Source of the DNA: Burkholderiales bacterium
Lineage (GTDB): Bacteria; Pseudomonadota; Gammaproteobacteria; Burkholderiales; Burkholderiaceae_B
Length of the DNA: 45,144 nucleotides
Direction: 5' to 3'
Assembly: GCA_027484315.1 (NCBI GenBank)
Contig: JAIXTE010000053.1
Coordinates: 1 to 45,144, forward strand
In this document: positions 1-45,144 of the stretch, one piece after another
How positions within the stretch are numbered: position 1 is the first letter of the stretch
How the letters are laid out: each line of letters begins with the position of its first letter
Position numbers and translations under genes: made by a program
Notes under the pieces: generated by a model
Database searches by the model: none
What the model was told of the DNA's origin: nothing
Seen by the model: only the letters and a program-made list of their open reading frames with translations

Positions 1-128
1 CTTTGAGGGGGCGCTATGGGATTTTTTACGAAATCGACCATGATTTTTATGATGCAGCTACGGGACGATGTCTCCGGCCTGTTGACGTAAATCCTGCGTT
101 GGCCATCCGTCAGTTTAATTTGCCGTAA
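1..128 (+). CDS. C-terminal end of an unidentified protein (partial)
   Basis: An open frame enters from the left edge (first full codon at position 3) and runs 41 codons to TAA at 126-128. The visible C-terminus contains YGIFYEIDHDFYDAATGRC and ends in QFNLP. It has the composition of a real protein end: aromatic and acidic residues and no rare-codon runs. The next gene starts 30 bp downstream on the same strand, so both may share a transcript. There is too little sequence to assign a family. Confidence 0.6.
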   Translation, partial: LRGRYGIFYEIDHDFYDAATGRCLRPVDVNPALAIRQFNLP

Positions 129-158
129 GTGTGCCTTCGGGTTTAGGAGAGTGTTCCG

Positions 159-860
159 ATGACTGCCAAAAGTTCAGTTTTGTTTGCTGCCTTTGATTTC
201 TCCGTTGGTGAGGATGGTGATCTGGTGGTTGTTCCAGATCTGACTTATGCTGACGGCGTCGCTGTTTCATTGAAGGAACGCGCGAAGATCGAAGCAGATC
301 TAAGCCGAGACGTTCGCAGCCGGATTTCGAAGGAATATCTCCCCAAGAATCCTGGTGATCTTCTGTCGATCTCCATTTCGCCACCGTTCTCCACTTTTTC
401 GGGAGTATATAGGACCGCCGGTTCTTTTAAGTACACGAAGGTGATGGGATCCCTCAAGGGGTCGAGCTTGATCTTTTCAAAGTCGATTGCCCGCGGTTTG
501 CTTGATCACGTAAGAAATGATAGAGAGTTTTATCTGCGTGTTGAAGTTGAGGCTGACGGTGAGGGGGGCAGGTGTATCTTCTCAACGGTTGACAAAGATG
601 TGGATGAGCTCAAAAAAGTTCTAGACTGCAGTCAAGTTAATGACGCAGCGGCGCTATTTTTTGGGGTGGCCAGAAAATTAGCTGAGGAAGTGGTTCAGTC
701 GATCCCCCGAGAGGTTCAGCCTTCCCCTTACTCGGATGACTTCCTGGAGATCAATGTGAGCCTAAGCACAGGGGAGTTCACCGGCACTCTAACCAACTCC
801 GAGGGTAAAGTGAGGTTTGGAGGCTCGAATCCAATTACCGAGACAGTATTCGACCTCTGA
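159..860 (+). CDS. hypothetical protein, 233 aa
   Basis: Not recognised. The ATG at 159 has a good ribosome-binding site (AGGAGAG, about 8 nt upstream), which fixes the start. The protein appears soluble and acidic, with no signal peptide or membrane segment. The N-terminus (residues 5-30) is beta-rich (VLFAAFDFSVGEDGDLVVVP). The middle has a charged helix (SLKERAKIEADLSRDVRSRI), and the C-terminal 40 residues are again beta-like (EINVSLSTGEFTGTLTNSEG). It probably follows the partial gene at the left edge in one operon. Its stop at 860 abuts the stop of the convergent secreted-protein gene at 861 with no intervening base. Confidence 0.7.
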   Translation: MTAKSSVLFAAFDFSVGEDGDLVVVPDLTYADGVAVSLKERAKIEADLSRDVRSRISKEYLPKNPGDLLSISISPPFSTFSGVYRTAGSFKYTKVMGSLKGSSLIFSKSIARGLLDHVRNDREFYLRVEVEADGEGGRCIFSTVDKDVDELKKVLDCSQVNDAAALFFGVARKLAEEVVQSIPREVQPSPYSDDFLEINVSLSTGEFTGTLTNSEGKVRFGGSNPITETVFDL

Positions 861-1295
861 TTAGTTGCAACCGGTGCTAACGAAAGCGAAGTCTCGTTGT
901 GATTGTCTTTCTATAAGCGATAGGGAAATCCTTGCAGAAAGCGGCGTTCCCAGAGCCAGGGACGCGGAGATGTAATACTTAGCTCCCGCGAACGGAGGGC
1001 CGGCCTTTTGTCCCTCGCTAGTGGCTGTGATGTAACGTTGGTTCGTCCCTGAAGCCTGGATTGTCCTCATGGGGCTGTATGACTGCCTAGACATGAAAGG
1101 GTGCTCCCTGCTGCCAAACCAAAGGTCCCCTTTCTTGTCTAACTCGAAATAAATGGTTGCCTGCCTCTGGGAAGGAGTCTGTGAGTTTGGAGCGTTCTCG
1201 GCTATAAATCCGTCGCATCTAATAGGCTTTGAAAACGCTATAGTTGGGGCGACTGCAAGAAGGCTCAAGAGAAAACTTTTAAGAATTATTTTCAT
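861..1295 (-). CDS. secreted hypothetical protein, 144 aa
   Basis: Not recognised beyond its targeting. Residues 1-23 form a classical Sec signal peptide: MKIILK, a hydrophobic core LLSLLAVAPTIA, and a likely cleavage near AFSK. There is no lipobox cysteine, so the product is probably periplasmic. The mature part has two cysteines (in RCDGF near the N-terminus and STGC near the C-terminus) that could form a disulfide. The start codon is ATG at 1295 without a strong Shine-Dalgarno. It is transcribed convergently to the preceding gene, and about 50 bp separate its start from the end of the next minus-strand gene, which may co-transcribe it. Confidence 0.7.
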   Translation of the reverse strand: MKIILKSFLLSLLAVAPTIAFSKPIRCDGFIAENAPNSQTPSQRQATIYFELDKKGDLWFGSREHPFMSRQSYSPMRTIQASGTNQRYITATSEGQKAGPPFAGAKYYISASLALGTPLSARISLSLIERQSQRDFAFVSTGCN

Positions 1296-1344
1296 GCCGA
1301 AGAATTGCTATTGACAACAAAAAAATTGTATCAGCCAAGCTCAG

Positions 1345-2193
1345 CTACGGCATAGAAGTTGATGGTATTCGATTCTCTTTTGGTTTTGGCTCGGACTGGA
1401 AAACAAATCTTTCGATTTCCGTTGCTAATTTTTGGGGATCGATGCTATCTACTGCCCTTGATATCGGATCGCGTATTTTTTTAAGGATCTCCATAATTGC
1501 AGAGTAGGACCAGTGCTTCTCGAACGAGTCTGGTGCAATTGTTTCGAACTCCTCTACGTTTCCATTGGGCCCCACAGCAAAAGCATAGAACTCGGTATCA
1601 GGGAATTCGCAACATAAGGAGTTGATAGCTTTAAGATTCCTGGTTGAATCATCAAAGGTAGTCACTGATGAAAAGTTATTGCTCTTCAAATAATTTCTGA
1701 CCACAGTCTTCTTGTTTTCGCTAGTTGATTCGTAGCCAACCCTGGCTGCTCGTTCAAAGTGGACTCGATCGACATCAATGTTTAATCCCTTGAAAAATTC
1801 AAGGACACTGTTTTTATCATCGAAGTCATTTCGGGCTGTCAACATGATGACGCGACTGCCGTCTTTGTCGATCCTTCGATTGGATATTTCCTGAAGCGTC
1901 AACAGAATATCTAAGGGCTCCCTAATCGTCTCACTTTGCAAAAACAACTTTGAATCCCCAAATTGACTCAAATCAATGTCATCACCATCGGAGGGGGTAA
2001 AGGTCGCATACTCTGTGGTGCTGAGCTCTTTCTGAAGGCCGGTGAGACTGTTTCTAACGATAATCTTTGCCTTTGTTGACAGCAAGACATCATCGACATC
2101 AAATATAAAAAGGCTGCCACCCGTGAGGGAAGAGAATCGTTCATTGAGCTCGACTCTTGGTGATGACCTTGGCGGCGCCTGAATATTCTTCAT
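1345..2193 (-). CDS. HAD-like hydrolase (DUF2608-type), 282 aa
   Basis: Probable haloacid-dehalogenase superfamily phosphatase. Motif I is visible as FIFDVDDVLL (Asp-x-Asp, normally nucleophile plus acid/base), motif II as VIMLTAR, a motif III lysine near ENKKTVVRNYL, and an acidic motif IV as TFDDSTRN. All four are in the expected order. The DVDDVLL/LTAR pattern recalls HAD-like DUF2608 proteins; the substrate is unknown. I chose ATG at 2193 (GAGG about 10 nt upstream) over the in-frame TTG at 2217, because the TTG would overlap the upstream gene by 23 bp. The upstream gene ends at 2195, so the two are almost certainly translated from one mRNA. Confidence 0.7.
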   Translation of the reverse strand: MKNIQAPPRSSPRVELNERFSSLTGGSLFIFDVDDVLLSTKAKIIVRNSLTGLQKELSTTEYATFTPSDGDDIDLSQFGDSKLFLQSETIREPLDILLTLQEISNRRIDKDGSRVIMLTARNDFDDKNSVLEFFKGLNIDVDRVHFERAARVGYESTSENKKTVVRNYLKSNNFSSVTTFDDSTRNLKAINSLCCEFPDTEFYAFAVGPNGNVEEFETIAPDSFEKHWSYSAIMEILKKIRDPISRAVDSIDPQKLATEIERFVFQSEPKPKENRIPSTSMP

Positions 2194-2194
2194 T

Positions 2195-2704
2195 TTAGAA
2201 GGGCCTCGGTTCTTCAAGTTTGAAATCGCTTTCGAGCTCTTTCTTTAAAGCTTTCCTGAAGTCAGGATGCTCAGCGTTAGCTAGAAACCTAAAGAGGTCG
2301 TTTCCGTCATCCAAGGACTCGATTCCTGTTCGTCTGAACACGAACGAGGATGACGGGGACAATTCAGAGAGTCGGTTTATAAAATCTGATGCGGCCAACT
2401 CCTGGATGGAACCAGCAATTGAGTCCTTGGCGCTTTTAGGAAATTCGGAAACAACGGCGGTGAGATTGCCCAAAGACGAAATAATGATTTCCTCTTTAAG
2501 CAGTCCTCCATCTTGGGTTTGTTTGATATTAACAAGCCTAACCGAGGGTTCCTGCTCGTCGTCTTCTGGCAGTGAGGCCATAAACCCCAAATCCCTGAGC
2601 ATGCAAGCCAAGACGATGGGGAGTTTCTGAAAACTCTTGTCAAGGAGAGCAGCCCTAATTTTTTCTGTCGGCCGCTGTTGACCTCTGGATGAGAAACTTT
2701 CCAT
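2195..2704 (-). CDS. hypothetical protein, 169 aa, first gene of the HAD operon
   Basis: Not recognised. The ATG at 2704 is preceded by AGAGG at suitable distance. The protein is soluble and mixed charge: a helical N-terminus (EKIRAALLDKSFQKLPIVLACMLRDLG), an acidic linker (LPEDDEQEP), a beta-like core (RLVNIKQTQDG...EEIIISSLGNLTAVVSEF) and a charged helical C-terminus (FRKALKKELESDFKLEE). Its stop lies 1 bp before the HAD-like gene start, so the two products are likely functional partners. It diverges from the recD2-like gene, and the 126-bp intergenic region must hold both promoters. Confidence 0.7.
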   Translation of the reverse strand: MESFSSRGQQRPTEKIRAALLDKSFQKLPIVLACMLRDLGFMASLPEDDEQEPSVRLVNIKQTQDGGLLKEEIIISSLGNLTAVVSEFPKSAKDSIAGSIQELAASDFINRLSELSPSSSFVFRRTGIESLDDGNDLFRFLANAEHPDFRKALKKELESDFKLEEPRPF

Positions 2705-2830
2705 TTAAGAACCTCTGCATTTTTTAGAATATTAAATACGGAAGTCTTGAAGCCCAAATATTTCTCGCCCCGATATGCAGAATGCTTCTGAATAACACCA
2801 GGGCTAAAATAAGGCTGAGAGGGTTCAGGA

Positions 2831-5251
2831 TTGATATCATCCAATGAGAGCCAACTAATTGCCCCAGAGATGAACAACGACCAGGAACAAAAGACTTGTG
2901 TAATTGCAGAGGTGCTTTCCTCCACCCAGCGACGTAACGGCGTCACTTCAGCCATACTCAGGTTGGCAGACAAGAGCACAGTTTCTGTCACAGGGTTTGA
3001 GGGGATACTTGCGGGGATAATAAGAGGTAACTCCTACACTGTGGAGTACGAATCACGAGTGGATAAGTCGGGCGCAACATCCCATATAGTGACACTGGTA
3101 GAGGATCACATACCAGAGGGAGAGGCCGCCTTACAGCGTTACTTAAGCAGTGGTGTAATCCCTGGCTGCGGCTACACAGAGTCAAAAAAGATTGTCAAAC
3201 ACTTTGGGGATTCGGCTCGATCGGTGATTGATGAAAGCCCCGATTTACTTATGGAAGTCCCGGGGATAGAGGAGTCAAAGCTATCCGAGATTGTTCTTTT
3301 TATAAAAGAGAACAGGGGTGGCAATCTGTTACAGAATGCCTTGGCAAGAAATGGTTTTACAGCCCAACAAACAAAAGAAATTGCTTCCCACTTTAAGGCG
3401 AACAGCCGTGCGAAAGCCAAGGAGGCAATGGAAAAGATAAAGTCAAACCCATACTTTTTGGGAGAAATTGCCGACATTCCGCTAAAGACGCTCGACGACC
3501 TCGCTAGAAAGGTTGGCCTGGGCGACCAAAGCATCGCCAGGTCTATCCTCTGTATTAATTCGGTCCTGGGGAGGATCGACAAAGGATTCTCCGGTTCTTT
3601 GGGCCTTCCGAGAAGCGCTGTCGGAGAAATCTGCAAGGGAGAGCCCTTCTATTCAGACATAGCAATGACCAGAAATGCCTATCTGCATATGAAAGAGACA
3701 GGAGATCTGGTGGAGGTATCGAATCCAGCAAATCCGCTGGACCCATTTCTTTTTAAGAAGAGTGTATACGACCAAGAAACAAGGGTAGCTCTGAAGCTAA
3801 AAGAGAAAATCTACTATGGTCGGAGCCCTTTTCAATACTTCTCCGATGACATGATCAAGGAGGCCATAAATAATGGCCGAGTAACAAATCATCTGGGACG
3901 TGAGATTCAGATGTCTGCAGACCAAATGGATGCGGTAAAGGTCGCTCTTACTAACCCGATCTCAATAATTACAGGGGGGCCAGGTACAGGAAAAACCACA
4001 ATTGTAAAATCGGTGGTTGATGCATACCTCGCTAATGGGCTCACGGTTGTTGGCGCGGCTCCATCGGGCAAGGCGGCGGAAAGGGCAACCAAGGCGTTCT
4101 TGGGAACCGAAATGTCCTTCAGTACCACTCACAGAGCCCTGGTTTGGCTTCCTGATGGAGGGTTTGAATTTAACGAAGAAAACCCGATAGAAGCGGACCT
4201 GGTCGTCTTTGACGAAGCGTCCATGAAAGACTCGGAAATGATGTACCACTCAATGATGGCAATTGGTGAAAAGACAACGGTGTTGTTTGTTGGTGATATA
4301 AACCAGCTTCCAAGTGTAGGTCCGGGCAGCGTACTGCGAGACTTAATCGAAAGTGGAACGACACCTGTTGCAAGGCTGAAGAAAATTGAACGAGTTGTTG
4401 AGGGCTCGGAAATACTCAAAGTAATTTCGGCAATTGAAAACGGGGTTCTCCCCAGAGTGGCTCCCACACGAGGTGATTTATCCTCAGCGGTGAACTTTAT
4501 TGATGTTGATCGACCTCCGTTTGAGGTGCCAGAGGGCCAAGATGAAAACTGGGTTGCAAGGGAAGCGCTTCGTCGGACAGTGGCGTACATGCAAAAAGAA
4601 AGGGGTTACGATGTCGACGATATTCAGGTTTTCCTGCCAAAAAACGAAGGTGCATTCGGTTGCTCTGTAGCCAATATCATCTGTCAGTCAATCCTGAACC
4701 CGGCAGGCAGTCAAATCCCAGTTATGCATGGAAAGAAAGACGACCCAGCTAGATACCAATATCGAATCGGGGACAGGGTGATGCAGAAAAAGACGGACAG
4801 AAATAGAGGCGTAATAAATGGGAACGTCGGGAAAATAGTGGATTTCGAGCAATCGACAGGGACCCTGCTAGTGAAATTTAACGACAAGGATGAGTTGGTA
4901 AGTTACCAGGGTGCACAAATTTATGAGTTAGGGCCAGCGTTTGCAATGTCGGTTCACAAAGGGCAGGGGTCGGAGGCAAAATGTGTCATCACGGGGGTCA
5001 TGCCAGCACACGGGAGATCTCTTCTCCAGAGAAATCTGGTATTAACGGCCTATAGCCGTTCAAGTGAAACTCTGGTTTCAATACATAAATTAAAATCGTT
5101 AGGCGACGCCATAAAAAATACCGAAAGTCAAAACCGGATCACACTTCTTAAGTTGCTTCTACAAGACAAAACTATCGTACCCGCAAGGAGACCCTTCGAT
5201 ACGGGCTTTGGTTTGGTGACTAAAAAGATGACAGCGGCGATGAGCATGTAG
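2831..5251 (+). CDS. recD2: RecD2-like SF1 5'-3' DNA helicase, 806 aa
   Basis: An ATP-dependent DNA helicase of the RecD2 type, which acts outside RecBCD in repair and replication stress. Order of parts: N-terminal OB-like domain (about 20-90), helix-hairpin-helix region (about 105-260), SF1 core with Walker A GGPGTGKTT (residues 382-390, Lys388) and Walker B LVVFDEAS (Asp461-Glu462), motif III GDINQLPSVGPG, and a C-terminal UvrD_C_2-type motif (AMSVHKGQGSEA). Length fits RecD2 (typically 700-850 aa) and exceeds RecBCD-type RecD. The start is probably TTG at 2831 with GAGAGGG upstream; ATG at 2870 is the alternative but has no spaced Shine-Dalgarno. A plasmid-borne copy may support replication fork progression; that role is inference. 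Confidence 0.9.
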   Translation: MISSNESQLIAPEMNNDQEQKTCVIAEVLSSTQRRNGVTSAILRLADKSTVSVTGFEGILAGIIRGNSYTVEYESRVDKSGATSHIVTLVEDHIPEGEAALQRYLSSGVIPGCGYTESKKIVKHFGDSARSVIDESPDLLMEVPGIEESKLSEIVLFIKENRGGNLLQNALARNGFTAQQTKEIASHFKANSRAKAKEAMEKIKSNPYFLGEIADIPLKTLDDLARKVGLGDQSIARSILCINSVLGRIDKGFSGSLGLPRSAVGEICKGEPFYSDIAMTRNAYLHMKETGDLVEVSNPANPLDPFLFKKSVYDQETRVALKLKEKIYYGRSPFQYFSDDMIKEAINNGRVTNHLGREIQMSADQMDAVKVALTNPISIITGGPGTGKTTIVKSVVDAYLANGLTVVGAAPSGKAAERATKAFLGTEMSFSTTHRALVWLPDGGFEFNEENPIEADLVVFDEASMKDSEMMYHSMMAIGEKTTVLFVGDINQLPSVGPGSVLRDLIESGTTPVARLKKIERVVEGSEILKVISAIENGVLPRVAPTRGDLSSAVNFIDVDRPPFEVPEGQDENWVAREALRRTVAYMQKERGYDVDDIQVFLPKNEGAFGCSVANIICQSILNPAGSQIPVMHGKKDDPARYQYRIGDRVMQKKTDRNRGVINGNVGKIVDFEQSTGTLLVKFNDKDELVSYQGAQIYELGPAFAMSVHKGQGSEAKCVITGVMPAHGRSLLQRNLVLTAYSRSSETLVSIHKLKSLGDAIKNTESQNRITLLKLLLQDKTIVPARRPFDTGFGLVTKKMTAAMSM

Positions 5252-5330
5252 TTGCCTGCCCGAGAATTCAGTGGACTAGATTTCCTTCTTGTGATACAAA
5301 TTAATGTAAATCATTAAGGACAGCCTCAAT

Positions 5331-6104
5331 ATGCAATCAAAACTTTTTTCTTGTGTTGTCCTGTCGACCCTAATCGGGGCATGCTCTTCTATAAACGCGC
5401 CTATTTCACTGGATGAAAGAAAGATTCAAGCAACTCTCAGCAAACTAGAGTCCAGCAAATCTCCGTCATTTCATGTTAACGATCCGAATGTTTTTAATGA
5501 GCCTCTCTTCGTAGACGTTGGAGAAGTCATTTTTGACGTGAGGTCGTCTGTCGTTGGAGCGTCAAGCGGTTTTAGGCTCAGAGATTCCGAACGGGTAAAC
5601 GTTGTTACAGAAACGGGTCGCTCGGTTTCTTTAAGCGCGGATTCATTCTTGTACAGTGAGTATGATGCAGTCATTAACGGTAGGCGATATGCCATTTCGT
5701 GTCTTTTTGACTGTTTAAAAAAGCCTGCTTATGTGGCAGTAGGGGCTGACGGAGGTGTATTAGCTACACTCTTTAATATTGAGAACAATCAAACCGGGGG
5801 AACGTCCTTGGTGAGTATTGGGGACAGCCTTTTAACTACGCTGAATCTTGAACCTTACAAAGTAAGGGAGCCACTTTCCAATGCGACAAGAACGACCTAC
5901 ACACTCCTAGAAGTGCAAAAAGATGGCGATCGAGTGCAAGCTATCATTGGTCTGTCGCGATATAATTCGGAAAATATTTTGGTTCAATCAACGAAAAGAC
6001 GGGTCCCATTGGGCTCTAGTGTTTCGTGTGGCCCATCCTGCAGGATCATATTCGCATCCTGGACAGATCTGGCGACCTTTATTGTCCAGGGCTCATTAAA
6101 CTAA
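5331..6104 (+). CDS. putative lipoprotein, 257 aa
   Basis: Not recognised beyond localisation. The N-terminus is a lipoprotein signal (MQSKLFSCVVLSTLIGACSS) with lipobox LIGAC, so lipidation is expected at Cys18. The residues after it are Ser-Ser rather than Asp, consistent with outer-membrane sorting. The mature part is beta-rich (VDVGEVIFDVRSSVVG, GGVLATLFNIENN), with paired cysteines in ISCLFDC and SCGPSC that may form disulfides. The ribosome-binding site is AAGGA upstream of ATG 5331. It follows recD2 by 79 bp, and its end is 14 bp before the next gene, suggesting a two-gene unit with 6119-7108. Confidence 0.75.
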   Translation: MQSKLFSCVVLSTLIGACSSINAPISLDERKIQATLSKLESSKSPSFHVNDPNVFNEPLFVDVGEVIFDVRSSVVGASSGFRLRDSERVNVVTETGRSVSLSADSFLYSEYDAVINGRRYAISCLFDCLKKPAYVAVGADGGVLATLFNIENNQTGGTSLVSIGDSLLTTLNLEPYKVREPLSNATRTTYTLLEVQKDGDRVQAIIGLSRYNSENILVQSTKRRVPLGSSVSCGPSCRIIFASWTDLATFIVQGSLN

Positions 6105-6118
6105 GCGAGCAAAATAAG

Positions 6119-7108
6119 ATGCCCGAAGTCACTATCAACGTGTCAGATGACAGCCCTTACGGTGTATACAAGCGACTCGCTGAGGACTTCGTTAAATCCC
6201 TTGCTGCTCAACGTAGAAGAGAGTTGATCAGTTGTTCGCGATTAAAGACCCGATTGTTTTATGGGTACAGGCCTGCAAATAGGGCTGTTTATGAAACAAC
6301 TAAGGTTGGCCTGAAGATGAAGGAGCTCTATTGTGAGCCGCATCTGCTTCTAGAAAAAAGGCATCGATCACTCCTTCATATCTATATATTCCACGCTCTT
6401 GGTGGAACTGTCGACGGGGTCTCTTATACAGACGATCTGGACACCCTCCCCGTGAATTTTTTTTGCTACACATCAGAAGAAACTTTGCGGGATAAGGCTA
6501 CAGGCGAGTCAAAGACTTGTCTCCTAATGGGGTTTATGGACACCTTAGGTTTTTGTTGCTTCGTCTATGAAGTTCTTTCTAATGGCACACTTTCCCCATA
6601 TCTTGCTTACCACAATCATTACCCAAATGATTCGTCCCTAAGCGTAGAAGGAAAGCTAGTTTACAACCACGATTCTCTTTCGTTGAAAAAGGGCCAGTAC
6701 GACTCAATAGGTCTTCCCATCTATCAAAGCTTCGTAGAAAACGCCATGGGCTACTCCATGGAACTCTCTTTCCTGAAATCCATGGGACGAAATTACGCCA
6801 GGCTGGTGCTGGACAAGTGGGAATTTGACAGGCTCACCCGATTTTTGTTCAGCGATGAGTTTACTCACAACAGGTTTTCTGTATTCAACTCGGTTATCGC
6901 GAGCACCAGAGAACGATCGGACTTCAACGAACTGAGGGACCTTTATTCGGGTTCAGCGGCGGAGGATGCCAGGTTGTCAATAATAAATGGGCAGCAACAC
7001 TATGAAGTTCTGTGGGATATTGTAAAAAACAGGGACTTCTCTATCAATGCAAAAAACTGGTATACGCATTGTCTGGTTGACTATTTAATGTCCCCAGACG
7101 CATATTAA
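6119..7108 (+). CDS. hypothetical protein, 329 aa
   Basis: Not recognised. I use ATG at 6119 (MPEVTINVSDD) rather than the longer GTG at 6026, because the longer form would overlap the lipoprotein gene by 79 bp. Shine-Dalgarno support is weak (GCGAG). The product is soluble, with no signal peptide. It has many aromatic residues and several cysteines (for example VNFFCYTSEE, FCCFVYEV). It alternates beta-like segments in the first two thirds with a charged helical last third (ELSFLKSMGRNYARLVLDKWEFDRL). It lies directly after the lipoprotein gene and ends 5 bp before a convergent gene. Confidence 0.65.
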   Translation: MPEVTINVSDDSPYGVYKRLAEDFVKSLAAQRRRELISCSRLKTRLFYGYRPANRAVYETTKVGLKMKELYCEPHLLLEKRHRSLLHIYIFHALGGTVDGVSYTDDLDTLPVNFFCYTSEETLRDKATGESKTCLLMGFMDTLGFCCFVYEVLSNGTLSPYLAYHNHYPNDSSLSVEGKLVYNHDSLSLKKGQYDSIGLPIYQSFVENAMGYSMELSFLKSMGRNYARLVLDKWEFDRLTRFLFSDEFTHNRFSVFNSVIASTRERSDFNELRDLYSGSAAEDARLSIINGQQHYEVLWDIVKNRDFSINAKNWYTHCLVDYLMSPDAY

Positions 7109-7113
7109 TTCCT

Positions 7114-7533
7114 TCATGGTTGCGCTTGCACCATTGTCCAGGTTCCGTCATCTTGCTTCTTAAAATGCCCCTGCTCGGCGAACGGCTTCTTTAAGCCCCC
7201 GATATCAAACAAGACGCCGTCCATATCGCATACGTTAAGGTCGCCCTTTCTGCGACAGTTTTTGACCCGAATAGAATCTGCCGACATCCTTACATGACGG
7301 ATGTACTCGTCCTTTAGGCCGCTCCCCATAGAAAAACCAGTAGGCATCTCCAGGAGTTTCTGTTCCAGAGTCCAAGAGGCGATTTCTTGGGCGTGCGTTT
7401 CGTCTATTTTTTCCTGCCTGAGGATCGCTGAAGTCACCGCAAATACAACGAGAATCGCGATTGAAGACACCGCTACGAGAATGGCCTTCTGAGTGTGACG
7501 CGGCAGCGCCTTAAATCGTTGATTGATAGACAT
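7114..7533 (-). CDS. small membrane-anchored protein, 139 aa
   Basis: Not recognised. One transmembrane helix is evident near the N-terminus (AILVAVSSIAILVVFAVTSAIL), preceded by positively charged residues (RFKALPRHTQK). This predicts an N-in topology with a roughly 100-residue extracytoplasmic domain. That domain has a Cys pair (NCRRKGDLNVCDMDG). The start is set by a strong GGAGG; two adjacent ATGs (7536, 7533) follow it, and the second has the better spacing. The in-frame TTG at 7566 is less likely. It diverges from the 7630 gene. Confidence 0.7.
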   Translation of the reverse strand: MSINQRFKALPRHTQKAILVAVSSIAILVVFAVTSAILRQEKIDETHAQEIASWTLEQKLLEMPTGFSMGSGLKDEYIRHVRMSADSIRVKNCRRKGDLNVCDMDGVLFDIGGLKKPFAEQGHFKKQDDGTWTMVQAQP

Positions 7534-7629
7534 CATTCCTCCAAGTAATACACATATTCTACACAAAAATCAAACTTACATTATGAATTTGATAGAATAT
7601 CTTTTTGTAATACCATAAATGGTAGATAC

Positions 7630-8895
7630 GTGAAAAACGCCGCAAGTATAAGTTCACAGAATGGGTTTTGTGAGTTGGTGAAATCCGTTTTGGGAAGACA
7701 GCCAGGGTTGTTAATTGGGGGGCGGAATGTTGCGAGGAGTTATTTCTACTTTCTGAAGGGGATGGTCGATGCGGCGGAAGCTGAACTTCCTCAGGCGGCG
7801 AGGTTTTGTCAGGATAATGTCAACATTTACAACCCGGTTGAGCAGTTAGACGGACGACGGTCTTCGCGAACATTTGCCGCATTACAGACGGACGGTGTAA
7901 CACAGATAGGTATGTATGAGTCTGACTTCAAAAGGTTGGCCAAACATGACTCGCCACCCAGACACATCCCCGTTGACCCAGCAAGATCGATGGCTTTTGA
8001 GCTCGCTTTCAGTTATGAGTTAAATTGTGACCAGATTGCGGTATGCATTGACAAATTTGAGTTCGCGTCGACGACAGAATTTCTAGACTTCGATAAAGGG
8101 CGAGGATGTGCGGAGATAAATAATGGTCTTTTCCCTTTGAGAGCAATAGAGAAACTAAATCACCTCGCTCCCTTGAATTCCTACAACGTTGTAGAGTCGA
8201 ACCTCCCACAGATTATTGCCTGCTTTACTGCTACGAGTATGCTTTCATTGGATTTGGTTGCGGTATTGAAAAACCGAATGCCCGAAGACGTGCTGCTGAA
8301 TTTAATGGCTCTAGGTGTACTTGATGGTGACTCGCACGGATATGCAGAGAATAAATCACTACGTTTTCGGGGCATTCCCGGCCTGGAAAAGGCCATGAGC
8401 GATATCTTCAGGATGGCGCTGGGGGGGCGACAGCCCAGCTCGGAGTACTGGTTCTCCTACGCCCCACGGATCGGAAAGTGGTGGGCATCAAAAGGCGCCG
8501 CAGGCAGCCTATTTCAGATGAATCGATTTATTAATCCACTGCTCCGGGACGATGCGTGTCTTCCGGATAGGGCATGTTTCCAGGAACGTCTTTTGAAGCT
8601 CGGTTCTTTTTTGAACCCTGGTTATTTTCGAGTTGATCAATTCAATAGTTATTCAAGCAGTGGGCCCTCCCAGTTAAAAGACGGGGGGCTCCCTCTGGGG
8701 TCGATTATGCTTTCAGTTGATCAGCATGAACAGCAGCGGATCATTGCAGGGGTCGCCAGGAGTGCTCTAGCTCGGGACAGCTCTTTTTGTGCGGATCTCA
8801 TGGATGCAGCGGGAAGGACGGTATTTTATGTCGGAGAGCCCATGAATCAGAGGTTGAATCGCCTTGTCGGCAATATTAAAAGGGTACAACGATGA
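7630..8895 (+). CDS. hypothetical protein, 421 aa
   Basis: Not recognised. It reads from GTG at 7630 with no convincing Shine-Dalgarno, so the true start is uncertain by some codons. The protein looks soluble and globular with regular helices, such as ARSYFYFLKGMVDAAEAELP and DLVAVLKNRMPEDVLLNLMA. Its last codons overlap the next gene by 4 bp (ATGA), so it is translationally coupled to the lipoprotein at 8892. The pair forms a self-contained unit; whether the products interact is unknown. Confidence 0.7.
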   Translation: MKNAASISSQNGFCELVKSVLGRQPGLLIGGRNVARSYFYFLKGMVDAAEAELPQAARFCQDNVNIYNPVEQLDGRRSSRTFAALQTDGVTQIGMYESDFKRLAKHDSPPRHIPVDPARSMAFELAFSYELNCDQIAVCIDKFEFASTTEFLDFDKGRGCAEINNGLFPLRAIEKLNHLAPLNSYNVVESNLPQIIACFTATSMLSLDLVAVLKNRMPEDVLLNLMALGVLDGDSHGYAENKSLRFRGIPGLEKAMSDIFRMALGGRQPSSEYWFSYAPRIGKWWASKGAAGSLFQMNRFINPLLRDDACLPDRACFQERLLKLGSFLNPGYFRVDQFNSYSSSGPSQLKDGGLPLGSIMLSVDQHEQQRIIAGVARSALARDSSFCADLMDAAGRTVFYVGEPMNQRLNRLVGNIKRVQR

Positions 8896-9275
8896 GAATT
8901 ATTGGAAAAACTATACTTGCTGTTTTGGTGCCATTAATGCTATCGGGATGCTCGCCAGTTGTTGATGTTGACGAGGCGGTCTCGTTGATAAAATTTCAGT
9001 ATGCGCAATACACCTACTATTCGATATCTTCTCTCGATGTGGATGAGAAGCAGACGAAGGAGCCAGCAATAGTCGGGCGAAACGATGAGTTCATGACAAG
9101 CCTTAGTGTGTATGACTGCCGAAGTGAAAAGAGTATTCCGTCGACGCAGGAAGAATTCGATCTTTCTGTCTGTGAAGTCAGCTACAAGCTTGAAGGCAGG
9201 GATAAATTAAAGAAAGCCTGGTTTGTTAGAGCACCTGGAGCCCAGTGGGATTTGGCCATGGTGTCGGATAAATAG
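8892..9275 (+). CDS. putative lipoprotein, 127 aa
   Basis: Family not recognised. The signal peptide MRIIGKTILAVLVPLMLSGC ends in the lipobox LSGC, predicting lipidation of Cys20 and outer-membrane attachment. The mature region is short (about 107 aa) and has a central cysteine pair (YDCRSEK and SVCEVSY). Start and stop overlap of 4 bp (ATGA) with the upstream 421-aa gene shows translational coupling. No recognisable terminator follows; the next feature is a small gene on the other strand. Confidence 0.75.
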   Translation: MRIIGKTILAVLVPLMLSGCSPVVDVDEAVSLIKFQYAQYTYYSISSLDVDEKQTKEPAIVGRNDEFMTSLSVYDCRSEKSIPSTQEEFDLSVCEVSYKLEGRDKLKKAWFVRAPGAQWDLAMVSDK

Positions 9276-9318
9276 AGTTTCGGAGTCGACCACTTAAAAC
9301 TAAAAGGATTCCGATTTC

Positions 9319-9522
9319 TTATTTTTTGTCACCTTCTTTAAATAGTGACTCGTATCTACGCCAGAGGTTTTCAAAGTCCATTGGGCTTTGCCAAAAAACG
9401 GTATTTAGTGCGAAGAAGAATGATGCCAGTATTAGGGCAATCCCTACGTTTACAAAATCAAGCATGAAAAATAGGATGGAGATCACGCCAGCCGCGAGGG
9501 ATGCAAAGTTTGTCTGCTTCAT
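9319..9522 (-). CDS. small two-helix membrane protein, 67 aa
   Basis: A short ORF with a convincing membrane-protein composition: two hydrophobic helices (AAGVISILFFMLDFVNVGIA and LILASFFFALNTVFW) followed by a charged tail (WRRYESLFKEGDKK). The ATG at 9522 is preceded by AAGG at acceptable distance. It is transcribed away from the 9584 gene. Its size and lack of named motifs prevent a family call; it could be a membrane anchor or a small stress protein. Confidence 0.55.
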   Translation of the reverse strand: MKQTNFASLAAGVISILFFMLDFVNVGIALILASFFFALNTVFWQSPMDFENLWRRYESLFKEGDKK

Positions 9523-9583
9523 ATTATTGCCTTATTGTTCGCTTTGTGCTATTATTACACCATACTAACAATAAGAGCAAGAG

Positions 9584-10462
9584 ATGAAATACGAATACTC
9601 AAGTAAAAAAGACGGTAGCCTCTCGCTGGAGTTTCTTCGGCCCCAGATGAAATCGTTTGTGCGAGCGAACTTGGAGGGCGGTTCTGAGTCTGACGCCGTT
9701 TTCTCCTTGCTTGTGCAGGTTTACTCGATGTACCTGTCGAGCCGCCTCGCGGTGTTGCGCTCACAGTCAAAGCTTAGGCGCATCTCTCCGCTGCTGGAGA
9801 CCCTCTCTAATTTCGAGCCAATCTCCCAGGGTTTAATGAACGAGATCATGACATTTCCAGATCTAAGCCGGGACGGTCGTAGTCTGGTCTTGGCGGCGTC
9901 GCTGGTCGCCAGATACAAGGTGTCCAATACTTCTGAGTCGAGAATGTTGCTAGACACTTCCATTTCAGATTCCTTTATGCCTATGTTTCGCGTACTGCCG
10001 GGCGAGGATCCACTTGGTTCTGATGCGCTTTCCCGTGCTCTTTTTTACGCATGCATCCTGAAGACCGAGGGCTACCTCAAGGAAGTCAATCCTTATAGGC
10101 ACTCCGTGGTGCGAAACAAAGCGGATCTACTTGCTCTCGAAAGCCGCAATGCCCTCTATTCCACCTTTTCAGTTCCGGAGTTGGGTTTCGCTAATTTCAC
10201 GCAACATCTCTTTTGGGTTGCAAGAGTTTTCGCCTTGAGCTCGGAGCTTCAAAAATTGGGACATGTGCCTGCTCAATACGGACGATTCCTGTGCCTTGCC
10301 TCGGATTTCCTTGTCAAACAACAGGGCTTCTCTTTGGAGTATAGAGAGACCTCCTTGGTCGTCCCTATGAGCGATGATGAGATCACCGAACTGAGAAATT
10401 TTGGCCTCCTGTTTTGGGAGTTTGATGTTCAAAGCTGGTTTTCAGATTTACCAAACTCTTAA
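9584..10462 (+). CDS. hypothetical protein, 292 aa
   Basis: Not recognised. ATG at 9584 follows a purine-rich AAGAG. The protein is predicted largely helical and soluble, with leucine- and serine-rich helices (VFSLLVQVYSMYLSSRLAVLR, LVLAASLVARYKV, FTQHLFWVARVFALSSELQK). There is no signal peptide or catalytic motif. It begins a run of four same-strand genes of unknown function (9584, 10559, 11106, 12042), though the 96-bp gap before 10559, with its own strong ribosome-binding site, may mark a separate promoter. Confidence 0.65.
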   Translation: MKYEYSSKKDGSLSLEFLRPQMKSFVRANLEGGSESDAVFSLLVQVYSMYLSSRLAVLRSQSKLRRISPLLETLSNFEPISQGLMNEIMTFPDLSRDGRSLVLAASLVARYKVSNTSESRMLLDTSISDSFMPMFRVLPGEDPLGSDALSRALFYACILKTEGYLKEVNPYRHSVVRNKADLLALESRNALYSTFSVPELGFANFTQHLFWVARVFALSSELQKLGHVPAQYGRFLCLASDFLVKQQGFSLEYRETSLVVPMSDDEITELRNFGLLFWEFDVQSWFSDLPNS

Positions 10463-10558
10463 GGCTGACTGCAACTTCGCTATTCTGTTGATGCGATGTG
10501 AAAAAGTTTCGGTTTCGTGGGGCTTTAACTTACCATTAGGAATCACGAAGGAGATTTT

Positions 10559-11104
10559 ATGGTTAGGGCCAGTCTAAATGAGACCGATGTTGACGATCTG
10601 CTGTACGAATTTCAAGGGGCATGCCAGGAAGCATTGACGTTGTCTCTTAAACTCATGGACCGGTGTGATAACCCTGACGCCGTTACGCTTTCATCACAGA
10701 CTGTGGATAATGCAATCTATTGCCTCGGTCTATACTACGGTATAGAGATGCCCGCGAGTTCCCTACTGAACCCCGAGCAAAATGAAGTTGATTCGGCGTC
10801 CAGCTCGTCCGAGTTGTATTTGTTTTTGCAAGAGACCGCAGAAAAAGATGGGGTTCACACACTCGATTTGCTAGGCAACTACCTACAAAATGCTGCATAC
10901 CTTATTACCGAGGAAAGCCTCTTTTCACCCGAGAGATCCGGGGAGATTCCAAATCAGTCGTCCCAGCTAATGAAGGAATTGCAGGGCCGGTTAGCAGAAA
11001 TCACGCAATCCGTTCAATCAATGCCCCTCGCTGGCATTGACCTTGAGCCGAAGGTTAAAGCACAGGCCCCCCAAGGTCAGGTAAAAACAACCTTCGGGCT
11101 ATAA
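10559..11104 (+). CDS. hypothetical protein, 181 aa
   Basis: Not recognised. The start is well supported by GAAGGAGA just upstream of ATG 10559. The protein is acidic and helical (DVDDLLYEFQGACQEALTLSLKLMDRC, SSSELYLFLQETAEKDGVHTLDLLGNYLQ), with a Gln/Ala/Pro-rich tail (KVKAQAPQGQVKTTFGL). The next gene starts 1 bp after its stop, so the two are almost surely co-translated. No enzyme motif is visible; a structural or adaptor role is possible but unproven. Confidence 0.7.
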   Translation: MVRASLNETDVDDLLYEFQGACQEALTLSLKLMDRCDNPDAVTLSSQTVDNAIYCLGLYYGIEMPASSLLNPEQNEVDSASSSSELYLFLQETAEKDGVHTLDLLGNYLQNAAYLITEESLFSPERSGEIPNQSSQLMKELQGRLAEITQSVQSMPLAGIDLEPKVKAQAPQGQVKTTFGL

Positions 11105-11105
11105 A

Positions 11106-12002
11106 GTGGGACCGCTATCGAGAAGGCTAAAATTAGCCTGTGAAACATCCCTACTATACGACGCCAGCTTTAACACTGACACTAGCCACCCGCCTGATTG
11201 CTTTTGGCCACTGCACTGCCGGCAAGTTCTTTCCTCAATTGGTTTTCGCTTGGTCGGAGCTAACCCGCCTGGTGCGACGGGCAGCGTCGAATGGACGGCT
11301 AGACAACTACTCCAGGCGATGGTTATAGCAGCTAATTTCCATATGGAAGAACATGGTAGCACCTCGGTAGTTGATGTTTTAACAGAGGCGATTGGCACGA
11401 TTCCATGGTGCAGACACCCTCCCTCTGAAAGTGAAATCCATGGTCATCTGCTGCATTCCGTGGCGAATCTCAACGTACACCAGGGCAGCGACAGCGTTCT
11501 AACGCTGATGAAGTTACTGACAGCCCGGCTGGTACCGAGGGGCGCATTTATAAAGCAACTAAACTCGGCTGCAGCTACTGGGGTACTAGAACGAACATTG
11601 GCAAATAAGTTTACGAAAAACACCAATCGACAGGTTAGCGAATTCAACCTCGTTCTTTTGTTAGCGACAGCAATGATTGACGTAGAAGAGGATGAGAAAA
11701 TTCCTTCACCTGTGGCCACTGAGAAAAGCAGCAAAGGAGTCCTATGCATGGAGGGCTTTCGTGCAACGATAGACGAAATCATGTTGATCGTTGCTAATAA
11801 GTGGGACGAAACATTAATAATGAAGCCTTTTCTTGCTTATCTTGACTCGCAACAAATCTCTCCCATGGAATTACGAAGACACGCCGGCGAGCTGAAGCGA
11901 CTCTTAGGCTCGACGCAGGAATCGCAAAGATCAGTTTTTGACCAGGCGGCCTGGCTTCACGCTCTCAAAGAGCATGGCTTGCATGAGATAGATTTCGTTT
12001 AA
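11106..12002 (+). CDS. hypothetical protein, 298 aa
   Basis: Not recognised. The best start is GTG at 11106, which lies one base after the preceding stop and fits translational coupling. Internal ATGs near 11320-11342 would shorten it. The N-terminus has several Cys and His residues (LACETSLLYDASF, DCFWPLHCRQVL). The rest is helical with a central HxH-like region (HPPSESEIHGHLLHSVANLNVH). The C-terminal helix carries a basic stretch (MELRRHAGELKRLLGSTQES). No known zinc motif is fully matched. Confidence 0.65.
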   Translation: MGPLSRRLKLACETSLLYDASFNTDTSHPPDCFWPLHCRQVLSSIGFRLVGANPPGATGSVEWTARQLLQAMVIAANFHMEEHGSTSVVDVLTEAIGTIPWCRHPPSESEIHGHLLHSVANLNVHQGSDSVLTLMKLLTARLVPRGAFIKQLNSAAATGVLERTLANKFTKNTNRQVSEFNLVLLLATAMIDVEEDEKIPSPVATEKSSKGVLCMEGFRATIDEIMLIVANKWDETLIMKPFLAYLDSQQISPMELRRHAGELKRLLGSTQESQRSVFDQAAWLHALKEHGLHEIDFV

Positions 12003-12041
12003 GACTAAAAAAACTCCAGACTGTTGGCATCCAGTTAAAAT

Positions 12042-12401
12042 ATGAAGTTAACAAGGAAGGTGCGGGTGGACGAAATGGAGTGGCGTTTTAATAAAAAACA
12101 TAAATGCTGGGTAAAACAATTGGCTGAACCCAACTTTAATGTTGTCTCCTTTACAAACGGATGGGGAGAACCATCCCCAGAAAACCTAAATGATTGGGCT
12201 CAGACAATCAATCTTAATAATTTCACTGAGACAGATGTCTTGTGCGCGCTCTCAAAAGAAAAAGCCTATCTTTCTATAGCGGAGTTTCACCAAGACCACC
12301 CTCACCTATCAAGGGTTGACTTTCTTGAGACGGTCGCTATATCCATTTTCAACAGACATTACAGAGTGGAACTTGAGGAAGAGCAAAGCTTTGTAAAATG
12401 A
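12042..12401 (+). CDS. hypothetical protein, 119 aa
   Basis: Not recognised. ATG at 12042 gives a basic N-terminus (MKLTRKVRVDEMEWRFNKKHKCWVK). An alternative ATG at 12075 would drop 11 residues. Neither has a classical Shine-Dalgarno. The C-terminal half is predicted helical (TDVLCALSKEKAYLSIAEFHQDHPHL...FLETVAISIFNRHY). It follows the 298-aa gene by 39 bp and probably shares its transcript. Confidence 0.6.
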   Translation: MKLTRKVRVDEMEWRFNKKHKCWVKQLAEPNFNVVSFTNGWGEPSPENLNDWAQTINLNNFTETDVLCALSKEKAYLSIAEFHQDHPHLSRVDFLETVAISIFNRHYRVELEEEQSFVK

Positions 12402-12517
12402 AGAAGCCTCCAGTCTGCTGGAAAACAAGATTACCTCGATAGCGAATCTGAGGATCCCACCCCCCATTTTGTTGCTAATTTCTGGGCTGAAACTACACTC
12501 ATTAAAAAGGAGTGAAC

Positions 12518-14131
12518 ATGTCCCTAGAAAAAATATTGTTGGACCGATATTTCCAGAGGCTTCTTGGAAAACTATCCCTCGGACAACGAGCAGTATATGA
12601 GTTCAACCGACTCAGCCAAGCCTCCCTTTCAAAAATGCAGCCGGAAGAAAAGGAAATGCTGTTCCTGGAGTTCAGCAAAGACTTCCGGTTAATGCAACCT
12701 AGGTCGCAGGAGTTCCTAACATCTAGCTTTGTGACGCTGTTTAACAAAGACCTACGGGCCTCGTTTATCAGGGAGAACTCTTTTTGTTTGTCAGAGACTC
12801 AGATTCACAGCTTGACGTTTGCGGAAAAAACGTTAGATGAGGAACTCGACCTGGTCGAGCAAAAGATTAGGTCTGTAGATGCTGCAAGAGGCTTCTCTGA
12901 AGAGGTAGACATCTCCGCATTTTATTCCAGGCTGAAGGCGGAAGGGCTGCTCAGCCAGCTCTTACGAGCGTATTCCCTTCCTCTTGAGTTTCCGAGCGAA
13001 TTTAAGGCTCATGTCATGTCCAAGCTAGAAAGGTCCCACCAAATCAGTAGGGTCGACCTAGTTGATGACATAGAAATCTTTGAGATCAAAAGTGAGAGTG
13101 CCATGGTTTTTTTTACCAGGGAATTCCAGCAAAGCTCATATAGAAATCTACGTTCTGTTAAAAATGAGTTCTATAACAATTCTGTTTCCGATTTCTATCT
13201 CAACCAGCCCTTCGGGATTTACGCAATCAAATCCGCGTCGTCAACAGGTGATTACTACATCTATGAACACCTATCTGGACGTCTGTTTAACAAACGCGGT
13301 GAGATCTTTGAGAGCACGGAGACAATAAGGTCAGTTGAAGACAAAGCTGCTTGTATTACCGCACTATCAGCACTGGGCTGCTACTCGTTTCTTTCGAATC
13401 ACTCCAAGTTTAAAAATGAGTACATCGAGGTCTTTGAGAGTGAGACTAATTCGATTAACCTTCTCTTCGCCATAGCTAACTCACCTGATTACTCGGATTA
13501 CTACAGTCCGGAATGCGCGAAAAAAGTTGGGGAGCTCATTGAAAAATTTGAGGGCTCTTTGCGTTATTCTCTTTATGACTGTCTTCGCTCTCCATGCAGA
13601 TCCTACGACAGATTGTTTAGCAAGCTAGACACCATGTCGTCTGACATCTCGGATTCAATAATTTATGATTTGGTTTCTGGAAAAATCGCACAGGTATCGC
13701 TAAATAGCCCGAGTAGAATCGTTAGGCAGTGCTTCATTCAATATTGCGGTGAATCCCCCTCCGTCATACAGAAACTGATGGATTTTCTTAAGAATGACGA
13801 AGACACTACAACCAGAGTTTTGATTGCAGAAAAACTTCTGCAAATCGATCAATCAAGACAAGATCAACTGCTGTCAGAAGGCTCTGGAACAGTGGCTGCG
13901 AAAGAGATGTTGGCCCGATCTTCTCTGTCCTCAAACGAGTTGAATTTGTCTATCAATAAATTAATGGTTACGCTACAAACGAATGATGATATATCCGTGT
14001 ATCTCGCTGTTTCTAATAGCCCTCGTTTTGCAAAACTTCTCGCGGAGTCACGGGTTCCCGAAAAGGACAACTCGTCATCCCACCCAGGAACTAAAGGTGG
14101 CTCACGGTCAACCAAAATGGGGATAAATTGA
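12518..14131 (+). CDS. helical-repeat (HEAT/LRV-like) hypothetical protein, 537 aa
   Basis: A large protein of unknown function. The start is ATG 12518, set by AAGGAG 6 nt upstream; the in-frame GTG at 12512 sits inside that motif. The N-terminal 190 residues are long charged helices (for example KMQPEEKEMLFLEFSKDFRL). The middle (about 210-260) has a beta-like region (PFGIYAIKSASSTGDYYIYE). The C-terminal 200 residues resemble degenerate alpha-helical repeats of the HEAT or leucine-rich-variant kind (NSPSRIVRQCFIQYC, DDISVYLAVSNSPRFAKLL). The stop overlaps the wHTH gene start (TTGA), so the two are coupled. A protein-protein or protein-DNA scaffold role is inferred from the repeats only. Confidence 0.65.
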   Translation: MSLEKILLDRYFQRLLGKLSLGQRAVYEFNRLSQASLSKMQPEEKEMLFLEFSKDFRLMQPRSQEFLTSSFVTLFNKDLRASFIRENSFCLSETQIHSLTFAEKTLDEELDLVEQKIRSVDAARGFSEEVDISAFYSRLKAEGLLSQLLRAYSLPLEFPSEFKAHVMSKLERSHQISRVDLVDDIEIFEIKSESAMVFFTREFQQSSYRNLRSVKNEFYNNSVSDFYLNQPFGIYAIKSASSTGDYYIYEHLSGRLFNKRGEIFESTETIRSVEDKAACITALSALGCYSFLSNHSKFKNEYIEVFESETNSINLLFAIANSPDYSDYYSPECAKKVGELIEKFEGSLRYSLYDCLRSPCRSYDRLFSKLDTMSSDISDSIIYDLVSGKIAQVSLNSPSRIVRQCFIQYCGESPSVIQKLMDFLKNDEDTTTRVLIAEKLLQIDQSRQDQLLSEGSGTVAAKEMLARSSLSSNELNLSINKLMVTLQTNDDISVYLAVSNSPRFAKLLAESRVPEKDNSSSHPGTKGGSRSTKMGIN

Positions 14132-14625
14132 AAAATCTGGTAACCCTGAATTTGCCTCTTGACTATGAAGATTCCGAGGCGAAAACATACAGAAAAAAAG
14201 CAATTAAGGGCATGATGATTTTCATGGGGGGGGCTGAACTCAGTCGACAGGAGTTGGCTTTCAGATTAAATATTCATCCCTCAATAGCAAGTGACTTCAT
14301 CAACGATCTGAAAGAACTCAAAGTAATCCGAATTTCGGGATGGTTCGACGGCAAGACCGCACTGTACTCATGGGGTAACGAGCCCGACGCTGAGAAGCAG
14401 TACAAGTGCAGCCCCGAGCAGTTAAGGTTGGCCAAGCAAAAATATTTGAAAATAAAAGAGAGGAAGGCTGCAAGTGAAAATTTAGCTACTGAAGTATTCG
14501 AAACAAAGGCGGAGCGTGATCAGTCTCTACAAAGTGTAATGAGCGGCATTCTGAAAAACGCCAATATTGTTTCAGTACTTACGAAAATCAGCGAAGACAA
14601 GAAGGATATATTTAATCTCTCGTAA
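14128..14625 (+). CDS. winged helix-turn-helix DNA-binding protein, 165 aa
   Basis: Probable transcription factor or DNA-binding partner. Residues about 28-80 form a winged-helix domain: GAELSRQELAFRLNIHPSIA then SDFINDLKELKVIRISGWFDG, with the recognition helix around HPSIASDFINDLKEL and a short wing before ALYSWG. The C-terminal half is a charged helix (KQKYLKIKERKAASENLATE) that may dimerise. It appears to start at TTG 14128, overlapping the stop of the 537-aa gene by 4 bp, with GGGGAT upstream. Translational coupling suggests it works with the repeat protein. The target is unknown. Confidence 0.7.
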   Translation: MKNLVTLNLPLDYEDSEAKTYRKKAIKGMMIFMGGAELSRQELAFRLNIHPSIASDFINDLKELKVIRISGWFDGKTALYSWGNEPDAEKQYKCSPEQLRLAKQKYLKIKERKAASENLATEVFETKAERDQSLQSVMSGILKNANIVSVLTKISEDKKDIFNLS

Positions 14626-14653
14626 CTTTAAATCCGCTTTGCGAACGCGCAAT

Positions 14654-15331
14654 TTACATCGCCATGCCCAGGGACTTCGCTTTGGGTAGTTCTATTGTTT
14701 TTGAGAGCTGCTCCGCTTCAGCGCGAACTGCCTTTGCAACTCTTTTCCCAATCAACGAGTCGATGGGAGTCTCTCTTGTTTCACCTGGTGCCCCAAAGGT
14801 AACAACAGAGATACGAGGTGATATCGTTCCTGACGTCTTTAATCCGATGTCTCCGAACTGGAATACAGTCGTGTTATCCGGCCCGCTGTAAATTTCCGCT
14901 TTCTTTTGGGACATCTCTCTTCTTACGAAGCATAGTAAGGCGATCTCCTCTGGGTTGAGGTATTCGTTAGATAGTTCGCCAGCAGCCCTGCCTTGTTGGT
15001 AGATGTCCTCGGCGAGCACTGAGATCTCCTTAAGTTGTTTTGACATCCCTGGTGAGACGTTCAGGTGTTCACGCATGATCCCGACGTCGTTTACCTTGCC
15101 GATAAGGTATTCATCGCCGCCTATGTTATTGGTAACAAGGGCGAGGTCATCAAAAACGAATCCGATTTTTTGTGAAAGATCGGCTGCACAAACGTACGGT
15201 TTTCTTTTGTACTCTTGAGACGCAAGGCAACCCCAGATGCGGGTAAGTAACTTTTGTTCTTCGATTGTAGGCGGAGCAACAAAGGAAGGCTCTGAAAAGG
15301 TTTTCTTGATTGATTCTAAGAGATTCTTCAT
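14654..15331 (-). CDS. hypothetical protein, 225 aa
   Basis: Not recognised. The start at ATG 15331 is supported by GAGGAG about 6 nt upstream; the longer in-frame ATG at 15361 lies upstream of that site and is less likely. The protein is soluble. It has an N-terminal helix (KNLLESIKKTFSEP), a middle helical region (ISVLAEDIYQQGRAAGELSNEYLNPEEIALLCFVRRE split by loops), a beta-like section (TTVFQFGDIGLKTSGTISPR) and a lysine/alanine-rich helical tail. It is convergent with the wHTH gene and transcribed away from 15491. Confidence 0.7.
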   Translation of the reverse strand: MKNLLESIKKTFSEPSFVAPPTIEEQKLLTRIWGCLASQEYKRKPYVCAADLSQKIGFVFDDLALVTNNIGGDEYLIGKVNDVGIMREHLNVSPGMSKQLKEISVLAEDIYQQGRAAGELSNEYLNPEEIALLCFVRREMSQKKAEIYSGPDNTTVFQFGDIGLKTSGTISPRISVVTFGAPGETRETPIDSLIGKRVAKAVRAEAEQLSKTIELPKAKSLGMAM

Positions 15332-15490
15332 TTTTAGCTCCTCAGTGGATGAGAAGATCATATCAAGTGGATGCGACGCTTCAGTGTTTTGCGATCAACG
15401 AATCAGCAGAAAGCAAATCTAAATATCGAAAAAGGAAATCGAGATGTTTTGACGTGATAACCTAATGTGAATTGTTAGGAAGGAAAACAA

Positions 15491-15769
15491 ATGCATTTGA
15501 TTTGCTTGAAAATAAAAGATGAACCCGCACTTTTTTTCGGAGGCATCACAAAAGAGGATGCAGCTCAAGCGGCTCGATCTGCTATCAGCGACAAGCTGGG
15601 GTGCAGCCTCAATGAAATTGATGGTTTCTTCCTGACTGAAAATGGGATCCGCATCCTTGAAAGCGGTCAACTTCTTGAGACTCCACTTTTAAAGGATAGG
15701 CTGTCTGCATTAGTGGAGAACTGCGGATCAAATCCTGAAAAATTTCTTGATGCTTTCTTTGTAAGGTGA
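15491..15769 (+). CDS. hypothetical protein, 92 aa
   Basis: Small ORF with a strong ribosome-binding site (AAGGAAGG before ATG 15491) and normal composition. Not recognised. It has a beta-like N-terminus (HLICLKIKDEPALFFGG), an amphipathic helix (KEDAAQAARSAISDKLG) and a helical C-terminus. It ends 6 bp before the convergent KfrA-like gene. No membrane or metal-binding motif is visible. Confidence 0.65.
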   Translation: MHLICLKIKDEPALFFGGITKEDAAQAARSAISDKLGCSLNEIDGFFLTENGIRILESGQLLETPLLKDRLSALVENCGSNPEKFLDAFFVR

Positions 15770-15775
15770 ATCGTA

Positions 15776-16519
15776 TCACTCATTATCATAGACGGGCTCT
15801 TCGCCAGCGCTTATAGCTTTCTTTGTGCCAGATAGATTGGCATTGTCTCTTCTTTGGTTGAGCTGAGCCTGGAGTTTTGAGACCTCCTCCCATGCTTGGT
15901 TCTTCGATTGAGTCATGTGAGTCAACATCGTCTCAAGATCGATAATTTTTTTTCGTAGAACTTCATATTTTCCGGACTCTTCAGCACGGATTCGATCGGT
16001 TTCCTGCATCAAGAACTTTCGAAGTCCTTCCCACTGCTCTCTGTCTTTACGGCGATCATCGACGAGTTTGTTAATTTCGCCCAGGTAGGTCTGCTGGGCT
16101 TGCAAAAGCGACCTGAGAGCATCCTCCGCTAGTTCCTTGATGGTAGAGCTGTGCTGCAGGTTTAGGTCTCTTATGGCCTCTGATTGAGCCGCTAAAGACT
16201 CGTTAAACGCCGGCAGGCTGCCAGCAATACTCAAGAACATAGACTGATCGTGAGGCGTCAGATTTTTAGTGTCTTGGCTAGCTCTATTGTTTTCCTGCCC
16301 CTGCTGACTGAAAGGGGATTCGGGGTCATGCGCTGTATCCGGCAATTCGACCTCATTAGACCTGAACTCTTTTAAGACGGACACCACTAAATTTGGTGAG
16401 CATGACACGCCCGTTCTTGATAACACTTCGTCCCTGACCGCCCTGACGGTAAGCTCCTCCTTTGAAGATAGGCGCTCTCTGGCGATTTCAGAAATTACAT
16501 CTCTGGATTTACGTTTCAT
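15776..16519 (-). CDS. kfrA: KfrA-like plasmid DNA-binding coiled-coil protein, 247 aa
   Basis: Resembles the KfrA family, plasmid proteins that bind DNA through an N-terminal helical domain and polymerise through a long coiled coil, aiding segregation or nucleoid packing. Residues 1-60 contain a KfrA_N-like DNA-binding region (EIARERLSSKEELTVRAVRD then LVVSVLKEFRSNEV). After a Gln/Asp-rich linker (about 60-90), residues about 100-225 are almost entirely heptad-like and charged (LRSLLQAQQTYLGEINKLVDD, VLRKKIIDLETMLTHMTQ). Length is shorter than RP4 KfrA (about 340 aa). No parA/parB is visible nearby, so it may act alone or with genes outside the window. KfrA-like proteins often repress their own promoter; that was not tested here. 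Confidence 0.75.
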   Translation of the reverse strand: MKRKSRDVISEIARERLSSKEELTVRAVRDEVLSRTGVSCSPNLVVSVLKEFRSNEVELPDTAHDPESPFSQQGQENNRASQDTKNLTPHDQSMFLSIAGSLPAFNESLAAQSEAIRDLNLQHSSTIKELAEDALRSLLQAQQTYLGEINKLVDDRRKDREQWEGLRKFLMQETDRIRAEESGKYEVLRKKIIDLETMLTHMTQSKNQAWEEVSKLQAQLNQRRDNANLSGTKKAISAGEEPVYDNE

Positions 16520-16682
16520 AGTGACACCGGCGGAACGTTAGGAATCGTAACAACTCAGTAGCATATTATCATTTTTAATAACAGAAAGAAGTAATTTCGT
16601 AAACTGAATTTTTAGATCGGATTTACTTTGGAATGGAACCGCTAGAATGGATAATTGACCCAAATACATAGAGCGGGTCGGT

Positions 16683-17138
16683 ATGAAAATTATCTGTAGT
16701 TCAGATCGTTACAAATCATGTGACTCTGAAAGTGATGGTTATTACTTGCGTGTAACAGACGGTGAAGAGAACATGCCCGACGTGAGTATCCCGGTAAATT
16801 CAAGTGTCGAATACTCCAATGGCTATGTTCCCTTTTCAAGGGACCCGGATGAGGTGATAACTGGGTCACTGTCTGTTACTGTGGTAATGAACAAAGAATC
16901 GCTTGCGAGCCTGGTTGAGGATTTTGTTTCGTTTTACCAGGCACATAGAGACCAGTTGATCCTATCCATGGTTCAAGTCGAGCATGGAAACGAAACTACC
17001 ATAGTAGATTCCTATGTAACTGACTCCGATTTAAAGGCGAGTCTACTGGGGTTATTTGAGAAATTCGAGGAAGGGGAAACCCATTTTGAATGCACAACCA
17101 GGGAGAGACATTCCCCCTCCCGGCTGTCAGTGCCTTGA
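16683..17138 (+). CDS. hypothetical protein, 151 aa
   Basis: Not recognised. ATG 16683 follows GAGCGGGTCGGT, a plausible though imperfect ribosome-binding site. The first half is beta-like (YYLRVTDGEE, VSIPVNSSVEYSNGYVPF, GSLSVTVVMNK). The second half is helical and acidic (LASLVEDFVSFYQAHRDQLIL, LLGLFEKFEEGE). It is soluble and its gene is convergent with parC. A short hairpin with a T-run lies at its stop. Confidence 0.65.
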   Translation: MKIICSSDRYKSCDSESDGYYLRVTDGEENMPDVSIPVNSSVEYSNGYVPFSRDPDEVITGSLSVTVVMNKESLASLVEDFVSFYQAHRDQLILSMVQVEHGNETTIVDSYVTDSDLKASLLGLFEKFEEGETHFECTTRERHSPSRLSVP

Positions 17139-17155
17139 ACCTGCTGGTTCTTTCT
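17137..17155. terminator. possible short bidirectional terminator
   Basis: A 5-bp stem GAACC/GGTTC with loop TGCT spans the stop of the 151-aa gene and is followed by TTTCT. It sits exactly between convergent genes (16683-17138 and parC). The stem is short, so termination strength is doubtful. Confidence 0.35.
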
Positions 17156-19511
17156 AAGAAGTCTTCACCTTGAATTTTTTCACGTTTAGCGCGATGAGCC
17201 GTCCCCTTTGAGCACGTGACCCCAACTCGAATTCCACAGGCGCTGTTTTTATTTCAGCTCTAGTGTCCAGCTCAATATTTACTACTTTGTAATCACTGAC
17301 AAACTGGGGTTGAATCATTCTCTCATTGGGTTTTAAGCCCAGCAACTGCAGCCCCCTGCCCTTATCTGCTTCTCTAAGTTCTGACAGCGGAAAGGCTAAG
17401 GCCTTGAGGGATTCCGAATTTACACAACAGAAGAAATCGTTGAGGGCCATGGGTGAGTAGAGCTTCTCGCCTTCCTTCACTGAAAAATAAGCTTTGCCTG
17501 ATTTGTTCTTGGATAGCAGAAATTTGATCTGGCTAATGAAACCATATCCTCGGTCGCAGCAAATAAAGAATTTTTCCTCCGGTGTTCCCGAAATAATGGC
17601 CACGGGTTTCGCCTTGGGTGATATTTCAATCAATGATGAAAGGGGGACACCATCTGTTTTGCCGGAGGGAACGGAAGTATAGCTAATCGTGTAAGATCGG
17701 CCATCTGAGGTGATTAAGCAAAGTGGGTTTTGTGTTTCCGTTTCGATGTATTGTTTTATCCCATCGCCGTCTTTAAAGCTAACAGTGGACGTGTCGATTG
17801 AATGACCCACTCTCTGTTTGATCCAGCCTTTCTTTGAAAGAAATACAGTTACCTTCTCGTTGAGTGTTGCAGCCTCTGAGACAGTGGATCTCTCATACTC
17901 CTCAATTGCTGTTCTCCTTTCGTCGCCATACTTCTTCGTGTCTTCAAGGATTTCCCTTGAAACGAAATTTCGGATGTTCTTTTCTGTTGAGAGGATCTCC
18001 TTATGGGATCCCAGCTCCCTCAGCAGGGTTTGAATCTCGCTCTCCAGTTTAATACCTTCGAGTCTAGCGAGTTGACGGAGTCTGATTTCCAGAATGTCCT
18101 CTGCTTGGATCTCTGATAGTGAGAATTCCTCCATCAGCTCCAGCTTCGGTTCTTCTGCTTCCCTTATCACTTTGATTACCCTGTCGATGTTAAGGAAAGC
18201 AATCATTCTTCCATCAAGAATATGAAGCCGGGAGTCGATTTGTCTGATGCGGTTCTCGATCCTCTTGACGACTTGGCCAATCCGAAAACCACACCACTCG
18301 CTCACGATTTCGTAAATACCCTTTTGAGAGGGCTTTGAATCAAGTCCTATGGTAACCAGGTTTAAAGAGAAGGTAGACTCAAGAGATGTGTAGGCCAACA
18401 TTGTGCTTACAAATTCGGACCTATCAATTTTTGCACTCTTCGGTTCGATAACAATTCGAACTTTATGCTCTTTTCCTGACTCATCACGGATACAATCGAT
18501 GAGACTTAGAAAAAGCGTTTTGATTCTTTTCTGCTCTGGATCAAGATCCTTTTTTCCTGACTTGGGTTGTGGGTTTGATAGCGCCTCAATTTGTTCGAGG
18601 ATCTTTGCCGAGGACACGCCGTGGGGAAGTTCTGTAACAACAAACTGCCATTGGCCCTTGCTGAGTTCCTCGATGTGGCTTCGACATCTTAATGCAATAG
18701 ATCCCTTCCCGGATTTATAGGCATCCAGCATAGCTTCCCTAGACGATATGCATAAGCCTCCGCCCGGGAAATCCGGCCCCCTGAACCTTTCGAAAAATTC
18801 GTTTTCGGTCGAGATTTCGCCAGAGACAATGCTTGATGCAATATTTCCTATCTCGGTTAAATTGTGAGACGGAATTTCTGTTGCCATACCAACGGCAATT
18901 CCCGACGCTCCGTTTAGAAGGAGCATTGGAAGCCTTGCCGGGAGATAAACCGGTTCCTCAAAAGCGCCGTCATAATTCTTTTTCATGGGAACGGTTCCCA
19001 TACCCATCTCGTCGAGAAGCAACTCAGAGTATTTTGTGAGCCTCACTTCGGTGTAACGCATTGCTGCAGCAGAGTCTCCGTCTCTCGAACCAAAGTTACC
19101 CTGTCCGTCAATCAATGGGTATCTGAGGGAAAAGTCCTGGGCTTGCCTTACCATAGCGTCATATACGCTACTGTCCCCATGCGGATGGAGTTTACCCAGA
19201 ACGTCGCCCACGACCCTCGCGGATTTGACGTGTTTCGAGTTGGGATTAAGTCCCAGTAGGTGCATTGAGTAGATAATTCTTCTTTGAACAGGTTTCTGTC
19301 CGTCAGACAGATCAGGGAGAGCCCTCCCTTTTAATACGGCGATCCCGTATGTAAGGTATGCGTTCCTTGTGTATTCGCTAAAAAAATCCGAACTAGCAAC
19401 CTCAATAGGTCCCCCGTGGGGCGGCTCTGGAGGTTGTTTTTCCAACAAGTCGGAATTGTCGATCAATTCCTGATCATTCCCAAATAGATCCAAGTTCTCT
19501 TGCATTGTCAT
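17154..19511 (-). CDS. parC: DNA topoisomerase IV subunit A (ParC), 785 aa
   Basis: The DNA-cleaving subunit of topoisomerase IV, which decatenates replicated circles. The breakage-reunion domain (about 40-510) carries the quinolone-region motif [12 protein letters not shown] and the active-site tyrosine Tyr153 in [11 protein letters not shown]. The C-terminal domain (about 520-785) is the beta-pinwheel region. Length is close to E. coli ParC (752 aa), arguing for TopoIV over the longer GyrA, and there is no GyrA box. At the quinolone positions Ser114 matches the drug-sensitive serine (E. coli Ser80) and Asp118 replaces Glu84. The start overlaps the parE stop by 4 bp (ATGA), so the subunits are made together. 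Plasmid location is unusual; chromosomal copies are normally elsewhere. Confidence 0.95.
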
Positions 19512-21478
19512 TCTTCTGATCCATATTTATCGCCAAAGGTCTCTAACAACTCACGACGAGCGTTCGATTCATTTTTGGCCATGAGTTTATTCAGCTCGAC
19601 AAAGGTGTTGCCGGTGAAATCATCTGTTGTTAGCTGAATCATCTTCCTTGTTTCAGGGTTGAGCGTAGTCTCCCAGAGCTGTTCGGCGGACATCTCGCCC
19701 AGTCCCTTGAAACGAGACACGGCTATAGATGTTTCTTTGACTCCCTCTTTGATCAACCGGTCAAACACAATTCTCTTCTCGTCTTCGTCGATACAGTAAA
19801 TCTTTCTCGCCGGCCTCCCCTTTCCTGAGGCGGGTGTATCTATGCGAAACAACGGGGGCAAAGAAACATATACATGCCCGCTTTTCACAAGCAATGGAAA
19901 GTGCCTGAAAAAAAGAGTGATCAATAAAACTTGGATGTGTGAGCCGTCAACATCGGCGTCGGACAAGATGCATATCTTGCTGTAACGTAAACCGGTCAGG
20001 TCCCCCTTTTCAGGAGAGTCGTGAGGATCAACTCCGATAGCAACTGAGATATCATGGATCTCTCGGTTTGCGAATAGCCTGTCCATCTCAGTTTCCCAGG
20101 CATTTAAGACTTTTCCTCTGAGTGGCAAGATGGCCTGGTTTTCCTTGTTCCTACCCATTTTTGCTGAACCACCGGCAGAATCACCCTCGACAAGGAAAAC
20201 CTCTCTTTCGTCTAGATTGCTGGTCTCGCAGTCTGTCAGTTTCCCTGGTAGTGTTGCAACCCCACTGGATTTTCTTTTGTCGATCTTTTTCGCGTTGTTT
20301 TGCCTGCGAGCTGCTGCAGCTAAGACGATTTCCGCAATCCTTTTCCCGATTTCTATGTGGTCGGATAACCAAAGTTCGAACGCGGATCTAACGGACCATG
20401 AAACAAGTTTTATTGCCTCACGATTATTCAGCCTCTCTTTTGTTTGCCCTTGGAACTGAGGGTCGACCAACTTGGCAGCCAAGATGAAACTCATTGAGCT
20501 AGAAACATCATCTGAGTTTATTCGAAGCCCCTTTTGCGATAGGTTATGGATCTCAATAAAAGATTTTAGCGCTCCGAAAACCGCCTCCTTTAATCCAGAT
20601 TCATGCGTACCGCCCAGGGCAGTTGGTATCAGGTTTACAAATGATCTTCGGCAGTATGGAGCATCCTGATGGAAGCAGAACGCAACCTCGCATCCCTCCC
20701 CTGCCTCGAAACCTGTCTCCGTTATGTTTTCGGAGAACTTCTCAAGATGAAAAAACAAAGATGTATCAGACATCTCCACTGATTCGGCCAGGCTCTGGGA
20801 GATGCCATTTTGGAATTGGTATGTGGTATCTTCAAAATCACCCTCGGATATCTCCCTACGATAAACGAACGCCACCCCCTTTAGGAGCATAGCTTTATCC
20901 CTTAAGGTATCTCTTAGTTCCTTGGCAGGAATTTGTTCGTTATCGAAGTATTTGGGGTTTGGCCAGGACCGAACGCTTGTTCCGGTTTTGGTGATCTCAC
21001 AAGGCCCCACCTTTGAAAGGGGCTCAAGAACGTCTCCGTTTGAGAAAACAATACGGTGCACTTTGCTTTCTCTGTGCACGGTAACTTCGAGACGCTGTGA
21101 CAGCGCGTTGGTTACAGATACCCCCACGCCGTGGAGCCCACCAGAAAACCTATATGAGCTATTGGCGTCTTGTTTCGAGAATTTTCCGCCGGCGTGAAGC
21201 CTGGTAAATACAAGCTCAATTACGGAGACACCCTCTTCTGGATGCATGCCAGTAGGTATCCCCCTGCCGAAGTCCGAGACTTCCACACTCCCATCCAGGT
21301 AATGAGTTATTCGAATTTCATGTCCGTGGCCAGACAGAACCTCGTCTGACGCATTGTCTATGACCTCTTGGATAATGTGAAGGGGGTTTTCAGTCCTCGT
21401 GTACATGCCCGGCCGATGCTTGACAGGTTCGAGTCCCTTTAAAACTTTGATGTCTGATTCTTGATATTTGGTTGTCAT
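19508..21478 (-). CDS. parE: DNA topoisomerase IV subunit B (ParE), 656 aa
   Basis: The ATPase subunit of topoisomerase IV. GHKL ATPase: Glu38 and Asn42 in [16 protein letters not shown], and the lid motif [39 protein letters not shown], and the C-terminal [18 protein letters not shown]. Length near 630-660 aa indicates ParE rather than the longer GyrB. The frame stays open to ATG 21547 (679 aa), but the family start matches ATG 21478 ([18 protein letters not shown]) and the upstream stretch is AT-rich and promoter-like. No Shine-Dalgarno decides, so starts at 21490, 21514 and 21547 remain possible. Its stop overlaps the parC start. Confidence 0.93.
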
Positions 21479-21547
21479 TTGGCGAGCCATTCTGCCGTGA
21501 TTTATTGAGTTCATCAATTTGTACCATATTATTTTATCAAATTCCAT

Positions 21548-22041
21548 TTATTCAATGGAAAATGCAAAGGCTTTTCTGGGTTTGCGCATCCACCTCATTT
21601 GGTAAGAATGACACTTTCAACAAAAGATTCGACATAGGAGCAACGTCCAGTCAGCCGAATGACCCCTAAAGATCTTCGTCCTGTTCGGTGTTTAGTCCGA
21701 CAGTGCATAGCAGGCTCAGTATTCCTTCGAGCAGATTGCCCTTGTGCCGCTCGTTGGAAAAACAATGATTTTCATGGGAACCGTTGCTTAAAATAGTTCA
21801 CAATATCTTCGAAAAGTATGGGGCCCCATCCCGGCAAAATTCTTGAAGGGGGCTAAAAAAGACATGGCGACTTTTTCGTTTGCTAGCCTATAAGACAGCT
21901 CCAGGCGGAGGCAATTACGTGGGTCGCTTGCTGACATGAAAGAGGCGTGATCAAGAAGGAGGCCCGGCCAAAAATGTCGGCATAGGGCATCCAGCGAGGA
22001 AGGTGGGCTGCCTGGGAATCAATTTCAAGAGACGTGGGCAT
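21548..22041. other. intergenic region between parE and the palindrome module
   Basis: About 490 bp with no convincing gene on either strand. It contains scattered short ORFs under 20 codons and a purine-rich stretch near 21950, but no clear promoter, repeat or terminator. The first palindrome of the cluster begins at its right edge. Confidence 0.5.
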
Positions 22042-22062
22042 AAAATCCCGATTCGGGATTTT
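22042..22062. repeat. palindrome copy 1 (ATCCCGATTCGGGAT family)
   Basis: Perfect 10-bp arms around one central base; the core ATCCCGATTCGGGAT is extended by AA and TT on both sides. It lies immediately downstream of the stop of the minus-strand 304-aa gene. It could act as a hairpin in RNA or as a protein-binding site. Confidence 0.85.
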
Positions 22063-22066
22063 CGTA

Positions 22067-22981
22067 TCAACCCTTATATCCCTCGGAAGAAAATAGGTTC
22101 TGTCTTAATTTCGCAAGGCGTAGCTCTTTCATTAGCGCTTGTTTGCTCAGGGCCCTCTTCCCACGACCTAAAGTCCTAAATATCGACATTGATTCCCGGG
22201 GGGCAGGAAAGGTGGGGAACACACCCATATACGCCCTGTACCCACGGATGGCCTCTACCGTCTCAGAAGACAGCTCTAAAAATCCCGATTCGGGATCAAT
22301 GACTCCCCAGCTTCCCTTAATAGAAACAATATCGGACCCTTGGATTTTCAATAAGCGCTTGGCACCGAGATCATTCATCACCAGTAGTGCAGCCTTTAGC
22401 CTAAGACGCCTCTCTATACCAATTAGGCCGCCGCCAGAAAATGACTGCTCCAATGTCGAAATCGTCATCGCCAGGGATTCGTCATCTTCAGCGCTTGCTG
22501 GGTCACCGTATTCTGCCTTTTCAAATATTTCCGAGGACCTAATCCCAAAAGCCAGCAAAGCAAAGTTTTCAAAGTGGAATCTGATTTGTTTTAAAGATGA
22601 CCACCTCGGCTGCCTCACGAATGGTCGCCACGATTTGTTAAAGCCAAGCGTTCTTCTATAGATCGGGACGGCTGCTCCGAAAGAATCTGTGGGTGGATTC
22701 GACAGCCCCTCCCAAAGGTCGCGCAACATAGAAACACTCGATTCTCCTGCTTGCGGGGTTCTTTTGCAGATCAACCAGGCGTACTTTCTGGCTTCTGTTA
22801 GTCTGGCTTTTCTATAAACGGCGGGAGAGCCATCAACCCAACTTGATATCAACTCAACGAAGGATTTGTTACTGTCTTGATTGCGGGCAAGCTGAAAGTT
22901 ACTTGCGCAGGCATCCCAAACAAAGGATATCTGATCCAATGTTGATGCGCTTTGGCAATAGACTTTTTCCTCGTGAAACAT
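22067..22981 (-). CDS. tyrosine-recombinase-like protein lacking the catalytic C-terminus, 304 aa
   Basis: Function unproven. Residues about 180-230 (GGGLIGIERRLRLKAALLVM, NDLGAKRLLKIQGSDI) recall the start of the tyrosine recombinase catalytic domain, where an Arg follows a Gly-rich turn and precedes a D/SDI segment. The later HxxR and Tyr motifs are not visible. The N-terminal 150 residues are helical and basic, like a core-binding domain (RPFVRQPRWSSLKQIRFHFE). It may therefore be a DNA-binding relative that has lost strand-transfer activity, as with some plasmid proteins that bind clustered repeats. I use ATG 22981; the frame also opens at TTG 22999. Palindrome copy 2 lies within the coding region, and the gene is divergent from 23167. 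Confidence 0.55.
   Translation of the reverse strand: MFHEEKVYCQSASTLDQISFVWDACASNFQLARNQDSNKSFVELISSWVDGSPAVYRKARLTEARKYAWLICKRTPQAGESSVSMLRDLWEGLSNPPTDSFGAAVPIYRRTLGFNKSWRPFVRQPRWSSLKQIRFHFENFALLAFGIRSSEIFEKAEYGDPASAEDDESLAMTISTLEQSFSGGGLIGIERRLRLKAALLVMNDLGAKRLLKIQGSDIVSIKGSWGVIDPESGFLELSSETVEAIRGYRAYMGVFPTFPAPRESMSIFRTLGRGKRALSKQALMKELRLAKLRQNLFSSEGYKG
22282..22296. repeat. palindrome copy 2
   Basis: ATCCCGA, one base T, then TCGGGAT: an exact copy of the 15-bp core. It lies inside the coding sequence of the recombinase-like gene, where it encodes part of the segment DPESGF, so the site is kept despite coding constraint. Confidence 0.85.
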
Positions 22982-23166
22982 TAAACTTAACTTATTCAAT
23001 TATGCAACCCATTGAAAAATCACGCGTTTTCACCGATTAACTAATCGCACCGTGAAACATTGTGCATCGTATATGAGTTTGCGTCGAAAATCCAGTAATA
23101 TTGATAACAAAGCTGATATGCTATCAATAACGATATCGTAATTTGTTATTAACACTCCAAATCAAG

Positions 23167-23802
23167 ATGGTGGACATGACCTCCCGCAACCTCGTGACGC
23201 TCGTAGATGTAAAACAAGAGACGGCAACTCGTAACGCGAAGATTAGAAATGGACTGAGGAATGTTATACGAGGTAGCACCTTTTATCAGGCGGCTAGGTT
23301 ATATGGCATCAAGATCGAGGAGCTTTATTCATATCACAGACGTTCACAGGAAAAGATTTATTCCCGATTCGGGTTTTCTTCGTCGCCCTACTCTTTGACA
23401 GACTTGCAGACCCAGAAAAGCCCGCCTGCAGCGCTTGTTCGGTTTTTAAGACGCAGGCACGGGGGGGAACTAGCTTCAGACATCCTTAGTAAGTTTTACT
23501 TGGTGCCCAAAGAGAAAACCAGCGACCTGTTGAGGGATACAAGCTCGCTGACGCCGATCTCTGCGGCCGCCTTTGCAGAGTGTATCGGCTGTAGAGCAAT
23601 CTCAAGATCTTCGGGGTCTCTTCGAGAGATAGGAATTGGCTTCGGGAAGAAGTCTTCAATGTCCGTAGTTCAAGACGCAGCGATCTGGTGCGAAACCTAC
23701 AGCGACTACTTGAATGCACTTGAGGGTGGCTACCGACTCGACATCATTGAGGTCGTCGGCTACATGTCAAAAAGTGAAAACCGGGGCATCGTCACCAGAT
23801 AA
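23167..23802 (+). CDS. hypothetical protein of the palindrome module, 211 aa
   Basis: Not recognised. The N-terminal 70 residues are basic and helical with a helix-turn-helix-like element (GSTFYQAARLYGIKIEELYS then YHRRSQEKIY), consistent with DNA binding. The rest is mixed (ALVRFLRRRHGGELASDILSK, SVVQDAAIWCETYSDYLNAL). Starts at ATG 23167 or 23176 are possible; the frame opens at TTG 23143. It is divergent from the recombinase-like gene across about 185 bp. One palindrome lies inside it, and another overlaps its stop codon (TAA at 23800). The arrangement of two divergent putative DNA-binding genes plus repeated palindromes suggests a dedicated protein-site system. Confidence 0.6.
   Translation: MVDMTSRNLVTLVDVKQETATRNAKIRNGLRNVIRGSTFYQAARLYGIKIEELYSYHRRSQEKIYSRFGFSSSPYSLTDLQTQKSPPAALVRFLRRRHGGELASDILSKFYLVPKEKTSDLLRDTSSLTPISAAAFAECIGCRAISRSSGSLREIGIGFGKKSSMSVVQDAAIWCETYSDYLNALEGGYRLDIIEVVGYMSKSENRGIVTR
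23363..23373. repeat. palindrome copy 3 (core only)
   Basis: CCCGATTCGGG: the central 11 bp of the repeat is exact, while the flanking AT pairs have diverged. It lies inside the 211-aa gene. Confidence 0.7.
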
Positions 23803-23820
23803 ATCCCAATTCGGGATTTA
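23800..23820. repeat. palindrome copy 4 (one mismatch)
   Basis: TAAATCCC-AAT-TCGGGATTTA: 10-bp arms with one mismatched pair (A in place of G in the left arm). It starts on the stop codon of the 211-aa gene and may also fold as an RNA hairpin at the transcript end. Confidence 0.8.
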
Positions 23821-23907
23821 TCTCGAAATCTCCTGTCAGGGCATTCTCACCCGCCTAGTTAGTGGTTAGTAGGCCCACCACTAATTGCATCTTCGATCTA
23901 GCGCAAA

Positions 23908-23928
23908 AAAATCCCGACTCGGGATTTT
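23908..23928. repeat. palindrome copy 5
   Basis: Perfect 10-bp arms with central C instead of T (core ATCCCGACTCGGGAT). It lies in non-coding sequence 106 bp after the stop of the 211-aa gene, followed by TTTT. A terminator role is possible, but the same sequence inside genes argues for a protein site. Confidence 0.85.
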
Positions 23929-24065
23929 GCTGCGAACATCATTTATGACGCTCAACATCGAGCCGCATAACGCTGAATATCTAACCTAAGCTAAACAAAG
24001 CAATCTCAACCATCGATCACCTCAAAGGTGCACCTGCTCGATGCTTTTAACGGAAATACTTTCAG

Positions 24066-24120
24066 CATGACCCATGACCCATGACCCATGACCCATGACC
24101 CATGACCCATGATCCATGAT
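24066..24120. repeat. heptanucleotide tandem repeat CATGACC
   Basis: Six perfect CATGACC units are followed by CATGATC and a truncated CATGAT that runs straight into palindrome copy 6. It is non-coding; the reverse-strand frame through it only reflects the repeat. Such short tandem repeats can vary in copy number by slippage or act as a clustered binding site. Confidence 0.95.
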
Positions 24121-24133
24121 CCCGATTCGGGAT
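24119..24133. repeat. palindrome copy 6
   Basis: Exact core ATCCCGATTCGGGAT fused to the end of the CATGACC heptamer array. This is the last copy in the cluster; no further copy was noticed in the rest of the window. Confidence 0.85.
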
Positions 24134-24260
24134 TTCGCCGTCGACCCCACCAAAAACTACCGATTACAGTTGAGCGAAGAAAGCCAAAAATAGGGCACAT
24201 AATTTTTGTAAGGCGCCCCCTAGAATGTAGACTTTGGTTAGATAGGAGCTACCTTTATAT

Positions 24261-24806
24261 ATGAACACTCAACCCTGGAAACTTACTTTCGCAGCCGTCT
24301 TACTCGGAACGCTGTCATTCGCCTGCACGGACACCAATACGGACTCAAGAGCGGCAGACACGACATCCGTAATGGACCAGCAAAAACGGATCGAGGAAGC
24401 CGCGTCAATCTACGGTCAACGAGATGGCATTCTTGCTGAACAAAAACTTTTGATGAACCTACACGATGGATATAAGTGGGGCGAGGTTTACAATCTGAAT
24501 GAGAGATCAGCAAAGGCGTTAATCATCATGGCCTTTGAGCAACGAGCAAACAGCTCGAAAATGAACGCGATAAGAGTAGGTGGGGAAAAAAAGAAGGCTT
24601 TCGATATTCTTTATGAAAGAACCAAGAGCAGCTTGGATGTGGAGGCCTGCAGGGTAGGGCGAAGCAACCTGCAAGCGCTTTGCAAAATCACCATTGATGA
24701 ATGGGACGCGAAATCCAAGCAATTCAAATCTGTGATCAATTATCAGGCGTTCGCAAGAGGCTCGGTTGAACTCTCCTGGCGTCCTGTCGCCCTCAAAGGG
24801 AAGTAG
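24261..24806 (+). CDS. putative lipoprotein, 181 aa
   Basis: Family not recognised. The signal sequence (MNTQPWKLTFAAVLLGTLSFAC) ends in lipobox SFAC, predicting lipidation at Cys22. It is followed by Thr-Asp and a Thr/Asp-rich linker. The mature domain has helices (VMDQQKRIEEAASIYGQRDG, ERSAKALIIMAFEQRAN), two cysteines (EACRVG, ALCKIT) and a beta-like end (SVINYQAFARGSVELSWRP). AGGAG lies about 14 nt upstream of the ATG, slightly far. It is followed by a likely terminator, so it is probably monocistronic. Confidence 0.75.
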   Translation: MNTQPWKLTFAAVLLGTLSFACTDTNTDSRAADTTSVMDQQKRIEEAASIYGQRDGILAEQKLLMNLHDGYKWGEVYNLNERSAKALIIMAFEQRANSSKMNAIRVGGEKKKAFDILYERTKSSLDVEACRVGRSNLQALCKITIDEWDAKSKQFKSVINYQAFARGSVELSWRPVALKGK

Positions 24807-24809
24807 CTA

Positions 24810-24863
24810 AACAGCGGGGTAGTGAATTAACAACTACGCACCACTGTTGATTTCTTTTTGTTT
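24810..24863 (+). terminator. probable rho-independent terminator
   Basis: Imperfect stem: AACAG pairs with CTGTT and GTAGT with ACTAC, with a small internal loop, followed by a T-rich tract (TTTCTTTTTGTTTTTG). It follows the lipoprotein stop at 24806 and precedes the protease promoter. Confidence 0.5.
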
Positions 24864-24872
24864 TTGTTGTAC

Positions 24873-24901
24873 TTGTTTTTTTTCTCATATTTTGCTATGA
24901 T
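24873..24901 (+). promoter_or_regulatory. sigma-70-like promoter of the protease gene
   Basis: TTGTTT (24873-24878) and TATGAT (24896-24901) are separated by 17 bp, and the -10 is extended (TGCTATGAT). Transcription would start near 24908, leaving a leader of about 50 nt with AAGGTGGG before ATG 24958. The 16-mer TTTTGCTATGATATAT recurs at 34089-34104. Confidence 0.6.
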
Positions 24902-24957
24902 ATATTCACTGAGCAAATCATTGATGCTTGGAACAATTAAAAGACAAGGTGGGACTT

Positions 24958-27042
24958 ATGTTTAAAAAGAAGACGATTGGTGTAGTGGTGGCCTCTGCTG
25001 TTGTAGCAGGCCTTTCATTTGCTGCCGTAGCCGGTTCAAAGCCCGAGCGCTTTATTGAAGATCGTTTGGTGGTTCAACTGCGTGATGCTGATGTTCGAGC
25101 TAAAAGTCTGCGCCAGGTCAATGATATGGTTGTTGGGCTACTCAAGACAAACGGCGTTACGGGCTCCGTGATTAATCAGTTGTCAGGGGGCCGCTTTGTA
25201 ACACTTAAGCTTTCCGGGGTGCGCAGCAAAGGTGATGTCGACGCGGCTATTAACCGTTTGAAATCGAATCGCTCAGTGTATAGCGTTGAGCGCGACGTTC
25301 GGATTACCACAAAGGCCGCCACAGCAACGACTTATAATGACCCCGCCTGGTCTCTGCTTTATAACCTTTTTCGCGGGACCGGTAGCACTCGCGTTGAAAG
25401 CCAGCAAGGCGAGGATGGTGGTTTGCCAGCGGTGCGTTATGACAGTCGGTTGCAAGACGTTGTTGCGGACTTTAGCTCAAAATCGGGTGACGTTATTTTT
25501 GGTGTAATCGATTCCGGTTATACACCAGGCGCGGAGTTCGGAGACCGGATTCTGAGTCAACTGAATTATTTGGAGCCGCTGTCAAATGGCAGCCCTTCAA
25601 CAAATGCTGTAATCCCAGGTGATTCCTGTAGCGATGACTTTCACGGTCAGGGCGTTCTGGGCCTAATCGGTGCGGCCGCTAATAATTCGACAGGTGTGGT
25701 GGGTATCGCTCCAAATTCGAAGTTTCATATCGTGCGGGCAGTGGATGCTTGCGGCGGGAGCTTGAGTGATGTGGCTGACGGGATTGAAGCTCTTGCGACC
25801 CGCACAACTCAGCGACCCCATGTGATCAACCTGTCCCTGGGCTCAGTGCCGAACTTCGAGGGTGATTATGGCGAGTGCCCAGTATTCATGCAGTCAGCGA
25901 TTGATGTTGCCACGGCGGCAGGTGTTGTTGTAGTTGCTTCTGCAGGCAATGAGGGCTCGAATATAGATATCAGCATTCCAGCAAAATGCAACAACGTTAT
26001 CTCGGTTGGAGCGGTGGATTCGGCTGGCAAATTGACCACGTATACCAGTGCGAGTGAGCGCTTGACAGTCTCGACATATGGTGGGGGAGGAAGTCCTGGT
26101 TTTACTGATGCCCGCATTCCATCGTTGCCTGGTTTTAATGGACAGCCGTTTGATTATCAAACTGGTACGAGTTTCTCGGCTCCTTTGGTCTCCGCGGTGC
26201 TTGGATACGCGCGGATTGCCAAACCTACGCTGAGCCCCTCAGAGCTTAAGGCGCTGCTTGTGCAGAGTTCAAGCAAAACCTCCGGCGAGTACGATATCCG
26301 TTGCCAAGGCCAATGCAGCAACATGAATGCCTACGCTTTCTTGCAAGGAGTCGACCCGATTGGCTTTGCCACGCCCGGTGCTAACCCAAACCCGAATCCG
26401 GACCCCCAGCCTGAACCAGAACCGGAGCCAAATCCTAACCCTAACCCGAACCCGAACCCTAACCCAAACCCTAACCCAAACCCTAACCCAAACCCTAACC
26501 CCAATCCGAATCCGAATCCGAATCCGAATCCGGATCCACAACCAGAGCCCGAGCCTGAAACTGGCTTCTCTGATGAAGAAAAGGCTGGCCTGCCTGCGAA
26601 TTCTGTTGAATCGATGCCTCTACCAATCAGCATCCTTCAGTCGAATTACAGCGCGATCTGTTCAATCAGTGTGGACGACACAGCGCGAGCAAGAGTGAAG
26701 CTACTGTCAGTTCCAACTGCGTGTAGCGGTGCATCTGTTCGAGGAGCTAACGTCGGGGCGAATGGTCAGCAATTCATCATTGCATCACCGGCTGGTGAAG
26801 TGAATGTGGTTGTAACGTCCGGTTTGGATGAAAACAACAACGTAATCCAAGCGAACATCCCTGTAGGTTTGGTACTGAGATCCGATGGATCGGTTGTTAA
26901 TCGGGCGACGGTTAGTGAAAACACAGGCTCGACCACCGCGGTAGTTGGTGGAGGTGGTGGAGGCGGTGGTTCAATGAGTATTCTGGGCTTGTTCGGTTTG
27001 TTTGCCGGCCTGCTGTTTACGCGAAGGATCGCTCGCAAGTAA
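24958..27042 (+). CDS. secreted subtilisin-like serine protease with Asn-Pro repeat and GlyGly-CTERM-like tail, 694 aa
   Basis: Peptidase family S8. Layout: Sec signal peptide (about 1-25, VVVASAVVAGLSFAAVAGS), an I9-like propeptide (about 30-120), then the catalytic domain with Asp185 (VIDSGYTPG), His229 (DDFHGQGV), the oxyanion Asn in ASAGNEG, and Ser405 (GTSFSAPL). Residues 476-534 are a Pro spacer with 17 consecutive Asn-Pro pairs flanked on both sides by DPQPEPEPE. A C-terminal domain ends in eight glycines (664-671), a hydrophobic helix and TRRIARK. That tail fits GlyGly-CTERM, a signal processed by rhombosortase in type II secreting bacteria; no rhombosortase is in the window. ATG 24958 with AAGGTGGG is preferred over the longer TTG frame. 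Confidence 0.92.
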   Translation: MFKKKTIGVVVASAVVAGLSFAAVAGSKPERFIEDRLVVQLRDADVRAKSLRQVNDMVVGLLKTNGVTGSVINQLSGGRFVTLKLSGVRSKGDVDAAINRLKSNRSVYSVERDVRITTKAATATTYNDPAWSLLYNLFRGTGSTRVESQQGEDGGLPAVRYDSRLQDVVADFSSKSGDVIFGVIDSGYTPGAEFGDRILSQLNYLEPLSNGSPSTNAVIPGDSCSDDFHGQGVLGLIGAAANNSTGVVGIAPNSKFHIVRAVDACGGSLSDVADGIEALATRTTQRPHVINLSLGSVPNFEGDYGECPVFMQSAIDVATAAGVVVVASAGNEGSNIDISIPAKCNNVISVGAVDSAGKLTTYTSASERLTVSTYGGGGSPGFTDARIPSLPGFNGQPFDYQTGTSFSAPLVSAVLGYARIAKPTLSPSELKALLVQSSSKTSGEYDIRCQGQCSNMNAYAFLQGVDPIGFATPGANPNPNPDPQPEPEPEPNPNPNPNPNPNPNPNPNPNPNPNPNPNPNPNPNPDPQPEPEPETGFSDEEKAGLPANSVESMPLPISILQSNYSAICSISVDDTARARVKLLSVPTACSGASVRGANVGANGQQFIIASPAGEVNVVVTSGLDENNNVIQANIPVGLVLRSDGSVVNRATVSENTGSTTAVVGGGGGGGGSMSILGLFGLFAGLLFTRRIARK
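26431..26532 (+). repeat. coding tandem repeat encoding 17 Asn-Pro pairs
   Basis: AACCCN hexamers in frame inside the protease gene; part reads as AACCCTAACCCA repeated, which looks telomere-like but is coding. It is prone to slippage in 6-bp steps, which would keep the frame and change spacer length. Confidence 0.95.
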
Positions 27043-27067
27043 CCTACGCATCTTGTGATTGTCTAAC

Positions 27068-27089
27068 GGCCGCCTAAGGGCGGCCTTTT
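27068..27089 (+). terminator. rho-independent terminator of the protease gene
   Basis: Perfect 7-bp GC stem GGCCGCC/GGCGGCC with loop TAAG, followed by TTTT, 25 bp after the protease stop. Confidence 0.85.
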
Positions 27090-27270
27090 CATTGGATGCC
27101 ACGCTAATCGGTGGATGCTGCGCGGTTTAGTCCCAAGAATGATTCAGCGATGAGAGTTGACAATAGTTTTCAAAACTAGAGGAATACTTCTTGGAATTTT
27201 TCAGAATTTTACAATCGCAATCGTTATTATTCCGATCATGAAATATGGGTAAAAATCCAAAGAATGCTGA

Positions 27271-27317
27271 TCGAAAGATTTCTTCTTAAGAAAGTGGTTG
27301 CCGTAGTAATCTTTCGA
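27271..27317. repeat. inverted repeat TCGAAAGATT/AATCTTTCGA
   Basis: A perfect 10-bp inverted repeat separated by 27 bp, with a smaller palindrome (TTTCTTCTTAAGAAA) inside. It lies 13 bp beyond the stop of the minus-strand gene at 27330. There is no T-run on the expected side, so it may be a weak terminator or a protein-binding element. The rest of the 27090-27329 gap shows nothing clear. Confidence 0.5.
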
Positions 27318-27329
27318 ATGATCTGTACG

Positions 27330-27677
27330 TTAGGTGTCTTCATTCCCACAATTGGGTGAGCTATCAAAATGCTCGCTCTGGGTATAAGATTCAAACACCG
27401 TGGCAGCGTTCAAAAGATAGATCTCAAGATCGCCGAATTCTGGGCTTCTTTTCTCCAGATCACTTAAGATAAATTGGAGGAAGCCAGTTGTTTTGAACGA
27501 CCCAATCTTATCGGTGGGTAGGGCCTTTAGGAAAGAGCGCACGGATTTCTGAACATTGTTCTGGATGATCTCCTTTGACAGAGATCGTGTAGTACCAAGA
27601 GATCGAAAAGAATGGAAATAAATAGCCCTTACCAACTCTTTAGTCACTTGTTCTTTGGTGGTGATTTCTTGAGACAT
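27330..27677 (-). CDS. hypothetical protein, 115 aa
   Basis: Not recognised. The start at ATG 27677 (MSQEITTKEQ) is backed by CAGGAA about 5 nt upstream; a longer frame to 27761 lacks such support and would overlap the divergent gene. The protein is helical and soluble (KEQVTKELVRAIYFHSFRSL, KEIIQNNVQKSVRSFLKAL), with a cysteine near the C-terminus. It is divergent from the 27736 gene over a short AT-rich intergenic region that likely holds both promoters. Confidence 0.65.
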   Translation of the reverse strand: MSQEITTKEQVTKELVRAIYFHSFRSLGTTRSLSKEIIQNNVQKSVRSFLKALPTDKIGSFKTTGFLQFILSDLEKRSPEFGDLEIYLLNAATVFESYTQSEHFDSSPNCGNEDT

Positions 27678-27735
27678 AGTTGTTCCTGTGCAGTAGATTA
27701 ATAATACAAAATAAATATTGAGCCTGAAAAAATAA

Positions 27736-28356
27736 ATGGAAACGGCGGTAAAACTGCGCATGGAAACCCTAATCGTCGTAGGTCAGCCAAACCCGCGTAT
27801 TGAGTCATCCTTTCTCGTTCAAGTGAGGAAGGAGGGGAGTGATCGAGCCAATTTTTCGATTGATAGTGATGGTTTGTGGTGTGATTTTTTTGTTCGATCG
27901 CCTTCGCAAAATGAAATCGATTCCTTTTCCAATTCCTTCCATTTTTCGCTGCAGGAAAAAAATAAAATTTTATTTGGTGGATGTTATTTCCCCAATTCAA
28001 TGCTGTTTGAATTTCTATACTCTGCCACCGCCACGGAGAATTATGACGTCTCTTTTTTCGAAGACTTGTCGGAAAGCAATCCCCGATATCAATCGATCAA
28101 CATGTCAATGATCGACGTTGATTCAGGTAATGTTGTGGCGGTCCGAAAAGTAGGGCTGGGCAGCGAAGCTACGAATTACATCCTTGAAAATCTTGTTGCT
28201 CAGTATGAGTCGGGTTTCCTGGAAGAAGTAGAGATTTCAAGAGTCAAGGAATTGTATTTGAAACAATACGAATCCCCCCTTGACTCAATATTTTCATCAG
28301 AGATTATCGTGAAGGTTCCGGCAGTTGCGTCTTCTCGTCCAACGCCATCTCCCTAG
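27736..28356 (+). CDS. hypothetical protein, 206 aa
   Basis: Not recognised. ATG 27736 and ATG 27760 (METLIVVGQPNPRIE) are both possible, with no strong Shine-Dalgarno at either. The first two thirds are beta-like (SSFLVQVRKEGSD, FSIDSDGLWCDFFV), then there is a helix (TNYILENLVAQYESGFLEE) and a Ser/Pro-rich tail (VPAVASSRPTPSP). No signal peptide. It precedes nrdB by 126 bp on the same strand. Confidence 0.65.
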   Translation: METAVKLRMETLIVVGQPNPRIESSFLVQVRKEGSDRANFSIDSDGLWCDFFVRSPSQNEIDSFSNSFHFSLQEKNKILFGGCYFPNSMLFEFLYSATATENYDVSFFEDLSESNPRYQSINMSMIDVDSGNVVAVRKVGLGSEATNYILENLVAQYESGFLEEVEISRVKELYLKQYESPLDSIFSSEIIVKVPAVASSRPTPSP

Positions 28357-28482
28357 TCCCGTTAGATTTTCCCACCCCAACCAATGCTAAGGTTTCTGCT
28401 TTAGGAGGGGTAGTTTTGCTTTGAATTACTCCAGCGCGGTTGCACACTCTTAAGACCATGTAACGCACCGGAGTAGTACGCG

Positions 28483-29787
28483 ATGAAGAACCTAAACGAT
28501 ATGGGTTGGGAAGACGATTTTCCATTTGCGGTTGTCGCGAAGCCCGACTCACCACAAAACAATTCCCAAACAACAGATCAAAAAACTGTGGGCATTGTTG
28601 AAGCAGATTTTGATTTGAAAGCAGTAATGCCGGAAAACCTGCGCATTGTTCAACCTACTTCAACGCCTGCATTCCCGTCGCCCTCACTGGCTATCCCTGA
28701 GACTGCAGCGCCAGCAGCAAAAACACAGGCGTCCCCTGTTGTTGACTTAAAAAAGCCATCAGGAGAGAACGCGAGGGTTAAAGCATCCGATAAACGAATG
28801 ATCAACGGCACGACCGATGTTAACCAATTGGTTCCCTTCAAGTACAAGTGGGCCTGGGAAAAGTATCTTGCTAGCTGTGCGAATCATTGGATGCCGCAAG
28901 AAGTGAACATGGATCGAGATATCGCCCAATGGAAGAACGGTGCGCTTTCTGCGGAGCAGATGCGTCTAACCGAAATGGTTTTGGGCTTCTTCTCAACCGC
29001 GGACTCCCTGGCAGCCAACAACATTACACTGGGCACCTACAGACATATCACCGCTCCAGAAGTGCGTCAGTACCTACTGAGGCAAGCGTTTGAAGAGGCC
29101 ATTCACACGCACACCTACCAGTACATCATTGAGTCTCTGGGAATGGATGAGGCCAAGACTTTCAACGCCTACAACGAGGTCCCCTCCATCAAGGCGAAAG
29201 ACGAGTTCTTGATTCCCTACATTGAATGTTTGACCGATCCCAATTTCAAAACTGGGACCCCGGAAAACGATCAGCGCCTGCTCAAAAGCATGATCGTCTT
29301 TGCGTGCATTATGGAGGGCCTATTTTTTTACGCGGGCTTTTCCAACATGTTGGCCATGGGTCGGAGCAGCTTGCTACCAGGCGCGTGCGAGCAGATAGCC
29401 TTTATCGCACGGGATGAGTCCAACCACGCTTCCACTGGTGTTGACATTATCAATACCATTAAGCATGAAAACCCACATCTTTGGACCGATCAGCTCAAGG
29501 CAGAACTGGCTGATATCTTCAAAAAAGCGGTTGCACTGGAATGTGACTTTATCCGTGAAGCTATGCCAAAGGCCATGCTGGAGATCAAGCCTGGGGACAG
29601 CGAGATGTACACCAAATTCATCTGTAACCGACGCTGTAAGCAGATTGGAATTCCCGAGCTGTACCCAGAAGCTGTCAATAACAACCCCTTCCCATGGATG
29701 AGTGAGATGCTCGATTTGAAGAAGGAAAGCAATTTTTTTGAACGGAAGGTAACCGAGTACCAGTCGAGTAGCGCGCTTCAGTGGTAA
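28483..29787 (+). CDS. nrdB: class Ia ribonucleotide reductase beta subunit (NrdB), 434 aa
   Basis: The radical-generating subunit of ribonucleotide reductase (rNDP to dNDP). All key ligands appear in order: Asp174 (STADS), Glu205 and His208 with radical Tyr212 (EEAIHTHTYQ, same spacing as E. coli E115/H118/Y122), Glu278 (CIMEG), Glu312 and His315 (ARDESNHAS). The C-terminal tail (TEYQSSSALQW) should dock on NrdA and resembles the Pseudomonas-type NrdB tail. The first 115 residues before the ferritin fold are Pro/Ala/Ser-rich and probably flexible. CGGAG lies about 9 nt before ATG 28483 and can pair with ACTCC upstream (a possible weak hairpin). No nrdA is in the window, so a host or distant NrdA must be used. 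Confidence 0.93.
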   Translation: MKNLNDMGWEDDFPFAVVAKPDSPQNNSQTTDQKTVGIVEADFDLKAVMPENLRIVQPTSTPAFPSPSLAIPETAAPAAKTQASPVVDLKKPSGENARVKASDKRMINGTTDVNQLVPFKYKWAWEKYLASCANHWMPQEVNMDRDIAQWKNGALSAEQMRLTEMVLGFFSTADSLAANNITLGTYRHITAPEVRQYLLRQAFEEAIHTHTYQYIIESLGMDEAKTFNAYNEVPSIKAKDEFLIPYIECLTDPNFKTGTPENDQRLLKSMIVFACIMEGLFFYAGFSNMLAMGRSSLLPGACEQIAFIARDESNHASTGVDIINTIKHENPHLWTDQLKAELADIFKKAVALECDFIREAMPKAMLEIKPGDSEMYTKFICNRRCKQIGIPELYPEAVNNNPFPWMSEMLDLKKESNFFERKVTEYQSSSALQW

Positions 29788-29788
29788 G

Positions 29789-29918
29789 TGTTAAATAATG
29801 TTAAATATTATGATTTTATTGGTTATTTAACATTTTTACACACTTTGCGATCCGTCGTCAATTTTTTAACCCTCGCCCGCGCACGCTCCTTTGAATTCGG
29901 GCCGAGGTTTGGTGACGT
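29789..29918. repeat. 130-bp direct repeat, copy A
   Basis: Matches 32101-32230 with 12 differences in 130 bp by direct alignment (about 91%). It begins 1 bp after the nrdB stop. It contains an inverted repeat ATGTTAAATA/TATTTAACAT (29798-29807, 29824-29833), resembling the XerD-binding half of dif-type sites, then a conserved TTTTTTAACCCTCGCCCGCG segment. Together with copy B it brackets hipBA. Confidence 0.9.
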
Positions 29919-29929
29919 ACGTCAATGTC

Positions 29930-29987
29930 CCTTAATAATTGGACTACACCTTAATATTTGGACTGAAACCTTAAGAAGTGGACCGAC
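29930..29987. repeat. three ~19-20 bp direct repeats CCTTAAnAnnTGGACyg
   Basis: CCTTAATAATTGGACTACA, CCTTAATATTTGGACTGAA and CCTTAAGAAGTGGACCGAC start at 29930, 29949 and 29969. They sit between copy A and hipB. Multiple short repeats like this occur at the ends of some insertion sequences (for example IS21-like) or as operator arrays; no transposase is present. Confidence 0.75.
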
Positions 29988-30064
29988 TTTAACTCGATCC
30001 AAGAGGTGGAAAACGACTATTAAGCAGTATTGAAGATTCCATAAGATCTATTAAACTTCAATTC

Positions 30065-30080
30065 TGGTATAATAACTCTC
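30065..30080 (+). promoter_or_regulatory. extended -10 promoter, probably giving leaderless hipB mRNA
   Basis: TGGTATAAT (extended -10, TATAAT at 30068-30073) ends 7 nt before the hipB ATG at 30081, and no Shine-Dalgarno lies between. Transcription would begin at or next to the start codon. Confidence 0.5.
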
Positions 30081-30407
30081 ATGAACTCTTTGCATCCGAT
30101 TTTTGAATTGATGGATTTACCTGATCTTGCCGAGGACATCGGCCGGAACATTAGGCTCCTGCGAGCTGCCAAAGCCTGGCGGCAAGAAGATCTGTCACGC
30201 GCCAGCGGCGCCAGCTTGCAAGCTATCAAGAATTTGGAGGGTGGCGGCAACGTTGAGCTCATTACTTTCCTGAGAGTCACAAAGGCTTTGGGTATCGGAC
30301 GTGCAATGTGGGAGGCATGTAAGCCGGTCCCTGAAACGCTCGATGAGCTAGAACGAGTCGAGCATGCGAGGTCCGAATCCGCCAGGGTGAGACGGAGGCG
30401 AGGATGA
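30081..30407 (+). CDS. hipB: HipB-type antitoxin, XRE-family HTH, 108 aa
   Basis: The antitoxin and autorepressor of a HipBA module. Residues about 20-70 form a Cro/C1 (XRE) helix-turn-helix: NIRLLRAAKAWRQEDLSRAS then GASLQAIKNLEGGGNVELIT. The C-terminal part is Arg/Glu-rich (VEHARSESARVRRRRG). The stop overlaps the hipA start by 4 bp (ATGA), the usual coupling that keeps toxin and antitoxin balanced. The start ATG 30081 lies just downstream of a TATAAT box. The cassette looks richer in G+C than its surroundings, suggesting acquisition. Confidence 0.9.
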   Translation: MNSLHPIFELMDLPDLAEDIGRNIRLLRAAKAWRQEDLSRASGASLQAIKNLEGGGNVELITFLRVTKALGIGRAMWEACKPVPETLDELERVEHARSESARVRRRRG

Positions 30408-31750
30408 AGATAGGCTCGCCAGCTACGCAGGTGCGCCTACAAGTCTTCCTAGAGCACGGCCCAGGGTTCACCAACATACCAGTAGGGCAGTGTGCCTGGG
30501 TGCCAAGCCGCCGGGTCGCAGCGTTCGAGTGGAGCCAAGAGGCTATGGACTCGGGGTTGAATCTGTCGCCGCTGATGATGCCGAAGGGACCGGGCCTCGC
30601 TTACGCCAGCCATGACCCGTTCTACGGGATTCATCCGTTGTTTTCAGATTCGATACCTGACGGCTTTGGGCTTCGCTTGATGAATAAAGGGCTGATAGAG
30701 GCGGGGTACAAGCTAGACGAGATCAACCCGTTACATAGGCTGGCTTGGATTGGCGAGCGCGGGGTTGGCGCATTGACCTACAAGCCCGTGATCGACGCCA
30801 GTGCAGAGCCTCTGCTGACCTCCATCTTCGATGCTGCCTCATTGGCCATCAGCGCCGAAGAGGAAAACTTCAAGGACATTCCTAAGCAAGCGATCCGCGC
30901 AGGTGGCTCTGCTCTAGGCGCGCGGCCCAAGTTTTGGGCTTCTGTTGGCCCCGACAAAACCAAGGTAATCCTTGGCGACCAGCCCAAGGTTTTCACCGGC
31001 TTTGTACCGAGTCTTTTGAAGTTCGCTCCGACAGGGGGCGACCCGAACGAGCCTTATCTCGAAGCAGCCTGCTTAGAATTAGCCGCCAGGCACGGGGTCA
31101 AGGCCGCTGCCGGAGAACTGCTGCACCATCCTAGCGGGGCCGCACTCGCGGTGGAGCGTTTTGATCGCTTGCCCAACGGGGATCGGATTCACACCCAAAC
31201 CGTCGCGGCTTTGCTTGGTATTAACTTTCGCGAGCCAAATCTCGACTACAAGGCCCTCGCACAGCTTGCCAGAAAGATCGGAGGAGACTCAGACGTGGAA
31301 CGACTCTACCGGCAGCTTTGCTTTAATGTAGCTCTATCGATGAGGGACGACCACGCTAAGAACTTCTCCTTCTCCATGGATCCGGACGGCCAGTGGTACT
31401 TGTCCCCAGCATACGACTTATGCCCCTCCGCCGGCTTAGGGCTAACCCAAGAGCATACGACCGCAATCAACGGGAAGGGGACAAAAATTACCTGTGGCGA
31501 TCTGTTATCCTTTGCCGGCTCCATTGGGCTCTCGCCTCTGTTGGCTCAAGAGGCCATAGACAACGCCCGCGCCGCAGCCACGGAGTTTGAAGCCCTCGCT
31601 GTCAGTCTAGGGGCGACAACGAGGAGGGCGAAGCAGTGGGCCAACGCTTTCAAAAGCATCGATGCCCATCTTAAGCCCGTCATGGTTCCAGTAGCCGGCC
31701 CTGGAAACTCACGTGGCAGATCCAAAAAGGGCAACAATCCCATGCCGTGA
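30404..31750 (+). CDS. hipA: HipA-family toxin kinase, 448 aa
   Basis: A Ser/Thr kinase toxin of the HipA family; in E. coli HipA phosphorylates glutamyl-tRNA synthetase, but the target here is unknown. The N-subdomain (about 1-110) contains FSDSIPDGFGLRLMN. The Gly-rich ATP loop is RAGGSALGARPKF. The catalytic segment is SMRDDHAKNFSF (the family usually has N/T before DDH), and the metal-binding motif is AYDLCPS. VERFDRL lies between lobes. Length is within the family range (about 420-450). All key motifs are present, so it is likely active. It is translationally coupled to hipB. The whole cassette lies between two 130-bp direct repeats. Confidence 0.9.
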   Translation: MKIGSPATQVRLQVFLEHGPGFTNIPVGQCAWVPSRRVAAFEWSQEAMDSGLNLSPLMMPKGPGLAYASHDPFYGIHPLFSDSIPDGFGLRLMNKGLIEAGYKLDEINPLHRLAWIGERGVGALTYKPVIDASAEPLLTSIFDAASLAISAEEENFKDIPKQAIRAGGSALGARPKFWASVGPDKTKVILGDQPKVFTGFVPSLLKFAPTGGDPNEPYLEAACLELAARHGVKAAAGELLHHPSGAALAVERFDRLPNGDRIHTQTVAALLGINFREPNLDYKALAQLARKIGGDSDVERLYRQLCFNVALSMRDDHAKNFSFSMDPDGQWYLSPAYDLCPSAGLGLTQEHTTAINGKGTKITCGDLLSFAGSIGLSPLLAQEAIDNARAAATEFEALAVSLGATTRRAKQWANAFKSIDAHLKPVMVPVAGPGNSRGRSKKGNNPMP

Positions 31751-31793
31751 GATGTACATTGCGCTTCTGCAGTATCGTAATGTCTTAGGCATG

Positions 31794-31978
31794 CAGTCTC
31801 AAAATAAGCTGACAATTGAGAGCCGCTGATCCGGCGGCCCCACCTCCCAGATTTCTAAAAAAACTTCGTGTTTTCATTTCTTCTTTGCTTGACCATCTCC
31901 TGGCAAGCCCATTTCTGCCCAAAAAATGAACGATTGTTCAGTCTCAAAATAAGCTGAAAATCAGTCCCAAAATAAGTG
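31794..31978. repeat. repeats CAGTCTCAAAATAAGCTGA in the hipA-rep gap
   Basis: CAGTCTCAAAATAAGCTGA occurs exactly at 31794-31812 and 31939-31957, followed by a variant CAGTCCCAAAATAAGTG at 31962-31978. It resembles repeated binding sites at one end of an insertion sequence, but no transposase gene remains. The rest of the 31751-32100 gap shows no gene. Confidence 0.7.
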
Positions 31979-32100
31979 TTTTTGACGCCTAACACTTAAC
32001 AGTTTTTGGCTTTTAGTCGCAATTCTTTGGACGAGGATGAGTTTGCTAAGTGCTTGAAAAGTCGAGAAGTGAAGTCTTATTCTTAACTGAAAAGGACGAG

Positions 32101-32230
32101 TGTTAAATAATGCTAAATACCGTGATTTTATTGACTATTTAACATTTCTACACACTTTCCGATTCGTCGTCAATTTTTTAACCCTCGCCCGCGCACGCTC
32201 CTTTCAAGTCGGGCCGAGGTTTGATGACGT
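32101..32230. repeat. 130-bp direct repeat, copy B
   Basis: Second copy of the repeat at 29789-29918 (12 mismatches). It lies upstream of rep, leaving about 130 bp to the rep start. It contains TGTTAAATA and TATTTAACAT in inverted order. If it is a recombination site, crossing over with copy A would remove hipBA and leave one copy between nrdB and rep. Confidence 0.9.
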
Positions 32231-32362
32231 TGTTGCAATTAACGTTGGACTCGCTTTCACATATTGACTCTTGCGTGTACCAAGGGATTCATTGGGGAAT
32301 CCGATCCTTTTTCGGTGCCATACGTGTGGTAATTTATGGAAATCCGAAAGAATGGAGTCAAG

Positions 32363-33316
32363 ATGAACAACAAGAGCTTCAAGAAAACCGAAACTGGGCT
32401 CCTGATACCAGCAGAGCGCTCAATTATCACCGACGTACGAGGTGAAGAGAATTTCAGCATAGAGGTCCCCTCAGATGACTCAAATAACGTTGGATACCTC
32501 ACAAAGTCTCTGATCATTGCGACTCTCCCACATAAAGAACCCAATAAGCACGAAAAAATTACCTGGTCACGCCACAACGGGAATTTCACACTTCAAATCA
32601 ATCAGCACGTCGTTGGCAAGTCTGATGGGACTGAAGAGAGGGTTGGTTTCCCTTACGGAGTAATCCCCAGGTTGCTGCTTATTTTCGTATCGACAGAAGT
32701 AACACGCACGAGAAACCGTCATATTTATCTAGGCAGATCCTTGTCAGAGTTCCTTGATAGGCTTGGCATGACCGCAACAGGTGGCAAGAACGGCACCATT
32801 ACCCGGGTTAGAGAACAATGTAAAAGACTTTTCTCGGCGACTATCTGGGCTTCCGAAAACAAACCAGGGCATGACAAATCCCGCGGTATTCTTCTGGCAG
32901 ATGAACAGGACTACTTTTGGGACCCCTCTAAGCCAGAGCAAGCCTCACTGTGGCACTCCGAGATAGTAATTACGGAGGCGTTTTTTAACAAAATCATCGA
33001 ATCACCAGTACCGCTCGATCTTAATGCGGTCAGAGAGATCCAAAGGAGTCCGTTAGCTTTGGATGTCTACGCATGGTTGACCTGGCGTATGTTCAGTTTG
33101 AACAAGGAAGTGGCCATACCCTATACCGTTCTTCAGGCACAGTTCGGATCCGAATACAGTTCGCTTGCAAACTTCAAAGTTAAATTTGACGAAGCGGTGC
33201 GGAAAGTACTGAAGGTGTATCCAGTAAACCTCACAAAGGTTAGAGGGAAACTGATCCTTAAGCCTTCAGCGACCTCCATTCCCAACTATGGCCGGCGGAA
33301 GAAAGAAATTGAGTAA
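32363..33316 (+). CDS. repA: plasmid replication initiator, RepA_C family, 317 aa
   Basis: The replication initiator that binds iterons and opens the origin. The family core is clear: PYGVIPRLLLIFVSTEVTRT, LGRSLSEFLDRLGM then TGGKNGTITRVREQCKRLFS. This is the RepA_C pattern found in many Pseudomonas/Xanthomonas-type plasmids. The C-terminal region (LDVYAWLTWRM, EYSSLANFKVKFDEAVRKVL) resembles the second winged-helix part. I choose ATG 32363 (GGAG 6 nt upstream) over ATG 32336. It is directly followed by DnaA boxes and iterons, as expected for a self-contained replicon. It may repress its own promoter, as many such initiators do, but no iteron was seen upstream. Confidence 0.9.
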   Translation: MNNKSFKKTETGLLIPAERSIITDVRGEENFSIEVPSDDSNNVGYLTKSLIIATLPHKEPNKHEKITWSRHNGNFTLQINQHVVGKSDGTEERVGFPYGVIPRLLLIFVSTEVTRTRNRHIYLGRSLSEFLDRLGMTATGGKNGTITRVREQCKRLFSATIWASENKPGHDKSRGILLADEQDYFWDPSKPEQASLWHSEIVITEAFFNKIIESPVPLDLNAVREIQRSPLALDVYAWLTWRMFSLNKEVAIPYTVLQAQFGSEYSSLANFKVKFDEAVRKVLKVYPVNLTKVRGKLILKPSATSIPNYGRRKKEIE

Positions 33317-33323
33317 ATGACTT

Positions 33324-33344
33324 TGTGGATAACCCTGTTGATAA
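33324..33344 (-). promoter_or_regulatory. DnaA boxes
   Basis: TGTGGATAA at 33324-33332 is the exact complement of the consensus box TTATCCACA. TGTTGATAA at 33336-33344 differs by one base. Further weaker boxes: TTGTCCACG just downstream and GGTGGATAA near 33560. Confidence 0.75.
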
Positions 33345-33357
33345 GTCGAGTTGTCCA

Positions 33358-33459
33358 CGAATAAGCGGTATTCCCGTTTCCGCATAAGCAGCATAGGATC
33401 CACGCATAAGCGGAAATCACCCTCGCATAAGAGGTATTATTTATACGCATAAGGAGCAT
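33358..33459 (+). repeat. forward iteron array, five copies
   Basis: 14-bp units start at 33358 (CGAATAAGCGGTAT), 33381 (CGCATAAGCAGCAT), 33403 (CGCATAAGCGGAAA), 33424 (CGCATAAGAGGTAT) and 33446 (CGCATAAGGAGCAT). Spacing is 21-23 bp, about two helical turns, so all units face the same side of DNA as expected for Rep binding. Confidence 0.9.
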
Positions 33460-33545
33460 AAAAAAAATCTCCTAAGTCATTGTTTCTGTAATTTTTTTTA
33501 TCCTCTCTATAAGTAGTTTTTTCTTGTATATATAAATAATAGTAG
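33460..33545. other. AT-rich region, candidate duplex-unwinding element
   Basis: A-tract after the last forward iteron, then T-tracts and TATATATAAATAATAG. It is strongly AT-rich and lies between the two iteron groups, where origin melting would be expected. Confidence 0.6.
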
Positions 33546-33644
33546 AAGGCCTGATTCTGGTGGATAACTAGTTCAGTTACAAAAAACAGCCAAAAACCCG
33601 TCTTCAGGGGAGAGTGATACGCCAAACACCAGCTCAAAAAGGAG

Positions 33645-34017
33645 CGCATAAACGGTATTGATCACAAAAAGCCCTTTGCAATCAACAGCGAAATCTTCAG
33701 GTACCACAAAACCTACCGAAAACGATACCATTTATGCGGGATTGAATCGGACCCGCAACCGAGAGCACATATCAAACGCCGGCCAAATGTTAATACACCT
33801 TATGCGCAGCAATATACCCAGAGGAACTTGCGGGACTAATACCATTTATGCGCAAATTGGCAGCCCGGCGGCCCCGGCGAGACTAGAAACCATGGCCTCC
33901 TCAGATATCTGGGCATGAAATGATACCGTTTATTCGTAAAAAACAAGACGACCCTAAGTTGCTGATTTCAATCGACCTTTTATTGAACACCGGCAAAAAA
34001 GAAATACTCCTTATGCG
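33645..34017 (-). repeat. second iteron group, mostly inverted
   Basis: One forward unit at 33645 (CGCATAAACGGTAT), then five inverted units: 33725 (ATACCATTTATGCG), 33793 (ATACACCTTATGCG), 33839 (ATACCATTTATGCG), 33923 (ATACCGTTTATTCG) and 34004 (ATACTCCTTATGCG). Spacing is wide and irregular (46-84 bp), unlike the compact first array, which suggests an inc/copy-control role such as handcuffing. Confidence 0.85.
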
Positions 34018-34092
34018 CTAATTGATCCACTTGTCGCGATCACTGCTTTTCCTCGCCAAATTTAAGAATTTACGGAAAATCAGGTATGTTTT

Positions 34093-34100
34093 GCTATGAT
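34093..34100 (+). promoter_or_regulatory. extended -10 promoter next to oriV
   Basis: TGCTATGAT with a -10 TATGAT at 34095-34100, inside the 16-mer TTTTGCTATGATATAT shared with the protease promoter. No good -35 at 17 bp; the extended -10 may compensate. Confidence 0.45.
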
Positions 34101-34106
34101 ATATCT

Positions 34107-34214
34107 TATAGATCATAATGCTAGCAAGTGGTTGAACCTGAGTTATCTCCGTCTGGGCTGTCCCTAGACCCTGTTCGTGCCGCTCTTGGTCTCCAATGAG
34201 CGGCACTTTTTTTT
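34107..34214 (+). ncRNA. candidate small RNA or transcription attenuator (~108 nt)
   Basis: It lies between the extended -10 at 34093-34100 and a strong terminator at 34177-34214 that ends 9 bp before the next gene start. No ORF with a ribosome-binding site fits inside. It could be an origin-linked regulatory RNA, or the leader of the 34224 operon whose expression depends on read-through. Both readings are inference. Confidence 0.45.
34177..34214 (+). terminator. strong rho-independent terminator
   Basis: Perfect 9-bp stem GTGCCGCTC/GAGCGGCAC, extended inward by TTGG/CCAA with one bulged T and loop TCT, followed by eight T. Unusually, it sits directly upstream of a coding region (34224). Confidence 0.9.
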
Positions 34215-34223
34215 GGGATCCTT

Positions 34224-34505
34224 ATGCTCGAATTGATACAGGCAAAGCTCTCAATGCTGTCCTCCGCGGGAGTGACGCGCGACGAAATCATTGAGCTACT
34301 CAGCAGATTCGTTATTGAGAGAGGTTTAGGCCAGGACCTAAACAATCAGCTTTCAATTCAAATTGAAAGCCTGGCGAATGAAATGCCTATCCCGGGGCCG
34401 GCCATCGACGATGGCGATCTAGTCGATCCACCTAGCGATGTGCACGACACCATCTCCAGCTCGTTGGATGATGAAGATTTTGATTCTGAATATCAAAGGG
34501 ATTAA
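34224..34505 (+). CDS. small acidic hypothetical protein, 93 aa
   Basis: Not recognised. The N-terminal half is helical (MLELIQAKLSMLSSAGVTRD, EIIELLSRFVIERGLGQDL) and the C-terminal half is very acidic and probably disordered (DDGDLVDPPSDVHD, SSSLDDEDFDSEY). The start ATG 34224 has only a poor GGGAT upstream and follows the terminator by 9 bp, so expression is probably low or conditional. It heads a run of three same-strand genes with 34556 and 34930. Confidence 0.6.
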   Translation: MLELIQAKLSMLSSAGVTRDEIIELLSRFVIERGLGQDLNNQLSIQIESLANEMPIPGPAIDDGDLVDPPSDVHDTISSSLDDEDFDSEYQRD

Positions 34506-34555
34506 AAATAGACCATAGCTTCATGAACTCCTATCCTTTATCTAGGAGGTAATCT

Positions 34556-34933
34556 ATGGACAAATATTCAAGACACGAGACGGTAGTAGAACTTGAGGTA
34601 GTGTGTACCAACACAACTCAACCCTACGGAAAGAAATTCGAAGAGGGTTTTGAACAAAAACATCCTGAAATCGCCTCCGTGATTGAGCAGGTGCTTGATC
34701 TGGATTATCGACACAATCCGGACAGCATGAGCAGATTCTTCGAAGTCTCGGTTACTTTTACGCCCGGCGAAAATGAGTTGCAATTTGCACTGCATGGCAA
34801 AGAATACTTTCCAGTGATGGGCAGGGTTGCCTCCCGTCCTATTCTGGAGAACCTGACTGTTTCTATTTCAGACATGAACTGCTATTCAGTGGCAGACCAA
34901 GCACCAAGAAAAATGATGGGGATGTCGGCATGA
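34556..34933 (+). CDS. hypothetical protein, 125 aa
   Basis: Not recognised. It has a very strong ribosome-binding site (TAGGAGGT before ATG 34556). Beta-like strands (VVELEVVCTNTTQPYG, FFEVSVTFTPGENELQFALH) flank a helix (EGFEQKHPEIASVIEQVLDL). Its stop overlaps the next gene start by 4 bp (ATGA). It lies close to oriV, but no replication motif is visible. Confidence 0.7.
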   Translation: MDKYSRHETVVELEVVCTNTTQPYGKKFEEGFEQKHPEIASVIEQVLDLDYRHNPDSMSRFFEVSVTFTPGENELQFALHGKEYFPVMGRVASRPILENLTVSISDMNCYSVADQAPRKMMGMSA

Positions 34934-35427
34934 AAAAACTCTCAAGATTGAACCCCGAGATCGGTTCTAGCGCGGTTCTTGTTTCAGATGGACGATGGGT
35001 TAATTTCATGGAATTGGGCCGGCTAGTAGGAATTTTTGCGGCCAGAGATATCGCCATGAGCATGGAAGGATCATTAAAAAACTCCAAAAGTTGGTCGGTG
35101 ATCTCTGAGAATCAAAAGGTGGACAACCTTAAAGATTACTTCAAACCCTCTGCTGATTCGTTACTGAAAAAACTTTCTCAGTTTGAGCTAAAGTTTGATG
35201 AAATAGCTAAGAATGCAGTCTTTCTGTCGCGCCTATCTGAAATGTCCGTGGGGTTTCTTGTGCTTGATGACGGAGGAGACAAGGTAAAAACAGTGGAATT
35301 CCTGGGGGGGAAGTTGCTTGGCAAAGCAATGGATCACATTGCATCTTCAAGCAAATCACTTCAGACCGAAAACCCTAATATCGGCTCGCGTGTTGCCCGG
35401 CGGGCTGCCACCAGTCCCTCGATGTAA
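34930..35427 (+). CDS. hypothetical protein, 165 aa
   Basis: Not recognised. It is coupled to the 125-aa gene through an ATGA overlap. The N-terminus has a Gly-rich beta-like part (GSSAVLVSDGRWVNFMELGR), then helices (PSADSLLKKLSQFELKFDEIA) and a Ser/Arg-rich tail (SRVARRAATSPSM). It ends 9 bp before a convergent GIDE-domain gene. A partner of the 125-aa protein by arrangement only. Confidence 0.65.
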   Translation: MKKLSRLNPEIGSSAVLVSDGRWVNFMELGRLVGIFAARDIAMSMEGSLKNSKSWSVISENQKVDNLKDYFKPSADSLLKKLSQFELKFDEIAKNAVFLSRLSEMSVGFLVLDDGGDKVKTVEFLGGKLLGKAMDHIASSSKSLQTENPNIGSRVARRAATSPSM

Positions 35428-35436
35428 GCCTAGTGA

Positions 35437-36279
35437 TCAAAGCCAAAGAACTGTCAATAAAAGAGGCGGGATCAGATGTAGTCCTGCCATTTTATTCAAT
35501 CTTTTCTCCAAGATACGCTCGCCAGATCTGGCTAAAATAAATGGGTGCGCCCCTTTATGGACTAGGTAATCCTGTGTGCTGGATGGGGAAAGCCTTGCGA
35601 AAAATCTTTCATAGATACTCTCCGATTGATCAAGTACCGAACGTGGAATAGATGCCGCCAGGGCTCTTGACCACGTTCCTCGTGAAAGCATCCGTCCCGT
35701 AACAAATTCCTTGGCAGAAAGTGGGCTCATGGATCTTAGTTCAGCAAGAACACTAACTGAGATTCCAGGCTCAAGCCATTGCTCGGTGTAGATGAAACCG
35801 TCCTTCCTAAAACTCCATTTCTTAGCGCCAAGAACTTTCATCCCGAAGGGGATGATAAATGCACCGGATGTTGAATTGCTATCGTCAACTCGTATTAGGA
35901 CCGGTGATGCGAACTGTTCAATAATCCGTACACTCCTTTTTCCGTTCAGGGTAAAGGTCTGCTTCTTTTGAGACTCGAACCAAACGCAGGGTTTCCTGGA
36001 ATAGGGCGTTGTTAACAGAGTTGAGTCAATGCTTCGTAATGCGCCTGTGCTTTTTACATACCCCTGAGCAGCAGAAGATAACCGAGTGTAAGGGGTGTCC
36101 TTGATGAAGGTAATTTTCCTAATGGAAAGTGCACAAACCACCCAGGCGAATAAGGCGGAAGCGCCTATAAAGTTTTTTGGTTCCGACATCCACTGGATAT
36201 AGCCCGCCCCAGTCAGAGTGAAGGACAAGTTGAGGAACAGATAGAAAAGCGGAAGAAGTGCGTATAAACGAAAACCCAT
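35437..36279 (-). CDS. GIDE-domain membrane protein, 280 aa
   Basis: Belongs to membrane proteins with the GIDE (E3 ligase MULAN-type) domain; in bacteria the function is unknown and there is no RING finger. Two N-terminal membrane helices (LYALLPLFYLFLNLSFTLTG and FIGASALFAWVVCALSI) are followed by the GIDE core: DTPYTRLSSAAQGYVKSTGA, a TPYSRKPCVWFES segment, GAFIIPFG and TEQWLEPGISVSVLAE. One helix lies at the C-terminus (LHLIPPLLLTVLWL). It is last in an operon with two LemA-type genes, an association often seen for LemA and GIDE proteins. It starts 8 bp after the previous stop. Confidence 0.8.
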   Translation of the reverse strand: MGFRLYALLPLFYLFLNLSFTLTGAGYIQWMSEPKNFIGASALFAWVVCALSIRKITFIKDTPYTRLSSAAQGYVKSTGALRSIDSTLLTTPYSRKPCVWFESQKKQTFTLNGKRSVRIIEQFASPVLIRVDDSNSTSGAFIIPFGMKVLGAKKWSFRKDGFIYTEQWLEPGISVSVLAELRSMSPLSAKEFVTGRMLSRGTWSRALAASIPRSVLDQSESIYERFFARLSPSSTQDYLVHKGAHPFILARSGERILEKRLNKMAGLHLIPPLLLTVLWL

Positions 36280-36287
36280 GGACTCTG

Positions 36288-36716
36288 TTAGCCAAAAAAA
36301 CTGAGACGGAACAAGCGACTTTTTTGTTCTGCGTTCCGCTGAGTTCTAAGATCACGTTGAATCGCAACAAGATCACGGAAAATTGACTGGAAACGCTTAT
36401 CTGATCGCAGACTTTGATTTCTGTTGGCATTTACCAGCAAAAATGCGAGTTTCTTCGTGAGGTCCCGTTGTACTGTCTTGAACGCCGAATTTTGCTTTGT
36501 GATGCTCAACCTGGCGAAACGGTTAAGTTCTAGAAGCTCAAGAATATATGCCTGAGTTAAGGCATCCCGAGAGTCTACCTTGGAAGATATCGCTCTTTGA
36601 GAAAGAAGGTATCCGGCCAGCTCGTCGGTCAACCGGTGCCTGCGCAATAAAAGCTCATTGAAAGACTGGGTTAGCGTCTCCCGCTGTCTCAGAAAGGGTA
36701 GGTAAGGCATGGGCAT
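36288..36716 (-). CDS. diverged LemA-like protein, 142 aa
   Basis: Probably a shortened relative of the adjacent LemA. The segment TLTQSFNELLLRRHRLTDEL matches the first LemA helix (YNxLVxLR), and LLVNANRNQSLRSDKRFQSI aligns with the LemA signature VAECYPDLKADGNFVHLQ, with RDLVAIQRDL continuing it. It lacks a clear membrane helix and is shorter than LemA. I start it at ATG 36716, 4 bp after the LemA stop; the longer frame to 36758 would overlap LemA. It lies between LemA and the GIDE protein, implying one complex. Assignment is moderate. Confidence 0.6.
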   Translation of the reverse strand: MPMPYLPFLRQRETLTQSFNELLLRRHRLTDELAGYLLSQRAISSKVDSRDALTQAYILELLELNRFARLSITKQNSAFKTVQRDLTKKLAFLLVNANRNQSLRSDKRFQSIFRDLVAIQRDLRTQRNAEQKSRLFRLSFFG

Positions 36717-36720
36717 CAAC

Positions 36721-37326
36721 TTAATCGGCGAACAGCTCATTAACATTAACATCTCCAATCTTTGTTTCAGAGATCACAAGTAAATCTATTTTTTTGAATC
36801 CGAAAGATGATGCGAATAGCATATTTGGGAAGCTTTCCCTAACCGTGTTATATGAGCCAACGACATCATTGAAGAGCTCCTGCCTATCGGCAATCACCGA
36901 ATCGAGGCTTGAGATCCTTGACTGCAGGTGAACAAAATTACCGTCAGCTTTAAGATCTGGGTAGCACTCGGCAACAAGTAACATCTCCGCCTTCGCAGAG
37001 CTAAGCTGACTTTCTATTTTTGCTATCTCCGAGATCTTCCCAAATATTGATTCGCCTGAGGCGTCGTTGTTGAGTTTTTCAAGATTAAACAGCGGGTTGG
37101 AACGAATAGATGTAACGGACTCCTGAGTTGCAGCCTCATAACTCATGTACCTTTTGCAAACGCCAATTAGATTCTTTATTTCCTCATGCCTTTGTTTGAG
37201 TGCAACATCAATATTTTTTAAGGCGACCTGGGTGTTGATTCTTAGTCGAACCAGCCGATTGTATGTGAAGACAAGGTAGGTGATACCTGCGATTGAAACG
37301 AAAAAGAGAAGCGTGTATTCAGTCAT
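36721..37326 (-). CDS. lemA: LemA-family membrane protein, 201 aa
   Basis: LemA family: an N-terminal membrane helix (LLFFVSIAGITYLVF) followed by a long antiparallel helical bundle. Family marks: YNRLVRLRINTQVALKNIDV, ALKQRHEEIKNLIGVCKRY, LLVAECYPDLKADGNFVHLQ, and YNTVRESFPNMLFASSFGF. The start at ATG 37326 is supported by GGGAAAG; the longer frame to 37395 overlaps the kinase gene. Cellular role is poorly known. First of the three-gene LemA/LemA-like/GIDE operon, 14 bp after the kinase gene, which may share the transcript. Confidence 0.88.
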   Translation of the reverse strand: MTEYTLLFFVSIAGITYLVFTYNRLVRLRINTQVALKNIDVALKQRHEEIKNLIGVCKRYMSYEAATQESVTSIRSNPLFNLEKLNNDASGESIFGKISEIAKIESQLSSAKAEMLLVAECYPDLKADGNFVHLQSRISSLDSVIADRQELFNDVVGSYNTVRESFPNMLFASSFGFKKIDLLVISETKIGDVNVNELFAD

Positions 37327-37340
37327 TTTCTTTCCCAGTG

Positions 37341-38069
37341 TCAGAATTTCATGGAGAAATTTACTTGCAAGGACCGCTCTGGTGTACCAATCCACGAAAG
37401 TCCGTTCGATACGAGGATGTCCCTGAGGTCTTCAAGATACCTGCTTGGCTGTCCTTTAATATTGTTAGCAATAGCATCAAAACTCCATCGGCGCCACTCG
37501 ACATTTGAACCATGCCCCGTTGCGATGATTGCTGCATCATCCTCAATGATATCGTCTCGATACACCCGAATGAACAGTGTATTAAAGTCTTTCAAAAGGT
37601 CTCTCTCTATATCGTGACGGGCGTCACTACAAACCCAGTTCCGGTGCCCTGATTCAACAATCATATCGCGTACTTTATCAATCCAGTAAGCGTCGTGGCC
37701 AAAGTTAGATAGCCTACGGAATTCGGTACCCCAAGCCTTACAAAGTTCTCTTGGAGAGAGCTCTGTGTACAAATCTATTGGCTGACCGCGAAATACGGAG
37801 ATTGCACTGATAGCAATGGGTATGAAATCCTTGTTGAGTGAGTTCGCCAATTGAAGAAATGGAAGCGCAGTTTCTTTTGTTTCTCGATCCGTCAAAGAGT
37901 CGGTAGTACATCCGAAGTTTTCGGCGATTTCTTGATATAAAAACTTCGCAAAGCTGAACTGACGGAAACCTTGTTCATGGAGCGTGGCGTGTCGAATTAT
38001 GATTTCGCTGCCAGTGTCTTTACCAGTTCCTATTCCGCCGGATAGAGAAATGACGTTAATGTTGCTCAT
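37341..38069 (-). CDS. deoxynucleoside monophosphate kinase (phage type), 242 aa
   Basis: A P-loop kinase resembling phage dNMP kinases, which convert dNMPs to dNDPs. Walker A is SGGIGTGKDT (residues 10-19, Lys17, with the Asp typical of the family). Family-like segments: LSPRELCKAWGTEFRR and the following HDAYWIDKVRDMI, then VCSDARHDIERDLLKD (base/lid region). AAGGAATAG precedes ATG 38069, giving a firm start. It is upstream of lemA on the same strand. With NrdB and the deoxyribosyltransferase it implies control of dNTP supply; that link is inference. Confidence 0.85.
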   Translation of the reverse strand: MSNINVISLSGGIGTGKDTGSEIIIRHATLHEQGFRQFSFAKFLYQEIAENFGCTTDSLTDRETKETALPFLQLANSLNKDFIPIAISAISVFRGQPIDLYTELSPRELCKAWGTEFRRLSNFGHDAYWIDKVRDMIVESGHRNWVCSDARHDIERDLLKDFNTLFIRVYRDDIIEDDAAIIATGHGSNVEWRRWSFDAIANNIKGQPSRYLEDLRDILVSNGLSWIGTPERSLQVNFSMKF

Positions 38070-38259
38070 TACTATTCCTTTTGATGAGTCTCAATTCTAG
38101 ATGTCAAATGGAAAACATTAAAACCATACCGCACCAGGCCTGCAGAAGGCAGTGGCCAAGTACAAGACTTTTTCATTGTTCTGCTTTGTGATTGCCAAAA
38201 CATTTTCGTTATTCCGTCCAAAGGTTGAGAATCAATAAAAGAAATTTGGAGATCCTCAA

Positions 38260-38742
38260 ATGGAACAATTGTTCGATGATGAAATCGGCGAATACCTTGA
38301 TCGACTCCCTGGTCAGCTCGTAACCTGGTTTGGACGATCACGTGTGACAACAGTTAGCGGCTTTCCGATGCAGGTATACCCGATTAATACCCAGCCATGC
38401 TCAGACGTGCCTTATGTCTACTCCAATATTGAGGATTCAGTCCGTGCGGAAGTAGATGGCCCGGCCGCCTGTTTCTACCTCAGAATACAAAACCCCTTTG
38501 TGATTAATGTCTCCAGACAGCAGGATGCACTGTCCAAGCTCAACATTGCCGAAACCTTAGACAGGGTATATAAGGCAGGATTTGATGGATTAATCCTTGA
38601 TCAGATCGAGAGCGGACCCGGTTCAGTACGAAGGCCCCAAGTGATGTTTTTTGTGAAAGAACAGTCTCAAGTTTTCAACACGAATTTTCCACCGCCATTG
38701 AAACGAGTCGGTGCGGATAGGGGTATGGCGGGACCCGCATGA
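38260..38742 (+). CDS. ART-PolyVal-like (ADP-ribosyltransferase-fold) protein, 160 aa
   Basis: Resembles the ART-PolyVal domain of phage and conjugative elements. WFGRSRVTTVSGFPMQVY (23-40) aligns with the usual W-F-x-x-S-K-V-V-D-x-x-G-x-P-L-x-V-Y start. FYLRIQNPFVIN (72-83) matches the YLxIKNPL strand, and AGFDGLIL (106-113) matches GYDGVI. The HGT triad after Tyr40 is replaced by PIN, so NAD binding and catalysis may be altered or lost; a catalytic Glu cannot be placed with certainty. GGAG about 9 nt before ATG 38260 sets the start. The stop overlaps the GNAT gene by 4 bp, so the two are co-translated. Confidence 0.65.
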   Translation: MEQLFDDEIGEYLDRLPGQLVTWFGRSRVTTVSGFPMQVYPINTQPCSDVPYVYSNIEDSVRAEVDGPAACFYLRIQNPFVINVSRQQDALSKLNIAETLDRVYKAGFDGLILDQIESGPGSVRRPQVMFFVKEQSQVFNTNFPPPLKRVGADRGMAGPA

Positions 38743-39728
38743 GAAAAATTAAACAGTCATTAGGGGTAGATCTTGATACCCTACGTTTGTCCTTCGGTTT
38801 AATTGCCAATGCTGTTTCTGATGGCCAATACAAACTGGTCATGAAGAATAGTCAAGTCAAGGGATTCACGACTGACCACTTCCTGGTAGAACGTACATCC
38901 ACCGGGTATTACGCTGTTAGGCCGCTTTCTCAGATGTGGGACGATTCCAAGAGAAACTTAATAGACGGTAGACTTTACAACAATTGCTTGTCGCTAAACG
39001 GGTTTGGCGATCGTCAATTGCAGGCAGATCTAGGAGGTCTTTGTCATTCAACCGAAGGCCTTTTCATCGCGGATCCTATTGAGAGCACGGAATTGTTCGA
39101 CTGTGATCTTCGCTTGCGGCCGTTACTGATGGATGATGCGGATCAATGTCTTCATTTTCTTTGGGATAACCAACAAGGCGCTTACGACACAGGCTTTCCG
39201 TATATCCCCGAAGACAAGGAACAATTCTACAGGTGGCAGAGTTCACGAGCAAAATACATAGTAGTTGCGGTCACCCCAGATGACCAGATAAAGGGAATGT
39301 GCGGGGGTTGCTATTATGTGCCGAAAGGGAAAATCCAACCATGCCTTTCATTGTTCTATTTGGTTGGCCAGGATTATCAGGGTAGGGGTGTGGCGACCCA
39401 TCTTTCAGCAGAGATGATGGCTCTAACGAGGGAATTGGTGCCACAAATTGAGGATATCCAGATCTTCGCAGATTCGAATAATATAAAAAGCCAATCGGTG
39501 GCAAAAAAGTTTGGCTTGGAGCGAGATCCTGATCTTGACTACAAGACCATCGTTAACGGGGTCTCTTATGATCTGCAGAGACACGCGGGTTTGATTGATG
39601 ATGCACTTGAAAAATACAGGCATCTTCTTCAAGCCTGGGGGGATCGAACCCTTGGATGTGAATCTGCCTCGACTCAAAATCATGGAGATCCAAAGCAACG
39701 AGCATCGTTCTCCAGCATGGCGGCTTAG
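38739..39728 (+). CDS. two-domain GNAT acetyltransferase-like protein, 329 aa
   Basis: The C-terminal half (about 120-260) is a GNAT fold: LRLRPLLMDDADQCLHFLWD (start), LSLFYLVGQDYQGRGVATHL (motif A, Q-G-R-G-V-A acetyl-CoA loop) and FADSNNIKSQSVAKKFGLER (motif B). The N-terminal 115 residues are a separate domain of unknown type. The product is a paralogue of the convergent 39749-40687 protein: both share an L-x-D-x-x-L-Y...N-x-F-G...L-Q-A-x-L pattern before the GNAT fold. It is translationally coupled to the ART-like gene. The acceptor substrate is unknown; ADP-ribose-linked or protein substrates are possible. Confidence 0.8.
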   Translation: MRKIKQSLGVDLDTLRLSFGLIANAVSDGQYKLVMKNSQVKGFTTDHFLVERTSTGYYAVRPLSQMWDDSKRNLIDGRLYNNCLSLNGFGDRQLQADLGGLCHSTEGLFIADPIESTELFDCDLRLRPLLMDDADQCLHFLWDNQQGAYDTGFPYIPEDKEQFYRWQSSRAKYIVVAVTPDDQIKGMCGGCYYVPKGKIQPCLSLFYLVGQDYQGRGVATHLSAEMMALTRELVPQIEDIQIFADSNNIKSQSVAKKFGLERDPDLDYKTIVNGVSYDLQRHAGLIDDALEKYRHLLQAWGDRTLGCESASTQNHGDPKQRASFSSMAA

Positions 39729-39748
39729 GCATACCAAGGATTGCACGA

Positions 39749-40687
39749 CTAACAATCTAGCCCACTGTGAACCTTAGCGGGCGTACTGCTTCTGCCTAGA
39801 GATTTGGAACCCAGGAATTCGTTTAAATCCAGATCGTCTACCCGCGCGCTAAAGCCGAGATATTCCTGTTTAATTGCACCCGAAAAACTGCTCTGATCGA
39901 ATCGCTTATCGCGAGACATGCCAACTTTATTGGCGACTCTGATTGACTTAAAGTTGTCGGCAAGTATTTGGTAAGAGAGCGTCTCGAATTCGGGTTGGAC
40001 TGACTTAAGTAATGCCGCACATGCTAAGGAAAGGTTCCGGGCAAGGTCTTTGCCTCGGTGGTCTTTTGACACGCAGTAAAACTGGGAAGAGTCTGCAAAG
40101 CGATTCCTTGAGTAGATCTGCTCACTAGTGCCACACAGCCCCACCATTTGACCGCTTGGATTAAACGCAGCAACTTGAATTGGATATCCATCCTTTTTAA
40201 GCCAAAAAGGAACCAGGAAGTCACGTTCGGGCCACGATCTAAATCCAGTTGCCTCAAATGTGTCCCATTCTCTAATCCCGAATTCCATCAGCGCCGCCGA
40301 ATCGTCAACCAGGACTGGGCGAATAATAAGATCGTCCTTGGCGAGGGATTGAACTTCTATTTCTATGTCGAGTTCTCTCTCAACAATTCTGCGAAGTGAT
40401 GCCTGCAACGAGACCGATCCAAAAGGGTTTCTGATCAGGTTTGATTCATAGAGAGCGTCGTCAAGTTTGTACATCCCCATCTCAATAATTGCGGCCTGGT
40501 TTATGCCAGTGTAGATATACCCGTTATGCGAGACGGCGAGGTTAAATGAGGGTAGGTCAAGCCCAATAAAGGGGCGTGAACCAAGCTCAAATATGGCTCC
40601 ACCCATCTGGATTTCGTCCTCTATTGCGCGCAGGATAAGCGCCTCGGCTTTTATTGTTCTGTCACGATGGCCAGCTAGAGATTTCAT
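39749..40687 (-). CDS. two-domain GNAT acetyltransferase-like protein, paralogue, 312 aa
   Basis: Same architecture as its convergent neighbour: an unknown N-terminal domain (about 1-125, with MYKLDDALYESNLIRNPFGS then LQASLRRIV) and a C-terminal GNAT fold. The GNAT part shows DDLIIRPVLVDDSAALMEFG, motif A SKDHRGKDLARNLSLAC (Asp in place of the usual second Gly) and ILADNFKSIRVANKVGM. The altered Gly may weaken acetyl-CoA binding. ATG 40687 has no clear Shine-Dalgarno. It is convergent with the first GNAT (20 bp apart) and divergent from the A1S_2505-SLOG fusion. The origin is likely a duplication that has diverged strongly. Confidence 0.75.
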   Translation of the reverse strand: MKSLAGHRDRTIKAEALILRAIEDEIQMGGAIFELGSRPFIGLDLPSFNLAVSHNGYIYTGINQAAIIEMGMYKLDDALYESNLIRNPFGSVSLQASLRRIVERELDIEIEVQSLAKDDLIIRPVLVDDSAALMEFGIREWDTFEATGFRSWPERDFLVPFWLKKDGYPIQVAAFNPSGQMVGLCGTSEQIYSRNRFADSSQFYCVSKDHRGKDLARNLSLACAALLKSVQPEFETLSYQILADNFKSIRVANKVGMSRDKRFDQSSFSGAIKQEYLGFSARVDDLDLNEFLGSKSLGRSSTPAKVHSGLDC

Positions 40688-40877
40688 GATTTTTAAGGGA
40701 TTTCGTTGCCACGTCGAGTTACATGTTTACGAAATAATGGTAGTTCCCGGCTCAACGATTTGTGAAGTAAATTGGCAGACAAGATTCAGAAATGCTTGCT
40801 GGGGTGTCAGTTTGTTTGAGGTGCCAGGCGAGATACCGGATAATCAAACAGGACGAGCAACGATTCAGGAACGCCAC

Positions 40878-42074
40878 ATGATTGTCTTAATCACCTTTGA
40901 AGATACCGACGAGAAGACAGGAAAGCCTGTACGACGCGTGTCGCATGGAGTTGATTCCATTACGGGAAAGAACATCGTCATGTCCGATGTAAACCTGTCG
41001 GAACTGGCGGGGGTTAAGTATCACGAAGGGATGCGCGAATACTACCTAGATGAAGCTTCTCCCCGAGAACAACTCCCGATCAATTACAGGGGGGTTGAAC
41101 AAAAGGCTCCGGTGCGAAGAGTAAAAGATGCTGAAATGGTTTTCTGTTTTGGAAGTAACCTCGCTGGCCGGCACGGCAAGGGTGCAGCCCAATTCGCCAT
41201 GAGGAATCATGGAGCTAAATACGGGATGGGCGAGGGTAGAACCGGGATGGCCTATGCGTTGCCAACGAAAAACGAACATTTAGAGGTCCTCCCTCTGTCT
41301 GTGATCGAGAAATACGTGGAGGAATACCTTCTTTACACAGAGGCGCATCCAGACGAAATTTTTTACACCACTAAATTTGGAACTGGACTGGCGTCCTATA
41401 AGGACACGGAAATTGCCCCAATGTTGAGAGGGGCTGGTCCCAATGTTCTTTTACCCGGGGCCTGGATGAATATTTTGGACCCCGGCCACATACACTTGGC
41501 GGCCGTTGGTTCTAGAGACTTTAATCACTATGAGTTCTTCAAACATCACATGGACTCAGCTATTGCAAATTTGAAAAAAAAGTTTGAAAAAGTGACCCTT
41601 GTCTCTGGGGGCGCCAAGGGGACAGACGCTATGGCAGAGAGGTACTATAAGGAGTCCGGTTCAAAGATCCCGGGGGTATCAATGACTGTAGTTGAAGCCA
41701 ATTGGGGTAAATATTCAAAGTCTGCGGGTCCAAAAAGAAATCGTACGATGGTCGGTCTTAGCACTCATGTGATTGCGTTTTGGGATATGGCGAGCCCGGG
41801 TACGTCGAACATGATATCCACTTCACGCGAAGAGGGTCTAATCGTAAAGGTAGTTGACACGAGATTAGCACCTGATTTCGCGGCGAGCCATGGAACTTAT
41901 GGTGAGGAGATCCAGGATAAAAAAACAGGTTCTCTTGAAACGGGGGGGAGTGTAGAAACGCCCGCCCCCGCCGTAACAGTAGAGAGGGGGCGAAAACTGT
42001 TCGTTAATACCGCTTATGCGCAGCCTCCTGCGCTCAATATCAAGCCCAAAGCATCAGGCCCCAAACTTTCCTGA
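40878..42074 (+). CDS. A1S_2505-like/SLOG fusion protein, 398 aa
   Basis: Two domains. Residues about 84-200 match the phage A1S_2505-like family: VFCFGSNLAGRHGKGAAQFA, then GAKYGMGEGRTGMAYALPTK, TTKFGTGLASYKDTEIAPM and NVLLPGAWMNIL. Residues about 205-330 match a YspA/cpYpsA-related SLOG domain: AAVGSRDF, VTLVSGGAKGTDAMAERYY, KSAGPKRNRTMV and AFWDMASPGTSNMI. SLOG domains bind nucleotide ligands such as ADP-ribose or NAD derivatives. The C-terminal 60 residues are Pro/Thr-rich and likely disordered. AGGA 7 nt before ATG 40878 is the start; a longer frame to 40593 runs back into the divergent GNAT gene and is rejected. The 3' end overlaps the next gene by 21 bp. Confidence 0.85.
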   Translation: MIVLITFEDTDEKTGKPVRRVSHGVDSITGKNIVMSDVNLSELAGVKYHEGMREYYLDEASPREQLPINYRGVEQKAPVRRVKDAEMVFCFGSNLAGRHGKGAAQFAMRNHGAKYGMGEGRTGMAYALPTKNEHLEVLPLSVIEKYVEEYLLYTEAHPDEIFYTTKFGTGLASYKDTEIAPMLRGAGPNVLLPGAWMNILDPGHIHLAAVGSRDFNHYEFFKHHMDSAIANLKKKFEKVTLVSGGAKGTDAMAERYYKESGSKIPGVSMTVVEANWGKYSKSAGPKRNRTMVGLSTHVIAFWDMASPGTSNMISTSREEGLIVKVVDTRLAPDFAASHGTYGEEIQDKKTGSLETGGSVETPAPAVTVERGRKLFVNTAYAQPPALNIKPKASGPKLS

Positions 42075-42695
42075 ATTCGTTTGGTTCCCCAGGGAATCCA
42101 TGAAATAGGTCCCATCTTCCCTTTTGACTTCAAGAAGCGGCCTTGTCACAATTTGGCCGCTCCCGATGTTTTGGAGAACCAGGTAAACCGATATTGCGCA
42201 GCTCTTATCAAGTTGAATGGGGATGACCCTGTAGTCCTTTACTTCGTACTCAATCCACTCTCTCTGTTCTGGATGAAGAACCAGGACTTGTTGTCCGATT
42301 TGGGGAAAATTATCGTTGCGCGGGGAAGGGCAAGCAGAATCCCCATTGTGAGATGAACCCTCTTTTTTTTCATTGCTGGAGTTGAAGTCAAGAGAGAGAT
42401 CATCGCCCAGCGTGTCAGACAAAGTCAGTATCGGATTCCCGGATTCCTCACTTTCGAAATGTGAGTGAATATCACCACGACCATCATCAATCCAATGGAT
42501 GACATTTGGCCAGCTAAACGGCTTTTTTTTGGATTGCTGGTGTGAAAAATTCGAGACTTTGCTTAGGAGCGCTGACTCGGTTAACTTGGCGTGTCTGATG
42601 GATAGCGAAAGTTCTCGAAGACAGGTATCCACCTTATCGACAGGAACCTTCTCGTAGATATCCCTTATTGTGGAAAGTTGGTATCTTTTCGTCAT
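42054..42695 (-). CDS. hypothetical protein, 213 aa
   Basis: Not assigned to a named family. The N-terminal 45 residues (TIRDIYEKVPVDKVDTCLRE then LSLSIRHAKLTESALLSKVS) form helices of a kind I recall in phage and plasmid hypothetical proteins, but I cannot name it. Residues about 58-75 are FSWPNVIHWIDDGRGDI, then there is a long acidic, Ser/Asn-rich linker (about 90-130). The C-terminal 80 residues are beta-like (QQVLVLHPEQREWIEYEVKD, ISVYLVLQNIGSG), perhaps a small barrel. The 3' end overlaps the fusion gene by 21 bp (convergent). Confidence 0.65.
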   Translation of the reverse strand: MTKRYQLSTIRDIYEKVPVDKVDTCLRELSLSIRHAKLTESALLSKVSNFSHQQSKKKPFSWPNVIHWIDDGRGDIHSHFESEESGNPILTLSDTLGDDLSLDFNSSNEKKEGSSHNGDSACPSPRNDNFPQIGQQVLVLHPEQREWIEYEVKDYRVIPIQLDKSCAISVYLVLQNIGSGQIVTRPLLEVKREDGTYFMDSLGNQTNSGKFGA

Positions 42696-42831
42696 TGAAG
42701 TTGGGCTCTTGCTTCCGGGAGGCGACTGCTGACAAATTGTGCAATTTGGGCGGGCTGCATTCTTTACTTAAAAATGTTAGCCGATTAAGCTGAATTCATT
42801 CTATAAATCAGCTTACTTGGGCATTTTTTAC

Positions 42832-43314
42832 ATGTTGTTCTCTCGAATTATCAATTGGTTCCGTTTGCTTTTCGCGTCATCTCGACACAGGCGAAATGTT
42901 GTGAAATCCCGATCCTTGATTTTGAGATTGCAAAACATACGAAGGGAGTCCGGTGATGGTGCGGTAATCTCCTACCTTCGCAAATGTGATCCCTATGTAT
43001 TTGAGGAAATGATCATGTCGTCTTTCGAGCGTTCCGGTTTAATGGTAAAGCGCGGGCTGCAATACTCCGGTGACGGTGGTATTGATGGAATGGTCAAATA
43101 TGAAGGGCGGTGGTATCTAATCCAGGCGAAACGATACGGATCCCATATCAATCCGAAACATGTGGCTGACTTTGATGATCTGCTTCAACGAAAACAACTG
43201 CAGGGATTCTTCGTTCATACCGGGAAGACAGGCGGTAAGTCTTCCAAGGCGATAAATAAAAGTAGAGCCAAGATCATATCTGGATCAACCTTGGTATCTA
43301 TGCTTCTGCGATAG
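42832..43314 (+). CDS. Mrr-type restriction endonuclease-like protein with N-terminal membrane segment, 160 aa
   Basis: PD-(D/E)xK nuclease fold of the Mrr_cat type. Catalytic signature: FEEMIMSSFERSGLMVKRG, then GDGGIDG (Asp85) and YLIQAKRYG (Gln98-x-Lys100), followed by FFVHTGKTGGKSSKAINKSR and an ISGSTLVSML end typical of the family. The first 20 residues (MLFSRIINWFRLLFASSRHR) form a hydrophobic, basic-flanked segment that may anchor it to the membrane. ATG 42832 is used; TTG 42817 is possible. The domain is small and lacks the usual Mrr N-terminal DNA-recognition part. All core residues are present, so it may be active. Confidence 0.8.
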   Translation: MLFSRIINWFRLLFASSRHRRNVVKSRSLILRLQNIRRESGDGAVISYLRKCDPYVFEEMIMSSFERSGLMVKRGLQYSGDGGIDGMVKYEGRWYLIQAKRYGSHINPKHVADFDDLLQRKQLQGFFVHTGKTGGKSSKAINKSRAKIISGSTLVSMLLR

Positions 43315-43355
43315 GCATCCATGAGCACGTTGGGTCTTACAGTACGTACTTCATC

Positions 43356-43883
43356 CTAGGCTTTACTCGCATAGAGCACGAGAAACCCCTTTTCTTTCAT
43401 CGTTGCATCCTGCCTAATGGCAGCCGGCCTTGATGAATCATCAGAATCAACCAGATTTCGAACATCTCCTAGTTCACCAAGGTAGATGTGAGTAAGGGGA
43501 CCTCGGAACGCTACTACGGATTCCGGCGACAGAGATTCAGCCCCTCGAAGCGTCGCCCAGTTGAACTCCCTTTTTAACCTCTCTGAGATATACCTTATAT
43601 GCGCGGAGCCGTTGACAATTTCGAGCGCGGCGGTGCTGATCGAGGACAGTGATTTTTCTCTGGGAAGACCTTCAATCATAGTAATCAGTAGGGAAGGGTA
43701 GGTTTTGCCTAGAAGTTTGACGAGAGACCTTGTTTTGCGGGATTGGTCACCGGTGTAAATAATGAGGACTCTCTCGTTCGTTGAGCCGGAGAGCGACGCC
43801 AACAAAATTCTTATCTGAATGTTGATCTTGGCTAAATCATTTCTTTTGGAAAAGACAGACGATAATAGTGATTTGATACCCAT
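43356..43883 (-). CDS. hypothetical protein, 175 aa
   Basis: Not recognised. The N-terminus is basic and helical (KSLLSSVFSKRNDLAKINIQ). The core alternates strand and helix (ERVLIIYTGDQSRKTRSLVK, YPSLLITMIEGLPREKSL), like a Rossmann-type fold, with no nucleotide motif. It lies downstream of the I78-like gene on the same strand with 12 bp between, so it is probably co-transcribed. ATG 43883 lacks a clear Shine-Dalgarno. Confidence 0.65.
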   Translation of the reverse strand: MGIKSLLSSVFSKRNDLAKINIQIRILLASLSGSTNERVLIIYTGDQSRKTRSLVKLLGKTYPSLLITMIEGLPREKSLSSISTAALEIVNGSAHIRYISERLKREFNWATLRGAESLSPESVVAFRGPLTHIYLGELGDVRNLVDSDDSSRPAAIRQDATMKEKGFLVLYASKA

Positions 43884-43895
43884 GGTTAGCTTGAT

Positions 43896-44192
43896 TCAAC
43901 CGCACGATGCGTGAACAATCCTATTGTTCTCTAATTGAAAATTAACGCGGGTTTCAACCACATCCATAGTTATTACTCGGGACTCCCCGTTTACTTTGGT
44001 GATGCGAGTCCTCATGCCGTGCTTCAAAGCAAGGCCCTCGCCTTCGCTCACCGAAAGTCCCAAGAATTGAGGCAGGAGGTCTTGGCACATTTTACCGGTT
44101 GGCTTCACATATTCCCCTTTGATGGGCACCTGGGCACAAGCCGATAGCAGCAAGCCAAGGGTGCAAATCGAAATAACGATTGGATTTTTCAT
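43896..44192 (-). CDS. lipoprotein with I78 peptidase-inhibitor-like domain, 98 aa
   Basis: The signal peptide (MKNPIVISICTLGLLLSAC) ends in lipobox LSAC, giving a lipidated mature protein of about 80 residues. The mature part follows the I78 inhibitor pattern: MCQDLLPQFLGLSVSEGEGL, then VNGESRVITMDVVETRVNFQ and a C-terminal ASCG with a paired cysteine. I78 proteins inhibit serine proteases; here the reactive bonds cannot be placed. The ribosome-binding site is GGAG before ATG 44192. It is first of a two-gene unit with 43356. Whether it targets the S8 protease at 24.9 kb is only a guess. Confidence 0.65.
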   Translation of the reverse strand: MKNPIVISICTLGLLLSACAQVPIKGEYVKPTGKMCQDLLPQFLGLSVSEGEGLALKHGMRTRITKVNGESRVITMDVVETRVNFQLENNRIVHASCG

Positions 44193-44337
44193 ATGATCTC
44201 CGTTTTCATAAAATGATACATGTTTTCTACTACTTTGTGAATAGCCGCGCCGATTCTGAAGATGAAGTCACCGTAAAATTTCGGATGACTGTAAAATCGG
44301 AGACAATCAGATTTCTATAATACAACTGCAAAATCAC

Positions 44338-44970
44338 ATGAATTCTCCGAGCCAAATGATCTCGATTTCAGAAAGTAGAACTTCAGGCGCTGTCCCGCTT
44401 GTTTACCTGGCTGGACCTGATGTTTTTATGGAGAACTGGCGAGAAATATCGGATAACGCCAAATTGATTGCGAGCCATCTCGGATTAAGGGCAATCTTTC
44501 CGTTGGATAACGAGTATGAGGAAAGCGGGGACCTGGCAGCGTCGATTTTTGAAGCGAATCGAGCCATGATCGACAGATCAGATTACGTCGCAGCCAACCT
44601 CAACGATTTCAGGGGCCTTGAGCCAGACTCTGGTACTGTCTGGGAGGTGGCTTATGCTTTCGCTAAGGGCAAGCCGGTTGTGGGTTACAGATCTTGTGAC
44701 AGTTCGATGTTGACGCGCCTGCAAGAGGCCGGTCGTTGCGATCACGCTGTATCTGCAGATGGCGTGTTTCGAGATAAAGATGGGCTTATGGTTGAAAATT
44801 TTGGAGCCCCTTTGAACTTGATGGTGCAGAAGTGTCTTTCAGGTTTTGTTCTTGGTGCCGTAGGTACTGCACTATCAAGAATCTCTTTGATTCACTACGG
44901 TAAAGAAGTCAACCTTTCAACTATTCCCGGTAGAGACAAGCTGAAGAGCTCACCATCCTTCTCTATTTGA
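44338..44970 (+). CDS. nucleoside 2-deoxyribosyltransferase, 210 aa
   Basis: Cleaves or exchanges the N-glycosidic bond of 2'-deoxyribonucleosides. Family motifs: VYLAGPDVF (22-30, YLAGP), DYVAANLNDFRG (82-93), and the catalytic PDSGTVWEVAYA (96-107, candidate nucleophile Glu103), followed by GKPVVGY. Length exceeds the usual 150-160 aa by a C-terminal extension (about 155-210) without a recognised motif. ATG 44338 lacks a Shine-Dalgarno and follows a TATAAT at 44316-44321, so the leader is only about 10 nt. Phage-like members of this family alter host nucleotide pools; that reading fits the neighbouring kinase and SLOG genes but is inference. Confidence 0.88.
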   Translation: MNSPSQMISISESRTSGAVPLVYLAGPDVFMENWREISDNAKLIASHLGLRAIFPLDNEYEESGDLAASIFEANRAMIDRSDYVAANLNDFRGLEPDSGTVWEVAYAFAKGKPVVGYRSCDSSMLTRLQEAGRCDHAVSADGVFRDKDGLMVENFGAPLNLMVQKCLSGFVLGAVGTALSRISLIHYGKEVNLSTIPGRDKLKSSPSFSI

Positions 44971-45110
44971 CATCTACTCTTCCTGGTGAAGGATTGACCG
45001 GGTGCATTCAATAGAACTTGTTTATTTGGCTATGTGCAATAAGTGGTTGGAAAACTTAGCCTGCATGATGCTGCGCCAATAACGCTCTTGGTTGGAAGTC
45101 TGGCTCGAAG

Positions 45111-45138
45111 TTGTTAGTTTGAAACTGTATGTTATACT
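45111..45138 (+). promoter_or_regulatory. possible promoter at the right edge
   Basis: TTGTTA (45111-45116) and TATACT (45133-45138) are 16 bp apart, pointing right out of the window. No gene is visible in 44971-45144. Confidence 0.35.
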
Positions 45139-45144
45139 TCAATA

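Follow-up and report, generated by a model that had tools for sequence, protein, structure and literature searches.

Six palindromes around a divergent gene pair

The window, that is, the whole 45,144-bp stretch of DNA that was analysed, carries six near-identical 15-bp palindromes within 2.1 kb, in and beside two divergent open reading frames. P1 (22067..22999, minus strand) encodes 310 aa from a TTG start, with an in-frame ATG six codons in, and is an orphan with a faint likeness to tyrosine recombinases. P2 (23143..23802, plus strand) encodes 219 aa, also from a TTG start, and is likewise an orphan. Both show coding-like codon use. The intergenic region between them (23000..23142) contains a different inverted repeat at 23099-23129 and no copy of the palindrome. 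The adjacent gene had been correctly named parE; it encodes the ParE of a plasmid topoisomerase IV, with parC adjoining.

Each palindrome is built of two 7-bp arms and a 1-bp centre (7-1-7). Copy 1, AAAATCCCGATTCGGGATTTT (22042..22062), has its 15-mer at 22045-22059, which ends 8 bp past the P1 stop codon, and copy 2 (22282..22296) lies within P1. Copy 3 (23361..23375), within P2, retains the 11-bp core only and has two mismatches to the 15-mer. Copy 4 (23797..23823) abuts the P2 stop codon, and its 15-mer (23803-23817), with one arm base changed, starts one base past that stop; its 11-bp outer arms pair. Copy 5 (23902..23934, 15-mer at 23911-23925) is intergenic, has its centre base changed to C and possesses 16-nt arms that are 88% complementary. 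Copy 6 (24119..24133), also intergenic, adjoins a tandem array of 7.7 copies of the heptamer CATGACC (24066..24119, plus strand). The 15-mer is thus exact in three of the six copies (starting at 22045, 22282, and 24119) and carries one or two changes in the others. The sequence-only reading had all copies sharing the core ATCCCGATTCGGGAT, which strictly taken holds for three and fails for the other three; CCCGATTCGGG is identical in full in four of six. That two copies lie inside coding sequence, as it also stated, is borne out by those at 22282 in P1 and 23361 in P2. The spacing is wide and irregular (108-1079 bp), and in a MAFFT alignment the flanks have little in common apart from AT-rich edges and the core itself.

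The cluster is real, which confirms the earlier observation. Allowing up to three mismatches, we counted 15 strand-matches in the window against 1.71 expected from shuffled sequences, and none of 100 shuffles reached 15. The 11-bp core CCCGANTCGGG occurs five times against 0.05 expected (0/100 shuffles reach five). When six sites were placed uniformly at random in 45,144 bp, a span of 2089 bp or less arose in none of 2,000,000 draws.

Copies 1 and 4 adjoin the stop codons of P1 and P2, and copies 4 and 5 form much more stable folds than shuffled sequences do (z about -4), as expected if the palindromes served as transcription terminators or RNA hairpins at gene ends. This explanation is nevertheless decidedly unlikely, since a terminator scan, which looks for a GC-rich stem with a T run after it, picks out none of the six, the remaining four window sites have z values from -1.99 to +0.63, two copies lie within genes, the identity of CCCGATTCGGG in four copies exceeds what a hairpin needs, and the feature is found at a single locus. 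Local spread of a short mobile or duplicated palindrome of the REP/MITE type would account for copies within genes, and the right flanks are indeed more alike than random in a post-hoc test (0/2000 for 20 nt; 2/2000 after omission of the first three bases, also post hoc). However, the left flanks are not alike, a flip test gives no support for a common orientation, and one exact copy elsewhere in a 4.04-Mb genome is not the dispersal of many copies; we consider such spread very unlikely. A single orientation of all copies did not hold up, with mixed orientation scoring slightly higher (275) than none flipped (269). Least probable of all, operators of a local transcription regulator would fit the perfect dyad symmetry and the position of copy 6, which ends 128 bp upstream of a lipoprotein-like gene at 24261, but four of the six copies lie in genes or no more than 8 bp past a stop codon, and the P1-P2 promoter region is devoid of copies.

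Distribution of the site and its plasmid context

We infer that the window contig is a plasmid. The sole RepA_C match of the genome is found here, in a RepA (PF04796; 32336..33316, plus strand) accompanied by repeat families (31793-31976 and 33354-34024). These repeats are unrelated to the palindrome and lie 7.7-9.9 kb away from it. Since RepA has its own adjoining repeat families, the likely replication repeats lie elsewhere than the palindrome cluster. Replication iterons were rejected as an identity for the palindromes, which are not direct repeats beside a rep gene, the repA repeats being distant and unrelated.

Outside the window contig, the exact 15-mer occurs once in the 4.04-Mb genome, on contig C44, within a recombinase-like open reading frame divergent from a KfrA_N-like gene. 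The exact form of the site is therefore nearly confined to the window contig, and the genome-wide scatter that would have spoken against a dedicated site is not seen for exact copies. With up to two mismatches, the genome gives 33 forward and 38 reverse matches, whereas the reversed pattern gives 7 of each; such loose copies exist outside the window, where C44 and C113 were scanned. The three coding copies, situated in three open reading frames, are read in three different frames, and therefore selection acts on the DNA.

Elsewhere, exact ATCCCGANTCGGGAT is present in 4 of 268 family genomes, at five places in the own genome and at one in each of the other three. Of the other public loci that carry the site, 98 in all (62 genome and 36 viral), none has a second copy with at most one mismatch in the stretch available, and two (L030 and L113) have a second exact 11-bp core. 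The 17-mer contig scan matches by design two of the six window copies, and clusters without AA/TT flanks could escape it. A literature text search returned matches for 11-mer strings and none for the 15-mer, and "15-bp palindrom" together with parS, ParB, and plasmid had no match in the literature searched.

The C44 copy raises the question of recombination or resolution sites served by a tyrosine recombinase and a helper, as in TnpS/TnpT-rst or plasmid dimer resolution. P1 faintly resembles the C44 recombinase-like protein, at 23% identity over 269 positions (two-sequence E 9e-4), a score reached in 23 of 5000 shuffles. Against this, profile comparison gives a probability of 2% and the best HMM domain an E of 17, no catalytic R...HxxR...Y set is visible by eye in the translations of P1 or beyond it, the site does not lie between the divergent genes at the window or at the C44 locus, and six such close sites, if active, would invite deletions. 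In Tn4651 relatives, PMC7157771 places rst between the divergent tnpS and tnpT genes. The window resembles that arrangement in having a divergent gene pair with a recombinase on one side, here recombinase-like only, and differs in having no palindrome copy between P1 and P2. Membership in the TnpS/TnpT-rst group was rejected on the position of the site and, by eye and profile comparison, on the missing catalytic set. Overall, a recombination role appears very doubtful.

Palindrome arrays beyond parB in related plasmids

The sequence-only reading reported no parA/parB in the window, and this holds at the sensitivity used, as neither ParB_N (E<=0.01) nor AAA_31 (E<=0.001) has a match on the contig. 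The one parA/parB pair of the genome that looks non-chromosomal, of plasmid type, is carried by the 19.5-kb contig C113, which also has the only ParB_N match outside the chromosome-like C137. Other ParA-like ATPases are encoded on C112 and C115; a ParA-like match on C131 was rejected as a par ATPase, being Mrp-like. On C113 itself we found no palindrome cluster, and the palindrome at its position 164 is not matched by anything in the window. C113 and the window have no end overlap and no common 20-mer.

We compared ten hand-picked, non-random loci from Burkholderiales and Pseudomonas plasmids related to the C113 parA/parB. A fixed detector found clusters of at least three short perfect palindromes beyond a parB in eight of these ten loci, L137 and L140 being negative. 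None of 500 first-order Markov controls (25 sequences) was positive, and among 11 real sequences lacking a par locus, two (L008 and L145) had a three-copy cluster; L145, the rest of pJAB4138, was scanned for a remote array and contained only a weak three-copy CTGCGC cluster. The cluster sequences of related par loci are mostly plasmid-specific. Four of the related clusters have the 7-1-7 architecture, namely TATAAGCnGCTTATA with five and with six copies, GTCTAGAnTCTAGAC with three, and TTTTCACnGTGAAAA with 20 (at up to two mismatches). The arrays of Massilia litorea, Massilia sp. H6, Paraburkholderia PPGU16_p2, and Pseudomonas pBYT1-1 resemble the window in their 15-bp 7-1-7 sites, several copies, and irregular spacing (63-451 bp in M. 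litorea), whereas their sequence differs and they adjoin a parB, their own parS role being putative. Annotated genes contain copies at the related loci too: every copy of the L138 array, a single one of L135 and, 18 kb from parB, an isolated one on pBYT1-1, the last of which closely recalls the lone copy on C44. At L142, the array comes after a second par pair, whose ATPase is 23% identical to the C113 ParA, and not after the ParA that was matched.

The geometry of the arrays may follow the ParB subtype. DGETR, or a variant motif, occurs in the four ParBs that go with even-centred arrays (L134, L135, L136, and L138), while GHRR/GERR ParBs go with odd-centred ones, including 7-1-7, a pattern based on eight arrays only. 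The C113 ParB carries DGETR, a type that goes with even centres, which counts against it as the reader of the window site.

A candidate parS-like centromere array

Taken together, we favour, at a probability of roughly 0.52, the reading of the six palindromes as the centromere of this plasmid, in the form of a parS-like array. The plasmid would encode a dimeric DNA-binding protein with sequence specificity, either a ParB or a functional equivalent, that loads at the six sites; the loaded protein would build a partition complex, which an ATPase would then segregate. We infer both the partition role of the site and its recognition by a ParB-type protein. Clustered, conserved, dyad-symmetric sites are present on the replicon, and exact copies are confined to the window contig and one place on C44, a contig that may or may not belong to the same replicon. 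Three points stand against the centromere reading: the 45 kb hold no parA/parB, C113 has no end overlap or 20-mer in common with the window that would join the two, and the C113 ParB resembles ParBs that go with even-centred arrays. Putative readers are the C113 ParB, P2, or the C44 KfrA-like protein.

The sequence-only reading had proposed P1 and P2 as dedicated binding proteins, for which we find no support: both are orphans, and their shared promoter region lacks a palindrome copy. A stand-alone system, in which P2 and/or P1 is the dedicated binder and the cluster and both genes form a maintenance or nucleoprotein module of their own that lacks a ParB, would agree with the centring of the cluster on P1/P2, their codon use, the lack of a ParB_N match on the window contig, and the other geometry predicted by the C113 ParB subtype. 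It is unlikely, as P2 has no match in Pfam, PHROG, NCBIfam, or PADLOC, is unlike ParB (hhalign probability 1.7%), and gives against PDB a single meaningless match (E 0.52), and the P1-P2 promoter region has no site. Relatives that could show co-occurrence were likewise not found: P2 has relatives in 1 of 200 family genomes and 1 of 399 order genomes, in each case its own, and neither protein has any in PLSDB or in viral contigs. AlphaFold models made without an alignment are poor (mean pLDDT 35.3 for P1 and 47.6 for P2). In a rather improbable variant, a ParB-free partition or maintenance module would have its odd-centred array recognised by a DNA-binding family that is new, namely P2, possibly together with a P1 that may derive from a recombinase, and this module would also touch the C44 recombinase/KfrA-like locus through its one remote exact site.

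The kind of site favoured here, a parS-like array, is already known. According to PMC5450999, the palindromic parS sites of Bsr ParABS systems on Burkholderiales secondary replicons have a length of 16 bp and CG at the centre; they share with the window short perfect palindromes, a home on large plasmids or secondary chromosomes, and a sequence of their own per replicon, while the window site has 15 bp, a 1-bp centre, and no adjoining parA/parB. The sopC of the F plasmid, described in PMC6238139 and PMC9178275 as twelve 43-bp tandem repeats beside sopAB, is likewise a cluster of short inverted repeats, there read by a ParB; unlike these repeats, the window copies are irregularly spaced and partly in coding sequence. 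The earlier interpretation is thus partly supported as a whole. Its partition half gains from the palindrome clusters beyond parB in related plasmids and from the lack of genome-wide scatter of exact copies, and its recombination half is weak. Its statement that no known family could be recognised went too far, since ParABS centromere arrays have a similar layout.

If the centromere reading is true, the array would add a centromere sequence to the par systems of large plasmids, most of which seem to have their own palindrome, and it would be unusually laid out, remote from parAB and extending into two genes. The two palindrome geometries may then follow ParB subtype, and ParB-parS co-evolution would become testable.

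Anatomy and distribution of the palindrome array

The six palindrome copies span positions 22045-24133 of the window, with the best form ATCCCGA-T-TCGGGAT. The clustering noticed in the sequence-only reading is far tighter than random, since the 11-bp core occurs five times in the window versus 0.05 expected and random placement of six sites gave equally tight spacing in 0 of 2,000,000 draws. However, only three of the six copies are exact; the copy at 23911 has a changed centre base, that at 23803 one changed arm base, and that at 23361 retains the 11-bp core alone. CCCGATTCGGG is the same in four of the six copies, centre base included, which exceeds the need of a plain hairpin. Only two of the six sites, 23803 and 23911, fold as RNA much better than shuffles (z about -4), and a terminator scan picked out no copy. 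Copy 2 (22282) lies within P1 (22067-22999, minus strand) and copy 3 (23361) within P2 (23143-23802, plus strand), two divergent ORFs, while the sole further exact genomic copy is found on another contig (C44:14296), early in a 298-aa recombinase-like ORF. These three coding copies are read in three different frames, and thus no peptide is conserved. The palindrome array is real, conserved at the DNA level and nearly private to one contig.

The genome-wide scatter against which the sequence-only reading was to be checked was not observed for exact copies, as the exact 15-mer (any centre) is present in only 4 of 268 family genomes, at five places in the source genome and at one in each of the other three. 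At ≤2 mismatches the source genome holds 33 forward and 38 reverse matches versus 7 in each direction when the pattern is reversed, an excess that is partly the window itself; of the loose copies elsewhere, only those on C44 and C113 were looked at. Among 98 external loci (62 genome-contig loci found by 17-mer and 36 viral loci by 15-mer), none contains a second copy at ≤1 mismatch within the stretch analysed, and two (L030 and L113) have the exact 11-bp core a second time. This negative is limited by the 17-mer scan, which detects just copies flanked by AA/TT.

Two other repeats lie nearby. A CATGACC heptamer, repeated 7.7 times at 24066-24119, adjoins copy 6 upstream of the lipoprotein-like gene at 24261, and this array may vary in length. 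The subtilase gene carries short tandem repeats at 26383-26537 (AACCCG/CCTAAC/AATCCG units), including two matches to the palindrome at 3 mismatches.

The replicon and the divergent genes

The window is one of the 155 contigs (C149) of a 4.04-Mb genome and is inferred to be a plasmid. It encodes the sole RepA_C match of a genome-wide search (32336-33316), flanked by repeat families at 31793-31976 and 33354-34024, together with ParC/ParE topoisomerase IV, a ribonucleotide reductase small chain, HipA and a RecD-like helicase; a tRNA scan of the window found none. The topoisomerase genes occupy 17154-21547, and the source genome has two further type II topoisomerase B subunits. As stated in the sequence-only reading, the window has neither parA nor parB.

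P1 (310 aa) and P2 (219 aa) show coding-like codon use, and have no match in Pfam, PHROG or PADLOC, no meaningful match in NCBIfam or PDB, and no relatives in plasmids or viral contigs; for P2, 200 family and 399 order genomes yielded only itself. P1 aligns weakly with the C44 recombinase-like protein, at 23% over 269 positions (E 9e-4, single comparison). Of the 21 other window proteins, 14 gave any score against a six-recombinase profile, and P1 ranks above all of these. The same profile scores 23 of 5000 P1 shuffles equally well, with a best P1 domain E of 17, and hhalign gives 2%. Inspection by eye of all frames, within P1 and past its end, showed no catalytic HxxR...Y end. By sequence, P1 is possibly recombinase-derived, and we treat it as presumably inactive as a recombinase. 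The C44 ORF (L007:8441-9337) also ends short of this catalytic end, a stretch resembling which sits in another frame; this may reflect either decay or an assembly error. Additionally, CCTAGC-N4-GCTAGG, present three times at L008:589-1304 (C44:40588-41303), is the sole palindrome found on C44 with three or more copies.

P2 shows no resemblance to ParB (hhalign 1.7%). The P1-P2 promoter region holds a different inverted repeat and no palindrome copy, unlike TnpS/TnpT systems, in which the resolution site rst lies between the divergent genes (PMC7157771). An exact 11-bp direct repeat, CGTGAAACATT, lies around the P1 5' end (22972-22982 and 23051-23061) and contains half of the chromosomal parS motif.

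Partition genes and palindrome clusters at related loci

ParB_N matches in the source genome fall on two contigs. That on C137 is strong and adjoins a strong ParA match, and is therefore taken as chromosomal. The other, at 25.4 bits slightly below the cut-off, is on C113 (19.5 kb), where consecutive genes encode ParB (373 aa), ParA (370 aa) and a tyrosine recombinase. No palindrome cluster was found on C113; being the only other contig with ParB_N and having no array of its own, it is the natural partner of the array. A 25-bp palindrome, AGTGTGTGCAAAATTTGCACACACT, is present at L128:164 of C113, with a related second copy 74 bp on, at 238. C113 and C149 have no end overlap and no shared 20-mer. 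Tetranucleotide profiles of C149, C113 and C44 correlate mutually at 0.44-0.63 versus 0.18-0.29 to two chromosome-like pieces, a weak comparison given how short those pieces are and given that one half of the window correlates with the other at only 0.31. Further ParA-like ATPases are encoded on C112 and C115.

A search at E≤1e-20 gave 160 plasmid relatives of the C113 ParA. We hand-picked ten par loci on nine plasmids, eight via this ParA (L133-L137, L140-L142), L138 via a ParB match and L143 via a KfrA-like match, and ran one detector with fixed settings, requiring at least three identical palindromes with 6-bp arms and a spacer ≤4 inside 3 kb. Eight of the ten were positive (negative: L137, with two copies of TATTAGCTGCTAATA, and L140), as was a Thauera recombinase locus also carrying parA/parB (L015, four copies); the detector found no cluster in C113 (L128) or in L146, a sequence that includes the L137 locus. 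First-order Markov versions of all 25 sequences tested gave 0 of 500, and three-copy clusters appeared in 2 of the 11 real sequences that lack a par locus (L008 and L145 among L007, L008, L010-L014, L129, L131, L144 and L145). The annotation places the clusters downstream of a parB, which in L142 belongs to a second par pair and not to the matched ParA. Their sequences are mostly plasmid-specific; the same one occurs in both Massilia plasmids, and a TGCACCGGTGCA centre is common to Cupriavidus (L134) and Paraburkholderia pBN3 (L135).

In-gene copies also occur elsewhere: the L138 array falls within a gene annotated as hypothetical, a single L135 copy falls within a helix-turn-helix gene, and Pseudomonas pBYT1-1 (L143) has a lone in-gene copy about 18 kb from parB, which resembles the lone C44 copy. 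One stretch of pBYT1-1 carries parB, parA, a tyrosine recombinase and a KfrA-like gene; between rep and parB (L143:15828-21962) are 19 TTTTCACnGTGAAAA sites (≤2 mismatches), with an IS21 element among them.

Site geometry and the centromere-like reading

Odd-centred 7-1-7 arrays comprise TATAAGCnGCTTATA (five and six copies), GTCTAGAnTCTAGAC (three) and TTTTCACnGTGAAAA (20 at ≤2 mismatches). In the ParB alignment, GHRR/GERR-type ParBs accompany odd-centred arrays (L133, L141, L142, L143) and DGETR-like ParBs even-centred ones (L134, L135, L136, L138). The C113 ParB is DGETR and, from this small sample, should read an even-centred site. This rule cannot be general, because chromosomal ParBs carry GERR yet read an even 16-mer. 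PMC5450999 gives that 16-mer site, and describes Bsr centromeres of Burkholderiales as 16-bp palindromes with a central CG.

By its anatomy, namely 15-bp dyads in six irregularly spaced copies whose exact form is nearly confined to one contig, the array is most likely a parS-like, centromere-like cluster of ParB-type sites, a reading we place just above even odds (about 0.52). Confidence stays near one half because parA/parB are absent from the window and no shared sequence ties C113 to it, the C113 ParB is expected, on a small sample, to read a different geometry, and other ParA-like ATPases exist; given those on C112 and C115, the array may be read by another partition protein that lacks ParB_N. 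Dispersed sites are common among KorB operators and chromosomal parS. The sopC site of F (PMC6238139, PMC9178275) has twelve 43-bp tandem repeats and ten 16-bp inverted repeats. Under the centromere-like reading, the array would be a new example of a known centromere type, unless its reader turns out to be P2 or some other new protein.
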